A DNA stretch of 64,000 nucleotides. Source: Streptomyces halstedii. Its GTDB lineage: Bacteria; Actinomycetota; Actinomycetes; Streptomycetales; Streptomycetaceae. The stretch is taken from positions 186,001 through 250,000 of the forward strand of contig JOAZ01000017.1 of the NCBI GenBank assembly GCA_000720535.1, read 5' to 3'. A program made the translations under genes and the position numbers. Position 1 is the stretch's first letter. The number at the start of each line of letters is the position of its first letter. A model generated the notes under the pieces. It had not been told where the DNA came from. It saw only the letters and a list, made by a program, of their open reading frames with translations, and searched no databases. Positions 1-64,000 of this stretch are shown piece by piece.

Positions 1-803
1 GTGCCGGCCCGCGCGACGGCCCAGTGGGCGAGTTCCCAGCCGCGCCGGGACTCCTTCCCGTCCTCGGCCCGCACCGGCGCGCGCACCGGCACCGACACCG
101 TGGTCGACGCCGAGGCGCCCGCGGCCCCGGTGGCCGGCAGCACGTCCTTGCCGAAGGAGCGCACCAGATCGGCCCGTACCTCGTCGGCGTCCCCCGGGAG
201 GCTGTCGGCGACGGTCGGCAGCGTGCAGGTCAGGGAGGCCGGGGCCCGTCCGGTCAGCGCGGCGGCGAGCAGGGCGGCGTCCGGCTCGTGCTTCGCGTAC
301 GCGTGCGGGAAGGCGCTCTTCTGCACCCGCTGCGCGGCGTCGGTGAGCGGCAGCCGCGCATAGTCCGGAACCTTCGCCAGATGCGTGTAGAACTCCCCGG
401 CGGAGTACACCGGGTCCATGATCTGCTCCGGCGTGCCCCAGCCCTGCGAGGGGCGCTGCTGGAAGAGCCCCAGCGAGTCCCGGTCGCCGTGGTCGATGTT
501 GCGCAGCGAGGACTCCTGGAGCGCGGTCGCCAGGGCGATGGTCACCGCCCGCTCCGGCAGCCCCAGGGTGGTCCCCACGGCGGAGATGGTCGCGGCGTTG
601 GCGGCCATCTCGGGACTCAGCTCGTAGCTGCCGCCGTCGTCCCCGCCGACGGCCCGCACCGTGCAGCGGGCCGAGCCCTCGCGGCCGGTGACGTACTGCA
701 GGGCCAGATAGCCGGCCAGGGCCGTGAGCACGGCGAAGGCGGCCGCGACGCGGAAGAGGCGGCGGGGGCGGGCGGAGGCTGCGGTCCGGGGCACGGGGCC
801 CAC
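1..803 (-). CDS. Membrane-anchored lysozyme-like protein (C-terminus beyond window)
   Basis: The frame is open from a GTG at 803 to the left edge, so the C-terminus is missing. A basic N-terminus (RPRRLFR) precedes one membrane segment at about residues 18-36, leaving the rest outside the cytoplasm. Residues 97-123 carry QESSL and then DSLGLFQQRPSQGWG, a signature I associate with actinobacterial lysozyme/transglycosylase-like folds; Glu98 would be the catalytic acid. A cell-wall role is inferred, not proven. The start is chosen because TACCCT (817-812) ends 8 nt before this GTG, which suits a leaderless mRNA; a second in-frame GTG lies at 794. It diverges from dapE across about 50 bp. Such proteins are sometimes labelled heavy metal transporter, which the sequence does not support. 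Confidence 0.75.
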   Translation of the reverse strand, partial: MGPVPRTAASARPRRLFRVAAAFAVLTALAGYLALQYVTGREGSARCTVRAVGGDDGGSYELSPEMAANAATISAVGTTLGLPERAVTIALATALQESSLRNIDHGDRDSLGLFQQRPSQGWGTPEQIMDPVYSAGEFYTHLAKVPDYARLPLTDAAQRVQKSAFPHAYAKHEPDAALLAAALTGRAPASLTCTLPTVADSLPGDADEVRADLVRSFGKDVLPATGAAGASASTTVSVPVRAPVRAEDGKESRRGWELAHWAVARAG

Positions 804-855
804 CGTACTGGAGGGTACGGGCGGGGCCGGGAGGCAGTCGCCTAGAGTCGTGGCC

Positions 856-1935
856 ATGGACGGACACACCCTTGACCTCACCCTGGACGGCCCGGCGCTC
901 ACCGCCGCACTCGTCGACTTTCCGTCGGTCAGCGGGCAGGAGAAGGACCTGGCCGACGCGATCGAGGCGGCCCTGTGCGCACTGCCGCACCTGAAGGTCG
1001 ACCGGCACGGCAACAACGTCGTCGCCAGGACGGATCTGGGCCGTGCCGAGCGAGTCGTGCTGGCCGGGCACATCGACACCGTACCGATCGCGGACAACGT
1101 GCCCTCGCGGCTGGACGACGACGGGGTGCTGTGGGGCTGCGGGACCTCCGACATGAAGGCGGGTGTCGCCGTGCAGCTGCGGATCGCGGCGACCGTGCCG
1201 GAGCCCAACCGCGACCTGACGTTCGTCTTCTACGACAACGAGGAGGTCGCCGCCCACCTCAACGGCCTCGGACATGTGGCCGAGGCCCGTCCCGACTGGC
1301 TGGAGGGGGACTTCGCGGTCCTCCTGGAGCCCTCCGACGGCGAGGTCGAGGGCGGCTGCCAGGGCACGCTCCGGATGCACCTGCGGCTGGACGGCGAACG
1401 CGCCCACTCGGCGCGCGGCTGGATGGGGTCCAACGCCGTCCACGCCGCCGCCCCGGTGCTGGCGAAGCTGGCCGCCTACGAGCCGCGCCGGCCGGTCATC
1501 GACGGTCTGGAGTACCGCGAGGGCCTCAACGCGGTGGGCATCCAGGGCGGAGTGGCGACCAACGTGATCCCCGACGCCTGCACCGTGGTGGTCAACTACC
1601 GCTACGCCCCCGACCTCGCGCCCGAGGACGCCGAGGCGCACGTGCGCGAGGTGTTCGCGGACTGCGGCGTCGCCGCCTTCACGGTCGACGACCACTCCGG
1701 CGCCGCCATGCCGGGCCTCTCGCACCCGGCGGCCAAGGCGTTCATGGACGCGGTCGGCGGCACGGCCCGCCCCAAGTTCGGCTGGACCGACGTGTCCCGG
1801 TTCGGCTCCCTGGGCGTCCCCGCGGTGAACTACGGCCCCGGCGATCCGCTCTTCGCCCACAAGCGCGACGAGCACGTCCGGACCGAGCGGATCACCCACT
1901 GCGAGGAGCGGCTGCGCTCCTGGCTCACCAGCTGA
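856..1935 (+). CDS. dapE: Succinyl-diaminopimelate desuccinylase DapE
   Basis: M20-family zinc amidohydrolase of 359 residues. It hydrolyses N-succinyl-LL-2,6-diaminopimelate in the lysine/meso-DAP pathway, feeding peptidoglycan and lysine synthesis in the cytoplasm. Visible family motifs are GHIDTVP near residue 71 (metal His and the following Asp), GTSDMKAG near 96, the catalytic Glu pair NEE near 129, LLEPSDGEVEGGCQG near 157, and a C-terminal FAHKRDEHV metal His. The ATG at 856 is chosen because TAGAGT (843-848) ends 7 nt upstream, giving a leaderless start; the frame is open further upstream but without an RBS. The neighbouring LOG-family gene and folP paralogue match the mycobacterial dapE region. 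Confidence 0.93.
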   Translation: MDGHTLDLTLDGPALTAALVDFPSVSGQEKDLADAIEAALCALPHLKVDRHGNNVVARTDLGRAERVVLAGHIDTVPIADNVPSRLDDDGVLWGCGTSDMKAGVAVQLRIAATVPEPNRDLTFVFYDNEEVAAHLNGLGHVAEARPDWLEGDFAVLLEPSDGEVEGGCQGTLRMHLRLDGERAHSARGWMGSNAVHAAAPVLAKLAAYEPRRPVIDGLEYREGLNAVGIQGGVATNVIPDACTVVVNYRYAPDLAPEDAEAHVREVFADCGVAAFTVDDHSGAAMPGLSHPAAKAFMDAVGGTARPKFGWTDVSRFGSLGVPAVNYGPGDPLFAHKRDEHVRTERITHCEERLRSWLTS

Positions 1936-2019
1936 CCCACGGCATTCCCCCGCGCGTAACCTCCGCCGATCTAGGCTGAAGCGAGTACGTACATCGCAGG
2001 TCGGCGGAGGGAGCAGGTC

Positions 2020-2805
2020 ATGGGCAACCCGGAGGACGCACGGATCCCCGAGGGCGCGCAGATTCCCGAGGGCGCGGTCAGGCCCGAGGAACAGCGGATG
2101 GGCCCGGTACTGCGCCGCAGGGACCAGGTGCAGCCGGGCACGACCGATCAGCGGCTGCTCGACTCCGAGGGCGACTCCGAGTGGGTGCACACCGACCCCT
2201 GGCGGGTCATGCGCATCCAGTCGGAGTTCGTGGAGGGCTTCGGCGCCCTCGCCGAACTGCCGAGCGCGATCAGCGTCTTCGGCTCGGCCCGCACCCCGGC
2301 GGGCGGCCCGGAGTACGAGGCGGGCGTCCAGATCGGCAAGGCGCTGGTCGAGGCGGGCTTCGCGGTGATCACGGGCGGCGGGCCCGGAGCGATGGAGGCG
2401 GCGAACAAGGGAGCCCGGGAGGCCGACGGCGTCTCCGTGGGGCTGGGCATCGAGCTGCCCTTCGAGTCGGGGCTCAACCCGCACGTCGACATCGGCGTCA
2501 ACTTCCGCTATTTCTTCGTGCGCAAGACGATGTTCGTCAAGTACGCCCAGGGGTTCGTCGTCCTCCCGGGCGGCCTGGGCACGCTGGACGAGCTGTTCGA
2601 GGCGCTGACGCTGGTACAGACCGGCAAGGTGACCCGCTTCCCGATCGTGCTGTTCGGCTCGGCGTACTGGAGCGGGCTCGTGGACTGGCTGCGGGACACG
2701 GTGGTGGCCCAGGGCAAGGCGTCCGAGCGCGATCTGCTGCTCTTCCACGTCACGGACGACGTGGACGAGGCGGTGCGGCTGGTGACCAAGGAGGTCGGCC
2801 GCTGA
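2020..2805 (+). CDS. LOG family protein (TIGR00730-type, cytokinin-activating phosphoribohydrolase-like)
   Basis: Protein of 261 residues with a Rossmann-type fold. The two LOG hallmarks are present: GGGPGAME near residue 119 and PGGLGTLDE near residue 182. LOG enzymes cleave nucleoside 5'-monophosphates to base and ribose 5-phosphate; in bacteria the physiological substrate is often unknown. The first 60 residues are charged, low in complexity (repeats of PEGAQIPEGA type) and not part of the domain. The ATG at 2020 follows a GGAGGGAGCAGG RBS. It sits downstream of dapE as in mycobacteria (Rv1205 position, from memory) and converges on the folP paralogue. Confidence 0.9.
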   Translation: MGNPEDARIPEGAQIPEGAVRPEEQRMGPVLRRRDQVQPGTTDQRLLDSEGDSEWVHTDPWRVMRIQSEFVEGFGALAELPSAISVFGSARTPAGGPEYEAGVQIGKALVEAGFAVITGGGPGAMEAANKGAREADGVSVGLGIELPFESGLNPHVDIGVNFRYFFVRKTMFVKYAQGFVVLPGGLGTLDELFEALTLVQTGKVTRFPIVLFGSAYWSGLVDWLRDTVVAQGKASERDLLLFHVTDDVDEAVRLVTKEVGR

Positions 2806-2973
2806 GCCGTGGCCGCGCGGTCCCGCACCGAGGCCGCCGGCAGGCACGGCCCGCTTCGCCGGAGCCGCCCGGGTACGCCGGGCACGACGGGAGGCCGCCG
2901 CCGGGCGACCGCACGCGCCGGGAGGGCCCGCGCGGGGCGGGGCCGGGGCGCCGGAGCGGGCCCGGCCCCGTGC

Positions 2974-3846
2974 CTACGCCAGGCCCCGCCGGGCCACCGC
3001 AGGTGCGCGGTGGCCCGCGATGGACGCGACCATCTCCAGGACCTGCCGCGTCTCCGCCACCTCGTGGACCCGGTACACCCGGGCACCCAGCCACGCCGAC
3101 ACCGCGGTCGTCGCGAGCGTGCCGATGAGCCGCTCCTTGACCGGACGGTCGAGCGTCTCCCCGACGAAGTCCTTGTTGGACAGCGAGACCAGCACCGGCC
3201 AGCCCGTCTCCGTCATCTCGTCCAGCCTGCGCGTCGCCTCCAGCGAGTGCCGGGTGTTCTTCCCGAAGTCGTGACCCGGGTCGATCATGATCCCGTCCGG
3301 GCGGACGCCGAGTTCCACGGCCCGCTCGGCGAGGCCGACGGTCACCCGCAGGATGTCCGCCGTCACGTCCTCGTACTCCACCCGGTGCGGTCGTGTACGA
3401 GGGCGCGCCCCGCCCGCGTGGGTGCACACCAGACCCGCCCCGTACCGCGCGGCGACCTCCGCGAGCTTCGGGTCCACCCCGCCCCAGGCGTCGTTCAGCA
3501 CATCCGCCCCGGCCTCGCAGACGGCCTCGCCCACGTCGTGCCGCCAGGTGTCCACGCTGATCACCACGTCCGGGTGGCGGCGGCGGACCTCGCGGACGAA
3601 GCCGACCGTACGGCGCGCCTCCTCCTGGGCCGTCACCTCCTCGCCCGGTCCGGCCTTCACCCCGCCGATGTCGATGATCGCGGCGCCCTCCAGGACGGCC
3701 CGCTCGACCCGGGAGAGCGCGGGCTCGTCGAGGAAGGTCGCGCCCTGGTCGTAGAAGGAGTCGGGGGTCCGGTTCACGATCGCCATGATCAACGGCTCGT
3801 GCGCGCCGAACTCCCGCCGCCCCAGCCTGAGCGCACCACTTCGCAT
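2974..3846 (-). CDS. folP: Dihydropteroate synthase paralogue (FolP2-type)
   Basis: TIM-barrel pterin-binding protein of 290 residues, recognisable as the FolP family by MAIVNRTPDSFYDQG near the N-terminus, IDIGG, DPGHDFGKN and a C-terminal RVHEV. The loop that in true dihydropteroate synthases reads GGESTRPG is here GGVKAGPG, and SNKDFVG replaces the usual S-R-K segment. This suggests the non-canonical FolP2 group, whose mycobacterial member is not thought to make dihydropteroate. A pterin- or glycolipid-related role is open. The ATG at 3846 has a strong RBS (GAGGAGG) 8-9 nt upstream. It diverges from the DivIVA-like gene and converges with the LOG gene, the order seen around mycobacterial folP2. 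Confidence 0.85.
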   Translation of the reverse strand: MRSGALRLGRREFGAHEPLIMAIVNRTPDSFYDQGATFLDEPALSRVERAVLEGAAIIDIGGVKAGPGEEVTAQEEARRTVGFVREVRRRHPDVVISVDTWRHDVGEAVCEAGADVLNDAWGGVDPKLAEVAARYGAGLVCTHAGGARPRTRPHRVEYEDVTADILRVTVGLAERAVELGVRPDGIMIDPGHDFGKNTRHSLEATRRLDEMTETGWPVLVSLSNKDFVGETLDRPVKERLIGTLATTAVSAWLGARVYRVHEVAETRQVLEMVASIAGHRAPAVARRGLA

Positions 3847-4038
3847 GCCTGGTTCCTCCTCGATGGGTCGCCTGTGGCCTTGGGGCCTGTGGTCAGGATC
3901 ATGCCCGGCCCGCGTCCCCCGGAGCCGCGTCACGCGGCTCCGGACCCGCTGCCCGGTCCACCTGATCCAAACGAAAGACCCTAACTGTCGGTGGCGCATG
4001 GCACGATCTGACCCGGACAGGTTTCCGCTTCCGGGGAG

Positions 4039-4485
4039 ATGTACGTGTTCTGGTTCTTGCTGCTCACGATGGCCGTGGTGGTCGCGGGGGTCACGCTGGC
4101 CGTGGTCGGCGGTGGCGGAAGCCCGGTCCTTCAGGACGTCGCGCCCGAGCGGCTCACCGACCCGCTTCCGGCGGACCGCCCGCTGGGCCGCGCCGACGTC
4201 GAGGCCATGCGGCTGCCGATGTCGGTGCGCGGTTACCGCATGGCCGACGTGGACGAGGCGCTGGACAGACTCGGTGCCGAGCTCGCCGAGCGGGACGCCA
4301 GGATCGCCGAGCTGGAGTCGGCCCTCGCCGGTGCCCAGGCGACCGCGGCGGGCGGCCCCGACCTGTTCAAGCGGCCCGGGGAGCCGCTGAGCGGGCGGCC
4401 CTGGTCCGACGAGCAGACCGGCGAGCAGACCGGCGAGCGGCCCGAGGGCGAGCACCGGCCGGAAGACGGAGGGAACGGGCGATGA
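4039..4485 (+). CDS. DivIVA-domain membrane protein
   Basis: Protein of 148 residues. One N-terminal membrane segment (FWFLLLTMAVVVAGVTLAVV, about residues 4-23) is followed by a linker and a short DivIVA-like segment, near residues 58-95, with RGYRMADVDEALDRLGAELAERD and predicted coiled coil. The rest is a disordered, Glu/Gly-rich tail containing the duplicated EQTGEQTGE. DivIVA-type segments mark proteins at curved membranes and growth poles; here it is membrane-tethered, unlike free DivIVA/Wag31. Its stop overlaps the tag start (ATGA at 4482-4485), implying translational coupling. It corresponds in position to Rv1209. Confidence 0.8.
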   Translation: MYVFWFLLLTMAVVVAGVTLAVVGGGGSPVLQDVAPERLTDPLPADRPLGRADVEAMRLPMSVRGYRMADVDEALDRLGAELAERDARIAELESALAGAQATAAGGPDLFKRPGEPLSGRPWSDEQTGEQTGERPEGEHRPEDGGNGR

Positions 4486-5069
4486 GCGACGCCCTGCCCG
4501 CGGCGGACGGCCGGCTGCGCTGCCCCTGGGGCCTGTCCACCGAGGACTACCTCGTCTACCACGACACGGAGTGGGGGCGCCCCGTCCACGGCGACGACGC
4601 CCTCTTCGAGCGGCTGTGCCTGGAGGCGTTCCAGTCGGGTCTGTCCTGGCTGACGATCCTGCGCCGGCGCGAGGGCTTCCGCCGGGCGTTCGCCGGGTTC
4701 GGGATCCCGGCGGTGGCGCGGTTCACGGACGCCGACCGGGAGCGCCTCCTCGCCGACCCCGGGATCATCCGCAACCGCGCGAAGATCGACGCCACCCTGG
4801 CCAACGCCAAGGTGCTGGCCGGCTGGGAGGCGGGCGAACTGGACGCCCTCATCTGGTCGTACGCCCCCGATCCCGCGAACCGTCCGGCCCCGCGTGCCCT
4901 CAGCGACGTCCCGGCGGTCACCCCGGAGTCCACGGCGCTCGCCAAGGAGCTGAAGAAACGCTCCATCCGGTTCGTCGGCCCCACCACGGCCTACGCCCTG
5001 ATGCAGGCCTGCGGTCTGGTCGACGACCATCTGGCCGACTGCGTGTCCCGGGGTCGGGACAGCCCTTAG
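4482..5069 (+). CDS. tag: DNA-3-methyladenine glycosylase I
   Basis: Protein of 195 residues, full length for Tag. It excises 3-methyladenine from alkylated DNA to start base-excision repair. Family features are RCPWG near the N-terminus, YHDTEWGRPVHGD near 25-37, a helix-hairpin-helix region (SGLSWLTILRRREGFRRAF) and the C-terminal VGPTTAYALMQACGLVDDH followed by C near 190, which supplies zinc ligands. Its ATG overlaps the DivIVA-like gene's stop, so the two are likely co-transcribed. The stop codon overlaps that of the convergent enoyl-CoA hydratase gene (5066-5069). Confidence 0.93.
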   Translation: MSDALPAADGRLRCPWGLSTEDYLVYHDTEWGRPVHGDDALFERLCLEAFQSGLSWLTILRRREGFRRAFAGFGIPAVARFTDADRERLLADPGIIRNRAKIDATLANAKVLAGWEAGELDALIWSYAPDPANRPAPRALSDVPAVTPESTALAKELKKRSIRFVGPTTAYALMQACGLVDDHLADCVSRGRDSP

Positions 5070-5878
5070 CGCCCGAGGTACTCCGGCGGCCGCTTGGCCA
5101 GGAACGCCTCGACCGCGATCGTGTGGTCCCGCGACGCGCCCGCCTTGGTCTGGAGTTCGTCCTCCTTCTCCAGCGACTCGGAGAGGGTGTGCCCCGCGCC
5201 GTAGGCGATCGAGGCCTTGAGCGCCGCGTACGCCACCGTGGGGCCGTCCGCCAGGGCGCGGGCCACGGCCAGCGCCTCCTTCGCCAGGTCGGCGGCCGGC
5301 ACCACCTTGTTGGCGATGCCCAGCTCGTAGGCGTCCTGCGCCGAGATCGTGCGCGGGAAGAAGAGCAGGTCCGTGGCGCGGCTCGCGCCGATGAGCCGGG
5401 GCAGGGTCCAGGAGACGCCCGAGTCGGCGGTGAGCGCCACACCCGCGAACGAGGTGTTGAAGGAGGCGGTGGCGGCGACCACGCGGTAGTCCGCGGCCAG
5501 CGCGAACCCGAAGCCGGCCCCCGCCGCCACGCCGTTGACGCCCGCGACCACGGGCTTCTCCATCTCGGTGATCGCGCGCACGATCGGGTTGTAGTGCTCC
5601 TTGACCGTGCTCAGCGCGTTGCCGCCCTCCTGCTCACGGGCTTCCGTGAGCTTGGACACGTGCTCCTTGAGGTCCTGGCCCACACAGAAGGCGCGCCCGG
5701 TGGCGGTGAGCAGAACCGCTCGTACGGCGGCGTCGTCGGCGACGGCCCGCAGCGCGTCGCGGAGGGCGACCTTGGCCGCCGTGTTCATGGCGTTCATCGC
5801 GTCGGGGCGGTTGAGCGTGATCGTCGCGAGCCCGTCGCTCACGTCCACGAGCACGGTGTCAGCCATGGTGTCGGCCAT
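5066..5878 (-). CDS. Enoyl-CoA hydratase/isomerase family protein
   Basis: Crotonase-fold protein of 270 residues, probably acting in fatty-acid or ring-degradation beta-oxidation. Visible features are ITLNRPDAMNAMN near 17-30, the oxyanion-hole segments RAFCVGQDLKEH near 63-74 and NGVAAGAGFGFALAADYR near 112-130, and a C-terminal helix FLAKRPPEYLGR. The glycine pattern resembles the PaaG/PaaF-type isomerase group, but the substrate cannot be set from sequence. ATG 5878 is preferred over the in-frame ATG 5866 because AAGGGG lies at RBS distance only from the former. It ends by overlapping tag. Confidence 0.88.
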   Translation of the reverse strand: MADTMADTVLVDVSDGLATITLNRPDAMNAMNTAAKVALRDALRAVADDAAVRAVLLTATGRAFCVGQDLKEHVSKLTEAREQEGGNALSTVKEHYNPIVRAITEMEKPVVAGVNGVAAGAGFGFALAADYRVVAATASFNTSFAGVALTADSGVSWTLPRLIGASRATDLLFFPRTISAQDAYELGIANKVVPAADLAKEALAVARALADGPTVAYAALKASIAYGAGHTLSESLEKEDELQTKAGASRDHTIAVEAFLAKRPPEYLGR

Positions 5879-6192
5879 TCCTGGATCCCCTTACGGCTCT
5901 CGGCAATGTGCTGTCCAGGCAAGCATGGCCGACTCCGGGCGCACCGGAAATGTGACCCACGTCTAACAATTGGCTCTCGGCCGAGGGGCGGCAGCGGCGC
6001 AGTATCGCAGCCGGATCGCCGAATTGGGTGGTTTTGAGAGAGCGCGTTGCACAAGCGATGCCGGCCGATGTTGGTCATCGGGGTCTCTGATGCGGGATAA
6101 TGCGGAGGAAGCATTGTGTTCGACGCCGGTGAGGCAGCGCCTGTCATGGGGCCGCCGGTTGCGATGAGCTGGTTTCAGGAAGGGGAACGAGC
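5879..6192. promoter_or_regulatory. Divergent intergenic region with a possible -35/-10 promoter for the DUF3117 gene
   Basis: This 314-bp gap separates the minus-strand hydratase gene from the plus-strand DUF3117 gene. It is less GC-rich than its neighbours. TTGGTC at 6071-6076 and GATAAT at 6096-6101 make a plausible housekeeping promoter, although the 19-bp spacer is long. No gene is convincing here: short open frames lack codon bias. Confidence 0.35.
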
Positions 6193-6360
6193 ATGGCGGC
6201 CATGAAGCCGCGGACGGGCGACGGCCCGCTCGAGGTGACAAAGGAGGGGCGGGGCATCGTCATGCGCGTTCCGCTCGAAGGCGGCGGTCGGCTTGTCGTC
6301 GAGCTGACTCCGGACGAGGCCGACGCACTCGGCGATGCCCTGAAGAAGGTCGTCGGCTGA
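6193..6360 (+). CDS. DUF3117 family small protein
   Basis: Small protein of 55 residues, too short for usual gene finders but clearly real. The sequence begins MAAMKPRTGDGPLEVTKEGRG and ends DALGDALKKVVG, matching the DUF3117 family, which is near-universal in actinobacteria (Rv1211 in M. tuberculosis). No function is established; the compact beta-rich shape with a C-terminal helix suggests a small binding protein. GGAAGGGGAACGAGC gives a strong RBS before the ATG. A very stable hairpin follows 20 nt after the stop, so it is probably a monocistronic, well-expressed gene. Confidence 0.9.
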   Translation: MAAMKPRTGDGPLEVTKEGRGIVMRVPLEGGGRLVVELTPDEADALGDALKKVVG

Positions 6361-6379
6361 GGCGGAGGCGCCCACACTT

Positions 6380-6420
6380 CACCACTGCCCCGGCACGTCC
6401 GACGTGCCGGGGCAGTGGTG
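6380..6420 (+). terminator. Perfect 20-bp hairpin after the DUF3117 gene
   Basis: Two perfectly complementary 20-nt arms (6380-6399 and 6401-6420) surround a single central base; the real loop would be about 3-5 nt. There is no U-tract, typical of Streptomyces terminators. It separates the DUF3117 gene from the convergent methyltransferase gene. Confidence 0.75.
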
Positions 6421-6453
6421 CGTCCGCAGGCCGGTCCGGGTCCCGCGCGCGAC

Positions 6454-6596
6454 CGTACGGCGGTGTCCCGGGGCGGGCCGGTGTCCCGAGGCGGGCCGGC
6501 CCGAACTGGGCCGGGGGCGCGTACGGCGGTGTCCCGAGCTGGGTCAGGGGCCCGTACGGCGGTGTCCCGGGGCGGGCCGGGGCCCGTACGGTGCGG
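6454..6596. repeat. 33-bp tandem repeat (minisatellite-like), about four copies
   Basis: CGTACGGCGGTGTCCCG occurs at 6454-6470, 6520-6536 and 6553-6569, with a partial copy from 6585. The spacings of 66 and 33 bp give a 33-bp period with one degenerate copy between. Copies also share TGTCCCGGGGCGGGCCGG. The array lies between convergent genes, after a terminator, so it is not expected to be coding. Confidence 0.8.
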
Positions 6597-6603
6597 TGGG
6601 CGG

Positions 6604-7269
6604 TCAGCCGCGCCGTACCGCGCACAGCAGCCCGTCGCCCACCGGCAGCAGCGTCGCCATGAGTTCCTGGCTCTCCCGCACGGCCCGCAGCAGCTCGCGC
6701 AGGCGCAGCACCTCGGCCGGCTGGGCGGCGGAGTCGACCGTGCGGCCGTCCGCGAAGACACCCTCGAAACAGACCAGGCCACCGGGGCGCAGCAGACGCA
6801 ACGATTCGGCGAGGCAGTCCATGCTCTCCAGCCGGTCGCCGTCGCAGAACACCAGGTCGTACCCGCCGTCCGCGAGCCGCGGCAGTACGTCGAGGGCACG
6901 GCCCGGGATGAAGCGGGCGCGGTTGGTGGCGAACCCGGCGGCGCGGAACGCCTCGCGCGCGAACTGCTGGCGCTCGGGCTCCGGGTCAACCGTGGTCAGC
7001 ACGCCGTCCGGCCGCATTCCCTGGAGCAGGTAGATGCCGGACACGCCGGTCCCGGTGCCGATCTCCGCCACGGCTTTCGCGTCGGCGGTGGCAGCGAGCA
7101 GGCGCAGCGCGGCGCCGGTGACCGGGGACACCGGGCGGAGCCCCGAGTCGTGGGCCCGGTCCCGGGCCCAGAGCACAGCTTCGTCCTCGGCGACAAAGGC
7201 GTCGGCGAACGCCCAGCTCGTCTGCCGGTTGGCGGTAATGACCCTCTCCTGTCCCCGTAGTTGGCGCAA
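6604..7269 (-). CDS. SAM-dependent O-methyltransferase
   Basis: Class I methyltransferase of 221 residues, of the catechol O-methyltransferase-like (Rv1220c) family. SAM motif I is AEIGTGTGVSG near residues 68-78, followed by LTTVDPEPE near 92, DLVFCDGD near 136 and a C-terminal LLPVGDGLLCAVR. The substrate is unknown. The only in-frame start that spans the conserved N-terminus is a TTG at 7269; TACAGT (7280-7275) ends 5 nt before it, suggesting a leaderless TTG start. A closer AGGAGAGG lies just before an ATT codon 10 codons in, so a rare internal start cannot be excluded. It diverges from the sigma-factor gene, as in mycobacteria. Confidence 0.88.
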   Translation of the reverse strand: MRQLRGQERVITANRQTSWAFADAFVAEDEAVLWARDRAHDSGLRPVSPVTGAALRLLAATADAKAVAEIGTGTGVSGIYLLQGMRPDGVLTTVDPEPERQQFAREAFRAAGFATNRARFIPGRALDVLPRLADGGYDLVFCDGDRLESMDCLAESLRLLRPGGLVCFEGVFADGRTVDSAAQPAEVLRLRELLRAVRESQELMATLLPVGDGLLCAVRRG

Positions 7270-7447
7270 CGGTGACTGTATCGGCTGAACCCGGGAACCC
7301 GCAGATGGGACCGGGCGTTAGGAAGAGGCAGGGGAAAACACCGGGACCAGGCCTTGTGGCCGGGCCCGGAATGTTCCTTTGCGCCCGGGGCACTCCCGGG
7401 CCCCAGCAGGGAATAAGGCTTATCCGGAGCTAACGGGCGAGGTGGCT

Positions 7448-8209
7448 ATGGTAGGGGCTCCACTGGACACCACCAGAGCCGATAGGGGAGGTGCGGCTGC
7501 GCCTGTGGATCGGGGAGGAGTGCTGCGGCGCTTTCTCAGGTCGGCGGGTGAGCCGAAATCCGTGACCGACACCGCTGACCGTTCTTCCAACGCTTCCGCA
7601 CCGACCGCGACCTTCGCCGCAGACGCGGAATCTCAGGCGTGGACCCCGCCCACATGGGAAGAGATCGTCAGCACGCACAGCGGTCGCGTGTACCGCCTCG
7701 CCTACCGGCTGACGGGCAACCAGCACGACGCCGAGGACCTCACCCAGGAAGTCTTCGTCCGGGTGTTCCGGTCGCTGTCGACGTATACGCCCGGCACCTT
7801 CGAGGGCTGGCTGCACCGCATCACCACCAATCTCTTCCTGGACATGGTGCGCCGCAAGCAGCGGATCCGCTTCGACTCGCTCGGCGACGACGCCGCGGAG
7901 CGGCTGCCGAGCCGTGAGCCGTCGCCGCAGCAGGTGTTCAACGACACACACTTCGACGCGGACGTCCAGCAGGCGCTGGACACCCTCGCCCCGGAATTCC
8001 GTGCGGCGGTCGTGCTCTGTGACATCGAGGGCCTTTCGTACGAGGAGATCGCCGCCACACTCGGCGTGAAGCTCGGCACCGTGCGCAGCCGTATCCACCG
8101 CGGCCGCTCCCACCTGCGCAAGGCCTTGCGGCACCGTTCGCCCGAAGCCCGCGCCGAGCAGCGCTCCCTGGCGGACGCCATCGTCGCGGGGGAGGGCGGA
8201 ACGGCGTGA
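7448..8209 (+). CDS. sigE: ECF RNA polymerase sigma factor SigE-like
   Basis: Sigma-70 family ECF factor of 253 residues. An N-terminal extension of about 70 residues precedes region 2 ([47 protein letters not shown]). Region 4 follows with [19 protein letters not shown] and [17 protein letters not shown]. It should recruit RNA polymerase to envelope-stress promoters. The gene is translationally coupled to its anti-sigma factor (GTGA overlap at 8206-8209) and followed by htrA and tatB, so the module probably senses and repairs cell-surface damage. ATG 7448 has GAGGTGG 3-9 nt upstream; the frame is open a little further upstream. Confidence 0.9.
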
Positions 8210-9180
8210 GTCTCACAGGTCCGACACCCGCGGAGCAGCATCTGGGGGACCGGCTCGCCGCGCTCGTCGACGGCGAGCTCAAACACGACGCCCGCGAACG
8301 GGTCCTGGCCCATCTGGCGACCTGTTCCCGGTGCAAGGCGGAGGCGGACGCCCAGCGGCGGCTGAAGAGCGCCTTCGCCACCGCCACCCCGCCGCCGCCC
8401 TCCGAGGGGTTCCTCGCCCGCCTCCAGGGCCTCCCCGGGGGCACGGGCGGTGACGGCGACGGCCCCCGCGAACCCTTCGGCGGCGGCCGGGGGTTCGGGG
8501 AGGACGTCTTCCCGGCGCTTCCCCCCTCCCGGACCCGCACGCGCGCCGACTCGCGCCCCTCACCGCTGGGCGGCTTCGGTTATCTGCCCACCGTCCACGG
8601 CTCCACGACCGCCCTGCCAGGCGGTGCCTCCCGTTCCGCGTTCCCGGTGCACGCGGTGGGCCGGGAGGCGGATCGTTCCCCCTGGCGCGGCCGTCGCTTC
8701 GCGTTCGCCGCGGCCAGCGCCGTGTCGCTGGCGGCCATCGCGCTCGGTGGCGCTCTGCCCTTGGAGTACGGCCCCGAGCCGCCGCTCAGCGCGGAGGGCG
8801 CGGGCAGCGGCGCGACCCCGGCGGGCACCGAGGTCCGCGCGGGCGGCGGCGCCGCCACCGCGAGCCGCGGCGGTGGACTCACTTTCGGCGACCGGCCCGG
8901 CCTGTCCGCGTCGGCACCGGCGCTCTCCGCGTCCGCCCGGCCCGCGCTCGCCACGGCGCCCCCCGCGCTCCTCGGCACGACGGGGTTCGTGGGACAGTCC
9001 TTCGCCTTCCCGGTGCTGAACGTGAGCGTGCCGCCGCTGATACGTCCCACCGACGCGGGACCCCTGCTGTCGGCGCCGCCGGGAGGCGCGGCCGATCCCC
9101 GGGGGGCCGCGCCGTCCGCGACGGCCTCCGCCTCACCGCCGCTCACCGACCACGCGTTGCCGCTTTCGCCGTTGCGCTGA
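8206..9180 (+). CDS. Zinc-finger (zf-HC2) transmembrane anti-sigma factor
   Basis: Protein of 324 residues encoded directly after, and overlapping, the sigma gene. The N-terminal anti-sigma domain carries HLATCSRC (His36, Cys40, Cys43), the H-x3-C-x2-C pattern of zinc anti-sigma factors. A glycine/proline-rich linker follows, then one membrane segment ([18 protein letters not shown], about 164-181). The extracytoplasmic tail is long, Ala/Ser/Pro-rich and of low complexity. It should hold the sigma factor inactive at the membrane until stress. RseA of M. tuberculosis is the positional equivalent, but the tail here is much longer. Confidence 0.85.
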
Positions 9181-9249
9181 CCGGACCTCCGCGCACAGGT
9201 TCGCAAACCTGGTTGAATTCCGGGGGGAGCGCCTCCGCGAGGGCGCTCA

Positions 9250-11160
9250 ATGGCCAGTGGCGGGGAGAGCATGGACGACGGGAAGCCCAGCGGGCCCAAG
9301 GCGAAGTGGTGGAGCCGTCCCTCGGCGGGACGCGTCCGCCCCGCCGAGCCGGAGGGCCCGGCACCGGGCGCGGCGGCCGGGACCGGGTCCGCGCGGGCCG
9401 ACGCGGTGACCGAGTCCGGCTCCGGCGGGGACGATTCGTTCACCCTCGCGCCCCCGGTTCCCGGCCCCGGAGCGTCGGTGCCCGAGGCCCTCGGGGCCGG
9501 CCCGGCGGCACCCGGCGCGGGCACCCCCGGCGCGGCCGGGCCCGGGGTTCCGTCCCCGCCGGGTGAGCCGGTCGCGTCCGCTCCCCGGGCGCGGCCCCTG
9601 CACACCCCCGACGAGTACAGCACCCCGCCCTACGGCGGCCCGGGGCCGTGGGCGCCCGCACCGCCCGTCCAGCGTCCGGTGCCGACCCCCGCCCACGGCA
9701 CCCCCGTGCCCCCGCCCTGCGCGGGAGGCGGCGGCCACGGCCCGGCGGCCCCCGCGCCGGGCGACCAGGCACCGGGCGAGGCGTACCCGGCGCCTGGCGA
9801 GGCGTACCCGCCCCCCGGCGGCGCGTACGGTCCGCAGCCGCCCGGACCCCACCCCCTGCCGCACCAGCACCACCAGCACCCGCACCAGACCGCCATGACG
9901 CAGACTCAGCAGCAGCCCCCGGCCGAACCGCAGCCCCTGCCCCCGCCCCCTCAGCCGCAGACGGGCCAGTGGACGCGCTACGACCCCTGGGGCGCGCCCC
10001 AGCAGCCCCTGAGCCGCCCCGACACCGGAGCCGAGGGCGGGAAGGCCCGCAAGGGACGCCGTGGAACGGCGCTGGCCGGTGCCGTCCTGCTCGCTCTCGT
10101 CGCGGGCGGGATCGGCGGCGGGGTCGGTTCGTACATCGAGCGCAACGGCGGCCTCACCACGGTCGAGCTGCCGCAGGCGGGCCCCGACAGCGGAGGCCGG
10201 GCCCCGGACAGCGTCGCCGGTATCGCCGCGCGCGCCCTGCCCGGTGTGGTGACCCTGCACGTCAGCGGTTCCGCCGAGTCCGGCACCGGCACGGGGTTCG
10301 TGCTCGACAGTAAGGGCCACATCCTCACCAACAACCACGTCGTGGCTCCCGCCGGGTCGGCCGGCCACATCACCGTCACCTTCAGCGGCGGCGAGACCGC
10401 GTCGGCCGAGATCGTCGGCAAGGACAGCGGGTACGACCTGGCGGTGGTGAAGGTCCGCGGGGTCTCGGGCCTCAAGCCCCTGGCCCTCGGCAACTCCGAC
10501 AACGTGCGGGTCGGTGACCCGGTGGTGGCCATCGGCGCCCCCTTCGACCTCTCCAACACGGTCACGTCCGGCATCATCAGCGCCAAGCAGCGGCCCATCA
10601 CCGCCGGGGGCGAGAAGGGCGACGGCAGCGACGTCAGCTACGTGGACGCCTTGCAGACCGACGCCCCCATCAACCCGGGCAACTCGGGCGGTCCGCTCGT
10701 CGACACCCAGGCCCGGGTGATCGGCATCAACAGCGCCATCCGCGCGGCCGACAGCGGTACCGGGCTCGACGGCGGGCAGTCGGGGTCCATCGGCCTCGGG
10801 TTCGCGATACCGGTCAACCAGGCCAAGCGCGTCGCAGAGGAGCTGATCAACACCGGCAAGGCCACCCACCCGGTGATCGGCGTCACCCTGGACATGCAGT
10901 ACACCGGTGACGGTGCCAAGGTCGGCGGGAAGAGCGCCGACGGCACCTCCGCGGTGACCCCCGGCGGCCCCGCAGACAAGGCGGGGATCAAAGCGGGGGA
11001 CGTCATCACCCAGGTGCAGGGCCAACGCGTGCACAGCGGAGAGGAGCTGATCATCAAGATCCGCGCCCACCGGCCGGGCGACCGGCTGGACCTCCGGCTG
11101 ACCCGCGGAGGTAAAGAGCGGTCCATGACTTTGACACTGGGTTCGGCGAGCGGTAGCTGA
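9250..11160 (+). CDS. htrA: HtrA-like S1C serine protease with PDZ domain
   Basis: Protein of 636 residues. The first 270 are proline/glycine-rich and disordered (cytoplasmic), then one membrane segment at about 272-296 exports the rest. The trypsin-like domain shows the catalytic triad: His363 in NNHVV, Asp396 in SGYDLAVV and Ser479 in GNSGGPL. A PDZ domain occupies about 530-630 (GVTLDMQY, KAGIKAGDVITQVQG). It degrades or refolds damaged exported proteins. Its place after sigma and anti-sigma genes suggests it is a target and possibly a feedback protease. ATG 9250 has GAGGG 8 nt upstream; an alternative ATG at 9271 also has a GGGGAG. Confidence 0.92.
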   Translation: MASGGESMDDGKPSGPKAKWWSRPSAGRVRPAEPEGPAPGAAAGTGSARADAVTESGSGGDDSFTLAPPVPGPGASVPEALGAGPAAPGAGTPGAAGPGVPSPPGEPVASAPRARPLHTPDEYSTPPYGGPGPWAPAPPVQRPVPTPAHGTPVPPPCAGGGGHGPAAPAPGDQAPGEAYPAPGEAYPPPGGAYGPQPPGPHPLPHQHHQHPHQTAMTQTQQQPPAEPQPLPPPPQPQTGQWTRYDPWGAPQQPLSRPDTGAEGGKARKGRRGTALAGAVLLALVAGGIGGGVGSYIERNGGLTTVELPQAGPDSGGRAPDSVAGIAARALPGVVTLHVSGSAESGTGTGFVLDSKGHILTNNHVVAPAGSAGHITVTFSGGETASAEIVGKDSGYDLAVVKVRGVSGLKPLALGNSDNVRVGDPVVAIGAPFDLSNTVTSGIISAKQRPITAGGEKGDGSDVSYVDALQTDAPINPGNSGGPLVDTQARVIGINSAIRAADSGTGLDGGQSGSIGLGFAIPVNQAKRVAEELINTGKATHPVIGVTLDMQYTGDGAKVGGKSADGTSAVTPGGPADKAGIKAGDVITQVQGQRVHSGEELIIKIRAHRPGDRLDLRLTRGGKERSMTLTLGSASGS

Positions 11161-11278
11161 CCGGCGGCGGCAGGTACCGGACGGACGGCAACGCCGGGTA
11201 CCGTGGAGCGGGTCCGGGCCACGGTCACCCGGCGGAGAGAACCGCCGGGAACACGCAGAGAACACGAGGAGCAGCAAG

Positions 11279-11815
11279 GTGTTCAATGACATAGGCGCAC
11301 TGGAGCTGCTGACGCTCGTGGTCATCGCGGTGATCGTCTTCGGTCCGGAGAAGCTGCCGAAGGTCATCCAGGACATCACGCGCACCATCCGCAAGATCCG
11401 GGAGTTCTCGGACAGCGCGAAGGAAGACATCCGCACGGAGCTCGGCCCGCAGTTCAAGGACTTCGAGTTCGAGGACCTCAACCCCAAGACGTTCCTCCGC
11501 AAGCAGCTCTCGGAGGGCGGCGACGACCTGGGGCTGAAGGAGATCCGCGAGAGCTTCGACCTGCGCAAGGAGATGGCCGAGATCACCGACGCGGTGAACG
11601 GCCGGGAGGGTGCCTCCTCCACCGCCCCCGCGTCGGCGGGCACGCCCGACCTGCTCAAGAAGGAGTCGGGCTCCGATCTCCTCAAGAAGGAGACGGGCCC
11701 CGATCTTCTGAAGAAGGAGCCGGCCCCGGACCTCCTCAAGAAGGAGACCGCGCCCGGCCGTCCGGAGAAGCCCGCCCTGGACGAGCGCCCGCCCTTCGAC
11801 GCAGACGCCACCTGA
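11279..11815 (+). CDS. tatB: Sec-independent protein translocase TatB
   Basis: Protein of 178 residues. Residues 1-25 (MFNDIGALELLTLVVIAVIVFGPEKLP) are the TatA/B membrane helix and FGPEKLP hinge, followed by a charged amphipathic helix. With TatC it recognises twin-arginine precursors. The position after htrA equals mycobacterial tatB. The C-terminal part is unusual: residues 124-159 are four tandem nine-residue repeats of the type DLLKKE+3, encoded at 11648-11755. The GTG start at 11279 follows an AGGAGCAGCAAG RBS. Confidence 0.9.
   Translation: MFNDIGALELLTLVVIAVIVFGPEKLPKVIQDITRTIRKIREFSDSAKEDIRTELGPQFKDFEFEDLNPKTFLRKQLSEGGDDLGLKEIRESFDLRKEMAEITDAVNGREGASSTAPASAGTPDLLKKESGSDLLKKETGPDLLKKEPAPDLLKKETAPGRPEKPALDERPPFDADAT
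11648..11755 (+). repeat. Four 27-bp in-frame repeats encoding DLLKKExxx in TatB
   Basis: Four consecutive units encode DLLKKESGS, DLLKKETGP, DLLKKEPAP and DLLKKETAP. Synonymous differences between copies (CTGCTC, CTCCTC, CTTCTG, CTCCTC for the Leu pair) show selection for the protein repeat rather than a very recent DNA duplication. Confidence 0.85.
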
Positions 11816-11940
11816 GACCGGTCAATCCCGGCTCCTCGGGGCGGTATGGCTATTCTCCATCTGTCCGGTTGCGAGGTTGCCCACGCCCGAGAGGGAGGGC
11901 CGCTCCGGATCAGCGACAGATCGAGGAGGCGGCCGGGCAG

Positions 11941-12603
11941 ATGGAGACGACGAGTCGGGCAGGGGCGGACGGTGCCCCCGGCGCCGGCACCACAGCGGGG
12001 GCGCCGGCGACCCGGCGCGCTGTCGACGGCTATCTGAAGGCGCCGTTCCCCTGGTACGGCCTCGACGAGGCGTTCACCGGCCCGCGCTGGCTGATGCAGG
12101 TCACCCCGGCGGCGGACGGCACGGTGCAGCACGGCTGCACCGGCCACGGCGAGGAACCCGCCCTGCGCTCCGGCGACAGCGCCGAGAAGGAGCGCTTCGC
12201 GGTGGTGGTGACGGTCGCCAGCAGCCCGACGCGGCACAGCGGCGACGGTACGGGTGTGCTGGAGGCCACCACGGTGTCCTCGGCGGCCTGGCTGGCCGGC
12301 AGCGGCCTGCTCACCTACACCTGGCCCGCGCAGATGGACCACGTCCTGCGTGGCGAATGGCTGAGCCAGCAGACGGAGGCCGCGTTCGCGCTCGCCGACG
12401 AGGTGGGCCAGGCCCCCTGGTCGTCGCTGTCCCTCCCGGTGGACGGGGTGCCGGTGGACTTCCACTACCGCGAGTCCGAGTTCGGCTGGATCCTCGCCGG
12501 ATCGGCGCCCGACGGGGTGCACATCGGCGCGTACGGGCGCGGGATGAGCGCCTACGGCCTGGGCTTCGCGGTGATCGGTGACATCAGGACGTACGAGGTC
12601 TGA
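11941..12603 (+). CDS. Conserved hypothetical protein
   Basis: Protein of 220 residues that I do not assign to a named family. After a low-complexity Gly/Ala/Thr N-terminus comes a globular region beginning AVDGYLKAPFPWYGLDEAF and rich in Trp and Tyr, ending GFAVIGDIRTYEV. No signal peptide or membrane segment is evident, so it is probably cytoplasmic. ATG 11941 has GAGGAGG 11 nt upstream; the frame is open upstream but those codons read as non-coding. It is convergent with mrp across a repeat-rich gap. Confidence 0.7.
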   Translation: METTSRAGADGAPGAGTTAGAPATRRAVDGYLKAPFPWYGLDEAFTGPRWLMQVTPAADGTVQHGCTGHGEEPALRSGDSAEKERFAVVVTVASSPTRHSGDGTGVLEATTVSSAAWLAGSGLLTYTWPAQMDHVLRGEWLSQQTEAAFALADEVGQAPWSSLSLPVDGVPVDFHYRESEFGWILAGSAPDGVHIGAYGRGMSAYGLGFAVIGDIRTYEV

Positions 12604-12619
12604 GCGGCCCGCACACGGT

Positions 12620-12720
12620 GCGGGGCGGCCCCGGACGGCGGCCCACCGTACCGCTCGGTGCGGCCCCGGACGGCGGCCGACCGCACGCCCGCGGGGCGGC
12701 CCCGGACGACGGCCGCCCCG
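12620..12720. repeat. Three copies of a 35-bp repeat between convergent genes
   Basis: GGCCCCGGACGGCGGCC is found at 12627-12643 and 12662-12678, with a one-mismatch copy at 12698-12714, so the period is 35-36 bp. The inverted core GGCCCCGG/CCGGGGCC may also form hairpins serving as a bidirectional terminator. Confidence 0.65.
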
Positions 12721-12774
12721 CCTCGCGGAACCGCCCGTGCCCGAGGACCGCCCCCAGGCCGCCGCGTGCGCGGC

Positions 12775-13908
12775 TCAGAACTTGTTGCGCGGGGTCAGCC
12801 CCAACGACATGCCGGACAGGCCGCGCTGACGGCCACCCAGCTTCTGGGCGATCGACCGCAGCGCCGCGCCGGCCGGGGAGTCCGGGTCGGACAGGACGAC
12901 GGGCTTGCCCTCGTCGCCGCCCTCCCGCAGCCGCAGGTCGATCGGGATCGAGCCCAGCACCGGCACCTCGGCGCCGACCGTCTTCGTCAGCCCGTCGGCG
13001 ACCCGCTGACCGCCGCCGGAGCCGAACACGTCGACCGTCTCGTCGCAGTGCGGGCACGGCATGCCCGACATGTTCTCGACCACACCGACGATCTTCTGGT
13101 GGGTCTGCACGGCGATGGACCCGGCGCGCTCCGCGACCTCGGCCGCCGCCTGCTGAGGGGTGGTGACGACCAGGATCTCCGCGTTCGGCACGAGCTGCGC
13201 GACGGAGATCGCGATGTCACCCGTGCCCGGCGGCAGGTCGAGCAGCAGGACGTCCAGGTCGCCCCAGTACACATCGGCGAGGAACTGCTGGAGCGCCCGG
13301 TGCAGCATCGGGCCGCGCCACACCACCGGGGCGTTGCCCGGGGTGAACATGCCGATCGAGATGACCTTCACGCCGTGCGCGGACGGCGGCATGATCATGT
13401 TCTCGACCTGGGTGGGCTTGCCGTCCGCGCCGAGCATCCGGGGCACGCTGTGCCCGTAGATGTCCGCGTCCACCACGCCGACCTTGAGCCCGTCGTCCGC
13501 CAGCGCCGCCGCGAGATTCACCGTCACCGACGACTTGCCGACGCCGCCCTTGCCGGACGCGACCGCGTAGACCCGGGTCAGCGAACCGGGCTTGGCGAAC
13601 GGGACCTCACGCTCCGCGGTGCCACCGCGCAGCGAGGAGGCCAGCTCCTTGCGCTGCTCGTCGCTCATCACGTCGAGCGTGACCTCGACCCGCGACACGC
13701 CTTCGACACGGGCCACCGCGTCGGTCACGTTCCTGGTGATCGTCTCCCGCATCGGGCAGCCGGAGACCGTGAGGTACACGGTGACAGCGACCACACCGTC
13801 AGGATCGATGTCGACGGATTTCACCATGCCCAGCTCGGTGATCGGTCGGTGGATCTCCGGGTCGTTCACTGTCGCCAGCGCTTCACGCACCGCGTCTTCC
13901 GTAGCCAT
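12775..13908 (-). CDS. mrp: Mrp/NBP35-family Fe-S cluster carrier ATPase
   Basis: Protein of 377 residues. An N-terminal MIP18/DUF59-like domain (about 1-95, ALATVNDPEIHRPITELGMV) precedes a deviant Walker A P-loop GKGGVGKSS near residues 118-127, a switch region PPGTGD, and the CPHC pair (MPCPHC) that binds a bridging cluster. Mrp/ApbC proteins load Fe-S clusters onto apoproteins. ATG 13908 is chosen over upstream in-frame codons because TACCAT (13921-13916) lies 7 nt upstream, giving a leaderless start. This matches Rv1229c position. Confidence 0.92.
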   Translation of the reverse strand: MATEDAVREALATVNDPEIHRPITELGMVKSVDIDPDGVVAVTVYLTVSGCPMRETITRNVTDAVARVEGVSRVEVTLDVMSDEQRKELASSLRGGTAEREVPFAKPGSLTRVYAVASGKGGVGKSSVTVNLAAALADDGLKVGVVDADIYGHSVPRMLGADGKPTQVENMIMPPSAHGVKVISIGMFTPGNAPVVWRGPMLHRALQQFLADVYWGDLDVLLLDLPPGTGDIAISVAQLVPNAEILVVTTPQQAAAEVAERAGSIAVQTHQKIVGVVENMSGMPCPHCDETVDVFGSGGGQRVADGLTKTVGAEVPVLGSIPIDLRLREGGDEGKPVVLSDPDSPAGAALRSIAQKLGGRQRGLSGMSLGLTPRNKF

Positions 13909-13951
13909 ACGGACGATGGTACGGCGCCGGTGCCTACGCGCGGGTAGCCCT

Positions 13952-14512
13952 TCAGCGGTCGGCTTCGTCACTCTCCGCGGGAAGCAGCACCCGGCGCTGT
14001 TCCATGTCCCTGACCATGGCTTCCAGCTCCGACCGGATCCAGTCCCGGGTGGCGACCTCGCCGAGGCCCATCCGGAGCGCCGCGATCTCCCGGGTGAGGT
14101 ACTCGGTGTCCGCGATCGAGCGCTCGTCCTGCTTGCGGTCCTGCTCGTGGGTGACCCGGTCGCGGTCGTCCTGGCGGTTCTGCGCGAGCAGGATCAGCGG
14201 GGCCGCGTACGAGGCCTGGAGGGACAGCGCCAGGGTCAGGAAGATGAACGGGTACTCGTCGAACCGCAGCCCGCGCGGGGCGACGACGTTCCACATCACC
14301 CACAGGATGATGATCAGCGTCATCCAGACGATGAACCGCCCCGTCCCCAGGAAGCGGGCGATGCGCTCGGAGAACCGGCCGAACGCCTCCGGGTCGTACT
14401 CCGGCAGCAGCCGGCGCCGGGGCGCCTTCGGCTGGTCGAGCCGGGGCCTTGGAGGACGCGTGATGCCCGACGCGCCCGACGGGCCGCTCCTCGCGCGGTC
14501 GTCAGCGGTCAC
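13952..14512 (-). CDS. DUF1003 family membrane protein
   Basis: Protein of 186 residues. After a basic N-terminus (RPPRPRLDQPKAPRRR) come two membrane segments, FIVWMTLIIILWVMWNV (about 60-76) and FIFLTLALSLQASYAAPLIL (about 89-108). A highly charged, probably coiled-coil tail follows (NRQDDRDRVTHEQDRK onward). These features fit DUF1003. Its GTG start (14512) lies inside the end of the MgtE-N/CBS gene (stop at 14502), so the two are co-translated and may act together in magnesium handling. Confidence 0.87.
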   Translation of the reverse strand: MTADDRARSGPSGASGITRPPRPRLDQPKAPRRRLLPEYDPEAFGRFSERIARFLGTGRFIVWMTLIIILWVMWNVVAPRGLRFDEYPFIFLTLALSLQASYAAPLILLAQNRQDDRDRVTHEQDRKQDERSIADTEYLTREIAALRMGLGEVATRDWIRSELEAMVRDMEQRRVLLPAESDEADR

Positions 14513-15773
14513 CGGTGTCCTCCTCCCCGCTGTCGAAGTCGGTCTCCCGCCAGTCCTCGGGGAGCAGGTGGTCCAGCACGTCGTCGACGGTGACCGCGCC
14601 CAGCAGCGACCCGCTCTCGTCCACCACGGGCGCCGAGACGAGGTTGTACGCGGCGAGGTAGCTGGTCACCGCGGGCAGCGGGGTGTCCGGGGCGAGCGGC
14701 ACCAGGTTGCTGTCGACCAGCGAGCTGACCAGGGTGAACGGTGGGTCGCGCAGCAGCCGCTGGAAGTGCGCGGTGCCCAGGTACGTGCCGGTCGGCGTCT
14801 CGTCCGGCGACCGGCAGACGTACACCTGGGCGGCCAGCGCGGGGGAGAGGTCCTGCTGCCGTACCCGGGCCAGCGCGTCGGCGACCGTCGCGTCCGGCCG
14901 CAGGATGATCGGCTCCGTCGTCATCAGCCCGCCCGCGGTCCGCTCCTCGTAGGAGAGCAGACGCCGCACGTCGGCCGCGTCGTCCGGCCGCATCAGGGTC
15001 AGCAGGCGTTCCTTGTCGGCCTCCGGCAGCCAGGAGAGCAGGTCGGCCGCGTCGTCCGGGTCCATCGCCTCCAGGACGTCCGCCGCCCGGTCCTCCTTCA
15101 GCTTGCCGATGATCTCCACCTGGTCGTCCCCGGGCAGTTCCTCCAGGACGTCCGCGAGCCGGTCGTCGTCCAGGGCGGCGGCCACCTCGGCCCGGCGCTT
15201 CGGCGTCAGATGGTGCATCGCGTTGGCGACGTCGGTGGGACGCAGCCGGTCGAAGGTGGCCACCAGGCTCTCCGCGCCGCCGTGCTGCTCCAGCGAGAAC
15301 CCGCGGATGGCCGACCACTCCACGGTCAGCGTCTCGCCCTTGCGGCGCAGCGCACCGCCGCGCCCCTTGCGTACGAAGAACTTGTCGATCTCCCAGTCGC
15401 GGCGGGCCGGGAGCTGCTGGATGGCCACGTCGAGGACGGTGACCTCCTCGTCCGTCTCCACCAGGTGCACCCGCCGGTCAAGGAACTCGCCCAGGACCAG
15501 TCGCTCGGTCGGGCGCTGTTCGAAGCGCCGCATGTTGACCACGCCGGTGGTGATGACCTGGCCGGACTCGACGCCCGTCACCCGGGTCATCGGCAGGAAG
15601 ATGCGGCGCCGGCTCACCACCTCGACGACCATGCCGAGGAGCCGCGGGGGCTTGCCGCCGACCCGGAGCATCGCCACCAGGTCGCGCATCCGGCCGACCT
15701 GGTCACCGTTCGGGTCGAACACCGGTACGCCGGAGAGGTGCGAGACGAACACCCGGGGGGTGCCTGCCGCCAT
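14502..15773 (-). CDS. MgtE N-terminal/CBS-domain protein, lacking the transport domain
   Basis: Protein of 423 residues. A PRC-barrel-like N-terminus (VFVSHLSGVPVFDPNGDQVG, about 7-60) is followed by the MgtE N domain (EVAAALDDDRLADVLEELP and AADLLSWLPEADKERLL) and two CBS motifs (about 280-400, ending in LLGAVTVDDVLDHLLP). The MgtE channel membrane domain is absent, so it cannot transport Mg2+ itself and is likely a regulatory or sensing partner. It overlaps the DUF1003 gene by 11 nt and corresponds to Rv1232c. A few genes away lies corA, a true Mg2+ channel. Confidence 0.88.
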   Translation of the reverse strand: MAAGTPRVFVSHLSGVPVFDPNGDQVGRMRDLVAMLRVGGKPPRLLGMVVEVVSRRRIFLPMTRVTGVESGQVITTGVVNMRRFEQRPTERLVLGEFLDRRVHLVETDEEVTVLDVAIQQLPARRDWEIDKFFVRKGRGGALRRKGETLTVEWSAIRGFSLEQHGGAESLVATFDRLRPTDVANAMHHLTPKRRAEVAAALDDDRLADVLEELPGDDQVEIIGKLKEDRAADVLEAMDPDDAADLLSWLPEADKERLLTLMRPDDAADVRRLLSYEERTAGGLMTTEPIILRPDATVADALARVRQQDLSPALAAQVYVCRSPDETPTGTYLGTAHFQRLLRDPPFTLVSSLVDSNLVPLAPDTPLPAVTSYLAAYNLVSAPVVDESGSLLGAVTVDDVLDHLLPEDWRETDFDSGEEDTGDR

Positions 15774-15944
15774 CCTGTGCGTCTCCCTCCGCCCCCCGCG
15801 TCCGCCTTGCCGTGATTCAGGCTAGCCCGTACCCGCCCCCGCCGCCCGTGGCGGACCGTCCGTCCGGCACTGGGCCGAAAGGCGTACCGGGCACGGGTAC
15901 GCTGCCGTCTGCCACCCCGACACACCGACGAGAGGCAGTGCGCC

Positions 15945-16697
15945 GTGACCTCTTCCGCCCCGGCCGTCCGGGCCCGCCGCCGGACGGCCGCCGCCCTGGT
16001 GCTCTGCGCCGGGCTGACCGCCGCGCTGACGGCCTGCGCGGGGGAGGACCCGGACGAGGGAACCAACGGCGTCGGCAAACTGACGGCGGAACAGATCGAG
16101 AAGAAGACCCGGGCCGCCGCCGACGCCGCCGACGCCGTGCGCCTGACCGGCAAGCTGGTCAGCAAGGGCGGCACGTACACCCTGGACATGCGGCTGAGCG
16201 CCGACGGCGGCACCGGATCGGTGACCTCGAAGAAGAACACCTTCGCGCTGCTGCGGGTCGGGGACGAGCTGTTCCTCAAGGCCGACGCGGGCTTCTGGAC
16301 CGACGAGAAGGGCGACGACGACAGCTCCCAGGCCGCCGACAAGCTCCAGAACAAGTACGTGAAGGTGCCCGAGGACGATCCGACCTACCGGCAACTGCGC
16401 GGCTTCACCGAGAAGAAGACCCTCCTGGACGGCATGCTCACGCTGCACGGAAAGGTCAACAAGGGCGATCGCGACACGGTCGGGGAGGTCCGCACGGTGC
16501 AGATCATGGGGGGAAAGGGTGAGGGCGGCACGCTCGACGTCTCCCTGGAGGGCACGCCGTACCCGCTGAGGGTGGCCCGGGGCGGCGGCGGGGGGTCCGT
16601 CACCCTGGCCGACTGGGGCGAGGACTTCGCGCTGGAGGCACCGGCCGAGGGCGACACCGTCGACTACGGCGGCGACCTGCCCAAGTCCTCCGGCTGA
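15945..16697 (+). CDS. Secreted lipoprotein (LppX/LprG-like)
   Basis: Protein of 250 residues with a type II signal peptide: arginine-rich start (RARRRT), hydrophobic core, lipobox LTAC with Cys31 as the lipidated residue. The mature part is acidic, opens with KLTAEQIEKKTRAAADAADAVR and continues as beta-rich segments (GTLDVSLEGTPYPLRVARG). This resembles the half-barrel lipoproteins that bind acyl lipids, an inference from pattern only. GTG 15945 has GAGAGGCAG upstream. Confidence 0.78.
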   Translation: MTSSAPAVRARRRTAAALVLCAGLTAALTACAGEDPDEGTNGVGKLTAEQIEKKTRAAADAADAVRLTGKLVSKGGTYTLDMRLSADGGTGSVTSKKNTFALLRVGDELFLKADAGFWTDEKGDDDSSQAADKLQNKYVKVPEDDPTYRQLRGFTEKKTLLDGMLTLHGKVNKGDRDTVGEVRTVQIMGGKGEGGTLDVSLEGTPYPLRVARGGGGGSVTLADWGEDFALEAPAEGDTVDYGGDLPKSSG

Positions 16698-16739
16698 CCC
16701 CGCCCGGCGCCGGCCCCCGGCAGCCCGTGCGGCGGCGCC

Positions 16740-17258
16740 TCAGCCCGTGCGGCGGCGCTTCAGCAGCAGCCGGGGGAGCGCGGCGGGTACGGGATGCCGG
16801 GTGGTCGCCGTGGTGGGCGGAGGCACCGCGGCCAGCGAGCCCCGCGGCAGGTCCGTGCGGGCCGCACCCGGCGTCAGCCGCACCACCCGGCACGCGCGCG
16901 CCCAGCGTTCGGTCAGCCGGTCGGCGTCCGGCGCGTTCAGCCGTTTGCCCTTGAGCTCAGCGACCGCCGCCTCCCACTCCTCGGAGTGCGGGGCGAGGAC
17001 GGCGACGGCGGCCGTCCAGGCCACGATCCGGCCGCCCTTGTCCTTGCTGCGCACCGTCACCTCGGCGGCCCCGCCCGGCTCCAGTCCCGCGGGCAGCGGC
17101 TGCTCCCCGGGGCCGTCACCGACGAGCACCGCCGCGCCGTCGTGCCACACGTGCCAGAGCGCCTGGGCGCGGCCCGAGCCGCGCACCCAGATCAGGCCGG
17201 ACTTCTTGGTGGCCTCCTCGACCAGGGCCCGGTCCAGCAACACGTCAGCGGCAGTCAT
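16740..17258 (-). CDS. Conserved hypothetical protein
   Basis: Protein of 172 residues, no confident family. Segments such as SGLIWVRGSGRAQALWHVWHDGAAVLVGDG look like the strand-turn-strand pattern of flavin/PNPOx-like split barrels, a weak suggestion. A basic C-terminus (LLLKRRRTG) ends it. ATG 17258 lies just inside a MITE-like repeat that separates it from corA. A 20-bp direct repeat (CAGCCCGTGCGGCGGCGC type) at about 16721-16758 duplicates sequence around its stop codon. Confidence 0.7.
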   Translation of the reverse strand: MTAADVLLDRALVEEATKKSGLIWVRGSGRAQALWHVWHDGAAVLVGDGPGEQPLPAGLEPGGAAEVTVRSKDKGGRIVAWTAAVAVLAPHSEEWEAAVAELKGKRLNAPDADRLTERWARACRVVRLTPGAARTDLPRGSLAAVPPPTTATTRHPVPAALPRLLLKRRRTG

Positions 17259-17272
17259 GTCCGCACTCTATT

Positions 17273-17346
17273 AGGGCGGGTTTCGAAAGTCCCGCCTGGC
17301 CCGCGACGCCCTCCGGGCGGACAGCGCCGCGTTCGGAACTCGCCCT
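17273..17346. repeat. 74-bp MITE-like inverted-repeat element next to the corA stop
   Basis: The ends AGGGCGGGTTTCGAAAG (17273-17289) and, on the other strand, AGGGCGAGTTCCGAACG (17346-17330) match at 14 of 17 positions. The ends are flanked by TA on both sides, which looks like a TA target duplication. Internally, GCGCTGTCCGCCCGGAGGGCG (minus strand) matches with one change a segment of the element at 39064. The TAG stop codon of corA is formed by the element's right boundary. Confidence 0.75.
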
Positions 17347-18457
17347 AGAGCCAGCCGTTGCGCTTGAGGATGCGGTGGATCGAGAAGCAGACGGTGACGA
17401 TGAGCCCCAGGACCATCGGATAGCCGTAGGACCAGCGGAGTTCGGGCATGTCGAAGTTCATGCCGTAGACACCGCAGATCATCGTCGGCACGGCCACGAT
17501 GGCCGCCCATGAGGTGATCTTGCGCATGTCCTCGTTCTGCGTGACCGTGGCCTGGGCCAGATTGGCCTGGAGGATCGAGTTCAGCAGCTCGTCGAAGCCG
17601 ATGACCTCCTCGTGCACCCGGGCCAGGTGGTCGGCCACGTCGCGGAAGTACTTCTGGATGTCCGGGTCGATCAGCCGCATCGGCCGCTCGCTGAGCAGCT
17701 GCATCGGGCGCAGCAGCGGCGACACGGCGCGCTTGAACTGGAGCACCTCGCGCTTCAGCTGGTAGATCCGGCCGGCGTCCGATCCGCGGCGGCCGCCTTT
17801 CGCCGGGGTGGAGAACACGTCGATCTCCACCTCGTCGATGTCGTCCTGGACGGACGCGGCCACCGCGATGTAACCGTCCACGACATGGTCCGCGATGGCG
17901 TGCAGCACGGCCGACGGCCCTTTGGCGAGCAGTTCCGGGTCGTCCTGGAGCCGGTGGCGCAGGGCACGCAGTGAGCCGTGGCCGCCGTGCCGGACGGTGA
18001 TGACGAAGTCCGGGCCGGTGAAGCACATCACCTCACCGGTCTCCACGACCTCGCTGGTGGCGGTCAGTTCGGCGTGCTCGACGTAGTGGATGGTCTTGAA
18101 GACGGTGAACAGGGTGTCGTCGTAGCGCTCCAGCTTGGGCCGCTGGTGGGCGTGGACCGCGTCCTCCACGGCGAGCGGATGGAGCCCGAACTCCCGTGCG
18201 ATACCGGCGAATTCGGCCTCGGTCGGCTCGTGCAGGCCGATCCACGCGAAGCCGCCGTCCTCCCGCACGCGCAACATGGCCTCGTGCGGGGTCAGACACG
18301 AGGCCTGGGTCACCCGGCGGCCGTCGCGGTAGACCGCGCAGTCCACCACCGCACTGGAGGCGGACGGGTCACGGGTGGTGTCGTAACCGCTGTGCGGGGC
18401 GGTGGCGCTCTTACGGGACGGGCGCACGGCTGCGCGCAGGTCACGGATCATCGACAT
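17345..18457 (-). CDS. corA: CorA family magnesium/cobalt transport protein
   Basis: Protein of 370 residues. A large cytoplasmic N-terminal domain with long helices is followed by two C-terminal membrane segments. The first ends in the signature GVYGMNF (YGMNF motif near 330), which forms the Mg2+-selective pore entrance; the protein ends RILKRNGWL, the basic tail typical of CorA. It imports Mg2+ (and Co2+). ATG 18457 has AGAGGAGC at good spacing. The stop codon coincides with the end of the MITE-like element at 17273-17346. A perfect 18-bp palindrome lies 56 bp upstream of the start. Confidence 0.93.
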   Translation of the reverse strand: MSMIRDLRAAVRPSRKSATAPHSGYDTTRDPSASSAVVDCAVYRDGRRVTQASCLTPHEAMLRVREDGGFAWIGLHEPTEAEFAGIAREFGLHPLAVEDAVHAHQRPKLERYDDTLFTVFKTIHYVEHAELTATSEVVETGEVMCFTGPDFVITVRHGGHGSLRALRHRLQDDPELLAKGPSAVLHAIADHVVDGYIAVAASVQDDIDEVEIDVFSTPAKGGRRGSDAGRIYQLKREVLQFKRAVSPLLRPMQLLSERPMRLIDPDIQKYFRDVADHLARVHEEVIGFDELLNSILQANLAQATVTQNEDMRKITSWAAIVAVPTMICGVYGMNFDMPELRWSYGYPMVLGLIVTVCFSIHRILKRNGWL

Positions 18458-18867
18458 GGCTGGCTCCTCTTTACGGAGGGCCGTCGGCGGGGCGTGGAAC
18501 TGCCCGGAATGGGGACGTGAGCTCACGTCCGCAAAGCGGGCGGCACCGCGCGCGGCGCGATGACGGCGTTCGCTACAGACAGGCAGGGAAACGGGGGCGC
18601 TCCGGGGCGTGGACCGCCGCGCGCCGGTCCGGCGAGAACGTCAGACCGCGGAAGGGAGGCGTCGTGCGGAGGAGCGGTTGGTACTGCACGGTCGGCTTGG
18701 ATCCACCGCAGCCCCACCTCCTCCGGCCGGTCCCCCGTGAGGGATCACGTGTCGTCGGCACCGGGAGAACGCTTCCGCGTACGGTCCCGGCCGACGGTTC
18801 AGGCTAGCAGCCGTCCCGGGGCCAATCTGTTCCTTTGCCCGCCGCGGACGCGTTCTATGCTCGCCGT
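18458..18867. promoter_or_regulatory. corA/SUFU divergent region with an 18-bp palindrome
   Basis: This 410-bp gap holds no convincing gene. GGACGTGAGCTCACGTCC at 18513-18530 is a perfect 18-bp palindrome in the corA leader or promoter, a candidate operator. For the plus-strand gene, TTTGCC (18834-18839) and TATGCT (18856-18861) with a 16-bp spacer form a promoter whose transcript would start at the ATG at 18868. Confidence 0.5.
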
Positions 18868-19452
18868 ATGGGAGAAATTCTTGATCTGGTCGAGACCAGG
18901 CTCCGTACGGCTCTGGGTGAACCGGACGCGCGGGCCGACGTGACGTTCGTCGGAACGGACCGGATCGAGGTGCTCCGCTTCATCGAGGGCGATGTGGTGC
19001 GCTACGCGACCCTCGGTATGTCGGGGCAGCCGATGGCCGACCCCACCTCTCCGCTCGCCGACCCCGTGAAGGGCCCGCGGGCCGAGCTGATCCTCTCCGT
19101 ACGGGCGGGACGCGCCGACACCGACCAGGTGCTCAGGCCCCTCGCGGTACTGGCGGCCTCCCCGCAGGTCGAGGGGCTGGTCGTCGCCCCCGGGGCGTCG
19201 CTGGACCTCGGCCAGGAGCTGTGGCCCGGCGCCCCGTTCAGCTCGGTGCTGGTCGCCGAGCCGGGCGGCCTCGTGGAGGACCTGGAGCTGGACGCCCCGA
19301 TGGACCCGGTGCGGTTCCTGCCGCTGCTGCCCATGACGCGTAACGAGGCCGCGTGGAAGCGGGTCCGGGGCGCGGAGGAACTCCAGGAGCGCTGGCTCGC
19401 GCGGGGGACCGACCTGCGCGACCCGTCACGCGGCTCCGTGGCGCTGGACTAG
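18868..19452 (+). CDS. Suppressor-of-fused (SUFU) domain protein
   Basis: Protein of 194 residues matching the bacterial SUFU domain. The ILDLVETRLRTALG start, ELILSVRAG in the middle and LLPMTRNEAAWKRVRGAEELQERWLARGTDLRD near the end are recognisable. Bacterial SUFU proteins have no settled function; some act as immunity proteins to polymorphic toxins. No toxin gene is adjacent here. A -10 hexamer TATGCT ends 6 nt before the ATG, so the mRNA is leaderless and no RBS is expected. Confidence 0.82.
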   Translation: MGEILDLVETRLRTALGEPDARADVTFVGTDRIEVLRFIEGDVVRYATLGMSGQPMADPTSPLADPVKGPRAELILSVRAGRADTDQVLRPLAVLAASPQVEGLVVAPGASLDLGQELWPGAPFSSVLVAEPGGLVEDLELDAPMDPVRFLPLLPMTRNEAAWKRVRGAEELQERWLARGTDLRDPSRGSVALD

Positions 19453-19527
19453 GCGCGTGGACCGGCCGCCGCACCGGCGGGGGTGATCGTCCTTGACGCG
19501 GCGGGCGGCGGAGAGGACCGTGGCGGT

Positions 19528-20172
19528 ATGAGGGGCGAACCCAGTTGTCCGAGGTGCGGAGGCCGGGTCAGGCCGCCCGGCCTCTTCGCCGACTTCTGGC
19601 AGTGTGCCGAGCACGGCCGGATTCACCCGATGCAGCCGGTGATCCCACCCGGTGTGGAATCGCTCGGCGTCGTGGTGGACCGGTCCGAGGTGCCGGTGTG
19701 GATGCCCTGGCCGCTCCCGGTGGGCTGGCTGCTCACGGGCGCCGCCTACGTGGGGGACGACCGCAGCGGCGGCCGCGCCACCGCCGTCGCCTGCTCGGGG
19801 CCCGGACCGCTCGGCGGCATGGGCGAGCTGGTGCTGGTGGCCGAGGAACTCGGCATCGGGCTCGGCGCCCGGTACGCGGGCCTCGACGGCCTGGACCCCG
19901 GCTCGGGGCTGTCCGCCGACGGCCCCCCGGACGCCAAGGTGCTCGCCGCCGGGCACCCCACCCCGCTCTGGCACGTCAAGAACGCCCCGCCCGACCGTGC
20001 GGTCTTCGCCGGAGAGGCGTCCGGCCTCTGGCTCTGGGCGATCGTCTGGCCCGAACAGTCCGGCTTCCTGATGTACGACGAGCTGGTGCTGACCGATCTG
20101 CGTGACGTGGGCGCCGAGGTGGACCTCGTCCCCTGCGGGGCGCTCACCCCCCGGCTGCTCACCCGGCCCTGA
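19528..20172 (+). CDS. DUF6758 family protein with zinc-finger-like N-terminus
   Basis: Protein of 214 residues. It opens with SCPRCGGRVRPPGLFADFWQC and HGRIHP, a C-x2-C...C...H pattern likely to bind zinc, followed by a globular domain with DRSEVPVWMPWPLPVGWLLTG and a C-terminal WPEQSGFLMYDELVLTDLRDVG. I associate this with DUF6758, a Streptomyces-enriched family of unknown function. ATG 19528 has AGAGGA about 10 nt upstream; an in-frame codon exists at 19483 but its context is weaker. Confidence 0.72.
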   Translation: MRGEPSCPRCGGRVRPPGLFADFWQCAEHGRIHPMQPVIPPGVESLGVVVDRSEVPVWMPWPLPVGWLLTGAAYVGDDRSGGRATAVACSGPGPLGGMGELVLVAEELGIGLGARYAGLDGLDPGSGLSADGPPDAKVLAAGHPTPLWHVKNAPPDRAVFAGEASGLWLWAIVWPEQSGFLMYDELVLTDLRDVGAEVDLVPCGALTPRLLTRP

Positions 20173-20303
20173 CCGGGGCGCGTCCGCGAGCCGGCCCCGC
20201 CCCGGGTGTGACGCGTAAGGCCCCGGTGACGGGCCGGACGGTGATGCCGGCCGGTTATCCTTTGAGCGTCCCCTGTCCGTCCACCAGCACCGGAGTGAGC
20301 GTC

Positions 20304-21170
20304 GTGCGCATCGATCTGCACACCCACTCCACCGCGTCGGACGGCACGGACACCCCCGCCGAGCTGGTGGCCCACGCCGCCGCCGCGGGGCTGGACGTCG
20401 TCGCCCTCACCGACCACGACACGGTGGGCGGGCACGCGGAAGCGGTCGCGGCCCTCCCCGAAGGGCTCACCCTCGTACGGGGCGCCGAGCTCTCCTGCCG
20501 CGTCGGCGGCATCGGCCTGCACATGCTGGCCTACCTCTTCGACCCCGCCGAACCCGAGCTGGCACACGCACGCGAACTGGTGCGGGACGACCGGGTGCCG
20601 CGCGCCAGGACGATGGTGCGCAAGCTCCAGGAGCTCGGCGTCCCCGTCACCTGGGAGCGGGTCGCCCGGATCGCCGGGGACGGATCGGTCGGCCGGCCGC
20701 ACGTCGCCACCGCCCTCGTCGAGCTGGGCGTCGTCGACTCGGTCTCCGACGCCTTCACACCGGCCTGGCTGGGCAACGGCGGCCGGGCCTACGCCGACAA
20801 GCACGAACTCGACCCGTTCGAAGCGGTCCGCCTGGTCAAGGCGGCGGGCGGCGTCACCGTCTTCGCCCATCCGCTCGCCGTCAAGCGCGGCGCCGTGGTG
20901 CCCGAGTCCGTGATCGCGGACCTGGCGGCCGCCGGGCTGGACGGCATCGAGGTCGACCACATGGACCACGACGCCCCCACCCGGGCCCGGCTGCGCGCGC
21001 TCGCCGCCGAGCTGGACCTGCTGCCCACCGGCTCCAGCGACTACCACGGCACCCGCAAGACCGTCCGGATCGGCGAGTACACCACCGACCCGGAGATCTA
21101 CGGCGAGATTACCCGGCGCGCCACGGGAGCCTTCCCGGTGCCGGGCGCCGGCGGAGCCCGCCAGGCGTGA
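20304..21170 (+). CDS. PHP-domain phosphoesterase
   Basis: Protein of 288 residues with the four PHP metal motifs: IDLHTHSTASDG at the N-terminus, LTDHDTVGGH near 37, FAHPLAV near 190 and SSDYHGT near 250. The AMP-insertion type architecture resembles the YciV/RNase AM group, which hydrolyses 3',5'-nucleoside bisphosphates or trims 5' RNA ends. GTG 20304 has GGAG 8 nt upstream and starts exactly at the conserved VRIDLHTHS. The last 20 residues are a low-complexity tail. Confidence 0.88.
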   Translation: MRIDLHTHSTASDGTDTPAELVAHAAAAGLDVVALTDHDTVGGHAEAVAALPEGLTLVRGAELSCRVGGIGLHMLAYLFDPAEPELAHARELVRDDRVPRARTMVRKLQELGVPVTWERVARIAGDGSVGRPHVATALVELGVVDSVSDAFTPAWLGNGGRAYADKHELDPFEAVRLVKAAGGVTVFAHPLAVKRGAVVPESVIADLAAAGLDGIEVDHMDHDAPTRARLRALAAELDLLPTGSSDYHGTRKTVRIGEYTTDPEIYGEITRRATGAFPVPGAGGARQA

Positions 21171-21202
21171 CGCGCTTCCGTCCCCCGTTCCGTCCCCTTC
21201 TT

Positions 21203-21254
21203 CCGTAGCGTCGCGTGTCCGGCCCCGTCCGTGGCCGGACACGCGACGCTACGG
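21203..21254 (+). terminator. Perfect 22-bp hairpin between the PHP and marC genes
   Basis: Arms 21203-21224 and 21233-21254 are exact reverse complements with an 8-nt loop (CCGTCCGT). No U-tract. It lies 33 nt after the PHP stop, isolating marC. Confidence 0.8.
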
Positions 21255-21294
21255 CTCCCACCCGCTCCGCTCTCCTCCTCTGGCAAGGCTCACT

Positions 21295-21900
21295 GTGTTC
21301 GACGTCGCTGTCTTCGGATCCCTTTTTCTCACCCTTTTTGTGATTATGGATCCGCCCGGAATCACCCCGATCTTCCTGGCCCTGACCGCGGGGCGCCCCG
21401 CCAAGACCCAGCGCAGGATGGCGCTCCAGGCGGTCGCCGTCGCCTTCGGCGTGATCGCCGTGTTCGGTCTGCTCGGCCAGCAGATCCTCGACTACCTGCA
21501 CGTCTCCGTGCCCGCGCTGATGATCGCGGGCGGACTGCTCCTGCTGCTGATCGCGCTGGACCTCCTCACCGGCAAGACGGACGAGCCGACGCAGACCAAG
21601 GACGTCAACGTGGCCCTCGTACCGCTGGGGATGCCGCTGCTCGCCGGGCCCGGCGCGATCGTCTCGGTGATCCTCGCCGTGCAGCACGCGGACGGTGTCG
21701 TCGGCCAGGTGTCGGTGTGGTCGGCCATCGTCGCCATGCACGTCGTCCTCTGGCTGACCATGCGGTACTCGCTGCTGATCATCCGGGTGATCAAGGACGG
21801 CGGGGTCGTCCTGGTGACCCGGCTGGCCGGCATGATGCTCTCCGCCATCGCCGTCCAGCAGATCATCAACGGTGTCACGCAGGTCGTCCAGAACGCCTGA
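21295..21900 (+). CDS. MarC family integral membrane protein
   Basis: Protein of 201 residues with six hydrophobic segments. Family landmarks are FVIMDPPGITPIFLALT near 15-31, IAGGLLLLLIALDLL near 74-88, PLGMPLLAGPGAI near 108-120 and a C-terminal RLAGMMLSAIAVQQIINGV. MarC proteins are of unknown transport function, not multidrug pumps despite the name. GTG 21295 has a GCAAGG RBS. Confidence 0.92.
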   Translation: MFDVAVFGSLFLTLFVIMDPPGITPIFLALTAGRPAKTQRRMALQAVAVAFGVIAVFGLLGQQILDYLHVSVPALMIAGGLLLLLIALDLLTGKTDEPTQTKDVNVALVPLGMPLLAGPGAIVSVILAVQHADGVVGQVSVWSAIVAMHVVLWLTMRYSLLIIRVIKDGGVVLVTRLAGMMLSAIAVQQIINGVTQVVQNA

Positions 21901-21915
21901 CCCCGGACACCACTA

Positions 21916-21948
21916 CGCCCCCGTACGGAGCGGTCCGTACCGGGGGCG
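21916..21948 (+). terminator. Hairpin after marC
   Basis: CGCCCCCGTACGGA (21916-21929) pairs with TCCGTAC-C-GGGGGCG (21934-21948) with one bulged base and a 4-nt loop. It also lies 38 nt downstream of the convergent small gene and may stop both transcripts. Confidence 0.6.
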
Positions 21949-21986
21949 CGTCGTCGTGCTGGGCCGCACGGGGGCGGCGCACGGTG

Positions 21987-22139
21987 TTACGAAGCCGGCG
22001 TGTCTGCCGGCCGGATCAGGATGCGCTGGCCGATCGAAGCGGCCTGCTGCACGATCCGGTTGACGGAGGCGGCGTCCACGACGGTGCTGTCCACGGCGGT
22101 ACCGTCGACGTCGTCGAGTCGCGTGATCTCGAAGCGCAT
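21987..22139 (-). CDS. Small conserved hypothetical protein (50 aa)
   Basis: Fifty residues starting MRFEITRLDDVDGTAVDSTV and ending RILIRPADTPAS; I recall near-identical small proteins beside NYN genes in other Streptomyces. GAAGGGAAGCCC immediately before the ATG is a strong RBS. The composition (VDAASVNRIVQQAASIGQR) suggests a small mixed alpha/beta protein. Function unknown. It diverges from the NYN nuclease gene. Confidence 0.75.
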   Translation of the reverse strand: MRFEITRLDDVDGTAVDSTVVDAASVNRIVQQAASIGQRILIRPADTPAS

Positions 22140-22270
22140 AGGGCTTCCCTTCGTCTGATCCTCCTGCTGGAGAACTGCTGGATGGACGGTGGGCCGTCCG
22201 CGAGGATGGGAGCGCAAGCCGTCCGCGACGCGCGCCCCACAGGGGTTCCAACGACTTGCTGACTGCAATC

Positions 22271-22297
22271 ATTCCCTAGGCTAAGGAATTTTTTTGG
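22271..22297. terminator. Low-GC hairpin followed by a T7 run upstream of the NYN gene
   Basis: ATTCCCTAG and CTAAGGAAT form an inverted repeat with one mismatch around a single G, followed by seven T residues (22289-22295), very rare in this sequence. It is terminator-like on the plus strand, but no plus-strand gene ends nearby, so it may instead be a promoter or operator in the divergent gap. Confidence 0.4.
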
Positions 22298-22347
22298 ATG
22301 CCTGAGCACCCGTCAGTAACGAACCATGTGCAGCCGATGAGGTCCGC

Positions 22348-23259
22348 GTGAACCCACAGAGCCCGCAGCCGGACGCGGGACCCGGCATCCGCGAGCAGGT
22401 GGAGCGCACCAACGAACTGCTTCAGCGCGTACTCGCCGAGGTGTCCAAGACACCCTCCACCCACGCGATCTTCGTGGACGCGGGTTACGTCTACGCGGCC
22501 GCCGGACTGCTCGTCACCGGCACCGAGGACCGCCGGTCCTTCGACCTCGACGCGGAAGGGCTGATCGAGGCCTTCATCGACAAGGCCCGCACCATCTTCG
22601 CGGACAGCAGACTGCTGCGCGTCTACTGGTACGACGGGGCGCGTCGCCGCATCCACACCGTCGAGCAGCAGTCCATCGCCGAACTCCCCGACGTGAAGGT
22701 CAGACTGGGCAACCTCAACGCGAACAACCAGCAGAAGGGCGTCGACTCACTCATCCGCTCCGACCTCGAATCGCTCGCCCGGCACCGGGCGATCAGCGAC
22801 GCGGCCCTGGTGGGCGGGGACGAGGACCTGGTGTCCGCGGTCGAGGCCGCGCAGGGCTACGGCGCCCGCGTCCACCTCTGGGGCATCGAGGCGGGCGAAG
22901 GCCGCAACCAGGCCGAGCCGCTGCTCTGGGAGGTCGACAGCCAGCGCACCTTCGACCTCGACTTCTGCCGCCCGTACGTCACCCGGCGCCCCGTCACGAT
23001 GTACGAGGACGACGGCCCCGCCCCCGGGCGGGAGGACGTGCGCTTCGTCGGCGCGCAGATCGCCGCGGGCTGGCTCTCCGCGCGCGGCAGGGAGTCCCTG
23101 GCCGACCTGCTGCCGGGGCACCCCTACCTCCCCGGCTCCGTCGACCAGGACCTGCTGGTCGAGGCCGAACGGCTGCTCCAGCACTCGCTGAGGGGCCACG
23201 CCCCTCTGCGGCGGGCCCTGCGCGACGGCTTCTGGCAGCACCTCCAGGCGCAGTACTGA
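22348..23259 (+). CDS. NYN-domain (PIN-like) ribonuclease
   Basis: Protein of 303 residues. The NYN/PIN-like metal site is suggested by IFVDAGYVY near 44, YWYDG near 95 and DAALVGGDEDLVSAVEAAQ near 152-170 (acidic residues at strand ends). The N-terminal 35 residues form a helix (REQVERTNELLQRVLAEV); the C-terminal region after 225 is a separate helical module (YLPGSVDQDLLVEAERLLQ). NYN proteins cleave RNA. GTG 22348 has a moderately placed AUGAGGUCCGC-type RBS. Confidence 0.85.
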   Translation: MNPQSPQPDAGPGIREQVERTNELLQRVLAEVSKTPSTHAIFVDAGYVYAAAGLLVTGTEDRRSFDLDAEGLIEAFIDKARTIFADSRLLRVYWYDGARRRIHTVEQQSIAELPDVKVRLGNLNANNQQKGVDSLIRSDLESLARHRAISDAALVGGDEDLVSAVEAAQGYGARVHLWGIEAGEGRNQAEPLLWEVDSQRTFDLDFCRPYVTRRPVTMYEDDGPAPGREDVRFVGAQIAAGWLSARGRESLADLLPGHPYLPGSVDQDLLVEAERLLQHSLRGHAPLRRALRDGFWQHLQAQY

Positions 23260-23350
23260 CGCCCGGCCCGGTTCCGGTCGCGGGCCGGGCGGCGGCCCGG
23301 GCGGTCGTGGGCCGGGCATCGGCTCGGACGGTCGTGGGCGGGCGGGTGGC

Positions 23351-24196
23351 TCAGACGGTGTTCCAGAACGCGGCGAGCGCGGCCGCGGTCGGACCGGGCC
23401 GGGCCGTGTTCGGGGAGTGCTCCGCACCCTCGATCACGGTGCGCCGCGCTCCCAGCCGCCGTGCCATCGCGTCCAGCGACGGCACCGGCCAGACGTCGTC
23501 GCTCTCCCCGGACACCACATGGACCGGCAGCCCCAGCGCGGCGAGTTCGTCCACGCGGTCCGGCTCGGTCGAGAGCTGGGCCCCGGTGGCGATCAGCTGC
23601 GCCGGATTGTGGCGCAGCCAGCGGCGGCGCAGGTCCTCGCCGTCGTCGGTGTCGGCGTCCTCGGGCGGATCCAGCTCGCGCATCGCCGTCCAGACCTCGT
23701 CCATGGTGAGGCCGGCCAGCGCGTCGCTGAGCATCCGCGCCTTCTTCTGCTGGGCGGGGACGATCTCGGCGGGGCCGGACGACATCAGGGTCAGCGAGCG
23801 GAACGGGGCGGCGTCGAGCAGGACCGCCGCGCGGGCGATCTGGCCTCCGAGGGAGTGCCCCAGCAGATGGACCGGGCGCTCCGCGCCGAGCGCGTCGGCC
23901 TGCGCCAGCACATCACGGGCCAACTCGACCTGGGCGTAAGCGCTTTGCTGGTCCGGCCCGGGGGTCTCGTACTGCCCGCGGCCGTCGACCGAGACCACCC
24001 GGAAACCGGCGTCCGTGAGCGGTTCGAGCAGCGCGACGAAGTCCTCCTTGCTGCCCGTGTATCCGGGGAGCAGCAGGGCCGTGGCGTGTGCCGGGGTACG
24101 CGGCGCGGCGTCCAGCACGGCGAAGTCGCCGCGCCCGGTGGCCAGGACGCGGGCGCGGGCACAAGGGGGCGGGACGAAGGTGGGCGGACGACTCAT
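23351..24196 (-). CDS. Alpha/beta hydrolase
   Basis: Protein of 281 residues. The nucleophile elbow is GHSLGGQ (Ser near 113); LLLPGYTGSKEDF near 42 supplies the oxyanion hole; SGESDDVWP and EGAEHSPN provide the acid and the catalytic His near the C-terminus. Substrate unknown. The start is ATG 24196. Confidence 0.88.
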   Translation of the reverse strand: MSRPPTFVPPPCARARVLATGRGDFAVLDAAPRTPAHATALLLPGYTGSKEDFVALLEPLTDAGFRVVSVDGRGQYETPGPDQQSAYAQVELARDVLAQADALGAERPVHLLGHSLGGQIARAAVLLDAAPFRSLTLMSSGPAEIVPAQQKKARMLSDALAGLTMDEVWTAMRELDPPEDADTDDGEDLRRRWLRHNPAQLIATGAQLSTEPDRVDELAALGLPVHVVSGESDDVWPVPSLDAMARRLGARRTVIEGAEHSPNTARPGPTAAALAAFWNTV

Positions 24197-24427
24197 GAGA
24201 CGAGGCTATCGCCGGGACCCCGGGGGCGCCGAGGGGAGGGGAACGCCGTGCGACCGGAAGGGACGGGCGCACGGGCGCACGGTCGGGCAGCGGGCGGGTG
24301 GCCGGTGGCCGGGGGCGCGCGGGCAGTCGGCGGGCGGACACGGTTCACCGGGCCCACCGCTCGGGTGCGGGCCGGGTCCGGTCCGCGTGGGTGGGCGGGT
24401 GCCGTACGAGCCCGCCCCCGCCAGACA

Positions 24428-24466
24428 CAGGGCCCCGGACCCATGGTGCGCGGGTCCGGGGCCCTG
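24428..24466 (-). terminator. Hairpin after the DEAD-box helicase gene
   Basis: Arms 24428-24442 and 24452-24466 are perfectly complementary over 15 bp with a 9-nt loop; it lies 17 nt after the helicase stop codon. Confidence 0.75.
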
Positions 24467-24483
24467 GGCGGGCTGCGGTGGGA

Positions 24484-26724
24484 TCAGCTCTCGGCCGTCC
24501 CGGCGGCCGCCGTCGTCGCGCGGGCGCGACGGCGGCGCGGCTTCGCGGCGGCAGCGTCCTCGACGGCGGCCGTCTCGGGCGCCGCCGCGGCCTCCGCCTT
24601 CGCGGCGCCGGTCGCCCGGCGGCGACGCGGCTTGGCCGGGGCCGCCGCGTCCTCGGACACCGCCGGCACCGACGCCACGGCCTCGGTCTTCGGCTTGGTG
24701 GCGGTCCGGGGCCGACGACGCGGACGCGTCTCGGACACCGGCTCGGAGACCGGAGCGATCTGGAAGTCGACCTCGTCGACCACGGGCTTGACGACACGCG
24801 GGCGGCGGCGCGGCCGGGTGGCCACGGGCTCCGCCACGGACGCGGCGACGGCCACGGTCTGGAAGTCCACGACCGGTGCGGCGGCCGGCGCCGCGACCAC
24901 GGCCTCGACGGCGGGCTGCGCGGCGGCGCGGGTACGCCGACGCGGCTTCGTCTCCGCCACGGGGGCTTCCTCGACGGCCTCGGGGGCGGCCGCGCGGGTA
25001 CGGCGGCGACGCGGCTTGTCCTCGGCCTGCTCGGGCTGGGCCTCCGTCACGACGGCGGCCGGAGCCTCGGCGGCGGGGGCCTCGGCGGCGGGGGCCTCGG
25101 CCACCGCCACGCCCGCCTCGGCCACGGAGGCCCGGGTACGGCGGCGGCGGCGCGGGGTACGCGGCTGCGCCGCCTCGTCACCGTCCGCGTCCACGGACGG
25201 CGCCGGTACGGTCGCGGTGTCCGTGGTCACGGCGCTCTCGGTCACGGCGCTCTCCGTCAGGGCGCTCTCGGTCACGGCACCCTCGGCCGCCGCGGCACCG
25301 CCCCGCGTACGACGACGCTGACGCGGGGTGCGCGGCGCGCGCTCCTCGCGGGGGGCCGGGGCCGTGGCGGAGGACTTGCGGCCACGGCCGCCCGTCTCGC
25401 CGAGGTCCTCGATCTCCTCCGCCCGCAGACCCGCGCGGGTCCGCTCGGCACGCGGCAGCACACCCTTGGTGCCCGCCGGGATGCCGAGGTCCTCGTACAG
25501 GTGCGGAGAGGTGGAGTACGTCTCGGCGGGGTCCGGGAAGTCCAGGCCGAGCGCCTTGTTGATCAGCTGCCAGCGCGGGATGTCGTCCCAGTCGACCAGC
25601 GTGATCGCGGTGCCCTTGGCGCCCGCGCGGCCGGTGCGGCCGATGCGGTGGAGGTAGGTCTTCTCCTCCTCGGGCGACTGGTAGTTGATGACGTGCGTCA
25701 CACCCTCGACGTCGATGCCGCGGGCGGCGACGTCGGTGCAGACGAGGACGTCCACCTTGCCGTTGCGGAAGGCGCGCAGCGCCTGCTCGCGGGCGCCCTG
25801 GCCGAGGTCGCCGTGGACCGCGCCGGACGCGAAGCCGCGCCGCTCCAGCTGCTCGGCGATGTCGGCCGCCGTCCGCTTCGTCCGGCAGAAGATCATCGCG
25901 AGCCCGCGGCCCTCGGCCTGGAGGATGCGCGAGACCATCTCGGGCTTGTCCATCGAGTGCGCGCGGTAGACGTACTGCGTCGTGTTCTTGACGGTCGAGC
26001 CCTCGTCGTCGGGCGACGTGGCGTTGATGTGCGTCGGCTGCGACATGTAGCGGCGCGCGAGGGAGATGACGGCACCCGGCATGGTCGCCGAGAACAGCAT
26101 GGTCTGGCGCTTCGCCGGAAGCATGGTGATGATGCGCTCGACGTCGGGCAGGAAGCCCAGGTCGAGCATCTCGTCGGCCTCGTCGAGGACCAGGACGCGG
26201 ACGTGCGAGAGGTCGAGCTTGCGCTGGCCCGCCAGGTCCAGCAGGCGGCCCGGGGTGCCGACGACCACGTCGACGCCCTTCTTGAGCGCCTCGACCTGGG
26301 GCTCGTACGCCCGGCCGCCGTAGATGGCGAGCACACGGACGTTGCGGACCTTGCCGGCGGTGAGCAGGTCGTTGGTGACCTGCTGGCACAGCTCGCGGGT
26401 GGGGACGACGATCAGCGCCTGCGGCGCGTCCGTCAGCTCGGCCGGGGTGGCCCGGCCCGCCTCGACGTCGGCGGGGACGGTCACCCGCTCCAGGAGCGGG
26501 AGGCCGAAGCCCAGCGTCTTGCCGGTGCCGGTCTTGGCCTGGCCGATGACGTCGGAGCCGGAGAGCGCTACGGGGAGCGTCATCTCCTGGATGGGGAAGG
26601 GGGACATGATGCCGACCGCCTCAAGGGCTTCGGCCGTCTCGGTAAGGATCCCGAGGTCACGGAACGTAGTCAGGGTGCTGCCTCTTCTGTGAGACGCGGT
26701 CCGAGGCGAACGCTGGGGGTCCAA
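24484..26724 (-). CDS. DEAD/DEAH-box RNA helicase with Arg/Ala-rich C-terminal tail
   Basis: ATP-dependent RNA helicase of up to 746 residues. The core shows AKTGTGKT (motif I), PTRELCQQ (Ia), VLDEADEMLD (II), SAT (III) and HRIGRTGRAG (VI). The C-terminal third is a low-complexity basic/acidic tail with more than ten RRR clusters alternating with Ala/Glu/Pro/Val stretches, expected to bind RNA. The conserved N-terminus, (x)TTFRDLGIL, begins at codon CTG 26673, which has AGAGG 7 nt upstream; no ATG or GTG is available there, so either a rare CTG start or the TTG at 26724 is used. It is the Rv3211 (rhlE) counterpart by order. Confidence 0.9.
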   Translation of the reverse strand: MDPQRSPRTASHRRGSTLTTFRDLGILTETAEALEAVGIMSPFPIQEMTLPVALSGSDVIGQAKTGTGKTLGFGLPLLERVTVPADVEAGRATPAELTDAPQALIVVPTRELCQQVTNDLLTAGKVRNVRVLAIYGGRAYEPQVEALKKGVDVVVGTPGRLLDLAGQRKLDLSHVRVLVLDEADEMLDLGFLPDVERIITMLPAKRQTMLFSATMPGAVISLARRYMSQPTHINATSPDDEGSTVKNTTQYVYRAHSMDKPEMVSRILQAEGRGLAMIFCRTKRTAADIAEQLERRGFASGAVHGDLGQGAREQALRAFRNGKVDVLVCTDVAARGIDVEGVTHVINYQSPEEEKTYLHRIGRTGRAGAKGTAITLVDWDDIPRWQLINKALGLDFPDPAETYSTSPHLYEDLGIPAGTKGVLPRAERTRAGLRAEEIEDLGETGGRGRKSSATAPAPREERAPRTPRQRRRTRGGAAAAEGAVTESALTESAVTESAVTTDTATVPAPSVDADGDEAAQPRTPRRRRRTRASVAEAGVAVAEAPAAEAPAAEAPAAVVTEAQPEQAEDKPRRRRTRAAAPEAVEEAPVAETKPRRRTRAAAQPAVEAVVAAPAAAPVVDFQTVAVAASVAEPVATRPRRRPRVVKPVVDEVDFQIAPVSEPVSETRPRRRPRTATKPKTEAVASVPAVSEDAAAPAKPRRRRATGAAKAEAAAAPETAAVEDAAAAKPRRRRARATTAAAGTAES

Positions 26725-27057
26725 CCGTGCCTTGGTTGGTCATCCGGCCGTGGATGGGCCGGGTGGCGCGGGACCACTGCCGTCGCTCGAGCGCTCGTGC
26801 CGCTGAGGGGGCCCCTCATCTGCGGTCGTACGTGGTGTACGCCTCGCGTGGAGGGCTGTCGGGTCGGAGCCGATCGGGCCACCGACCGGGCATCCTCATT
26901 CAAGGTCGCGCTCTTGGCACTAGAAAATGCTCAGTAAGCGCAATACCACTGTACCCCGGATTCGCGCATGTGTGTTGGGCGAATTCGTGGGAATGATGTG
27001 ATGTCTCCATCCGGCCGAGGCCTTCCGCCCTCACACGAGCGGGCTATTCTGCGCTCC
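26725..27057. promoter_or_regulatory. Divergent intergenic region between helicase and ferritin-like genes
   Basis: A 333-bp gap without a convincing gene. The helicase leader must lie here. TATTCT at 27045-27050 is a clear -10 for the leaderless ferritin-like gene. The stretch 26925-26995 is unusually AT-rich and contains two GAATTCG-like segments (26960, 26990). Confidence 0.5.
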
Positions 27058-27804
27058 ATGGAGACGCCTGACAACGCCACGGAAGCAACCGACGGAGCAC
27101 CCGCGCCCACCGGGATCGCCGCCCAGGACTGGGCCACCGCCTCCGCCGACCCCCAGTACCGCGACGCGGTGGTGGACCTGCTCGGCGCGCTCGCCTACGG
27201 GGAGCTGGCGGCCTTCGAACGACTCGCGGAGGACGCGAAACTCGCCCCGACACTCGGTGACAAGGCCGCGCTGGCACGGATGGCGTCCGCCGAATTCCAG
27301 CACTTCGAACGGTTGACCGACCGGCTGACCGCGATCGACCAGGACCCGACCGCGGCCATGGAGCCCTTCGCCAAGGCGCTGGACGACTTCCACCACCTGA
27401 CGGCGCCGTCGGACTGGCTGGAGGGCCTGGTCAAGGCCTATGTCGGGGATTCCATCGCCAGTGACTTCTACCGCGAGATCGCGGCCCGGCTCGACGCGGA
27501 CACCCGCTCGCTCGTCCTGGGGGTGCTCGACGACACCGGGCACGGGAACTTCGCCGTCGAGAAGGTGCGCGGTGCCATCGAGGCGGACCCCCGGGTCGGC
27601 GGCAGGCTCGCCCTGTGGGCCCGGCGGCTGATGGGGGAGGCCCTCTCCCAGGCCCAGCGGGTCGTCGCCGACCGCGACGCCCTGTCGATGATGCTGGTGG
27701 GCGGCGTGGCGGACGGTTTCGACCTCGCGGAGGTCGGCCGGATGTTCTCCCGGATCACCGAGGCACACACCAAGCGGATGGCCGCGCTCGGCCTCGCGGC
27801 CTGA
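27058..27804 (+). CDS. Ferritin-like four-helix diiron protein
   Basis: Protein of 248 residues. Helical segments carry candidate metal ligands: ALAYGELAAFERL (Glu), ASAEFQHFERL (E-x2-H), YREIAARL (Glu) and DTGHGNF (D-x2-H in place of E-x2-H). The family is related to ferritin-like hydroxylases such as MiaE, but a specific reaction is not proved. Position matches Rv3210c. The ATG lies 7 nt after TATTCT, so the mRNA is leaderless. Confidence 0.82.
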   Translation: METPDNATEATDGAPAPTGIAAQDWATASADPQYRDAVVDLLGALAYGELAAFERLAEDAKLAPTLGDKAALARMASAEFQHFERLTDRLTAIDQDPTAAMEPFAKALDDFHHLTAPSDWLEGLVKAYVGDSIASDFYREIAARLDADTRSLVLGVLDDTGHGNFAVEKVRGAIEADPRVGGRLALWARRLMGEALSQAQRVVADRDALSMMLVGGVADGFDLAEVGRMFSRITEAHTKRMAALGLAA

Positions 27805-27892
27805 CCGGTCCGGAGGCCCGCCACCGGGCCGGACGTCACCGGCCTGGACGTCACCGGGCCGGTGCGTCACCGGCCCGGACGCCTTCCGGCCG

Positions 27893-28174
27893 CTACCGGG
27901 CCGCTGCCGAGGGCACCGGCCGCCGGCCGCGCGGGCGGATCAGCAGGGACAGGGTCACCGCCCCGACGAGCGCGGCACCGGTCGGTGTCGCCAGGAGGTG
28001 GCCCGATCCCAGCGTGGAGTCGGTGAGATACGCGCCGAACAGGGAACCCAGCGCACCGGTGACGAACACCGTCCTGCCCGCCGGAAGACGGCCGGGCAGC
28101 GCCCGGAGCGCGGCCCAGGACAGGGCGAGGCCGATCACGACGGAGCTGATGGATTCCCAGAGCACTGAGGTCAC
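27893..28174 (-). CDS. Small integral membrane protein
   Basis: About 93 residues from GTG 28174; other starts are TTG 28207 (104 residues) and GTG 28165, the latter with GAGGTG at good spacing. Three hydrophobic segments are evident (VLWESISSVVIGLALSWAAL, TVFVTGALGSLFGAYL, GAALVGAVTLSLLI), ending in a basic RPRGRRPVPS tail. This is Rho-less, orphan and of unknown function, resembling small Streptomyces membrane proteins. Confidence 0.6.
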   Translation of the reverse strand: MTSVLWESISSVVIGLALSWAALRALPGRLPAGRTVFVTGALGSLFGAYLTDSTLGSGHLLATPTGAALVGAVTLSLLIRPRGRRPVPSAAAR

Positions 28175-28290
28175 CTCACCTGACGACGCTGCGGGCGGTT
28201 CGGTCAAGGCGCTTCTACCCGTGACCTGCGCGTTGCAACCCTCTCCGGGGCCGCCCGCACCCCACCGAGGGGTGGCGCGGACGGAGACGG

Positions 28291-28326
28291 GAGAGAGGCC
28301 CGGCGGACTTCCGCCGGGCCTCTCTC
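28291..28326 (-). terminator. Perfect 17-bp hairpin after the DUF3107 gene
   Basis: GAGAGAGGCCCGGCGGA (28291-28307) and its exact complement at 28310-28326 enclose a 2-base centre. It lies 41 nt beyond the DUF3107 stop. Confidence 0.75.
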
Positions 28327-28366
28327 CTTCGCCGTCCGCTGGGCGCGGGTCCGGCGGACGCGCGGT

Positions 28367-28594
28367 CTACAGCGCGCCGAACCCCACCCGCCGGGTGGTG
28401 GGCTCGCCGATCTCCACGTACGCGATCCGGTCGGCCGGCACCAGGACCTTGCGGCCCTTCTCGTCCGTGAGGCTGAGCAGCCGCGCCTTGCCGGTGAGCG
28501 CCTCGCCGACCGCGCTCTCGACCTCTTCGGCGGAAAGTCCGCTCTCCAGAACGATCTCCCGGGGCGTGTGCTGCACCCCGATCTTGACCTCCAC
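28367..28594 (-). CDS. DUF3107 family protein
   Basis: Protein of 75 residues: VEVKIGVQHTPREIVLESGLS and RKVLVPADRIAYVEIGEPTTRRVGFG are the DUF3107 pattern (Rv3208A/TB9.4 relatives). The fold is a small alpha/beta domain and its function is not established. GTG 28594 is selected because GGAGGG lies 8 nt upstream; the frame is open further. The TetR gene lies just upstream on the same strand, as in mycobacteria. Confidence 0.87.
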   Translation of the reverse strand: MEVKIGVQHTPREIVLESGLSAEEVESAVGEALTGKARLLSLTDEKGRKVLVPADRIAYVEIGEPTTRRVGFGAL

Positions 28595-28821
28595 GGCTAT
28601 GTCCCTCCGACGGTCCGTCTCTGCGCGGTGGAACCGCGCCGTACGCAGCACACATTAGCCCGGTGAAGGGACGGACCACGGGTCGACCGGCAACGCCGGG
28701 AGCGAACACCGGCACCCGGCGACGGGGGCGGCGGGGCGCCGGGGGACCGGTGCTGTTCGACGGCGGGCGGGCCGGTGCCGTCCGGGCGCGGGGTGGGTCG
28801 TGCCGTCCGGTCGCCGGAGGG

Positions 28822-29463
28822 TCAGTGCTGTTCGGCGCCGTGCAGCGGGAAACCCGCGATGCCCCGCCAGGCCAGCGAGGTCAGCAGTTGCACCGCCGTG
28901 TCCCGGGGGATGCCCGACGGGCTGGACAGCCAGTAGCGCGCCACCACCTGGGAGACCCCGCCGAGCCCCACCGCGAGCAGCATCGACTCGTCCTTGGACA
29001 GTCCGGTGTCGCCCGCGATCACGTCGGAGATGGCCTCCGCGCACTGGAGCGAGACCCGGTCCACCCGCTCGCGCACGGCCGGCTCGTTGGTCAGGTCGGA
29101 CTCGAAGACCAGACGGAAGGCGCCGCCCTCGTCCTCCACGTACGCGAAGTAGGCGTCCATCGTCGCCTCCACGCGCAGCTTGTTGTCCGTCGTCGAGGCG
29201 AGGGCGGTCCGGACCGCCTGGAGGAGTGACTCGCAGTGCTGGTCGAGCAGGGCGAGGTAGAGCTCCAGCTTGCCGGGGAAGTGCTGGTAGAGCACCGGCT
29301 TGCTGACGCCGGCCCGCTCGGCGATGTCGTCCATCGCGGCGGAGTGGTAGCCCTGCGCGACGAAGACCTCCTGCGCCGCTCCCAGCAGTTGATTGCGTCG
29401 GGCACGGCGGGGCAGCCGGGTGCCCCGCGGGCGCGCCGCCTCGGTCTGCTCGATGGCTGTCAC
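28822..29463 (-). CDS. TetR/AcrR family transcriptional regulator
   Basis: Protein of 213 residues. The DNA-binding helix-turn-helix is at about 20-65: RRNQLLGAAQEVFVAQGYH, MDDIAERAGVSKPVLYQHF, KLELYLALLDQH. The C-terminal half is a helical ligand and dimer domain. GTG 29463 has GGGAGGCGGC directly upstream; the open frame extends 37 codons further without an RBS. It corresponds to Rv3208. Its operator and ligand are not evident. Confidence 0.9.
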   Translation of the reverse strand: MTAIEQTEAARPRGTRLPRRARRNQLLGAAQEVFVAQGYHSAAMDDIAERAGVSKPVLYQHFPGKLELYLALLDQHCESLLQAVRTALASTTDNKLRVEATMDAYFAYVEDEGGAFRLVFESDLTNEPAVRERVDRVSLQCAEAISDVIAGDTGLSKDESMLLAVGLGGVSQVVARYWLSSPSGIPRDTAVQLLTSLAWRGIAGFPLHGAEQH

Positions 29464-29631
29464 GCCGCCTCCCAAAGATGTGATCGAACGCAGCCGTTCC
29501 GTACACGCCGCGCCCACAAGGACATCGTACTTTTGGGTAACCCGGGTGCGCGCGGCGCGGACGCAGAATTTCACGGACCGGACGACCGCGGTAGCCGGGG
29601 GACGTCGGACGATGAGACAAAGCGGAACGTA

Positions 29632-29850
29632 CTACCGGTAATCGTCCTCGTCCTGCGGAACCACGCGTGCCTGTTCCGCGGCGTCCGCCTCGTCGGCGTC
29701 GTCCCGGTCGATGTCCGTGACCGGTTCGTCACGTTCCGGCCGGACGTCGGCGCGCTGCTCGGCGGTGTCCGCCTCGGGGGCCTCCTGGTCCCGCTCGTCG
29801 TCCGCCGGGGCGTCCTCGAAGGTCTCCGGGTCGGTGGGGTCGACCGTCAT
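29632..29850 (-). CDS. Small acidic hypothetical protein (72 aa)
   Basis: Seventy-two residues, extremely acidic (runs such as DDERDQEAPEADTAEQ and DIDRDDADEADAAEQ), predicted disordered and soluble. The ATG at 29850 is preceded by AAGGGAG, so it is likely translated. No family assignment. It sits between the TetR gene and the divergent hydrolase. Confidence 0.6.
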   Translation of the reverse strand: MTVDPTDPETFEDAPADDERDQEAPEADTAEQRADVRPERDEPVTDIDRDDADEADAAEQARVVPQDEDDYR

Positions 29851-29961
29851 GTGGGGCTCCCTTCCTTCCCTTGCAGCCTAGGAGCAACCCTCCGGGGATG
29901 CGATACGACCTGTGACGGCGAACACATGAATCAGCACGTGATCATCTCGTAACATTGCCGC

Positions 29962-30927
29962 ATGTCTTCGACCGAGCTGTCCGGGACCCCAGCCGCCGCT
30001 GCCGCCGTGGCCCCCACGGTCAGCGCCGTCGGGGTCGCGGAGGACGAGGTGCTGGGCTCCGTCGGGCTGCCCGGCCTCACCCTCGCCGTCCGTTCCCGCC
30101 CCACCGCGGGGCAAGGGCTCGATCCCGCGCTCTATGTGCACGGGCTCGGCGGTTCCTCGCGGAACTGGTCGGCGCTCATGCCGCTGCTGGGCGACCGGGT
30201 CGACGGGGAGGCCGTCGATCTGCCGGGCTTCGGCGAATCCCCGCCGCCGGACGACGGCGACTACTCGGTCACCGGGCACGCCAGGGCCGTGATCCGGCTG
30301 CTCGACGCCGAACGGCGCGGCCCCGTGCACCTGTTCGGCAACTCCCTGGGCGGCGCCGTCGCCACCCGGGTCGCGGCCGTACGGCCCGACCTGGTGCGCA
30401 CGCTGACGCTGATCTCCCCGGCCCTGCCGGAGATCCGGGTGCAGCGGCCCGCCGTTCCCACCGGTCTCCTCGCCCTCCCCGGGGTCGCTTCCCTGTTCGC
30501 CCGGCTCACTCGTGAGTGGACGGCGGAACAGCGCACCCGCGGTGTCATGGCACTCTGTTACGGCGATCCGGCGCGTGTCTCCGAGGAAGCCTTCCGCCAC
30601 GCGGTGGCCGAGATGGAGCGACGACTGGAACTGCCGTACTTCTGGGACGCCATGGCGCGCTCGGCCCGGGGCATCGTCGATGCCTACACCCTGGGCGGGC
30701 AGCACGGGCTGTGGCGCCAGGCGGAGCGGGTGCTGGCACCGACCCTGCTCGTGTACGGCGGACGGGACCAACTCGTCTCGTACCGGATGGCACGCAGAGC
30801 GTCCGCGGCCTTCCGTGACTCGCGCCTGCTGACACTGCCCGACGCGGGGCACGTGGCGATGATGGAGTACCCGGAGGCGATCGCCCAGGCGTTCCGGGAA
30901 CTGCTCGACGAACGCGGCGGGAGCTGA
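29962..30927 (+). CDS. Alpha/beta hydrolase (LipV-like)
   Basis: Protein of 321 residues. YVHGLGGSSRNW near 53 is the oxyanion segment, FGNSLGGAVATR near 127 the nucleophile elbow (Ser), YGGRDQLVS near 262 the acid and DAGHVAMMEYPE near 292 the catalytic His. Ester or thioester substrates are likely; the mycobacterial neighbour is LipV (Rv3203). The ATG lies 6 nt after TAACAT (29950-29955), a leaderless start. It is followed 8 nt later by the DUF3152 gene, so they form an operon. Confidence 0.88.
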   Translation: MSSTELSGTPAAAAAVAPTVSAVGVAEDEVLGSVGLPGLTLAVRSRPTAGQGLDPALYVHGLGGSSRNWSALMPLLGDRVDGEAVDLPGFGESPPPDDGDYSVTGHARAVIRLLDAERRGPVHLFGNSLGGAVATRVAAVRPDLVRTLTLISPALPEIRVQRPAVPTGLLALPGVASLFARLTREWTAEQRTRGVMALCYGDPARVSEEAFRHAVAEMERRLELPYFWDAMARSARGIVDAYTLGGQHGLWRQAERVLAPTLLVYGGRDQLVSYRMARRASAAFRDSRLLTLPDAGHVAMMEYPEAIAQAFRELLDERGGS

Positions 30928-30935
30928 TCCGGGGC

Positions 30936-32282
30936 GTGGGACGACACAGTCGTAAGGGCCTTGAGGCCACGGGGCGTGAGGCCGTCGCCGATGACGGGGG
31001 CGGGGGTGCCGCCGGGCCCGGCCGGGGCCGGCGCAGGCGGGACTCCGCGACCCCGCCGGCCGGTGAGGGCCACAGTCCGTCCCACGACGCGCCACGGGTG
31101 CGCGGCGGGCACCCGGAACAGCGTGAACCCGGCGGCGGCTGGGGCACGGGTCCGCAGCCCCGGTACGACGACGCGTGGGACCCGGGAGGCCGGAACCAGG
31201 AGGCGCGGGCCCGGCAGGCGGTCGCACGCCGGCTGACGGCCCAGCAGGCCGCGCAGCGTGCCGCCACCCGGCGCACGGCGGCGCCCGGCCCCACCGCCGA
31301 CGTCCCGCTGATACCGGGCCCGCGCAAGGAGTTCGTCGAAGCGTTCGGCACCGGCGCCTCTCCCGCGGTACCGGCTCCCCGGCCTGACAGCGCGTCCGGT
31401 ACCGCCGGGGACGCCCCCGGGCCGCCTTCCGGGCCGGACGACGGCGACGGCGCCGGCAAGGACGGCAAGGGCGGCAAGGGGCGCGCCTTCACGGGGATCG
31501 CCGCCGCGGCCGTCACCACGGTGCTCGCGGTCGTGGTGGCCGGGCAGGTGGCGCAGGACTCCGGGAGCTCCTCCCGGACCCAGGCCGCGGACGTCGACCG
31601 GGACTCGGTGGGGGACGTGTCCCGCGACGACGAGCGGTCGGCCCCGCGGTCACCGTCACAGCCGGCGGAGGCCAAGCCCCTGACGTACGCCCAGAAGATG
31701 GCCCAGCCCTATCCGCTCGCCCCCGGCCTGACGGGTTCCGGGGAGTTCGAGGCGGTCCCGGGGCTGGCGAAGGCGCCCGGCAAGGGGCACCTGTACCGGT
31801 ACCGCATCGACGTCGAGAAGGGGCTCGGTCTCGATGCCGGACTCTTCGCCGAAGCCGTGCAGAAGACGCTCAACGACGACCGGAGCTGGGCGCACAACGG
31901 CGCCATGACCTTCGAGCGCGTCTCCTCCGGCGAGCCCGATTTCGTGATCACACTCGCCAGCCCGGGTACCACCGCCCTCTGGTGCGCCAAGTCCGGCCTG
32001 GACACCACCGAGGACAACGTCTCCTGCGACTCCGCCGCCACCGCCCGTGTGATGATCAACGCCTACCGGTGGGCGCAGGGCGCCTCGACCTTCGGACCGG
32101 ACCAACTCCTGATCTACCGGCAGATGCTGATCAACCATGAGGTCGGCCACCGGCTGGGGCACAACCACGAGAGCTGCCGCACCCCCGGCGCCCTGGCCCC
32201 CGTGATGCAGCAGCAGACCAAGACGCTGGACCTCGGCGGCGTCAAGTGCCGAGCCAACCCCTGGGTCCATCCCGGGAGTTGA
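30936..32282 (+). CDS. DUF3152 membrane-anchored metalloprotease-like protein
   Basis: Protein of 448 residues. A long basic/disordered cytoplasmic N-terminus (with QEARARQAVARRLTAQQAAQRAATRR near 88) precedes a membrane segment (GIAAAAVTTVLAVVVAGQVA, about 186-205). The extracellular DUF3152 domain carries the zinc motif HEVGHRLGHNH near residue 400 and two paired cysteines (CAKSG and CDSAA). It looks like a metzincin-type protease of unknown target (Rv3207c family). GTG 30936 is 9 nt after the hydrolase stop. Confidence 0.85.
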   Translation: MGRHSRKGLEATGREAVADDGGGGAAGPGRGRRRRDSATPPAGEGHSPSHDAPRVRGGHPEQREPGGGWGTGPQPRYDDAWDPGGRNQEARARQAVARRLTAQQAAQRAATRRTAAPGPTADVPLIPGPRKEFVEAFGTGASPAVPAPRPDSASGTAGDAPGPPSGPDDGDGAGKDGKGGKGRAFTGIAAAAVTTVLAVVVAGQVAQDSGSSSRTQAADVDRDSVGDVSRDDERSAPRSPSQPAEAKPLTYAQKMAQPYPLAPGLTGSGEFEAVPGLAKAPGKGHLYRYRIDVEKGLGLDAGLFAEAVQKTLNDDRSWAHNGAMTFERVSSGEPDFVITLASPGTTALWCAKSGLDTTEDNVSCDSAATARVMINAYRWAQGASTFGPDQLLIYRQMLINHEVGHRLGHNHESCRTPGALAPVMQQQTKTLDLGGVKCRANPWVHPGS

Positions 32283-32510
32283 CCCGGCGGCGCGGCCCGC
32301 GATGAGCTGGCCGGAGCCTGACTCCGGGTGACCGGGACGCCCCTTGTCGCGACTGAACGCGACGGGGGCGGGAAAGTTACGCCGGTTCACCCCTTTCGGT
32401 GGTGCGACGGACAACCGTCCACCGCGCCACCGGCGTATCCGCTTACGGTCGTCCCGCTGCCGACCGCCGACCAACGGCGGCCGCTCACAAGGGAGATCGG
32501 GGGTGTACTC

Positions 32511-34295
32511 GTGCGGATCGGACTCCTCACGGACGGTGGTTATCCGTATGCGACGGGTGAGTCCAGGCTCTGGTGCGACCGCCTCGTACGGGGGCTGCCC
32601 CAGCACGAGTTCGACCTCTACGCCCTCAGCCGCTCGGCCCGGCAGGAGCGCCAGGGCTGGGTCAGGCTCCCCGAGGGGATCGGCCAGGTCCGGACGGCTT
32701 CACTGTGGGCCTCCGGCGCGGGTTTCCCCCAGGCGGGCCCCCCGCGCGGCCTCACCGGGAGGCTCGCCACCGGTCTGGGACGCGCGTACGGACGCCGTGA
32801 ACGAGGGCGCTTCACGGCGCATGTGACGGCGCTCGTCGGCGCGGTCTGCGCCGGGGCGGACGCGGGGTCGCCAGGTGGTACGGGCGCGGCGGGCCGCTTC
32901 GCCGACGGCCTCTACGGCCTCGCCGAACTGGCCCGGGAGTGCGGCGGTCTGCCCACGGCCCTGCGCTCCGAGGCGACCGTGCGCGTCCTGGAGGCGGCCT
33001 GCCGCGCTCCGGGCGCCGGGCGGACCGTCCACAGCGCCACCGTTCCCGACTACCTGGCCTTCGCGGTGGAGCTGGAGCGGGCCCTGCGGCCCCTCTCCCT
33101 CGACTGGTACGACGAGGACAGCCTCGGCGCGGTGGACCTCTGCCACGCGGCCGCCGGGGGCGCCGCGGCCCTGCCCGGGCTGCTGGCCAAACGCTTCTTC
33201 GGGGTACCGCTTCTGGTGACGGAGCACCAGGTTCCGCTGCGCACACACTATCTGGCGGCGCCCGAGGCCTCCTTCCGCGCGCCGGTGCGCGCCCTGCTCG
33301 CCCACTTCCACGGCCTGCTGGCCTTCGAGGTGTACCGGCAGGCCTCCGTCGTCACGCCCGGCAACACCCATGTCCGCCGCTGGCAGGAGCGCTGCGGGGC
33401 CGACCCCGCCACCGTGCGGAGGGTCTACCCGGGGATGGACGCCGAGCGCTTCCGGGCCGTGGGGGAGGGGGACGACCGCGGTGGACCCGCGACACTGGTC
33501 TGGATCGGGCGGATGGAACCCGCCAAGGACCTGCTCGCCCTGCTGCACGCCTTCGCCGAGGTGCGCCGTGCCGAACCCGGCACCCGGCTGCGTGTCTTCG
33601 GCGCCCCGGTGGAGGGGGACGAGGGCGGCGGCTACCGGGCCCGGTGCGAGGCGCTCGCCGCCCAGCTCTTCCCGGACGAGGCCACGGACGCGCACGCCGT
33701 CGGTGACAGCCCGGTCACCTTCGAGGAGATCGGCGGGCCGGAGGTGCCCGACCTCGCGGAGGCCTACGCGGCGGGCGGGGTCGTCGTCCTGTCCAGCGTG
33801 GTCGAGGGCTTCCCGATCAGCCTGGTCGAGGCCATGTTCTGCGGACGGGCCACGGTCTCGACGGACGTGGGCGCCGTGGTGGAGGTCGTCGGCGGTACGG
33901 GGCTGGTGGTGCCCCCGCGCAATCCCCGGGCGCTCGCCGACGCCTGTATCGCGCTGCTGCGCGACCCCGAGCGCCGTGCGCGGCTCGGTGCGGCGGCGCG
34001 CGCGCGGGCGCTCGAACTCTTCACCGTCGAACAGAACCTCGCCGCCTTCCGTGGGATCTACCTCGACCTGGTGGCGCACGTGCCCGCGCGCTGGACGGCG
34101 GAGGCGGAGCGGGCGGAGCGCACCGGCCCGCCGCGCCCCTTCGCCACGCCTCCCGAGGCCCATGTGCTGGGGCAGTTGCCGCCGGCCCCGGTCGCCTCCG
34201 GAGCGTCGGCCAGGGTGCCCAGCTGGGCCGCCTCCGGCGCGGAGGCCGAGAGCGTGTGCGCGGGCGCGCGCGGGGCGGGGAGCAGCGATGCGTGA
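32511..34295 (+). CDS. DUF3492/GT4 glycosyltransferase (PelF-like)
   Basis: Protein of 594 residues. The N-terminus, VRIGLLTDGGYPYATGESRLW, is the DUF3492 signature found in PelF, the cytosolic synthase of Pel polysaccharide; LLVTEHQVPLRTHY near 240 matches PelF TEHG..T. The C-terminal half is a GT4 GT-B domain: VWIGRMEPAKDLLALL near 330 and GGVVVLSSVVEGFPISLVEAMFCGRATVSTDVGAVVEVV near 420-460 (E-x7-E type donor site). An N-acetylhexosamine nucleotide sugar is the likely donor. GTG 32511 is chosen at the conserved N-terminus, though its RBS (GGGGGT) is weak. Its stop overlaps the next gene's start, so the four genes form an operon. Confidence 0.88.
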   Translation: MRIGLLTDGGYPYATGESRLWCDRLVRGLPQHEFDLYALSRSARQERQGWVRLPEGIGQVRTASLWASGAGFPQAGPPRGLTGRLATGLGRAYGRRERGRFTAHVTALVGAVCAGADAGSPGGTGAAGRFADGLYGLAELARECGGLPTALRSEATVRVLEAACRAPGAGRTVHSATVPDYLAFAVELERALRPLSLDWYDEDSLGAVDLCHAAAGGAAALPGLLAKRFFGVPLLVTEHQVPLRTHYLAAPEASFRAPVRALLAHFHGLLAFEVYRQASVVTPGNTHVRRWQERCGADPATVRRVYPGMDAERFRAVGEGDDRGGPATLVWIGRMEPAKDLLALLHAFAEVRRAEPGTRLRVFGAPVEGDEGGGYRARCEALAAQLFPDEATDAHAVGDSPVTFEEIGGPEVPDLAEAYAAGGVVVLSSVVEGFPISLVEAMFCGRATVSTDVGAVVEVVGGTGLVVPPRNPRALADACIALLRDPERRARLGAAARARALELFTVEQNLAAFRGIYLDLVAHVPARWTAEAERAERTGPPRPFATPPEAHVLGQLPPAPVASGASARVPSWAASGAEAESVCAGARGAGSSDA

Positions 34296-35898
34296 CCTCG
34301 GAGGATCTCCCATGGGCCGACCGACCGACACCCCCTCCTGGGGCCTCGCCCGGGACTTGGAGGCGGGTCGGGAGGCGGGGCAGGAGGCGCCCGCCGACGC
34401 CGTACGCCCGGACCGCGAGCGGGAGCGCGGCGGCGCCCGTCCCGTGGAGAGCGGCGCCCGTCCCGTGGCGGGCGGGGCCGGTGACCCCGCCGCCGGGCCG
34501 GGCGCCACCGGGCCGGTCTTCCGAGACCCGGGGGTGGACACCGGGGCGGCGGGTCCGCAGACGGGCTCCGGGACGGCGGTCCCGCAGACGGGTCCCAGGA
34601 CGGACCCCAGGACGGCGGACCCGGACACGGGCCCCGACCCGGCGGCCCCGAGGACGGGCCCCGACCCGGCGGCTCCGGACACGGGCCCCGCCCGTACCCG
34701 CACCCCCGCGAGCCGGTCCCTCGAAGGCACCGGTCCGCGCGCGGGCGGGCCGGGAAGCGGGACCGCCTCCGGAGGCGCCCGTACCGCCGTACGGGCGCCC
34801 GAGATCGCCTACCGTCCCGGGCGCGGGCCGGGGCCCCGGCGCGGACCCGCCGACCCGGTGAAGGCGCTCATGCACCGCCACCACGACCTGTGTGAAGGGG
34901 CCGTCGATCCCCTGGAGATCGCCGCCGGTCTGGAGGCCCACGGGCTGACCGACCGCGCCGCCGCCCGCTACCGGCACCGCGACGTCTTCTCGCTCGCCGA
35001 GGAGCTCTACGCCCGCGCGCCCGGCGCCGCCCCGTCCGCGCCCCCACAGCCCCCACGGCAGGACCCCGCCGACGAGGCGCGGGCCCGCTGGACGCTGCTC
35101 GCGATGCTGCCCGGGGCCGCCTGCCTCGCCACGGCCGGGGTGCTCAGGGCCACCGAGGGGGTGCTCGGCGCGGAGGCCCGGTTCGCCGTCACGGCCTTCG
35201 GCGCGCTCCTGACCGTCCTCGGCCTCCGGCTCTCCCTGCGCGGCGGCCCGCTGCGGGCGCCGGACGGCGCCGGAGGCGTCACCCTCTACGTCTGCTGGCT
35301 CCTCGGATACGCCGTGTACGGCGACGACCTGCTCGCCCAGGTGCTCAGCGGAGGCCCCGACGGCACCTGGACCGCGGCCCCCGCCGCGCTGCTCGGGCTG
35401 GCCTCGGCCGTCGCCCCCGCCGCCTGGTGCGCGCACCTGTTCGCCGTCCACGCCCACCGCAGGCTGGCCGGAAGCCACGCCCTGGCGGAGTTCGGCGTCG
35501 GCGTGCGCCCCGCGCTGTTCGGTGTCGTCGCGCTCCAGCTGTGCGCGGTGACCGCCCTGCTGTGCCTCGCCGGCCTCGGCCACGGAGGCGGACCCGTCCT
35601 GGCCCCGGCCGCCCTGGGCGCGCTGCTCTTCCTGGCCCGGCTGCTCACCGTCCACGGCTTCCCGGAGGCCGCGGCCACCGGCCTCGCCGTCGCCTGCACC
35701 GCCGAACTCGCCGCCGTCTTCCTGGTCCTGGCCGGGCGGCTGCCCGGCCTCACCCCTCTCGCCCGGCCCGTCGACGTCCTCGTCGCCACGGCGGGCACCG
35801 GCGCGGTACCCCTCCTCGCCTGCGGTGTCGCCGCCCTGGGCCTGCTGATCCACGCCTCGCTGACCCTCACCCGGGCGTCCGCCCACGCCACCGCGTAG
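34288..35898 (+). CDS. Polytopic membrane protein of the polysaccharide cluster
   Basis: Protein of 536 residues; its ATG lies inside the glycosyltransferase gene's last codons (8-nt overlap), giving translational coupling. Residues 1-185 are disordered and carry degenerate repeats (PQTG, TGPDPAAPRTGPDPAAPDTG). A short conserved block, HHDLCEGAVDPLEIAAGLEAHG near 192-213, precedes about ten membrane segments from 265 to the end (for example LLAMLPGAACLATAGVL, AALLGLASAVAPAAWCAHLF, LAVACTAELAAVFLVLAG). It could be the flippase or secretion component, a role like PelG or PelE, but no family is recognised with certainty. Confidence 0.72.
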   Translation: MRDLGGSPMGRPTDTPSWGLARDLEAGREAGQEAPADAVRPDRERERGGARPVESGARPVAGGAGDPAAGPGATGPVFRDPGVDTGAAGPQTGSGTAVPQTGPRTDPRTADPDTGPDPAAPRTGPDPAAPDTGPARTRTPASRSLEGTGPRAGGPGSGTASGGARTAVRAPEIAYRPGRGPGPRRGPADPVKALMHRHHDLCEGAVDPLEIAAGLEAHGLTDRAAARYRHRDVFSLAEELYARAPGAAPSAPPQPPRQDPADEARARWTLLAMLPGAACLATAGVLRATEGVLGAEARFAVTAFGALLTVLGLRLSLRGGPLRAPDGAGGVTLYVCWLLGYAVYGDDLLAQVLSGGPDGTWTAAPAALLGLASAVAPAAWCAHLFAVHAHRRLAGSHALAEFGVGVRPALFGVVALQLCAVTALLCLAGLGHGGGPVLAPAALGALLFLARLLTVHGFPEAAATGLAVACTAELAAVFLVLAGRLPGLTPLARPVDVLVATAGTGAVPLLACGVAALGLLIHASLTLTRASAHATA

Positions 35899-35977
35899 CC
35901 GGACCGCCCCCTCCCACGCCGCGGAGCCGACGCCGCGGACCTCCCGAATCACACCTTCCTCAAAGGAGACACCGGAC

Positions 35978-36034
35978 ATGACCCCCCAAACCCCAGCACC
36001 GGCAGCCCGCCGTCGGCAGCGAGGGGGCGCGTGA
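35978..36034 (+). CDS. Putative 18-aa coupled leader peptide
   Basis: AAAGGAG followed 9 nt later by ATG 35978 opens an 18-codon frame, MTPQTPAPAARRRQRGGA, whose TGA stop (36032-36034) shares its A with the ATG of the epimerase. The strong RBS, absent for the epimerase itself, suggests that translation of this peptide drives epimerase translation. It may instead be the N-terminal relic of a longer epimerase start. Confidence 0.45.
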   Translation: MTPQTPAPAARRRQRGGA

Positions 36035-36999
36035 TGAGGGTTCTGCTGCTCGGAGCCAACGGATTCCTCGGCCGCTTCGTCGCCGACCGCCTGCTCGCCG
36101 ATCCCGCCGTGCACCTCACCGCCCTGGGCCGCGGCGACGACGCCGACGTGCGCTTCGACCTCGCCGGCGGCAGCCCCGGAGCGCTCACCCGCTTCCTGGA
36201 CGCCGTCCACCCCGGGGTCGTCGTCAACTGCGCGGGCGCCACCCGGGGCGGGGCCCGGGAACTGACCCGGCACAACACCGTCGCCGTCGCCACCGTCTGC
36301 GAGGCCATGCGCCGCAGCGGATGCAGCGCCCGGCTCGTCCAGGTCGGCTGCGCCTCCGAGTACGGTCCCTCGCAGCCCGGATCCTCCACCGCCGAGGACG
36401 CCGTACCCCGCCCCGGCGGCCCGTACGGCGTCAGCAAGCTCGCCGCCACCGAGCTCGTCCTCGGCTCCGGGCTGGACGCCGTCGTGCTCCGGGTCTTCTC
36501 GCCCGTCGGGCCCGGCACCCCGGCCGGCTCCCCGCTCGGCAGGCTCGCCGAGACGATGCGCCGCGCCATCCAGTCCGGTGACCCCGAACTCAGGCTCAGC
36601 GGCCTCGGTGTGCAGCGCGACTTCGTGGACGTACGGGACGTGGCGCGCGCCGTGCACGCCGCCTCGCTCTCCGCCGCCCAGGGAGTCGTCAACATCGGTA
36701 CCGGCCGCGCCGTACGGCTGCGCGACGCCGCGGCCGTGCTCGCCAGGGTCGCCGGATACGGCGGCGCGCTCCACGAGCTCGACACCCCGCCCGGACGGCT
36801 CCCCATCGGGGCCCCCCGCGCCTCCGCCGAGTCCGTCGTCGAGCACCTCTCGGCCACCCCGTCGCCCTACCCGGACGGCTGCGGGGCGTGGCAGCAGGCC
36901 GACGTGCGCACCGCCCGGGACCGCCTCGGATGGCGTCCCCGGATCAACCTGGAGGAGTCCCTCGCCGACATCTGGATGGAGGCGGCGTGCCGTATCTGA
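36034..36999 (+). CDS. NAD-dependent epimerase/dehydratase
   Basis: Extended short-chain dehydrogenase/reductase of 321 residues. The Rossmann motif is LLLGANGFLGRFVA at residues 4-17; GCASEYGPS and YGVSKLAATE near 120-145 supply the catalytic Ser and Tyr-x3-Lys; RDFVDVRDVARAVHAA near 195 is the family's C-terminal landmark. It probably makes or epimerises a nucleotide sugar, for example UDP-hexosamine, for the adjacent glycosyltransferase. The gene overlaps the next gene by 13 nt. Confidence 0.88.
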   Translation: MRVLLLGANGFLGRFVADRLLADPAVHLTALGRGDDADVRFDLAGGSPGALTRFLDAVHPGVVVNCAGATRGGARELTRHNTVAVATVCEAMRRSGCSARLVQVGCASEYGPSQPGSSTAEDAVPRPGGPYGVSKLAATELVLGSGLDAVVLRVFSPVGPGTPAGSPLGRLAETMRRAIQSGDPELRLSGLGVQRDFVDVRDVARAVHAASLSAAQGVVNIGTGRAVRLRDAAAVLARVAGYGGALHELDTPPGRLPIGAPRASAESVVEHLSATPSPYPDGCGAWQQADVRTARDRLGWRPRINLEESLADIWMEAACRI

Positions 37000-37802
37000 C
37001 CAGTACCGGCGCCGACCCGCGGACCGACGGGGCCGAACGGCCCGGGGTGGGCGTCCCGGGGTACGCCCATCCGCTGCTCGCCCCCACCGAATGGGCCGAG
37101 CTCAACCGGCCCGGGACACCGCTGCACTGGGCGGTGCTCAACATCGACAACGGCCCGGGGGCCCGCCCCGACCCGCACTGCCTGGACGCCGCCGGACGCC
37201 TGCGCAACGCCCGCGAGCGCGCCCTGCGCGACCATCCGCCGCACGACACCGTGCGGGCCGCCGGGGGCAGACTGCTGGGCCACCTCGACCTGGCCTTCGG
37301 CACCCGCCCCTTCGGGAAACTGGTCGCGGACGCCCAGTCCTTCATCGACTGGTACCAGGTCGGCGGGTTCTACCTCGCCCGCTGCCCCGCCGACCGCCCC
37401 GGCCTGCCCGCCGTGCGCCGCCTCACCAGCACCCTCGCGGCCCTCCTGGAGGACCGCGAGGACGGCGGGCGGCTGGTCCTCGGCCACGGCACCCACCCCT
37501 ACCCGGGGTACGCCGAGGCCGCCGATCAACTGGTCACCTTCCGGGGGGCGTGGACCGACTACCGCTGGTCGCAGGCGGCCGAATGGACCGCCGCCTACCG
37601 GCCGAGCCGCTTCGCGCACTTCGTCCACGGGGTACCGCGCACCCATCTCGAAGAGGCCCTGCGTATCGCCCGCTGGCAGGGCGCGGGCACGATCTTCTTC
37701 ACGGACCGGAGCGGCAAGAAGGGGCAAAGCGACCCATTCGCGGCGCTGCCCAGTTACTGGGACGAATTCGTCTCGCGGATCGGACCAGGTATCTCGGAAT
37801 GA
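36987..37802 (+). CDS. Spherulation-specific family 4-like protein (Sph3/PelA hydrolase relative)
   Basis: Protein of 271 residues with the spherulin-4 pattern: GVGVPGYAHPLLAP, HWAVLNIDNGPG, LGHLDLAFGTRPFGKL, FIDWYQVGGFYLARCP, VLGHGTHPYPGY, LVTFRGAWTDY, HFVHGV and AGTIFFTD. Family members such as fungal Sph3 are endo-glycosidases of galactosaminogalactan, structurally related to the PelA hydrolase. The strand that usually ends in acidic residues (G-I/F-F-x-D-E) reads GFYLARC, so activity may be altered or lost. No signal peptide is seen. The GTG start overlaps the epimerase. Confidence 0.8.
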   Translation: MPYLTSTGADPRTDGAERPGVGVPGYAHPLLAPTEWAELNRPGTPLHWAVLNIDNGPGARPDPHCLDAAGRLRNARERALRDHPPHDTVRAAGGRLLGHLDLAFGTRPFGKLVADAQSFIDWYQVGGFYLARCPADRPGLPAVRRLTSTLAALLEDREDGGRLVLGHGTHPYPGYAEAADQLVTFRGAWTDYRWSQAAEWTAAYRPSRFAHFVHGVPRTHLEEALRIARWQGAGTIFFTDRSGKKGQSDPFAALPSYWDEFVSRIGPGISE

Positions 37803-37886
37803 GAAGGCGCGTGGCAGTGTTGCGGAAGAACAACCGTACGTAAGTGAAGTACGTAGAAACCGACCACCTGCATTGTTGAGGTTCCT

Positions 37887-39065
37887 GTGTCGCTGCCACC
37901 CTTGGTCGAGCCAGCTGCTGAGCTCACCGTCGACGAGGTCCGCAGGTACTCCCGCCACCTGATCATCCCGGACGTCGGGATGGACGGACAGAAGCGGCTG
38001 AAGAACGCGAAGGTGCTCTGTGTCGGTGCCGGCGGTCTCGGCTCGCCCGGCCTGATGTACATGGCCGCGGCCGGCGTCGGCACGCTCGGCATCGTGGAGT
38101 TCGACGAGGTCGACGAGTCCAACCTCCAGCGCCAGGTCATCCACAGCCAGGCGGACATCGGCAAGTCCAAGGCCCAGTCGGCCAAGGAGACCGTGCAGGG
38201 GATCAACCCCCTGGTGAACGTGATCCTTCACGAGGAACGGCTCGAAGCCGAGAACGTGATGGACATCTTCGCGCAGTACGACCTGATCGTGGACGGCACG
38301 GACAACTTCGCCACCCGCTATCTCGTCAACGACGCCGCGGTCCTGTTGAACAAGCCCTACATCTGGGGCTCGATCTACCGCTTCGACGGCCAGGCGTCCG
38401 TCTTCTGGTCCGAGCACGGTCCCTGCTACCGCTGCCTCTACCCGGAGCCGCCGCCCCCCGGCATGGTCCCCTCCTGCGCCGAGGGCGGCGTCCTGGGTGT
38501 GCTCTGCGCCTCCGTGGGCTCCATCCAGGTCAACGAGGCCATCAAGCTGCTCGCCGGTATCGGTGACCCGCTGGTCGGCCGTCTGATGATCTACGACGCC
38601 CTGGAGATGCAGTACCGCCAGGTGAAGGTCCGCAAGGACCCGGACTGCGCGGTCTGCGGCGAGAACCCGACCGTCACCGAGCTCATCGACTACGAGGCCT
38701 TCTGCGGCGTCGTGTCCGAGGAGGCCCAGGAGGCGGCGGCCGGCTCCACGATCACTCCCAAGCAGCTCAAGGAGTGGATCGACGGGGACGAGAAGATCGA
38801 GATCATCGACGTCCGCGAGCCGAACGAGTACGAGATCGTCTCCATCCCCGGCTCCCGGCTGATCCCGAAGAACGAGTTCCTGATGGGCAACGCCCTCCAG
38901 GACCTTCCGCAGGACAGGCGCATCGTCCTGAACTGCAAGACGGGTGTCCGCAGCGCCGAGGTCCTCGCCGTCCTCAAGTCCGCGGGCTTCGCCGACGCGG
39001 TGCACGTCGGCGGCGGCGTCATCGGCTGGGTCAACCAGATCGAGCCCGAGAAGCCGGTCTACTAG
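37887..39065 (+). CDS. moeZ: Adenylyltransferase/sulfurtransferase MoeZ
   Basis: Protein of 392 residues. An E1-like adenylation domain (GAGGLGSPG near 50, DGTDNFATRY near 140, the zinc pairs CYRC and CAVC) is joined to a C-terminal rhodanese domain (about 288-392) with the active-site Cys in NCKTGVRS. It adenylates the C-terminal GG of small sulphur carriers and transfers sulphur to them for molybdopterin, cysteine and other thiolated products. GTG 37887 has GAGG. Mycobacterial homologues are MoeZ/MoeB1 (Rv3206c). Its TAG stop is the first bases of a MITE-like repeat. Confidence 0.93.
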   Translation: MSLPPLVEPAAELTVDEVRRYSRHLIIPDVGMDGQKRLKNAKVLCVGAGGLGSPGLMYMAAAGVGTLGIVEFDEVDESNLQRQVIHSQADIGKSKAQSAKETVQGINPLVNVILHEERLEAENVMDIFAQYDLIVDGTDNFATRYLVNDAAVLLNKPYIWGSIYRFDGQASVFWSEHGPCYRCLYPEPPPPGMVPSCAEGGVLGVLCASVGSIQVNEAIKLLAGIGDPLVGRLMIYDALEMQYRQVKVRKDPDCAVCGENPTVTELIDYEAFCGVVSEEAQEAAAGSTITPKQLKEWIDGDEKIEIIDVREPNEYEIVSIPGSRLIPKNEFLMGNALQDLPQDRRIVLNCKTGVRSAEVLAVLKSAGFADAVHVGGGVIGWVNQIEPEKPVY

Positions 39066-39180
39066 GGCGTGTTTCGAAAGTAGCGCCGTCCGCCCGGAGG
39101 GCGGGGCCCGCGGCGTCCGGTGCGTGCGATCGCAAGGCGGAGGATCGCCCTCGTACTGGAGTCTCTCCGCGCGCATGGTC
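39064..39180. repeat. Second copy/longer relative of the MITE-like element, downstream of moeZ
   Basis: AGGGCGTGTTTCGAAAGT starts within the moeZ stop codon and is followed by GCGCCGTCCGCCCGGAGGGCG, matching the minus-strand core of the 17273-17346 element with one change. After about 55 bp it continues with GTGCGATCGCAAGGCGGAGG, a motif I recall as a widespread Streptomyces intergenic repeat. The right end is not clear: no full matching inverted terminus is seen before 39256. Confidence 0.65.
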
Positions 39181-39256
39181 TCCGTGTGCCCGGCCTTCTC
39201 GCGGGCCGGGCGGCTCGGGGCGCCCGGCCGCCCGGGGTGTCCGGCGCCCGCGGGCC

Positions 39257-40813
39257 TCAGGGGCAGCTCCGCCCGTCCTCGGGGACCTTCCCGTCCAGGA
39301 GGTAGGCGTCGACCAGCGACGTCACGCAGCGGCTCTCCCCGTACGCGCCGTGCCCCTCGCCCTCGTTGGTGAGCAGGACACCGACGCCCTTGCCCAGCTC
39401 GTCCGCCATCCGCCGCGCACCCTCGTACGGTGTCGCCGGGTCGCCGGTCGTGCCGACGACGAGGATCGGGGCCGCGCCCGGAGCGCTCGCCTCCGGGGTG
39501 TCGCGCTCACCCTCCACCGGCCAGCCGGCACACCATCCGGCGGTGTCCCACGCCAGGAAGGGACCGAAGACCGGGGACAGCTTCCGGAACTCCGGGAGCA
39601 GCGCCCGCGCCTCGGCCACCGTCGGCCGGGCCGTGCTGTCGGCGCACGATATCGCCCGCTGCGCGTGGCTCTGCGTGTCGTAGTGGCCCGCCTCGTCACG
39701 CCCGTTGTACGAGTCGGCCAGCGCCAGCAGCCGGTCGCCCGTGCCCTCGGTCTCGATCTCGGCGAGCGCCGCCGTCAGGGAGGGCCAGCTCCGCTTCGCG
39801 TACAGCGGGGTGACGATGCCGGTGACCGCCAGCGACTCGTTCAGCTCGCGGCCGGAGGAGGTCGGCAGGGGCTTCTCGTCGATCCGCCGCAGCAGCTCCA
39901 CCAGCCGTCGCGTCCCCGCCCCGGGGTCCTCACCGCGGTCCGTGAAGTAGTTGTCCAGCGCCCGCTGGAAGCCGATCGCCTGGTTCCGGGCGTGGCCCAC
40001 GGTGTCGGCCGTCGGGTCGACCACCGCGTCCAGGACCACCCGCCCCACCCGCTCCGGGAAGAGGTGCGCGTACGTCCCGCCCAGCTCCGTGCCGTAGGAG
40101 ACGCCGAAGTAGTGCAGCGTGTCGTCGCCGAGGGCGGAGCGCAGGAGGTCCATGTCCCGGGCGGCGTTCGCCGTGCCGACGTGGGGGAGCACCGCACCGG
40201 ACAGTCGCTCGCAGCCCGCCCCGAAGGCCGCGCCGTCGCCCATGAAGGCAGCCTCCTCCGCCGCCGTGTCGGGCGTCATGTCGATCTCGCGGTAGGCCTT
40301 CTCCTGCTCGGCGTCGTCACGGCAGCGCACCCCGGAGCTGGCCGCCACCCCGCGCGGATCGAAGCCCACCAGGTCGTACCGGGTGTTGAGGTGCTCGTAC
40401 GCGGCCGCGGCGCGCGGCAGTACGGCGACGCCGGAGCCTCCCGGGCCGCCGAAGTTGAAGAGCATCGACCCGAGCCGCCGGCTCTTCCGCGTGGCCTCCT
40501 TGCGGATCAGAGCGATGCCGATGGTGGCGCCGTCCGGCTTCGAGTGGTCCAGGGGGACCTCGACGGTGGCGCAGCGCCAGTCGGGTCCCGGCGCGCTGCC
40601 GCCCTCCGGGGCCTCGCAGCGCTTCCAGTCCGGCGTGCCGGCGGCCTGTCGCGCGGTGCCGGACGCCCCGTCGTCGGAGGGACCGGAGGCGGAGGCGGGG
40701 GACGGCGCCGCCGGCGAGGGGGCCGGGGCGTCGCAGCCGGCGAGCAGCCCCGCCGTCAGCAAGGCCGCTCCGGCCGGGACCAGGGCCCGCAGGAGCCGTC
40801 CGTGTACCCGCAT
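39257..40813 (-). CDS. Secreted S33-family peptidase lipoprotein
   Basis: Protein of 518 residues. A signal peptide with lipobox LLAGC (Cys27) predicts lipid anchoring. The mature alpha/beta-hydrolase matches the Streptomyces tripeptidyl-aminopeptidase/S33 family: FNFGGPGGSG near 123 (oxyanion), YDLVGFDPRGV, GVSYGTELGG (Ser near 239), GTTGDPATPY (Asp region) and GEGHGAYG (His). It should release short peptides from proteins outside the cell. It is the paralogue of the next gene upstream on the same strand (40931-42523). Confidence 0.9.
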   Translation of the reverse strand: MRVHGRLLRALVPAGAALLTAGLLAGCDAPAPSPAAPSPASASGPSDDGASGTARQAAGTPDWKRCEAPEGGSAPGPDWRCATVEVPLDHSKPDGATIGIALIRKEATRKSRRLGSMLFNFGGPGGSGVAVLPRAAAAYEHLNTRYDLVGFDPRGVAASSGVRCRDDAEQEKAYREIDMTPDTAAEEAAFMGDGAAFGAGCERLSGAVLPHVGTANAARDMDLLRSALGDDTLHYFGVSYGTELGGTYAHLFPERVGRVVLDAVVDPTADTVGHARNQAIGFQRALDNYFTDRGEDPGAGTRRLVELLRRIDEKPLPTSSGRELNESLAVTGIVTPLYAKRSWPSLTAALAEIETEGTGDRLLALADSYNGRDEAGHYDTQSHAQRAISCADSTARPTVAEARALLPEFRKLSPVFGPFLAWDTAGWCAGWPVEGERDTPEASAPGAAPILVVGTTGDPATPYEGARRMADELGKGVGVLLTNEGEGHGAYGESRCVTSLVDAYLLDGKVPEDGRSCP

Positions 40814-40930
40814 GTGCGTTCCCTCCCCCGAGGCGCGAGGCCGACCGGCCGCCGGCGCCTACCGGTCGGCGCTCACCGGCCGGTGTGCGGCCATGCTAAT
40901 CGGCACCACCGACAGCGAGCCCCGGGACGG

Positions 40931-42523
40931 TCACGCGCAGACCGTCCCGGAGGCCGGGACCTTCCCGTCCAGCAGATAGCCGTCCACGGCCTTCTGCACA
41001 CAGGTGCTGCCGCCGTTGTAGGCGCCGTGCCCCTCGCCCTTGTAGGTGAGCTCGACGCCGACCCCCTTGCCCAGTTCGTCGGCCATCGCCTTCGCGCCCG
41101 CGTACGGGGTGGCCGGGTCACCGGTGTTCCCGATGACCAGGACGGGCGCCGCCCCCGGGGCGCTGACGTCGGGGGTGTCCCAGGCGCCCGCGACGGGCCA
41201 GCCCGTGCACGACATCAGGCCCCAGCCCAGGTAGTCGCCGAAGACGGGGGAGGCCTTCCGGAACAGCGGAAGCGCCGCCTTCGTCTGCTCCAGGGTGAAC
41301 CGCTGCTTGGAGTCCGCGCAGTTGATGGCCGTGTTGGCGGCGCCGGAGTTGTCGTAGTGGCCGTTCTGGGTGCGGCCGTTCAGCGAGTCCGCGAGCGCGA
41401 GGAGCAGCCCGCCGTTCTGCCCGTCGGCCTCGTCGAGGCCCTGTTCGAGCAGGGGCCAGGTCTCCTTGGAGTACAGGGCCGAGGCGATGCCCGTGGTGGC
41501 CTGGGTCTGCGTCAGTTCCCGCTCACCGAGCCCTGGGACGGGCTTCTTCTCCAGCTTCTCCAGGAGGTCGGCGATCCAGTCCTGGACCTCCTGGGCGCGC
41601 GACCCCGGAAGCTTGCAGTCCTCCCGCTCCGCGCAGTCGGCGGTGAAGTTGTCCAGGGCGAGCTGGAAGCCCTTGGCCTGGCCGAGCGCGGACTTCTCGG
41701 CGTCCTCGGTGGGGTCGACGACCGCGTCCAGGACGGCCCGGCCGACCTTCTTCGGGAACAGGTGCGCGTAGACCCCGCCCAGCTCGGTCCCGTAGGAGAT
41801 GCCGAAGTAGTGCAGCTTGTCGTCACCGAGGACGGAGCGCAGGAGGTCCATGTCCCGGGCGGCGTTCGTCGTGCCGACGTAGGGCAGCTCCTCCCCGGAG
41901 TTCTCCTCGCAGTCCGCGATGTACGACTTCAGGTCGTCGACGAAGGCTTTCTCCTCCTTGGCGTTGTCCGGGGTGCCGTCCATCTCGTACCGGGCGTCCA
42001 GGGCGGCGTCGTCCGCGCACTCGACGCCTTCGCTGCGGCCGACCCCGCGCGGGTCGAAGCTCACCAGGTCGTAGCGGCCGCGCAGCGTGTCGTACGCCGT
42101 CCCGAAGGCCGGCAGGGTCGCGACGCCCGAGGCGCCCGGTCCGCCGAAGTTGAAGACCAGGGAGCCGATCCGCCGGTCCTGGTCCTTGGCGCGGGCACGG
42201 ACGAGCGCCAGCTCGATGGTCCGGCCGTCCGGGTCCCCGTAGTCCAGGGGGACGTTCATGAAGGAGCACTCCCAGGGGGTGCCGCCCGGCAGCGGTGAGG
42301 GGGCGGTGCCGCTGCCCTGGGCGTTGCTCGGAGCGGGACAGCGCTTCCAGTCGAGCTTCTGCGAGGACAGGTCCCCGGGTGTCGTCGTCGGGGACGCCGT
42401 CGAGGCGGCGGAGGGCGTGCCCCGGTCCGTTCCGCCTCCGTCGTCCGAACAGGCGGCCAGGGGCAGCAGCACGGTGGCGGTGGCGGCGAGGGCGGCGGCA
42501 CGCAGGGCGGGGGTAGTCCTCAT
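40931..42523 (-). CDS. Secreted S33-family peptidase lipoprotein (paralogue)
   Basis: Protein of 530 residues with lipobox LAAC (Cys25). The same domain order as the preceding gene: FNFGGPGASG, YDLVSFDPRGVG, GISYGTELGG (nucleophile Ser), GNTGDPATPY and GEGHGAYN. Extra cysteine pairs may form disulphides. The two proteins share long runs (AARDMDLLRS, YAHLFP, VVDPT), so they arose by tandem duplication. ATG 42523 is preferred over the upstream open frame, which lacks a signal peptide. Confidence 0.9.
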   Translation of the reverse strand: MRTTPALRAAALAATATVLLPLAACSDDGGGTDRGTPSAASTASPTTTPGDLSSQKLDWKRCPAPSNAQGSGTAPSPLPGGTPWECSFMNVPLDYGDPDGRTIELALVRARAKDQDRRIGSLVFNFGGPGASGVATLPAFGTAYDTLRGRYDLVSFDPRGVGRSEGVECADDAALDARYEMDGTPDNAKEEKAFVDDLKSYIADCEENSGEELPYVGTTNAARDMDLLRSVLGDDKLHYFGISYGTELGGVYAHLFPKKVGRAVLDAVVDPTEDAEKSALGQAKGFQLALDNFTADCAEREDCKLPGSRAQEVQDWIADLLEKLEKKPVPGLGERELTQTQATTGIASALYSKETWPLLEQGLDEADGQNGGLLLALADSLNGRTQNGHYDNSGAANTAINCADSKQRFTLEQTKAALPLFRKASPVFGDYLGWGLMSCTGWPVAGAWDTPDVSAPGAAPVLVIGNTGDPATPYAGAKAMADELGKGVGVELTYKGEGHGAYNGGSTCVQKAVDGYLLDGKVPASGTVCA

Positions 42524-42603
42524 GGGCCCATCGTGGGCCGGGGCGCCCGGGGTCGCGCGGAGCCGCGGTCCATGCGGGTGGGCGCCGCCCGCCCCGGGGC
42601 CGT

Positions 42604-42628
42604 GTAGGGCCCGGGGCACGGGCCCTAC
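42604..42628 (-). terminator. Hairpin overlapping the stop of the flippase gene
   Basis: GTAGGGCCCG (42604-42613) pairs with CGGGCCCTAC (42619-42628) around a 5-nt loop. The arm contains the flippase stop codon (42625-42627). Confidence 0.55.
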
Positions 42629-45468
42629 AGCTCACCCTTACGGGTGAGTTGGTTGAAGCAGATCCAGCCGGGCAGCACCGGCAGCCACAGCGTCAGCACG
42701 CGGTAGAGCAGCACCGCGGGCGCGGCGACCTCCTTCGGCAGGCCGACCGCGATCAGACCCAGCGTCAGCGCGCCCTCGACCGCGCCCATACCGCCCGGGG
42801 TGGGCGCCGCGGACCCCAGGGCGTTGCCCGCGAGGAAGACGACCGCGACGCTGGCGTAGCTGAGGTGGGGGACGTCGGGTCCGCTGAACGCGCGGACGGA
42901 CGCGTCCAGGCAGAGCACGAACAGGCCGGTCAGCAGCAGCATGCCGCCGATGCCGGTGACCAGCTTCTGCGGGCGCTGGACGACGTCGAGCATGCGCGGC
43001 ACGACTCCGGCGAACAGCGACCGCACCCGGGTCACCACGAACTTCCGCAACAGCGGGATGGCGGTCACCACCAGCACGAGCACGGCGACCGTGAGCAGCC
43101 CCGCGATCACCGTCCGGGAGGGGGTGAGCGAGTCGGGAGTGCGTTCCGTACCCGTCAGATAGCCGAACAGGGCGAGCAGCAGGATGTGGCAGCCGAGCCC
43201 GAACAGCTGGGAGGCGCCGACGCTCGCGACGGCCAGCCCCGGGCGTACCCCGGCGCGCTGGAGGAAGCGTGTGTTCAGTGCCACACCGCCGACCGCCGCC
43301 GGGGCGACGATCTTCACGAACGAACCGGCCACCTGCGCCAGCACGGTCCTGCCGAACGGCACCCGCTCGGGCACGAAGCCCAGCAGGCTCATGGCCGCGG
43401 CGACGTAGCTCAGCGCGGAGAAGCCCAGCGCCGCCGCCACCCAGCCCCACTCCGCCTGCTCCACGACCGCGCCGAAGTCCGCCTCGGTGACCTGGGAGAT
43501 CAGGAAGTACGCGGCGATGGAACCGGCGATGAAGCTGAGCAGGGTGCGCGGTTTGATGCGCTCCAGCCGGACCGGTTCGACGGGCGCCTGCGGCCGGATC
43601 AGCAGCACCTCACGGCGGATCTGGGCCAGCATGTCCTCCTCGCGGGCCTCTTCCAGGGCATCGTCTATCGCCCGCTTCTCGGCCTGCTTCTCCGTGCGCA
43701 GCGACTTGCGCACCGCCTTGCGGTCGCCGGCCTCCGGGGGGGCCTGCTCCTGCGACCTGGCCTGCTTGGCCGCCTGGGAGGCCTCCAGGACCGCCTCACG
43801 CTCGCGCTGCGAACGCTCCCGGGCGAGCCGGCGCAAGGTGGCCCGGGTGGAGCGGCTGAGCGCGATCGGCTGGAGCAGCGGCAGGCAGTCGGCCACGGCG
43901 TCCGGCCCGAGGACGGCCAGCGCCCCGGCCACCGCGCGTTCGGCACCGACCCGCAGACCGGTCGTGGTGAGCAGCTGGGCGATGTCCATGCGCAGGACCA
44001 GGTCACCGGCCGCGATCTCACCGCCGCGGAGGTCCGTGACGAACACCGCGCCGGAACGGTCCACCAGGATCGCGTCCCCGGTGAGCCGGCGATGGGCGAT
44101 CCGCCGTGACTGGAGCGCCCGCACCTGGTGCCAGGCACCGCGCAGCAGCTCGTCGGTGATCTCCTCGTCCTCCATGGCGTCCAGCGAGCGTCCGCCGATG
44201 TGCTCGTAGACGAGCATCACCGCGTCCGGACCCAGCTCGGAGGTGGCGATCAGCTTCGGCGCGTTGGCCCCGGCGGCGATCGCCGCGTACGCCAGCAGCG
44301 CCTCCTGCTCCAGGGCCTGGCGCAGGGACTGGATGGAGCGGCGCTGGGTGATGCTCCGCAGGGTGAGCCTGCGCCACAGGCGGTAGAAGAAGCCCTGGGC
44401 CTGCTGTTCCCGGTCGACGACCGTCACGTCCAGCGGTGGGCCGTCCTCCAGGGTGACGAGGTAGCGGCGCCCCCGGTCGCTCTGGTCGATGTTCTCGGGG
44501 CCCTCCTCCTCGGTGCGCATCGCGGCCACCGGGCGGAAGCCGACGTGGCGCAGGCCCGCCATGAGATGCTGGCCGGTCGGGCGTACGTTCGGCGAGCCGA
44601 CCGCGTACAGCGTGCCGTACGCCACCGTCCAGCCGATCAGCACCGTCAGGACGATCGAGAACGGGGTGGTGTAGCCGCCGACGAGCATGGCGAAGGCGTC
44701 CAGGAGCAGCACGACCCAGAGCACGATCCGCCAGCGTGGCCGCCGGGCCATGCCGACCGCCGTCATGTAGGCGATGACGGGGGCGAGATAGCCGTGCACG
44801 GGATCGGTGAGCCCGTCACCGGGCTGTGGCTGGGTCAGCGCGTCCCGGATGGTCCCGGGGGCCGTCCTGGCCACCCAGAGGTCGGTGGCCAGGGTCACCC
44901 CGTGGGCGAGCACCGCGGCGAGCACCCCGTCCGCGATGCGCAGTCCGTCGCGTTTGACCAGCCGCTCGATCGCGAAGGCGACCGGTACGAGCAGCACGGC
45001 GATGCTGGACACCAGCCCGGCGATCTTGATCAGCAGATCGGGCGCCTGGTCGGTGCCCTTGGAGATGTCGTTCTCCAGGCCGGTGGTGGTGTTCTGGGCG
45101 AAGGCGGCGACGGCGAGGAGCAGGACGACGGCCGCGACGCCGATGAACAGCCGCATCAGGTCGGAGGGGCGGTGCACCCGGGCGGGCAGCAGCGGTTCGT
45201 CGCCCGACACGTGCTCGGCGGCCGCGGCGGACGACGCGAGGGTCGAGCCGGTCAGATGCTTCCCCGGGGGCTTCGGGCCCCCCGGGGCGCCGGAGGACCG
45301 CGGCCCCTCGGAGGCCTCCCGGGTGCCCTCGGCCTTCCCGGTGCCCGGAGTGTCCGGTGTGCCGGAACCCTCGGGGCGCGGCTCCGCGTCTGAGGCGTCG
45401 GCCGCCTTCGGTGGCTGCACGCCCCGCTCCTTCGTCGCCTCGGATTGCTCTTCGTGTTCTCGTATCAC
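42625..45468 (-). CDS. Flippase-like membrane protein fused to a kinase-like domain
   Basis: Protein of 947 residues. Residues 1-100 are disordered; about six membrane segments follow (100-270). At about 330-560 lies a protein-kinase-like region (EQEALLAYAAIAAGANAPKLI, VMLVYEHIGGRSLD, HRRLTGDAILVD, VTDLRGGEI). After a charged helical stretch comes the lysylphosphatidylglycerol-synthase TM/UPF0104 domain, about eight segments (for example AVGGVALNTRFLQRAG, PTPGGMGAVEGALTLG). In the kinase-like part the catalytic Asp of H-x-D is Arg and DFG is DLR, so it is probably a pseudokinase. Role inferred: lipid translocation under ligand control. GTG 45468. Confidence 0.82.
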   Translation of the reverse strand: MIREHEEQSEATKERGVQPPKAADASDAEPRPEGSGTPDTPGTGKAEGTREASEGPRSSGAPGGPKPPGKHLTGSTLASSAAAAEHVSGDEPLLPARVHRPSDLMRLFIGVAAVVLLLAVAAFAQNTTTGLENDISKGTDQAPDLLIKIAGLVSSIAVLLVPVAFAIERLVKRDGLRIADGVLAAVLAHGVTLATDLWVARTAPGTIRDALTQPQPGDGLTDPVHGYLAPVIAYMTAVGMARRPRWRIVLWVVLLLDAFAMLVGGYTTPFSIVLTVLIGWTVAYGTLYAVGSPNVRPTGQHLMAGLRHVGFRPVAAMRTEEEGPENIDQSDRGRRYLVTLEDGPPLDVTVVDREQQAQGFFYRLWRRLTLRSITQRRSIQSLRQALEQEALLAYAAIAAGANAPKLIATSELGPDAVMLVYEHIGGRSLDAMEDEEITDELLRGAWHQVRALQSRRIAHRRLTGDAILVDRSGAVFVTDLRGGEIAAGDLVLRMDIAQLLTTTGLRVGAERAVAGALAVLGPDAVADCLPLLQPIALSRSTRATLRRLARERSQREREAVLEASQAAKQARSQEQAPPEAGDRKAVRKSLRTEKQAEKRAIDDALEEAREEDMLAQIRREVLLIRPQAPVEPVRLERIKPRTLLSFIAGSIAAYFLISQVTEADFGAVVEQAEWGWVAAALGFSALSYVAAAMSLLGFVPERVPFGRTVLAQVAGSFVKIVAPAAVGGVALNTRFLQRAGVRPGLAVASVGASQLFGLGCHILLLALFGYLTGTERTPDSLTPSRTVIAGLLTVAVLVLVVTAIPLLRKFVVTRVRSLFAGVVPRMLDVVQRPQKLVTGIGGMLLLTGLFVLCLDASVRAFSGPDVPHLSYASVAVVFLAGNALGSAAPTPGGMGAVEGALTLGLIAVGLPKEVAAPAVLLYRVLTLWLPVLPGWICFNQLTRKGEL

Positions 45469-45642
45469 CGGTCACCCGCTCGCACGATGGTGGCACGGCC
45501 CGCGGACGGACGAGGGCATCAGGGTGCGTCGTGCGGGTGCGGGAAGCGCAACATACGCTCCTTTGGCGACGCGTGTCCGCCCTGTGAGCAGCGTGACACC
45601 GAACCGGCACCGATGTCGGTGGTGTGCGGCAGGATGTACCGG

Positions 45643-46113
45643 ATGAGCGAAGACCGGACGAGTGGCGAACCCACCCGGGGCGCCCCGGAGACGGCCGAAC
45701 TGCCCGCGTACGCGGAGCGGGTGCTGGACGTCGCCGACCTGATCCCGCCGGGCCGGGTGATGACCTACGGCGACGTGGCGGAATGGCTCGACGAGGGCGG
45801 ACCACGGCAGGTCGGCCGGGTGATGGCGCTGTACGGCGGTGCCGCGCCCTGGTGGCGTGTCGTCCGGTCCGACGGCACCCTGCTCCCCGGTCACGAACTG
45901 CGGGCCCTGGACCACTACCGCGAGGAGGGCACACCGCTGCGCGAGGCCACCCGCGCCACCCAGGGACACCTCCCGCGCCTCGACATGAGGCACGCGCGAT
46001 GGGACGGCGTCACGGGCGCCGCCGAAGGGGGCGGCGGGCCTGGCACGGACGACGCCCCGGACGGGCCTGGCACGGACGACGCCCTGGGCAGTGACGGGAC
46101 GGCCCGCGGGTGA
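45643..46113 (+). CDS. MGMT-family alkyltransferase-like (ATL) protein
   Basis: Protein of 156 residues. A DNA-binding helix-turn-helix (PPGRVMTYGDVAEWLD, GPRQVGRVM) is followed by APWWRVVRSDGTLLPG. The alkyl-accepting Cys of MGMT (PCHR) is replaced by Trp70, as in alkyltransferase-like proteins, which bind O6-alkylguanine and hand it to nucleotide excision repair. CAGGAT (45630-45635) lies 7 nt before ATG 45643, fitting a leaderless start. The C-terminal tail holds a direct repeat GGPGTDDA. It is the Rv3204 counterpart by order. Confidence 0.85.
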   Translation: MSEDRTSGEPTRGAPETAELPAYAERVLDVADLIPPGRVMTYGDVAEWLDEGGPRQVGRVMALYGGAAPWWRVVRSDGTLLPGHELRALDHYREEGTPLREATRATQGHLPRLDMRHARWDGVTGAAEGGGGPGTDDAPDGPGTDDALGSDGTARG

Positions 46114-46356
46114 CGGCTTCGGCCGTCGCGCCGTGCGAACCCGCGCGCCGGGCCGGTGGACGGCAGGGCCCCGGCCACCGTCCGTCCCACGTGACGAGCG
46201 ACGCAGCCCGCACGCCGCGTTCCGCCCCGCGGCTCGCGTAGCGTCGTCAGGACGCGGCACCGGGCCCCCCTTCCTCCCGCACCCGCCGTGCCCAGGACCA
46301 CCCACCCCTGGGCAGACCGAGCAGACCGAGTACACCCACCAGGACCGGCGATCCAC

Positions 46357-49300
46357 GTGAGCTCCTCCTCCACCACCCGGCACGGCCCGCACCGTCAGGC
46401 ACGGCGGCGGGTCCCGGGCGCCTACCGGCTGGTGCGTACACCGCCGGGCTCGGTGGAACCCCCTCTCCTGGACGCGGCGCAGCGCGCGGTGGTTGACCAC
46501 CGGGACGGGCCGCTGCTGGTCCTCGCCGGGCCGGGCACCGGCAAGACCACCACGCTCGTCGAGGCGGTCGCCGCACGGGTCACCGCCGGGGCGGACCCCG
46601 CCCGGATGCTGGTCCTCACCTTCAGCCGCAAGGCGGCCGTGGAACTGCGCGACCGCATGGCCGCCCGGCTCGGTGGTGCCCGGGGCCCGCAGGCCACCAC
46701 CTTCCACTCGTACTGCTACGCCCTGGTCCGCGCCCACCAGGACGCCGATCTGTTCGCCGAACCGCTGCGGCTGCTGTCCGGACCGGAACAGGACGTCGCC
46801 GTGCGGGAACTCCTCGCCGGACAGGTCGGCCTGGAGCGGGCGGGGCTCGCCCATGTGCGCTGGCCCGACGAACTGCGGGCCTGCCTGACCACCCGGGGCT
46901 TCGCCGACGAGGTGCGCGCGGTGCTGGCCCGCAGCCGGGAACTCGGCCTGGGGTCCGACGCCCTCGCCGCCTTCGCCCGCCGCACCGGCCGGCCGGACTG
47001 GAGCGCGGCCGCGCAGTTCCTCGCCGAGTACCTGGACGTCCTCGACGCCCAGGGCGTCCTGGACTACGCGGAGCTGGTCCACCGGGCGGTCCTGCTCGCC
47101 GAACAGCCCGAGGTGGCGACCCGGCTCGCGGACGGCTACGACGCGGTCTTCGTCGACGAGTACCAGGACACCGACCCCTCCCAGGTACGGCTGCTGCGTG
47201 CGCTGGCCGGCAACCGGACGGCCGCGCCCGGCACGGGCGGCGGCCGCACACTGATCGCGTTCGGAGACCCGGACCAGTCGATCTACGCCTTCCGGGGCGC
47301 CGACGTGAACGGCATCCTCGACTTCCCGGACGCCTTCCGCCGCGCCGACGGCGCGCCCGCGCCGGTCGGCGTGCTGACCACCTCCCGCCGGTCCCGGGCA
47401 CACCTGCTCGCCGCGACCCGGCTGCTCACCCGCCGGATGCCGCTCACCCGGCTGCCCTCCGACAAGGTCCGCGCCCACCGGGACCTGTCCGCCGTGCGCG
47501 AGGGCGGCCGCGTCGAGACGTACACCTATCCGACCGCGTCCACCGAACTGGAGAACATCGCCGATCTGCTGCGGCGCGCGCACCTGGAGGACGGGGTGCC
47601 CTGGCGCGACATGGCGGTCCTCGTGCGTGCCGGGGGGCGTTCCATCCCCGCCGTCCGTCGCGCGCTCACCTCCGCGGGGGTCCCCCTGGAGGTGGACGGC
47701 GACGACCTCGCCCTGCGCCACGAGCCCGCCGTCGCCCCGCTGCTGACCGCGCTGCGCACGGTCGCCCTGGCGGCCCTGCGTCGCGGCCCCGGGGACACGT
47801 CGCCCCAGGACGCCGGGACGGACACGGCGGACCCGGACGAGGCCGCCGGCCCGGTCGACACGGAGACCGCCCTCGCCCTCCTCGCCTCCCCCCTCGGCTC
47901 CATGGACGCCACCGACCTGCGGCGCCTCGGCCGGGCCCTGCGCGACGAGGAGCGGGCCGCGGGCAACCGGCTGCCGCCGCCCTCGGGCGACCTGCTGGCC
48001 CGCGCGCTCGCCGAACCCGAACGCCTGGTCACACACGACCCCGCGTACGCCCGCGGCGCCCAGCGCCTCGGCGCGCTCCTGCGCGACGCCCGCGAGATCC
48101 TCGAAGGCGGAGGCACCGCCGAGGAGGCCCTGTGGACCCTGTGGGACGGCACCCCCTGGCCGGGCAGGCTGGAGCGGGCCGCGCTGCGCGGCGGGGGCGG
48201 CGGCCGCAACGCCGACCGGGACCTCGACGCCGTCTGCGCCCTCTTCGACGCCGCCGCCCGTGCCGAGGAGCGCACCGGGGGGCGCGGCGCGCTCAACTTC
48301 CTGGAGGAGATCGACGCCCAGGACATCGCCGCCGACACCCTCTCCCGGCGTTCCGTACGCCCCGACGCCGTACGGCTGATGACCGCCCACCGCTCCAAGG
48401 GCCTGGAATGGCGCGTCGTGGTCGTCGCCGGGGTGCAGGAAGGGCTCTGGCCCGACCTGCGCCGCCGGGGCTCGCTCCTGGAGGCGGACCGGATCGGGCG
48501 CGACGGACTGGCGGAACCGCTCACCCCGGGGGCCCTCCTCGCCGAGGAGCGCCGCCTGTTCTACGTCGCCGCCACCCGCGCCCGCGACCGGCTCGTGGTC
48601 ACGGCGGTCAAGGCCCCCGCCGACGACGGAGACCAGCCGTCCCGGTTCCTGACCGAACTCGGCGTCGAGCCCCGGGACGTCACCGGGAGGCCCAGGCGCC
48701 CCCTCGCCGTCGCCCCGCTCGTCGCCGAACTCCGCGCCACCACCGTCGACCCCGCGGCCTCGCCCGCGCTCCGTGACGCCGCCGCGCACCGGCTCGCGCG
48801 CCTCGCCGCGCTCACCGACGACGAGGGCCAGCCCCTCGTACCGGCGGCCCACCCGCACCGCTGGTGGGGGCTGAACGAGCAAACCCGCTCCGAGGTCCCG
48901 CTGCGCGAGCGGGACCACCCGGTCGCCCTGTCCGGGAGCGCCCTGGACCAGCTCGCGAACACCTGCGCCCTCCAGTGGTTCCTGGGCCGCGAGGTGAAGG
49001 CCGACGCCCCCGCGACGGCCGCGCAGGGCTTCGGCAACGTCGTCCACGTCCTCGCCGACGAGGTGGCGTCCGGGCGTACGGCCGCGGACCTGGACGTCCT
49101 CATGGAACGCCTCGACTCCGTCTGGAACGGCCTGGTCTTCGACGCCCCCTGGAAGTCGCGGCAGGAGAAGGACCAGGCGCGCGCCGCCCTGGAACGCTTC
49201 CTGCGCTGGCACGTCATGGACCGCGCGGGCCGCACCCCTGTCGCGGGCGAGCACGAGTTCGACGTGACCCTGGAGGCGGGTGAGTACGCCGTACGGATCC

Positions 49301-49722
49301 GGGGGTCCATGGACCGGCTCGAACGGGACACCGCGGGCCGGGCGTACGTCGTCGACTTCAAGACCGGAAAGGCGGCCCCCACCAAGGACGAGGTGGCCAC
49401 CCACCCTCAGCTCGCCGTCTACCAGCTCGCGATCCGGGAAGGCGCCGTCGACGAGGTGTTCGACGGCCGCCGGCCCGAGTCGGGCGGTGCCGAACTTGTA
49501 CACCTGCGCCAGGGGGCCCCGGTGAAGGAGGGCGGCGACGCGCTGCCCAAGGTGCAGCGCCAGGAGCAGCTGTCCGGGGAGTGGGTCTCCGGGCTGCTGG
49601 CCACGGCCGCCGGACGCGTCCTGGACGAGCGGTTCACCCCCAGTACCGGCCAGCACTGCGCCCACTGCGCCTTCCGGGCCTCGTGCGGCGCGCAGCCCGA
49701 GGGCCGCCACATCGTCGAATGA
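46357..49722 (+). CDS. adnA: AdnA-like ATP-dependent helicase-nuclease subunit
   Basis: Protein of about 1121 residues (GTG 46357; an upstream GTG at 46288 is open). UvrD/RecB motor motifs: AGPGTGKTTT, VDEYQDTDPSQ, DPDQSIYAFRGA, LMTAHRSKGLEWRV and RLFYVAATRARDRL. A C-terminal RecB-type nuclease has the catalytic YVVDFKTGK. Four cysteines for a 4Fe-4S cluster are provided by NTCALQW and the C-terminal HCAHCAFRASC. With AdnB it forms the AdnAB end-resection complex that replaces RecBCD/AddAB in actinobacteria. The two genes are adjacent with about 107 bp between them. Confidence 0.9.
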   Translation: MSSSSTTRHGPHRQARRRVPGAYRLVRTPPGSVEPPLLDAAQRAVVDHRDGPLLVLAGPGTGKTTTLVEAVAARVTAGADPARMLVLTFSRKAAVELRDRMAARLGGARGPQATTFHSYCYALVRAHQDADLFAEPLRLLSGPEQDVAVRELLAGQVGLERAGLAHVRWPDELRACLTTRGFADEVRAVLARSRELGLGSDALAAFARRTGRPDWSAAAQFLAEYLDVLDAQGVLDYAELVHRAVLLAEQPEVATRLADGYDAVFVDEYQDTDPSQVRLLRALAGNRTAAPGTGGGRTLIAFGDPDQSIYAFRGADVNGILDFPDAFRRADGAPAPVGVLTTSRRSRAHLLAATRLLTRRMPLTRLPSDKVRAHRDLSAVREGGRVETYTYPTASTELENIADLLRRAHLEDGVPWRDMAVLVRAGGRSIPAVRRALTSAGVPLEVDGDDLALRHEPAVAPLLTALRTVALAALRRGPGDTSPQDAGTDTADPDEAAGPVDTETALALLASPLGSMDATDLRRLGRALRDEERAAGNRLPPPSGDLLARALAEPERLVTHDPAYARGAQRLGALLRDAREILEGGGTAEEALWTLWDGTPWPGRLERAALRGGGGGRNADRDLDAVCALFDAAARAEERTGGRGALNFLEEIDAQDIAADTLSRRSVRPDAVRLMTAHRSKGLEWRVVVVAGVQEGLWPDLRRRGSLLEADRIGRDGLAEPLTPGALLAEERRLFYVAATRARDRLVVTAVKAPADDGDQPSRFLTELGVEPRDVTGRPRRPLAVAPLVAELRATTVDPAASPALRDAAAHRLARLAALTDDEGQPLVPAAHPHRWWGLNEQTRSEVPLRERDHPVALSGSALDQLANTCALQWFLGREVKADAPATAAQGFGNVVHVLADEVASGRTAADLDVLMERLDSVWNGLVFDAPWKSRQEKDQARAALERFLRWHVMDRAGRTPVAGEHEFDVTLEAGEYAVRIRGSMDRLERDTAGRAYVVDFKTGKAAPTKDEVATHPQLAVYQLAIREGAVDEVFDGRRPESGGAELVHLRQGAPVKEGGDALPKVQRQEQLSGEWVSGLLATAAGRVLDERFTPSTGQHCAHCAFRASCGAQPEGRHIVE

Positions 49723-49829
49723 CCACATCGCGGTACGACCACGTCTCCGGGCCGGCCCCACGGACGGACGGCCCGCGGCCGCGCCCCTCGCGGACGGTGC
49801 TGTCGGTGCCCCCGGATAGCCTCTGTGGA

Positions 49830-52800
49830 GTGTCCTCCCGCATCACCGACCCGGAGCAGCTCAAGGAGCTCCTCGGGATCCCGTTCACCCCGGAGCAGAC
49901 GGCCTGCATCACCGCGCCGCCCGCCCCGCAGGTGATCGTGGCCGGAGCCGGTTCCGGCAAGACGACGGTGATGGCAGCCCGGGTGGTGTGGCTGGTCGGG
50001 ACCGGGCAGGTCGCCCCGGAGCAGGTGCTCGGCCTCACCTTCACCAACAAGGCCGCCGGTGAGCTGGCCGAGCGGGTCCGCAAGGCGCTCGTCGCCGCCG
50101 GGGTGACCGACCCGGACGTCATCGACCCGGACAACCCCCCGGGCGAGCCCCGTATCTCCACCTACCACGCCTTCGCCGGCCGGCTGCTCACCGACCACGG
50201 CCTGCGGATCGGGCTCGAACCCACCACCCGCCTCCTCGCCGACGCCACCCGCTACCAGCTCGCCGCCCGGGTGCTGCGCGAGGCCCCGGGCGCGTACCCG
50301 GCACTGACCCGGTCCTTCCCCACCCTCGTCAGCGATCTGCTGGCCCTGGACGCCGAACTGTCCGAACACCTCGTCCCCCCCGAGGAGCTCGCGCGGTACG
50401 ACACCGAGCTGCTGGAGACGCTCGCCGCGGCCAAGCTCACCAACGCGGACCTGCGCAAGGTCCCCGAGACCGCCGGGGCCCGCCGCGAACTGCTCGGGAT
50501 GACCCTGCGCTACCGCGAGGCCAAGGCGAGCCGCGACCTGCTGGACTTCGGCGACCAGATCGCCCTCTCCGCCGAGCTGGCCCTGACCCGCCCCGAGGTC
50601 GGCACGCTGCTGCGCGACGAGTTCCGGGTCGTCCTCCTCGACGAGTACCAGGACACCTCCGTGGCCCAGCGTCTCCTGCTCTCGGCGCTCTTCGGGAGCG
50701 GCCCGGGAGGCGACACCGGCCACGCCGTCACCGCCGTGGGCGACCCCTGCCAGGCGATCTACGGCTGGCGTGGCGCCTCCGTCGCCAACCTCGACGAGTT
50801 CCCCCGCCACTTCCCGCACGCCGACGGCACTCCCGCCACGCGCTACTCGCTGAGCGAGAACCGGCGCAGCGGAGGCCGCCTCCTGCACCTCGCCAACGGC
50901 CTGGCCGAACCCCTGCGCGCCATGCACGAGGGGGTCGAGGCCCTGCGGCCGGCACCCGGGGCCGAGCGGGACGGCACGGTCCGCTGCGCCCTGCTGTCCA
51001 CCCACGCCGAGGAGATCGACTGGCTGGGCGACCGCCTGGCCCATCTCGTGCGGACCGGCACCCCTCCCGGGGAGATCGCCGTGCTGTGCCGGACGGCCGG
51101 GGACTTCCCCCGCATCCAGGCGGCGCTCGTCGCCCGGGACGTCCCGGTCGAGGTCGTCGGGCTGTCCGGGCTGCTGCACCTCCCGGAGGTCGCCGACCTC
51201 GTCGCCGTCTGCGAGGTCCTCCAGGACCCGGGCGCCAACGCCTCCCTGGTGCGGCTGCTCACCGGCCCGCGCTGGCGGATCGGCCCCCGGGACCTCGCCC
51301 TCCTGGGACGCCGGGCCCGCCTCCTCGTCCACCGTGACACGCTCGCCGACGACACCGACCCGGACCACCGGCTGGCGGAGGCCGTCGAGGGCATCGACCC
51401 GGCCGAGGTGATCTCGCTCGCCGACGCCCTGGACACCTTCCTGGACTCCGGTGGCCACCAGGACGACCGGCTTCCGTTCTCCGCCGAGGCACGCGTCCGC
51501 TACGCCCGCCTCGCCACCGAACTGCGGGAGCTGCGCCGTTCGCTGGCCGACCCCCTCATGGACGTGCTCCACCGGGTCCTCACCGCCACGGGGCTGGAGG
51601 TCGAGCTGTCCGCCTCGCCGCACGCCCTGGCCGCCCGGCGCCGCGAGACCCTCGCCAACTTCCTGGACGTGGCCGCCGGATTCGCCGCGGTCGACGGGGA
51701 GGCCACCCTGCTCGCCTTCCTCGGCTTCCTGCGCACCGCCGCCCAGTACGAGAAGGGCCTGGACAACGCCCTTCCCGGTGGGGAGAACACCGTCAAGGTG
51801 CTCACCGCCCATAAGTCCAAGGGCCTGGAGTGGGACGTCGTGGCCGTGCCGGGGCTCGTCACCGGCCAGTTCCCCAGCACCCAGTCCCGGGACGCGTGGC
51901 CCGCCCAGTCCAAGGTCCTCCCGCACGCCCTGCGCGGCGACGCCGCCACCCTCCCGGACGTGCCCTCCTGGGACGCCAAGGGGCTCAAGTCCTTCAAGGA
52001 CGCGATGAAGGCGCACCAGCACACCGAGGAACTGCGCCTGGGGTACGTCACCTTCACCCGTCCGCGCAGCCTGCTCCTCGGCTCCGGGCACTGGTGGGGG
52101 CCGTCCCAGAAGAAGCCCCGAGGCCCCTCCGCCTTCCTGGACGCGCTGTACGAACACTGCGCGGCCGGACACGGCGAGATCGAGGTCTGGGCGGACGAGC
52201 CGGGGCCGGACGAGGAGAACCCGGCACTCCAGGAGCCGGAGGCGGAGCAGGCCTGGCCCCTGCCGCTGGACGAGACCGCCCTGGCCCGCCGCCGTGCCGC
52301 CAGGGACACCGTGCTGGCCCACCTGGAGGCCCTGTCCGCCGCTCCCGTGCCGGAGGGCGCGCCGGGCGCGCGACAAGGGCCCTCGGGGGACGGAGACGCG
52401 CCGTACGGGGGGGAGCCGCCTCCGTACCGCGCCCAGGAGCCGCCGTACGACGAGGAGCCCCCGTACGACGAGGAGCCCCCGTACGAGGAGGAGCCGCCGT
52501 ACGAGGAGGAGCCGCCTCCGTACGACGAAGAGCCCCCCTACGAGGAGGAGCCCGCCCGGCCCGCCGCCCCGGCTCCCCAGGTGCCCGCCGCCCGGACCCC
52601 GTCCGACGAGGCCGACCTCACCCCGGAGGACGCCCGGACCCTCGCCTCCTGGGACCGTGACCTGGACGCGCTGGCCGGTGAGCTGCGCCGTGCCCGCGCG
52701 ACCGTGCACGACGTCGTCGTGCCCGCCTCGCTGTCCGCCACCCAGCTGGTGCACCTCGCCGACGACCCCGACGGCTTCGCCCGCGAGCTGGCCCGCCCCA

Positions 52801-53318
52801 TGCCCAGGCCCCCGCAGCCCGCCGCCCGCCGGGGCACCCGGTTCCACGCCTGGGTGGAGTCCCGGTTCGAGGAGCTGCCCCTGCCGATGCTCGGCCCGGA
52901 CGAGCTCCCCGGGGGCGACACGAGCGACGCGGAGATCGCCGACGAGCGTGATCTGGCCGAGCTGAAGGAGGCCTTCGAGCGCACGGCGTACGCCCGGCGC
53001 ACTCCGTACCGCGTCGAGACCCCGTTCCAGATCGTCCTCGCCGGCCGGGTGATCCGCGGCCGAATCGACGCGGTGTACCGCACGGGTGACACCTACGAGA
53101 TCGTGGACTGGAAGACCGCCCGGCACCGCACCGCCGACCCGCTCCAGCTCGCCGTCTACCGCCTGGCCTGGGCCGAACTGCACGGACTGGCGCCGGAGGC
53201 GGTCACCGCGACCTTCCTCTACGTACGCACCGGGGAGAGTGTCCGGCCCACCGGACTGCCCGGCCGGGCGGAGCTGGAACGGCTGCTGCTGGACGAGCCA
53301 CCTCCGCCGGGCCGATAG
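49830..53318 (+). CDS. adnB: AdnB-like ATP-dependent helicase-nuclease subunit
   Basis: Protein of 1162 residues. Motor motifs: AGAGSGKTTV near 38, LDEYQDTSVAQ near 271, DPCQAIYGWRGAS, VLTAHKSKGLEWDVV near 658 and GYVTFTRPRSLLLG near 738. The C-terminal nuclease has RGTRFHAWVESRF, GRIDAVYR and EIVDWKTAR (catalytic Asp-x-Lys). Between motor and nuclease is a repetitive acidic linker (residues 862-909, PPYDEE units). The GTG lies 7 nt after TAGCCT (49817-49822), a leaderless start. It is the second subunit of the AdnAB recombination motor. Confidence 0.9.
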   Translation: MSSRITDPEQLKELLGIPFTPEQTACITAPPAPQVIVAGAGSGKTTVMAARVVWLVGTGQVAPEQVLGLTFTNKAAGELAERVRKALVAAGVTDPDVIDPDNPPGEPRISTYHAFAGRLLTDHGLRIGLEPTTRLLADATRYQLAARVLREAPGAYPALTRSFPTLVSDLLALDAELSEHLVPPEELARYDTELLETLAAAKLTNADLRKVPETAGARRELLGMTLRYREAKASRDLLDFGDQIALSAELALTRPEVGTLLRDEFRVVLLDEYQDTSVAQRLLLSALFGSGPGGDTGHAVTAVGDPCQAIYGWRGASVANLDEFPRHFPHADGTPATRYSLSENRRSGGRLLHLANGLAEPLRAMHEGVEALRPAPGAERDGTVRCALLSTHAEEIDWLGDRLAHLVRTGTPPGEIAVLCRTAGDFPRIQAALVARDVPVEVVGLSGLLHLPEVADLVAVCEVLQDPGANASLVRLLTGPRWRIGPRDLALLGRRARLLVHRDTLADDTDPDHRLAEAVEGIDPAEVISLADALDTFLDSGGHQDDRLPFSAEARVRYARLATELRELRRSLADPLMDVLHRVLTATGLEVELSASPHALAARRRETLANFLDVAAGFAAVDGEATLLAFLGFLRTAAQYEKGLDNALPGGENTVKVLTAHKSKGLEWDVVAVPGLVTGQFPSTQSRDAWPAQSKVLPHALRGDAATLPDVPSWDAKGLKSFKDAMKAHQHTEELRLGYVTFTRPRSLLLGSGHWWGPSQKKPRGPSAFLDALYEHCAAGHGEIEVWADEPGPDEENPALQEPEAEQAWPLPLDETALARRRAARDTVLAHLEALSAAPVPEGAPGARQGPSGDGDAPYGGEPPPYRAQEPPYDEEPPYDEEPPYEEEPPYEEEPPPYDEEPPYEEEPARPAAPAPQVPAARTPSDEADLTPEDARTLASWDRDLDALAGELRRARATVHDVVVPASLSATQLVHLADDPDGFARELARPMPRPPQPAARRGTRFHAWVESRFEELPLPMLGPDELPGGDTSDAEIADERDLAELKEAFERTAYARRTPYRVETPFQIVLAGRVIRGRIDAVYRTGDTYEIVDWKTARHRTADPLQLAVYRLAWAELHGLAPEAVTATFLYVRTGESVRPTGLPGRAELERLLLDEPPPPGR
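52438..52552 (+). repeat. In-frame 18-bp repeats encoding EPPY(D/E)EE in AdnB
   Basis: About six units of the type CCGTACGACGAGGAGCCC encode EPPYDE, EPPYDE, EPPYEE, EPPYEE, EPPPYDE and EPPYEE within an acidic linker; copies vary at wobble positions and D/E. Confidence 0.8.
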
Positions 53319-53328
53319 GCTCAAGAGC

Positions 53329-54723
53329 ATGAGCGACACCCCGGACAGCGCCGTCCGTACGTACACCCGGCACCACCGCGCCGCCTTCCTCGCCGACCTC
53401 GCGGAGTGGCTGCGCATCCCGTCCGTGTCCGCCCAGCCGGAGCACGACGGGGACGTACGGCGCAGCGCCCAGTGGCTGTCCGCCAAGCTCCAGGAGACCG
53501 GCTTCCCGGTCACCGAGATCTGGGAGACACCCGGCGCCCCGGCGGTCTTCGCCGAGTGGCCCTCCGACGACCCGGACGCACCCGTCGTCCTCGTCTACGG
53601 CCACCACGACGTGCAGCCCGCCGCCCGTGAGGACGGCTGGCACACCGACCCGTTCGAACCGGTGGTACGCGACGGCAGGATGTACGGGCGAGGCGCGGCC
53701 GACGACAAGGGGCAGGTGTTCTTCCACACCCTGGGCGTCCGGGCCCACCTCGCCGCGACCGGCCGCGCCACCCCCGCCGTGCACCTCAAGCTCCTCGTCG
53801 AGGGCGAGGAGGAGTCCGGCTCCCCGCACTTCCGCGCGCTGGTCGAGGAGCGGGCCGACCGCCTCACCGCCGAGGCCGTGATCGTCTCCGACACCGGCAT
53901 GTGGGACGAGGACACCCCGACCGTCTGCACCGGCATGCGCGGCCTCGCCGAGTGCGAGATCGAACTGTACGGCCCCGCCCAGGACATCCACTCCGGGTCG
54001 TTCGGCGGCGCCGTCCCCAACCCGGCGACCGCCCTGGCCCGCCTGGTCGCCGCGCTCCACGACCCGGACGGCAGGGTCGCCGTCCCCGGCTTCTACGACG
54101 GAGTGGCCGAGCTCACCGACACCGAGCGGGACCTCTTCGCCCAGCTGCCCTTCGACGAGGAGACCTGGCTGCGCACCGCTGCCTCGCGGGCCACCGCGGG
54201 CGAGGTCGGCTACTCCACCCTGGAGCGCCTCTGGGCCCGCCCCACCGCCGAGGTCAACGGCATCGGCGGCGGCTACCAGGGGGCCGGCAGCAAGACCGTC
54301 ATCCCCTCGTCCGCGATGGCGAAGCTGAGCTTCCGGCTGGTCGCGGGCCAGGACCCGGAACACGTCCAGGAAGCCGTACGCGGCTGGGTCGAGGCACGGA
54401 CCCCGGACGGCATCCGGCACCGGATCACCTTCGCCCCCGCCACCCGCCCGTGCCTGACCCCGCTGGACCACCCCGCCCTCCAGGCGGTGTCCCGCGCCAT
54501 GGGACGCGCCTTCGAGAAGGAGGTCCTCTTCACACGCGAGGGCGGCTCCGGTCCCGCCGCCGATCTCCAGGACGTGCTGGGCGCCCCCGTCCTCTTCCTG
54601 GGCATCTCCGTACCGTCCGACGGCTGGCACGGTCCCGACGAGAAGGTCGAACTCGACCTCCTCTTCAAAGGAGCGGAGACCACCGCCCACCTCTGGGGCG
54701 AGCTGGCCGCGGCACTCCGCTGA
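53329..54723 (+). CDS. M20/M25/M40-family dipeptidase
   Basis: Protein of 464 residues. LVYGHHDVQPA (metal His/Asp) near 88, GRGAADDKGQ near 122, EGEEESGS near 160 (catalytic Glu) and the lid GIGGGYQGAGSKTVIPS near 310 identify the ArgE/DapE/dipeptidase superfamily. A dipeptidase acting on exported peptides is likely. The ATG follows TAGGCT (53316-53321) by 7 nt. It lies between adnB and nudC. Confidence 0.9.
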   Translation: MSDTPDSAVRTYTRHHRAAFLADLAEWLRIPSVSAQPEHDGDVRRSAQWLSAKLQETGFPVTEIWETPGAPAVFAEWPSDDPDAPVVLVYGHHDVQPAAREDGWHTDPFEPVVRDGRMYGRGAADDKGQVFFHTLGVRAHLAATGRATPAVHLKLLVEGEEESGSPHFRALVEERADRLTAEAVIVSDTGMWDEDTPTVCTGMRGLAECEIELYGPAQDIHSGSFGGAVPNPATALARLVAALHDPDGRVAVPGFYDGVAELTDTERDLFAQLPFDEETWLRTAASRATAGEVGYSTLERLWARPTAEVNGIGGGYQGAGSKTVIPSSAMAKLSFRLVAGQDPEHVQEAVRGWVEARTPDGIRHRITFAPATRPCLTPLDHPALQAVSRAMGRAFEKEVLFTREGGSGPAADLQDVLGAPVLFLGISVPSDGWHGPDEKVELDLLFKGAETTAHLWGELAAALR

Positions 54724-54767
54724 GTCCCTGAACGCCCGATCCACCCCCGGGGGAGTAGGAAGCACCT

Positions 54768-55715
54768 GTGAGCACCTTCGACAACGCCACCGCGGACCGG
54801 CCCATCGGTCTCACCGCGCCCAGCGGCATCGACCGCGCGGCGCACCACCGGCTCGACGAGGCCTGGCTCGCCGCGGCCTGGAGCCACCCGACGACCAGAG
54901 TCTTCGTCGTCTCCGGGGGCCAGGCGCTCATCGACGACACCCCCGAGGGCGGCACCGAGCTGCTCATGACCCCGTCCTTCGAGGCGCCGCTCACCGAGAC
55001 GCACCGCTACTTCCTGGGCACCGACGAGAAAGGGGTGCGCTACTTCGCGCTCCAGAAGGACTCGTTGCCCGGCCGCATGGACCAGTCCGCCCGCCCCGCC
55101 GGGCTGCGCGAGGCCGGAATGCTCCTCGGCCCCCGGGACGGCGCGCTGATGGCACACGCGGTGGCCCTGGAGAACTGGCAGCGCCTGCACCGCTTCTGCT
55201 CGCGCTGCGGTGAGCGCACCGTCATCGCCGCGGCCGGGCACATCCGCCGCTGCCAGGCCTGCGGGGCGGAGCACTACCCGCGGACCGACCCCGCGGTGAT
55301 CATGCTCGTCACGGACGACCAGGACCGCGCGCTGCTGGGACGCCAGGTGCACTGGCCCGAGGGTCGCTTCTCGACCCTCGCCGGCTTCGTCGAGCCGGGG
55401 GAGTCGATCGAGCAGGCCGTGGCCCGCGAGGTGTTCGAGGAGGCGGGGGTCACCGTCGCCGAGGTCGAGTACGTGGCCAGCCAGCCCTGGCCGTTCCCCT
55501 CCAGCCTGATGCTGGGCTTCATGGCGCGCGCCGGGGCCTCGGAGATCAACGTGGACGGCGAGGAGATCGAGGAGGCGCGCTGGTTCTCCCGCGAGGAGCT
55601 GACGGCCGCCTTCGCGTCGGGCGAGATCCTGCCGCCGTTCGGCCTGTCGATCGCCGCCCGCCTGATCGAGATCTGGTACGGCAAGCCCCTCCCCAAGCCC
55701 GGTGGCGCGGCCTGA
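54768..55715 (+). CDS. nudC: NAD(+) diphosphatase NudC
   Basis: Protein of 315 residues. The zinc ribbon (CSRC and CQAC, near 143-162) and the Nudix box GFVEPGESIEQAVAREVFEEAGV (near 207-229) followed by SQPWPFPSSLM, the NudC-specific motif, are intact. It hydrolyses NADH/NAD+ and can decap NAD-capped RNA. GTG 54768 has GGGAGUAGGA. A perfect 26-bp hairpin follows the stop. Confidence 0.94.
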   Translation: MSTFDNATADRPIGLTAPSGIDRAAHHRLDEAWLAAAWSHPTTRVFVVSGGQALIDDTPEGGTELLMTPSFEAPLTETHRYFLGTDEKGVRYFALQKDSLPGRMDQSARPAGLREAGMLLGPRDGALMAHAVALENWQRLHRFCSRCGERTVIAAAGHIRRCQACGAEHYPRTDPAVIMLVTDDQDRALLGRQVHWPEGRFSTLAGFVEPGESIEQAVAREVFEEAGVTVAEVEYVASQPWPFPSSLMLGFMARAGASEINVDGEEIEEARWFSREELTAAFASGEILPPFGLSIAARLIEIWYGKPLPKPGGAA

Positions 55716-55721
55716 GAACCC

Positions 55722-55776
55722 CCGGTGACAACGGTGAGGCCCCCGCCTGTGGCGGGGGCCTCACCGTTGTCACCGG
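55722..55776 (+). terminator. Perfect 26-bp hairpin between nudC and the mycoredoxin gene
   Basis: Arms 55722-55747 and 55751-55776 are exact complements around TGT. It serves convergent nudC and the glutaredoxin-like gene, so probably stops transcription from both sides. Confidence 0.85.
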
Positions 55777-55811
55777 ATCCGGGGGTCAGGCACCGGCCCC
55801 GGACGCGGGAG

Positions 55812-56054
55812 TCAGGCGCCGACCTTCTCCTTCACCTGGGCCAGCGACGGGTTCGTCAGGGTCGAACCGTCCGGGAAGAGCACGGTGGGAACCGTCTGGT
55901 TCCCGCCGTTGGCCTTCTCCACGAAGGCCGCCGACTCGGGGTCGTGCTCGATGTTGACCTCGGTGTACGCGATGCCTTCGCGGTCCATCTGGCCCTTGAG
56001 CCGGCGGCAGTAGCCGCACCACGTGGTGCTGTACATCGTCACAGTGCCCGGCAT
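55812..56054 (-). CDS. Mycoredoxin/glutaredoxin-family protein
   Basis: Protein of 80 residues with the redox pair CGYC (residues 13-16, TWCGYCRRLK), the cis-Pro segment TVPTVLF and C-terminal NPSLAQVKEKV. It is close to mycoredoxin-1, which reduces mycothiol mixed disulphides. The ATG has AGGAG 10 nt upstream. It diverges from uvrD2 across 276 bp and is the Rv3198A counterpart. Confidence 0.92.
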   Translation of the reverse strand: MPGTVTMYSTTWCGYCRRLKGQMDREGIAYTEVNIEHDPESAAFVEKANGGNQTVPTVLFPDGSTLTNPSLAQVKEKVGA

Positions 56055-56330
56055 GTCGTCGGTGCTCCTTGTCTCGTCCGTCCCGCCCGGAAGCGGAACC
56101 TCTTCGCGTTGCGCGCGGAGAAGAGCCGGCCCGCCGAGCGGGAGACGCTTCTCGCCTCAGGGAACGTACGGGACCCGGCCGCCATTCCCACCGCCGCACC
56201 CCCGCCCGTGGCGTGTGGCAGTGGGATCTCATGGGGTGGGCGGTGGGAATGGCAGTGGGAATGTAGGACGAACGCCACCCCCTGTGGACAACCTCCGCGT
56301 CCGCCCCCGGCGACCTGGCAGCATGGCGGG

Positions 56331-58559
56331 GTGACAGCAGCAACGCATTCCACCCTCTTCCCTCAGGTCCCGGAGACCGCGGACGCCGTGCTCGACGGTC
56401 TGGACCCGGAGCAGCGCGAGGTCGCGCTGGCCCTCGGCGGGCCAGTGTGCGTGCTGGCCGGAGCGGGGACGGGCAAGACGCGGGCGATCACGCACCGCAT
56501 CGCGTACGGCGTGCGCTCCGGGATCCTCCAGCCGTCGACCGTGCTCGCCGTCACCTTCACCAACCGCGCGGCGGGCGAGCTGCGCGGCCGGCTCCGGCAG
56601 CTCGGCGCGACCGGCGTGCAGGCGCGGACGTTCCATTCCGCCGCGCTCCGCCAGCTCCAGTACTTCTGGCCGAAAGCCGTCGGCGGTGAGCTGCCCCGCC
56701 TGGTGGAGCGCAAGGTCCAGTTGGTCGCGGAGGCCGCGGCCCGCTGCGGCATCCGGCTCGACCGCAACGAGCTGCGGGACACCACGAGCGAGATCGAGTG
56801 GGCCAAGGTCACCCAGACCGTGCCCGCCGACTATCCGGCGGCGGTCGCCAGGAGCCGCCGGGACGCCCCGCGCGACCCGGCGGAGCTCTCCCAGATCTAC
56901 TCGACGTACGAGCAGATCAAGCGGGAGCGGTCGGTGATCGACTTCGAGGACGTTCTGCTGCTGACCGTCGGCATACTCCAGGACCGGCACGACATCGCCG
57001 ACCATGTGCGCCGCCAGTACCAGCACTTCGTCGTGGACGAGTACCAGGACGTCAGCCCCCTCCAGCAGCGCCTGCTCGATCTCTGGCTCGGCGACCGGGA
57101 CGACCTGTGCGTGGTCGGTGACGCGAGCCAGACGATCTACTCCTTCACCGGGGCCACCCCCGAACACCTGCTGGACTTCCGCACCCGCCACCCGCGGGCG
57201 ACGGTCGTCAAGCTGGTGCGGGACTACCGCTCCACGTCCCAGGTGGTCCACCTGGCGAACGGCCTGCTGAGCCAGGCCCGTGGCAGGGCCGCCGCACACC
57301 GGCTGGAGCTGGTGTCCCAGCGCGGCAGGGGCCCCGAGCCCGTCTTCACGGAGTACGCGGACGAGCCGGCCGAGGCCGAGGGCACCGCGCGCAGGGTCCG
57401 CGATCTGATCGCCGCCGGGGTCCCGGCCGGAGAGATCGCCGTGCTGTACCGGGTGAACTCCCAGTCCGAGGTCTACGAGCAGGCGCTCGCGGACGCGGGT
57501 GTGCCCTACCAGCTGCGCGGCGCGGAGCGCTTCTTCGATCGGGCGGAGGTGCGGGAGGCGGGCGTGGTCCTGCGCGGCGCGGCCCGCGCCGGGGGCAACG
57601 ACCCGCTGCTCGACGGGGCGGACGACCTGCCCGCCGAGGTGCGGGCGGTGCTGTCCACGAAGGGGTGGTCGACCACACCGCCCGCCGGATCCGGGGCGGT
57701 GCGGGACCGCTGGGAGTCGCTGGCCGCGCTGGTGCGGCTCGCCGAGGACTTCGAGCAGGCCAAGCCGGGGGCCACGCTCTCCGATCTGGTCGCGGAGCTG
57801 GACGAGCGGGCGGCCGCGCAGCACGCCCCCACGGTCCAGGGCGTCACGCTGGCCTCTCTGCACTCCGCGAAGGGCCTGGAGTGGGACGCGGCGTTCCTGG
57901 TCGGGATGACCGAGGGCATGATGCCGATCGCGTACGCCAAGACCGACGAGCAGGTCGAGGAGGAACGCCGCCTGCTGTACGTGGGCATCACCCGGGCCCG
58001 TTTCCACCTCTCGCTGTCCTGGGCCCTGGCCCGTTCCCCCGGGGGGCGCGCGAGCCGCCGGCCGACGCGCTTCCTCAACGGGCTGCGTCCCGGCTCCACC
58101 GCGCTCGGCACTCGGGGTGGCACCGGGGGAGGTGCCGGTATCGACCGCGGCTCCGCCCCGGGGGCCGGCGCCGCCCGTCCGGGTACCCAGCCGCAGGCCC
58201 GGCCCCGGCGGCGCGGACCCGTGCGGTGCCGGGTGTGCGGCAGGACTCTCACGGACGCCGGAGAGATGAAGCTGATGCGCTGCGAGGACTGCCCGTCGGA
58301 GATGGACGAGGCGCTGTACGAGCGGCTGCGGGAGTGGCGGGCGGTCCGGGCGAAGGAGATCAGCCAGCCCACCTATTGCGTGTTCACGGACAAGACTCTT
58401 ATGGCGATCGCGGAGGCGGTGCCGGGCAGCGAGTCGGAGCTGGTCGTCATCGCCGGCGTCGGCAACCGGAAGCTGACCAGGTTCGGTGCCGATGTCCTGG
58501 CGATCTGCGCAGGTCAGGCGGTGCGGGTGGGCTCCGGGGAGGATGGCTGGGATGTGTGA
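56331..58559 (+). CDS. uvrD2: DNA helicase UvrD2 with tetra-Cys and HRDC domains
   Basis: Protein of 742 residues. SF1 motifs: AGAGTGKTRA, VDEYQDVSPLQ, DASQTIYSFTGA, LASLHSAKGLEW and RLLYVGITRAR. A hallmark tetra-cysteine module (CRVCG...CEDCP near 635-660) is followed by a C-terminal HRDC domain (EAVPGSESELVVIAGVGNRKL). This matches mycobacterial UvrD2. GTG 56331 is chosen at the conserved N-terminus with CAGCAT (56319-56324) 6 nt upstream; the frame is open far upstream into the mycoredoxin gene, but that part is a shadow. A DnaA-box-like TGTGGACAA lies at 56283-56291. Confidence 0.92.
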   Translation: MTAATHSTLFPQVPETADAVLDGLDPEQREVALALGGPVCVLAGAGTGKTRAITHRIAYGVRSGILQPSTVLAVTFTNRAAGELRGRLRQLGATGVQARTFHSAALRQLQYFWPKAVGGELPRLVERKVQLVAEAAARCGIRLDRNELRDTTSEIEWAKVTQTVPADYPAAVARSRRDAPRDPAELSQIYSTYEQIKRERSVIDFEDVLLLTVGILQDRHDIADHVRRQYQHFVVDEYQDVSPLQQRLLDLWLGDRDDLCVVGDASQTIYSFTGATPEHLLDFRTRHPRATVVKLVRDYRSTSQVVHLANGLLSQARGRAAAHRLELVSQRGRGPEPVFTEYADEPAEAEGTARRVRDLIAAGVPAGEIAVLYRVNSQSEVYEQALADAGVPYQLRGAERFFDRAEVREAGVVLRGAARAGGNDPLLDGADDLPAEVRAVLSTKGWSTTPPAGSGAVRDRWESLAALVRLAEDFEQAKPGATLSDLVAELDERAAAQHAPTVQGVTLASLHSAKGLEWDAAFLVGMTEGMMPIAYAKTDEQVEEERRLLYVGITRARFHLSLSWALARSPGGRASRRPTRFLNGLRPGSTALGTRGGTGGGAGIDRGSAPGAGAARPGTQPQARPRRRGPVRCRVCGRTLTDAGEMKLMRCEDCPSEMDEALYERLREWRAVRAKEISQPTYCVFTDKTLMAIAEAVPGSESELVVIAGVGNRKLTRFGADVLAICAGQAVRVGSGEDGWDV

Positions 58560-58572
58560 CGGAAACTCGTCG

Positions 58573-58612
58573 AAAAAATAGTTTGCGCCCGCAGCAGTCG
58601 TCACCATAGGTT
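58573..58612 (+). promoter_or_regulatory. whiB7 promoter with AT-rich WhiB7-recruitment box
   Basis: An A-rich run (58573-58579, within AAAAAATAG) sits 3-4 bp upstream of TTGCGC (58583-58588), followed by TAGGTT (58607-58612) at an 18-bp spacing. WhiB7 is known to bind AT-rich DNA next to the -35 of its own promoter with SigA; this layout fits autoregulation. Confidence 0.7.
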
Positions 58613-58726
58613 CTTAACCACGGGAACAGCGACTTCTCTGAAGCCCTGACTCCGTGCTGTACTTATCCGAATACCGCAGGACCGGCCCCGGCTGGTCCCC
58701 CGAGACGCCGAGAGGAGGCGATTGAA

Positions 58727-59056
58727 GTGATCAGCATCATCAAGACCATCAAAATGACCGATCTCTCGGTCGTCTCCGCCTGCCCGCTCGGCGTCATCGC
58801 CTCTTCGGAACTCTCGCTCCGTGGGACCGGTATGTCCGGCAGCGTTCCTGCCGTCAGCCCGCTGTCCCTGGCGACCCTCCCCGTGCGGGAGCGCAATGAG
58901 CGACCGACCGAGGCACCGGTGGCAGCAGTAGCGAACGCACAGGCCCAGGCCTATGCCTTTGCGGCAGCCGGTGCCGGAGCCAAGAAGCAGACGACGCAGC
59001 ACCACCACACGATGTGGGCCTTCCGTGGGCCTGAACCCTGGAGTGATCCAGCCTGA
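58727..59056 (+). CDS. Leader ORF (109 codons) upstream of whiB7
   Basis: GTG 58727 has AGGAGG 8 nt upstream, one of the best RBSs in the window. It encodes 109 residues: a hydrophobic, codon-biased N-terminal half (VVSACPLGVIASSELS) and a more relaxed C-terminal half with Gln/Ala repeats, HHH and two Trp (MWAFRGPEPWSDPA). Rare codons cluster near the end (GCA GCA GTA, CGA, TAT, TTT, CCT, AGT, CCA). The TGA sits inside the first hairpin of a terminator/antiterminator system. It is best read as a sensing ORF whose translation controls transcription into whiB7, but a free small protein is not excluded. Confidence 0.65.
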   Translation: MISIIKTIKMTDLSVVSACPLGVIASSELSLRGTGMSGSVPAVSPLSLATLPVRERNERPTEAPVAAVANAQAQAYAFAAAGAGAKKQTTQHHHTMWAFRGPEPWSDPA

Positions 59057-59123
59057 TCCGGAATCAGGCCGGCGCCTTCAGGGCCGCGGAACCCCACTCG
59101 GGATCCGCGGCCCTTTTGTTTTG
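59027..59123 (+). promoter_or_regulatory. whiB7 attenuator: competing hairpins and U-tract terminator
   Basis: Hairpin 1 pairs GCCTGAT (59051-59057) with ATCAGGC (59063-59069). The terminator pairs AGGGCCGCGGA (59080-59090) with TCCGCGGCCCT (59104-59114), followed by TTTTGTTTTG (59114-59123). GGCCTGAA (59028-59035) is complementary to TTCAGG-CC (59077-59085, one bulge), which would break the terminator. The structures exclude each other, the usual attenuator logic. Confidence 0.7.
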
Positions 59124-59227
59124 TCCGAACGGATGAGACGAGACGAAGGAGCCTCGGGACAGCAGGACCTGGTACCAGCCGCCAACCGGCCAACAGGCCG
59201 GCACGACCAGACGAGGACAACAACACC

Positions 59228-59596
59228 GTGCACATCGAGACGCACGCCCCGTCCGTACCGCCTTCCGACACGATCTCCCCGCCCGGCCTCACGGAGGACT
59301 CCACCTTGCTCCCCCTCACCGCGCTCACCGCGCTCGACGACGCCATCGAGAACCTCGGCGTACCCGTTCCCTGCCGTGCCTACGACCCGGAGGTCTTCTT
59401 CGCCGAGTCGCCGGCCGATGTCGAGTACGCCAAGTCCCTCTGCCGGACCTGCCCGCTGGTCGAGGCCTGCCTCGCCGGGGCCAAGGAGCGGCGCGAGCCG
59501 TGGGGCGTCTGGGGCGGCGAGCTCTTCGTCCAGGGCGTCGTCGTCGCCCGCAAGCGGCCGCGTGGCCGCCCGCGCAAGAACCCGGTCGCGGCGTGA
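59228..59596 (+). CDS. whiB7: WhiB7-family transcriptional regulator (WblC)
   Basis: Protein of 122 residues. The four Fe-S cluster cysteines are Cys49, Cys72, Cys75 and Cys81, followed by PWGVWGGE and a C-terminal AT-hook RGRPRKNP. It binds a [4Fe-4S] cluster, pairs with the principal sigma factor and activates intrinsic antibiotic-resistance genes after ribosome-targeting drugs. Start GTG 59228 has GACGAGGA. It is controlled by the promoter at 58573 and a leader of about 600 nt with a 109-codon ORF and terminator. Confidence 0.94.
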   Translation: MHIETHAPSVPPSDTISPPGLTEDSTLLPLTALTALDDAIENLGVPVPCRAYDPEVFFAESPADVEYAKSLCRTCPLVEACLAGAKERREPWGVWGGELFVQGVVVARKRPRGRPRKNPVAA

Positions 59597-59688
59597 CCAC
59601 CGGGCTGGGGGTCATGTCCCCCTCGCGTACGAAGCGCATCGGAACCATCGATCGTCCCCAGACTCATGACCCCCGAAATCGAGCACCC

Positions 59689-59952
59689 ATGACCACGCCC
59701 ACGAGCGAGCCCGTCGGCTCCGCGACACCGGACGTCACCATCAGCGGCGCGAACGACTCGCGTCAGAACAGGACCCGCGAAATGCAACTCATCCCAGAAG
59801 CCCTGGCGCGTGCGCATATGCACGACCGCCTGCGGGAAGCCGAGGCGGACCGCCAGGCCGTACGCCTGGTGGCCGCCCGGCGGATGCAGCGCCGAGCGGA
59901 GCGCGCCTCGATGCGCGCCCGCCGAGTGCTCGCCATGGCGGTCATGCACTGA
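59689..59952 (+). CDS. Small basic hypothetical protein downstream of whiB7
   Basis: 87 residues from ATG 59689. The conserved core is MQLIPEALARAHMHDRLREAEADRQAVRLVAARRMQRRAERASMRARRVLAMA, a long amphipathic, Arg-rich helix. An internal ATG at 59782 with an AGGA RBS may be the true start (56 residues). I recall short basic proteins of this type after wblC in other Streptomyces. Function unknown; RNA or ribosome binding is possible from charge. Confidence 0.65.
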   Translation: MTTPTSEPVGSATPDVTISGANDSRQNRTREMQLIPEALARAHMHDRLREAEADRQAVRLVAARRMQRRAERASMRARRVLAMAVMH

Positions 59953-60383
59953 GGCGGTGACCGGCGGACCCTGGCCCGGCGGATCGGTACCGGAGCCGCC
60001 CGCCGCGGATCCGGCCGCCCTCGGACCCGGTCCCGGTCCGCCGGGTCGTCGGTCCGTCGGACCCGGCTTGGTCCCGCAGGACCGGTGCGGTCCTGCGGGA
60101 CGGCCCGGTTCGCTGGACGGGCTTGGTCCCGCTGGGCTCTCTTGGCCCCGCTGGACGGGCTTGGTCTCGCCGGACTGGGCGGGTTCGGTTCGCCGGGCCT
60201 TCTCGGTCCGGGAAGGCCGTGGTTCAGCGTCGGCATACGTACTACCCGCACGCGGAGCAACCGCTCTTGCCTCGCGTGCACCCTCCCCTTCCGCGGGGCC
60301 GGTCCTTCGGGCCGGCCCCGCAGCGCGTGGGCGGCGGTGTACTGGCCGCGCCCCGCCGGGTGGACGCGGCTATCGTCACCAAG
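59953..60383. repeat. Repeat-rich intergenic region with hairpins
   Basis: No gene is convincing in these 431 bp. GCTTGGTCCCGC-like units recur (60066, 60121, 60160), including CTGGACGGGCTTGGTC at 60113-60128 and 60151-60166. Two hairpins are clear: GTCCCGCAGGACC (60071-60083) with its complement at 60089-60101, and GCGGGGCCGG (60293-60302) with CCGGCCCCGC (60312-60321). TATCGT at 60371-60376 is the -10 of the next gene. Confidence 0.5.
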
Positions 60384-60587
60384 GTGGACGAGGAGACACC
60401 GCATCCCACCGGCCCGGCCGACGAACGCCTGGTGTGCGCCCGCTGCGACCGGCCGGCCGGCGACGTCACCGCCCCCGCGACCTGGGTCTGCTCCGTCGAG
60501 AGCGGCAGACGCCAGTACCTCTGCGACGTCTGTGCCCGCACCCACCTCAGGGCGATCGAAGGCCGGCTCGACTCCGACTGGTGGTGA
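60384..60587 (+). CDS. Small zinc-ribbon-like protein
   Basis: 67 residues from a GTG that follows TATCGT (60371-60376) by 7 nt, so leaderless. LVCARCDRPAGD and YLCDVCARTH give two C-x2-C knuckles, with another Cys between, a likely structural zinc site. The protein has no family name I can give. It sits upstream of the convergent ABC1-kinase gene. Tandem to whiB7, it may belong to the same stress region. Confidence 0.72.
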   Translation: MDEETPHPTGPADERLVCARCDRPAGDVTAPATWVCSVESGRRQYLCDVCARTHLRAIEGRLDSDWW

Positions 60588-60734
60588 ACCGCCCGACCGG
60601 GCCCGCGAGACGCGTGCCGGGGTCCGGATGCGGGGGTTGGGCGCGGGTGCCGGATGCCTGTGCCGGGAGGCGCCGCGTCCCCGGTGCCGGGCCGGTGACC
60701 TCCGTGGTGCAGCCGTGGTGACACCCCGGAAGGG

Positions 60735-62381
60735 TCAGGCCTCCACCACCGCGCCCTCCCCGGGCTCCGGTTCCGACGCGGCCCCGGCCCCGGGCGCAGA
60801 TCCGGACCCGTGCTCGGGTAGCGGCTCGGGCGCGGGCTCAGACTCGGTCGCCCGCTCCGACTCCGACGTCGGCTCCGGCTCCGGCTCTGGCTCCAACTCA
60901 GGGGCGGAGGCGAAGCCCGGTAGCCAGTTCTCCAGTTCGTCGCGCAGCCGCACCGTCGCGTTCAGCTGGCACAGCACACCGATCGTGCTCAGCGTGACGC
61001 GGTGTATCAGCAGATAGGACGGAGGGAGGTTCAGCTGCTTGCCCAACTGGTGGGCGGGCGAGCGGGGATCGGCGATCCTGGCGGCCTGGGTGCGCAGCCA
61101 GGAGCGGGTGAACGTGAACTCCTCCACCTGCGCGGGCTCGATGATCGGCAGCAGGTAGTCGAGCACCGCGTCCGGGTCCAGCTCGATCGAGTCCTTGACG
61201 AAGCCCTCCTCTCGCAGCATCTCGTACACCGCCTCGGCCTGGCCGCTCAGCGTCATGCGCAGTGCGTCGCCGATGGGGCGGGGCAGTCCGTCGGGCAGCC
61301 GGTCCACGGTGCCGAAGTCGAGGACGCCGAGACGCCAGTCACCGAAGTCTCCGGACGCGGCGGAGGAGTCGTCAGCCGAACCGTCGTCGGCGGGCTGCGC
61401 GGGCCGCGCTGACTCCGCCGAATCAGCCGACTTCACTGCTGACTCCGCCGAACCCGCCGGCTTCACCGAATTCGCGGCCACCACGGAATCCGCGATCCGG
61501 TCGGGAGGTGGCAGCAGCCGGAAGTTACCCGGGTGGGGGTCGGCGTGCAGCAGACCCGTACGGGCCGGGCCCGAGAACAGGAAGCGTGCCAGCAGTTGAC
61601 CCGCCCTGTTCCGCTGTTCCGGCGTACCTTCGGCGATCACCTCGGACAGTGGCGTTCCCTCGATCCACTCCGTCACCAGCACCTGTTCGCACTGGTGCAC
61701 CACCCCGGGGATCACCACGTCGGGATCGTCCGCGAACTCCGCGGCGTGCTCGCTCTGCGCCCGTGCCTCCAGCGCGTAGTCCAGCTCCTCCGAGACCCGG
61801 TCGCGCAGTTCGGTGATGAGCGGCTTGATGTCCATCCCCGGGACGAGCGGGCCGAGCAGCCGTGCGAAGCGGCCGAGTTGGGTCAGGTCCGAGAGCAGCG
61901 CGTCACCCGCGCCCGGATACTGCACCTTCACGGCGACGTCGCGTCCGTCGTGCCACACCGCCCGGTGCACCTGGCCGATCGACGCGGCGGCGGCCGGCCG
62001 GTCGTCGAACTCGACGAAGAGATCCTGCCAGTGTTCTCCGAGCCGCTCCGCCAGCACCCCGTGCACGGTGCGGGTGGGCATGGGCGGTGCGGCCTCCTGG
62101 AGTTTGGTCAGCGCCGCCCGGTAGGGGCCGGCGACATCCTCCGGCAGCGCGGACTCGAAGACGGACAGCGCCTGCCCGAGCTTCATCGCACCCCCCTTCA
62201 GCTCCCCGAGCACCTTGAAGAGCTGATCGGCGGTGCGTTGCTGGACCTCACGGGCCACGATCTCGGCGGAGCGTCCGCCGATCCGTTTGCCCAGACCCCA
62301 GGTGGCACGGCCGGCGAAGCCGAGCGGCAGCGCGGCCAGCTTCGCGGTGCGGGTGACCGCCTTGCGGGGAAGATCAGACAT
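60735..62381 (-). CDS. ABC1 (AarF/UbiB)-family atypical kinase
   Basis: Protein of 548 residues. Family motifs: the KxGQ-type MKLGQALS near 65, AASIGQVHRAVW near 125, VAVKVQYPG (ATP-anchoring Lys), LLHADPHPGNF near 278 and VLDFGTVDRL near 352. UbiB/COQ8-like kinases support lipid or quinone synthesis. Unlike usual members, about 60 residues of Ala/Ser/Asp low-complexity sequence are inserted between HADPHPGN and DFG, and the C-terminus is a Glu/Pro-rich tail (ELEPEPEPEP). It is the Rv3197 counterpart, in mycobacteria encoded beside and induced by whiB7. ATG 62381 has GGAGGGGC. Confidence 0.9.
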   Translation of the reverse strand: MSDLPRKAVTRTAKLAALPLGFAGRATWGLGKRIGGRSAEIVAREVQQRTADQLFKVLGELKGGAMKLGQALSVFESALPEDVAGPYRAALTKLQEAAPPMPTRTVHGVLAERLGEHWQDLFVEFDDRPAAAASIGQVHRAVWHDGRDVAVKVQYPGAGDALLSDLTQLGRFARLLGPLVPGMDIKPLITELRDRVSEELDYALEARAQSEHAAEFADDPDVVIPGVVHQCEQVLVTEWIEGTPLSEVIAEGTPEQRNRAGQLLARFLFSGPARTGLLHADPHPGNFRLLPPPDRIADSVVAANSVKPAGSAESAVKSADSAESARPAQPADDGSADDSSAASGDFGDWRLGVLDFGTVDRLPDGLPRPIGDALRMTLSGQAEAVYEMLREEGFVKDSIELDPDAVLDYLLPIIEPAQVEEFTFTRSWLRTQAARIADPRSPAHQLGKQLNLPPSYLLIHRVTLSTIGVLCQLNATVRLRDELENWLPGFASAPELEPEPEPEPTSESERATESEPAPEPLPEHGSGSAPGAGAASEPEPGEGAVVEA

Positions 62382-62447
62382 GTGCCCCTCCAGTTCACAG
62401 ACTGCCGTGCCGCGTGGAGCATGTCGGCCCTGCCCCACCGGCAGCGG

Positions 62448-63596
62448 TCACCCCGCCATTGTGTCCTGAGCAGCCCCTGCGGCGGAGGTGAGCTCCCCCT
62501 CAGTCTGCCCGGCCGCGCCACAGGAGCAGTCGATGTGCGGCCCGAGCCGTTCCGCGCGCCAGTCCAGCATCGGCAGGGCAGCCTCCCACCGCGCGCCGGT
62601 GCTGGCCGGCAGCTCGCCGTCGAGGAAGGACAGCGCGTGCGCCGCCGCCAGCCCGGCCACCGCGGTCGCCAGGCCCAAGTCGCAGGCCGGCACGGTGGTA
62701 CGGCGGCCCGAACGCCACTGCGTCAGCATGCGCGGCCACTGTGGGTCCCGCTCAGCCCGGTGCAGCGCCAGACAGCCCGCGCATCCGGTCCCGCCGGGGA
62801 GGACGAGCGGGCCCACCACCCCGGTGGCCTCGATCACCCCCGCGTAGAGATGGGGCGTCCCCGAGGCGATCCAGGGTGCCGCCGTGTCGGGGTCCGGGGC
62901 GTAGACCGAGAGGCCGTCCCTCGGCGCCACCACGACGAGGGACAGCGGCGGCTCGCCCCCGACCGTGCCTCCGGACGCGGCCTCGGACGCGCGGGGCGCA
63001 CCGTCCGTCGCGGACCTGCGGACCAACTGCCTGGCAGCGGTGTCCCTCCGCTCCCCGACCGCCGCCGCCGGAAGTCCGCCGGGCGCGATGTCCCACTGCT
63101 CCGCGCGGCCGCCGTCGAGCACGTCGACCAGGCCCACCCCGGAGGCGGAGAGCACCGCCGCGATCGACGCCCCCACCCGGCCGGCGCCTCTGACCTGGAC
63201 CCGCGTCGCACGCCGGGCCGCCAGTCTGCGCAGGCCGCTCCCGGGCGTGGGATGGACGACGGAGAGGGACGCCGCGTCAGGGCGCTGCCGGTCCATGGCC
63301 TGGGCCCGCCGTCGTAACGCCTCGGCCTCCGGGCCGCCCGCCTTGGGGTCGTCGAGCAGCCCGGCCGCGGTCAGCCGCGCCATCAGGACGTCCACGTGCC
63401 GGTCGGAGAGGTCCAGTGCCCTGGCCTCCTCCCGCAGCATGGACAGCCCGCGTGTTCCGTCGAGCAGTTCGAGGAAACTCCCGGTGGCGATATCCATGGG
63501 TCCCAGCGTCACCGCGTGCGCGGGGGTCACACCGAATTGCACGGTGTTCCGTCCGCGCCAGGCGCGGCGCAGCGCGGGCTTCAACATCGGATGCAT
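62448..63596 (-). CDS. ThiF-like adenylyltransferase-fold protein
   Basis: Protein of 382 residues. The N-terminal 120 residues (winged-helix-like, ATGSFLELLDGTRGLSMLRE) precede an E1-like nucleotide-binding region (VQVRGAGRVGASIAAVLSASG near 134). A zinc site may be formed by GCAGC near 276 and CSC near 356. The adenylation Arg/Asp signature is incomplete, so it may be a pseudo-E1 or a RiPP-leader-binding relative. ATG 63596 has GGGGAGAAG. Confidence 0.75.
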   Translation of the reverse strand: MHPMLKPALRRAWRGRNTVQFGVTPAHAVTLGPMDIATGSFLELLDGTRGLSMLREEARALDLSDRHVDVLMARLTAAGLLDDPKAGGPEAEALRRRAQAMDRQRPDAASLSVVHPTPGSGLRRLAARRATRVQVRGAGRVGASIAAVLSASGVGLVDVLDGGRAEQWDIAPGGLPAAAVGERRDTAARQLVRRSATDGAPRASEAASGGTVGGEPPLSLVVVAPRDGLSVYAPDPDTAAPWIASGTPHLYAGVIEATGVVGPLVLPGGTGCAGCLALHRAERDPQWPRMLTQWRSGRRTTVPACDLGLATAVAGLAAAHALSFLDGELPASTGARWEAALPMLDWRAERLGPHIDCSCGAAGQTEGELTSAAGAAQDTMAG

Positions 63597-63894
63597 GACT
63601 TCTCCCCGGTCGGTGTTCGGAGCCGCGTTGTACGGGCCGGCGCTCAGCAGGCCCTCGCTCGACAGGCCGTCGTTACAAAGGCCGTCGTTCCGGGCCCTCG
63701 TTCCGCGACCTTCGGTGCGCGGAGCTTCGGTGTGTGAAGCCGTTGCCAGAATGCAATACGGGGGGAGATACGTGCCGAAAGTTATCCACAGGTCGCGGTA
63801 TTAGTCGTTCAAATGGTGCGCGCCGAGAACTCGATCATCCACAGGCACGAGGCGGGGCGGGACTTCCCGTGCGTGCGGAGGGTAACGTCGTGGC
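63597..63894. promoter_or_regulatory. Divergent intergenic region with DnaA-box-like and -10 sites
   Basis: About 298 bp without a gene. GTTATCCACAGG at about 63780 contains a perfect TTATCCACA DnaA box and ATCATCCACAGG at about 63833 a one-mismatch copy. TAACGT (63883-63888) is the -10 of the next gene. CAGGCCGTCG-type short repeats lie at 63650-63685. Confidence 0.4.
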
Positions 63895-64000
63895 GTGTCC
63901 GCCGACCCCTCGTTCGGCCTCACCGGGGAGACCCCCGCGCGCAGCGCCGGACGCCCTCAGTACAGCGCCGCGGCCCACCGGCCCCGCGCCTCGTCGACGA
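63895..64000 (+). CDS. Start of a hypothetical (possibly M48-type metallopeptidase) gene
   Basis: Only 35 codons are visible. The GTG follows TAACGT by 6 nt, so it is leaderless. The residues so far (SADPSFGLTGETPARS) are low in complexity. In related genomes a YgjP/M48-like zinc peptidase occupies this position (Rv3195-region), from memory only; nothing in this fragment proves it. Confidence 0.5.
   Translation, partial: MSADPSFGLTGETPARSAGRPQYSAAAHRPRASST

Follow-up and report, generated by a model that had tools for sequence, protein, structure and literature searches.

Locus organization

The window analyzed here is a 64,000-nucleotide stretch of Streptomyces halstedii DNA, and we confirmed that four genes lie between a DUF3152 gene and moeZ (Table 1): a DUF3492-GT4 glycosyltransferase (GT), a membrane protein (MEM), an extended-SDR sugar-nucleotide enzyme (EPI), and a Spherulin-4, GH135-fold protein (SPH). 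The initial annotation described four overlapping genes, which held for GT/MEM (8 nt) and EPI/SPH (13 nt) but not for MEM and EPI, which are separated by 135 nt. The DUF3152 protein contained HEVGHRLGHNHE (32136-32171), a sequence of the HExxHxxGxxH type that we take to be a zinc-protease motif. The two flanking genes were directly adjacent in 6/8 non-Streptomyces genomes having DUF3152, which bears out the earlier view of the cluster as an insertion between them.

Table 1 Features of the DUF3152-moeZ region, in coordinates of the window.
Feature	Position	Strand	Evidence or content
DUF3152 gene (left flank)	30936-32282	+	PF11350, 200 bits (cut-off 25.1)
Conserved upstream block ending AAGTTACG	32355-32381	+	Alignment of upstream regions
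Leader element	32386-32431	+	TTCACCCCTT (32386-32395), then a 15-pair palindrome/hairpin with an AACC loop (32398-32431)
GT, DUF3492-GT4 glycosyltransferase	32511-34295	+	ORF and profile matches: DUF3492 (PF11997), 84 bits (cut-off 23.3); NCBIfam PelF, 87.4 bits (cut-off 100)
MEM, membrane protein	34288-35898	+	ORF; no Pfam or NCBIfam match
EPI, extended-SDR sugar-nucleotide enzyme	36034-36999	+	Epimerase (PF01370), 128 bits (cut-off 20.9)
SPH, Spherulin-4, GH135-fold protein	36987-37802	+	Spherulin4 (PF12138), 60 bits (cut-off 30.2)
moeZ (right flank)	37887-39065	+	NCBIfam MoeZ, 746 bits (cut-off 647)

Distribution in the genus

EPI was found in 132/132 Streptomyces genomes and in 0/15 other genomes of the order. 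The gene order GT-MEM-EPI-SPH-moeZ was intact at 69 of 80 loci drawn from the EPI-positive list; seven of the exceptions were missing SPH only, three ended at a contig edge before GT, and one had no MEM match. The expected co-occurrence of the four genes in related genomes was thus observed, and the set is conserved among Streptomyces to an extent far above chance expectation. Median dN/dS was lowest for EPI (0.08), followed by SPH (0.28), GT (0.33), and MEM (0.53).

Paralogous cluster and origin

The S. halstedii genome also holds a fuller paralogous cluster, C39 (locus L143), containing an Agd3-like deacetylase, a glycosyltransferase above the PelF cut-off (GT2), a longer membrane protein (MEM2), EPI2, SPH2, and a GH114 gene. 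C39 additionally has a nucleotidyltransferase and a LegB-like dehydratase, both absent from the window operon. By blastp, GT and GT2 shared 43% identity across 534 columns, EPI and EPI2 43% across 316, and SPH and SPH2 34% across 214. Within a complete Pel/GAG-like reading of the window operon, missing parts could come in trans from C39. GH114 occurred in the genome at C16 and C39 only, and the window operon contained no Agd3 (CE18) or GH114 gene. No PelA-type deacetylase was encoded between DUF3152 and moeZ, in agreement with the initial annotation, and the Agd3-like deacetylase and GH114 in a paralogous cluster of the same genome support the kinship with galactosaminogalactan (GAG) systems that it had proposed.

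The 34 core rows of the GT tree formed one clade (100/100), and the 31 core rows of the SPH tree did likewise (100/100, from a bootstrap that had not settled). The GT tree had long branches at L238, L242, and L237, and of these L242 may be falsely joined. The EPI tree was a quick tree. The window operon, present throughout the genus, is a paralog, in reduced form, of the Agd3/GH114-type galactosamine-polymer cluster of actinobacteria. Actinobacterial operons of the form Agd3 (CE18)-GT-membrane protein-Spherulin-4-GH114 have been described (Bamford et al. 2020, PMC7229062), and our literature search found this parent kind in print (PMC7229062) and no description of the core moeZ-side operon. 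The Agd3-type operons (C39; PMC7229062) carry homologs of GT, MEM, EPI, and SPH that follow one another as they do in the window; the window operon differs from them in an SPH without the acid/base residue, a shorter MEM, an eroding GT site, and an EPI present in every Streptomyces genome searched (132/132).

Properties of the four proteins

Glycosyltransferase. PelF was the top NCBIfam match of GT, with a score under the model cut-off, and GT has 43% identity to a glycosyltransferase that passes it. GT therefore sides with PelF-like DUF3492 proteins, as first annotated, without reaching the score of a PelF proper. A trehalose, glycogen, or phosphatidylinositol-mannoside glycosyltransferase was ruled out, since the DUF3492 model passes and PelF leads the NCBIfam matches. 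His239, Arg334, Lys339, Glu432, and Glu440 were all present in the window GT, and its EX7E motif and Arg/Lys site of GT4 enzymes were complete. The Arg/Lys pair is the nucleotide site of GT4 glycosyltransferases. All four R-K-E-E residues were kept in 60/77 GT orthologs. Of the 74 orthologs that could be evaluated, about 13 had lost Arg334 and/or Lys339 non-conservatively, and glycosyl transfer may therefore not be a function common to all species. The donor-pocket His239 was found in only 12/77 orthologs, with Tyr there in 61/77; the 20 distinct accessory GTs all retained H-R-K-E-E. GTs from nine loci without the Lys had a median dN/dS of 0.39 (top pair 0.67), and the three residue-losing groups gave 0.39, 0.50, and 0.44 against the overall GT median of 0.33.

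Membrane protein. MEM had previously been read as a membrane protein with about ten transmembrane (TM) segments; the membrane assignment stood, but hydropathy, the sole basis of the count, gave eight hydrophobic segments. The N-terminus was long and variable, and a conserved domain, AVDPLEIAAGLEAHG (34900-34944), preceded the first TM segment. MEM is a homolog of the accessory MEM2 (hhalign 99.6%) less about four TM segments, again by hydropathy. The Pfam scan did not find the PelG signature (PF16933) in MEM, and hhalign of core and accessory MEM against two PelG rows gave probabilities of 0.1-0.3%, which is no similarity. A PelG search of the S. halstedii genome also found none; the same search matched in Thermotoga and was above cut-off in 2/149 genomes. 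These results do not support the suggestion that MEM is a Pel transporter.

Sugar-nucleotide enzyme. The PF01370 score places EPI in the NAD-dependent epimerase family, as first annotated. EPI kept GxxGxxG, Tyr131, and Lys135, with Cys106 occupying the catalytic Ser position, and this Cys was found in 80/80 orthologs, alongside conserved Tyr and Lys. The C39 paralog EPI2 had Ser at that position (read from its translation). Given the universal replacement, catalytic activity of EPI is unproven. EPI scored 36 bits against the galE model (cut-off 262), and no NCBIfam model was above its cut-off. Its nearest PDB relative was 2pk3, the GDP-4-keto-6-deoxymannose reductase Rmd (E=2e-20), from which it differs by the Cys in place of the catalytic Ser. 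The galE score and the closest solved relative do not support a UDP-hexosamine epimerase, as previously proposed, and EPI lacks both the galE-level score and the intact Ser-Tyr-Lys set of GalE/Uge3 epimerases.

Spherulin-4 protein. SPH matched Pfam Spherulin4 and, as a profile, the solved Sph3 structure 5c5g (E=2.5e-7), so the naming as spherulation-4/Sph3-like was sound. The hydrolase role attached to that name was not supported. In the window copy, Ala131 takes the place of the nucleophile and Arg186 that of the acid/base residue; the acid/base Glu was missing from all orthologs compared (0/73, and 0/100 in a second sample), and the nucleophile Asp was present in 45/73. Accessory SPH proteins had both Asp and Glu in 29/31 distinct places, with two gaps. 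Compared with a GH135 endo-alpha-1,4-N-acetylgalactosaminidase, the window SPH belongs to the Spherulin-4 family but lacks the catalytic Asp and Glu. None of the 74 SPH proteins, the window copy included, had a hydrophobic N-terminus above threshold. Judged from these residues, remodelling of a polymer by SPH as a hydrolase is unlikely.

Upstream region and expression

An AAC-N17..19-GTTA spacing occurred in 76/88 upstream regions, including that of the window, and resembles the layout of an ECF-sigma promoter. TTCACCCCTT was found at 85/87 loci besides the window. In the palindrome that follows it, 96.6% of cells were paired over 55 rows, and departures from pairing were about equally often U-G and C-A. 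Two pairs had two-sided changes (2.1 in shuffles), and 16 cells had such changes (8.6 in shuffles). This evidence does not separate an RNA hairpin from a DNA palindrome. Scanning the upstream regions with another form of the BldD box gave nothing firm. An Rfam search of the leader returned no match up to E=1, which ruled out a known RNA family, and no second copy occurred in the S. halstedii genome at ≤3 mismatches, so an operator used elsewhere was also rejected. A BldD box at the leader was discarded because the consensus quoted in PMC7374567 does not fit by eye.

The putative counterparts of the window genes in S. coelicolor are SCO5174-5177, matched by gene order and not by sequence. SCO5174, SCO5175, and SCO5177 were up by log2 3.0-3.8 at 48-72 h (PMC3610822); SCO5176, which is EPI by gene order, is absent from that expression table. 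Mutants of SCO5174 had a lower actinorhodin yield (PMC6585502). Our literature search found no assigned function for these genus-wide, development-induced genes.

Relationship to Pel and GAG systems

The Pel operon of Pseudomonas is PelABCDEFG. A DUF3492/GT4 glycosyltransferase is common to the Pel and window operons, but the window GT, although PelF-like, scores 87 bits where the PelF model requires 100, and neither PelG nor a deacetylase is present. The PelD model PF16963 had no match in the S. halstedii genome, and no positive control matched it either. With the fungal GAG cluster (uge3, gtb3, agd3, ega3, sph3) the window operon shares the Spherulin-4 family, while Agd3- and Ega3-like genes were found in the accessory C39 and not in the window operon; the window EPI is not of the GalE type, and the window SPH is without catalytic residues or a signal sequence. 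In Bacillus cereus, the Pel operon is given as pelDEADAFG (PMC7112168).

The reading as a Pel-like amino-sugar polymer operon was therefore retained for the PelF-like GT and the GAG ancestry, and dropped for PelG, a deacetylase, and an active hydrolase, none of which was found; on the same grounds a complete Pel operon was rejected. The operon is Pel/GAG-derived, yet not a complete Pel operon.

Discussion

Our best explanation, to which we give about an even chance, is that the reduced GAG-cluster paralog forms a membrane-bound module for glycosyl transfer that is induced in development. In this module, EPI would supply or modify a nucleotide sugar, perhaps one of the 6-deoxy type; GT, anchored at the membrane by MEM, would transfer the sugar onto a glycan or glycolipid at the surface of the differentiating hypha; and SPH may be a cytoplasmic subunit that binds glycan without cutting it and steers the product. 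As the operon has no deacetylase, it would not alone make a cationic Pel/GAG polymer.

A possible but clearly less probable alternative is an exapted pseudoenzyme complex, in which GT and SPH serve mainly for binding and the operon senses or channels a nucleotide sugar through the frozen Cys-SDR EPI; its role would be to regulate development or provide a scaffold, not to make a polymer. The absent SPH acid/base residue (0/73), the GT Arg/Lys losses (about 13/74), and His239 in 12/77 core GTs against H-R-K-E-E in 20/20 accessory GTs all fit such a complex, as do the median dN/dS of 0.39 that Lys-less GTs of nine loci still show and the constraint on EPI, the strongest of the four. However, if catalysis had lost its use as early as the stem, R-K-E-E should have survived in fewer than the 60/77 GTs that keep it; GT dN/dS of 0.39-0.50 in the residue-losing groups exceeds 0.33 and fits relaxed selection too, and no regulatory partner is known. 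Tentatively, a cluster for GalNAc-polymer synthesis may have been copied beside moeZ in the Streptomyces lineage, turned into a pseudoenzyme complex that marks the genus, and switched on in differentiation, possibly via the conserved structured leader. In such a complex the dead hydrolase and a glycosyltransferase that is increasingly dead would sit at the membrane and bind sugar around the frozen Cys-SDR enzyme. If true, the operon would be sugar-sensing or glycan-guiding machinery in Streptomyces development and not a polymer factory.

We consider it improbable that the operon is a decaying remnant in which EPI alone is needed and GT, MEM, and SPH are being lost. SPH is missing from 7/80 loci, MEM and GT evolve fast, and GT evolves somewhat faster where residues are lost, but among the 80 loci GT is missing only in three contig-end cuts and MEM is unmatched in one, median dN/dS of these genes does not exceed about 0.66 in any measured group, and three of the four genes are induced in S. 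coelicolor (by gene order). Slightly less probable still is a complete, working Pel/GAG-like synthase-exporter whose active hydrolase remodels an amino-sugar polymer. DUF3492 and Spherulin-4 family membership and the ancestry common with the Agd3/GH114 cluster agree with it; against it, the operon has no Agd3, GH114, or PelG similarity, the SPH acid/base residue is missing, and EPI is not GalE-like.

Such loci should not be annotated as active GH135 hydrolases or as Pel operons. The SPH active site is lost in every copy compared and parts of the GT active site are lost in some species, so the four-gene set probably has an altered role during colony development, and because C39 is a relative with intact active-site residues in the same genome, discarded and kept activities can be tested directly. 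Streptomyces development is a long-studied model in which genes of this operon (three of four, by order) are induced about eightfold or more in differentiated mycelium.

Gene content and genomic context

Open reading frame calls and family scans of the window bore out the initial annotation's placement of the four-gene core operon (GT, MEM, EPI, and SPH) and both flanking genes. GT and MEM overlapped by 8 nt and EPI and SPH by 13 nt, with a 135-nt gap between MEM and EPI. GT contained DUF3492 (84 bits vs a cut-off of 23.3) and a GT4 domain, and its top NCBIfam family was PelF at 87.4 bits, below the cut-off of 100. EPI was an extended-SDR protein and SPH a Spherulin-4 protein (60 bits vs 30.2), while Pfam and NCBIfam scans matched no family to MEM. 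The cluster had also been read as an insertion between DUF3152 and moeZ. That inference holds because moeZ immediately adjoined DUF3152, with no cluster between, in six of the eight genomes with DUF3152 (L282, L283, L285, L287, L288, L290) among 20 chosen non-Streptomyces genomes; the other two (G181, G212) had no moeZ in the 1.5 kb flanks of DUF3152.

Features of the core operon, its leader, and the accessory clusters
Feature	Location	Strand	Description
DUF3152 gene	30936-32282		upstream flank
Motif in DUF3152 protein	32136-32171		extended zinc-protease-like motif, HEVGHRLGHNHE
Leader elements	32355-32505		AAGTTACG, TTCACCCCTT, 15-pair palindrome, GGGGGTG near GT start codon
GT	32511-34295	+	core operon
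MEM	34288-35898	+	core operon
EPI	36034-36999	+	core operon
SPH	36987-37802	+	core operon
moeZ	37887-39065		downstream flank
Hydrolase-like pair	39257-42619	-	tandem similar alpha/beta-hydrolase-like ORFs, convergent with moeZ
C39 cluster (L143)	G000:C39:12000-29432	all one strand	eight genes
L143 gene 1			Agd3-like deacetylase
L143 gene 2			GT2; PelF, 167 bits, over cut-off
L143 gene 3			MEM2
L143 gene 4			LegB-like dehydratase/epimerase; 447.7 bits, slightly below cut-off 475
L143 gene 5			nucleotidyltransferase
L143 gene 6			EPI2
L143 gene 7			SPH2
L143 gene 8			GH114 protein, 288 bits
Further GH114 gene	G000:C16:4735-5388		outside core and C39 clusters
Deacetylase-like tblastn range	L232:5317-7338		in-frame stop
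Deacetylase-like tblastn range	L234:4185-6176		in-frame stop

Distribution and gene order

Counts from the genome searches hinge on the first pass of the search, which once missed the window's own SPH; on that basis EPI (E ≤ 1e-40) was present in 132/132 Streptomyces genomes, its own included, with a lowest best-match identity of 80%, and in 0/15 other genomes of the order. SPH matched in 115/121 genus genomes (E ≤ 1e-10), among them G001 and G028 only at the scores of accessory clusters, i.e., those such as C39 that lie away from the core position beside moeZ. Within the class sample, 31/296 genomes had an SPH match (E ≤ 1e-8); matches outside the genus had 27–36% identity and are thus of accessory type.

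Gene order was compared in two samples of 80 loci. The first, the named loci, consisted of the closest relatives and is hence biased; the order from GT to moeZ was found in 72, and the eight without GT began at or before MEM or EPI, near a contig end. The second took 80 loci from the 132 (52 left out) across the whole identity list, including the most divergent, and GT-MEM-EPI-SPH-moeZ occurred in order in 69. Seven of the remaining 11 were without SPH only, three ended at a contig edge before GT, and one had no MEM match.

Accessory clusters and relationship to the core

In the same genome, L143 on contig C39 carried one further DUF3492 GT gene and one further Spherulin-4 gene. Its deacetylase was assigned from a 7-row profile matching Agd3 6nwz (E = 1.4e-19); as a single sequence it scored 20.6 vs the Pfam cut-off of 27.6, with no PDB match by phmmer. 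The GH114 protein matched a solved endo-alpha-1,4-polygalactosaminidase at 4e-55. Judged by sequence, L143 is a candidate for a galactosamine polymer, with active-site residues retained in its GT and SPH. The available text of Bamford et al. 2020 (PMC7229062) already describes bacterial operons that encode Agd3 together with GH114, a GT of the cytoplasm, and a membrane protein with multiple spans; in some Actinobacteria such operons also include Spherulin-4.

A second accessory form (L232, L234, L248, L249) had deacetylase-GT-MEM-SPH, no EPI, and a GH114 match in some loci, including L249; sugar-nucleotide genes gave no matches in the four. The parent polymer therefore does not seem to need EPI. 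Genome G091 had both accessory forms plus the core operon. Two genomes elsewhere in the phylum each had one locus (L239, L247) in which PelG and a distant PelF-like GT stood together with a long Spherulin-4 protein and an Agd3-like gene; these loci bridge Pel and GAG-type clusters.

By blastp, window and C39 proteins shared 43% identity for GT (534 columns), 43% for EPI (316), 34% for SPH (214), and 37% for MEM (129). MEM and MEM2 aligned over 334 columns by profile comparison (probability 99.6%), and MEM had a ~100-residue gap opposite ~4 hydrophobic segments of MEM2; one hydropathy rule counted 8 segments in MEM, 11 in MEM2, and 12 in PelG. Core rows formed one clade with 100/100 support in the trees of GT (34 core rows; 50 rows gathered, 2 short ones removed) and SPH (31 core rows; 45 gathered, 2 removed), and 36 core rows fell on one side of a branch in a quick EPI tree (SH-aLRT 99). 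The GT tree united core GTs with those of Streptomyces accessory clusters at 98/98.

Active sites and selection

GT. All five tested residues (H-R-K-E-E) were present in the window GT and in accessory GTs from 20/20 distinct places, two of which are distant PelG-linked GTs. We take the Arg and Lys to be the nucleotide site and the His to be in the donor pocket. In the second sample R-K-E-E was intact in 60/77 core GTs; three of the 17 departing were partial or misaligned (L309, L370, L379) and one was a conservative change of Lys to Arg (L369), so about 13/74 depart non-conservatively. An earlier, relative-biased set had 10 departures in 88 rows. His239 was retained in 12/77 core GTs and was Tyr in 61/77.

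Selection. Median dN/dS at the named loci (Nei-Gojobori, pairs with dS 0.15–0.9) was 0.08 for EPI, 0.13 for moeZ, 0.28 for SPH, 0.33 for GT, 0.42 for DUF3152, and 0.53 for MEM. GT pairs from nine loci of the Lys-less clade had a median of 0.39 (0.23–0.67), and two smaller groups with other GT residues lost had 0.50 and 0.44; residue-losing GTs are thus still below 1 yet somewhat relaxed compared with the overall GT median.

EPI. GxxGxxG, Tyr131, and Lys135 were retained in 80/80 loci of the second sample, and all 80 had Cys106 at the Ser position, which we presume to be catalytic as in other SDRs. EPI2 has Ser at the equivalent position, as read from its translation.

SPH. In a profile alignment with solved Sph3, FFDE and VVFEA of Sph3 corresponded to GFYLD/A and VTFxG of the core; an Asp and a Glu are named as the catalytic pair of Sph3 in the available text of PMC12054363. 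The nucleophile was Asp in 64/100 orthologs of an earlier sample and 45/73 of the second, two samples that may have species in common, with Ala in the window and at least six changes of state on a tree of 30 core rows. Glu occupied the acid/base position in 0/100 and 0/73. Accessory SPH proteins from 31 distinct places had both residues in 29 and gaps in two.

Leader upstream of GT

The 228 nt 5' of GT contained a strongly conserved block in the alignment of loci. TTCACCCCTT occurred in 85/87 loci other than the window, the two misses being poly-C stretches, and was followed by the palindrome, which has an AACC loop. The GGGGGTG could, by its sequence, pair with CACCCC. Palindrome pairing held in 96.6% of cells across 55 rows (the window plus 54 of 84 distinct loci). 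Two-sided changes occurred at two pairs, a number that shuffles matched, and in 16 cells vs 8.6 in shuffles; the palindrome may act as DNA or as RNA. The leader matched no Rfam family and had no second copy in the genome.

Proposed role

The moeB gene of S. coelicolor is SCO5178 (available text of PMC4340878), and from the constant gene order we infer that GT, MEM, EPI, and SPH correspond to SCO5174, SCO5175, SCO5176, and SCO5177, respectively. Two papers label SCO5174 a transferase or putative glycosyltransferase. In the available portion of PMC3610822, SCO5174, SCO5175, and SCO5177 are among the unknown-function genes most induced in the second mycelium, with log2 values of 2.2–2.6 at 24 h, 3.3–3.8 at 48 h, and 3.0–3.5 at 72 h; SCO5176 is absent from the induction table there. 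Transposon mutants of SCO5174 had reduced actinorhodin, and the gene was grouped with cell-envelope genes (PMC6585502, in the text available). A pseudoenzyme reading of the core operon comes close behind the one that we prefer. We therefore favor reading the core operon as a developmental module, bound to the membrane, that transfers glycosyl groups and includes a Spherulin-4 subunit without catalytic activity.
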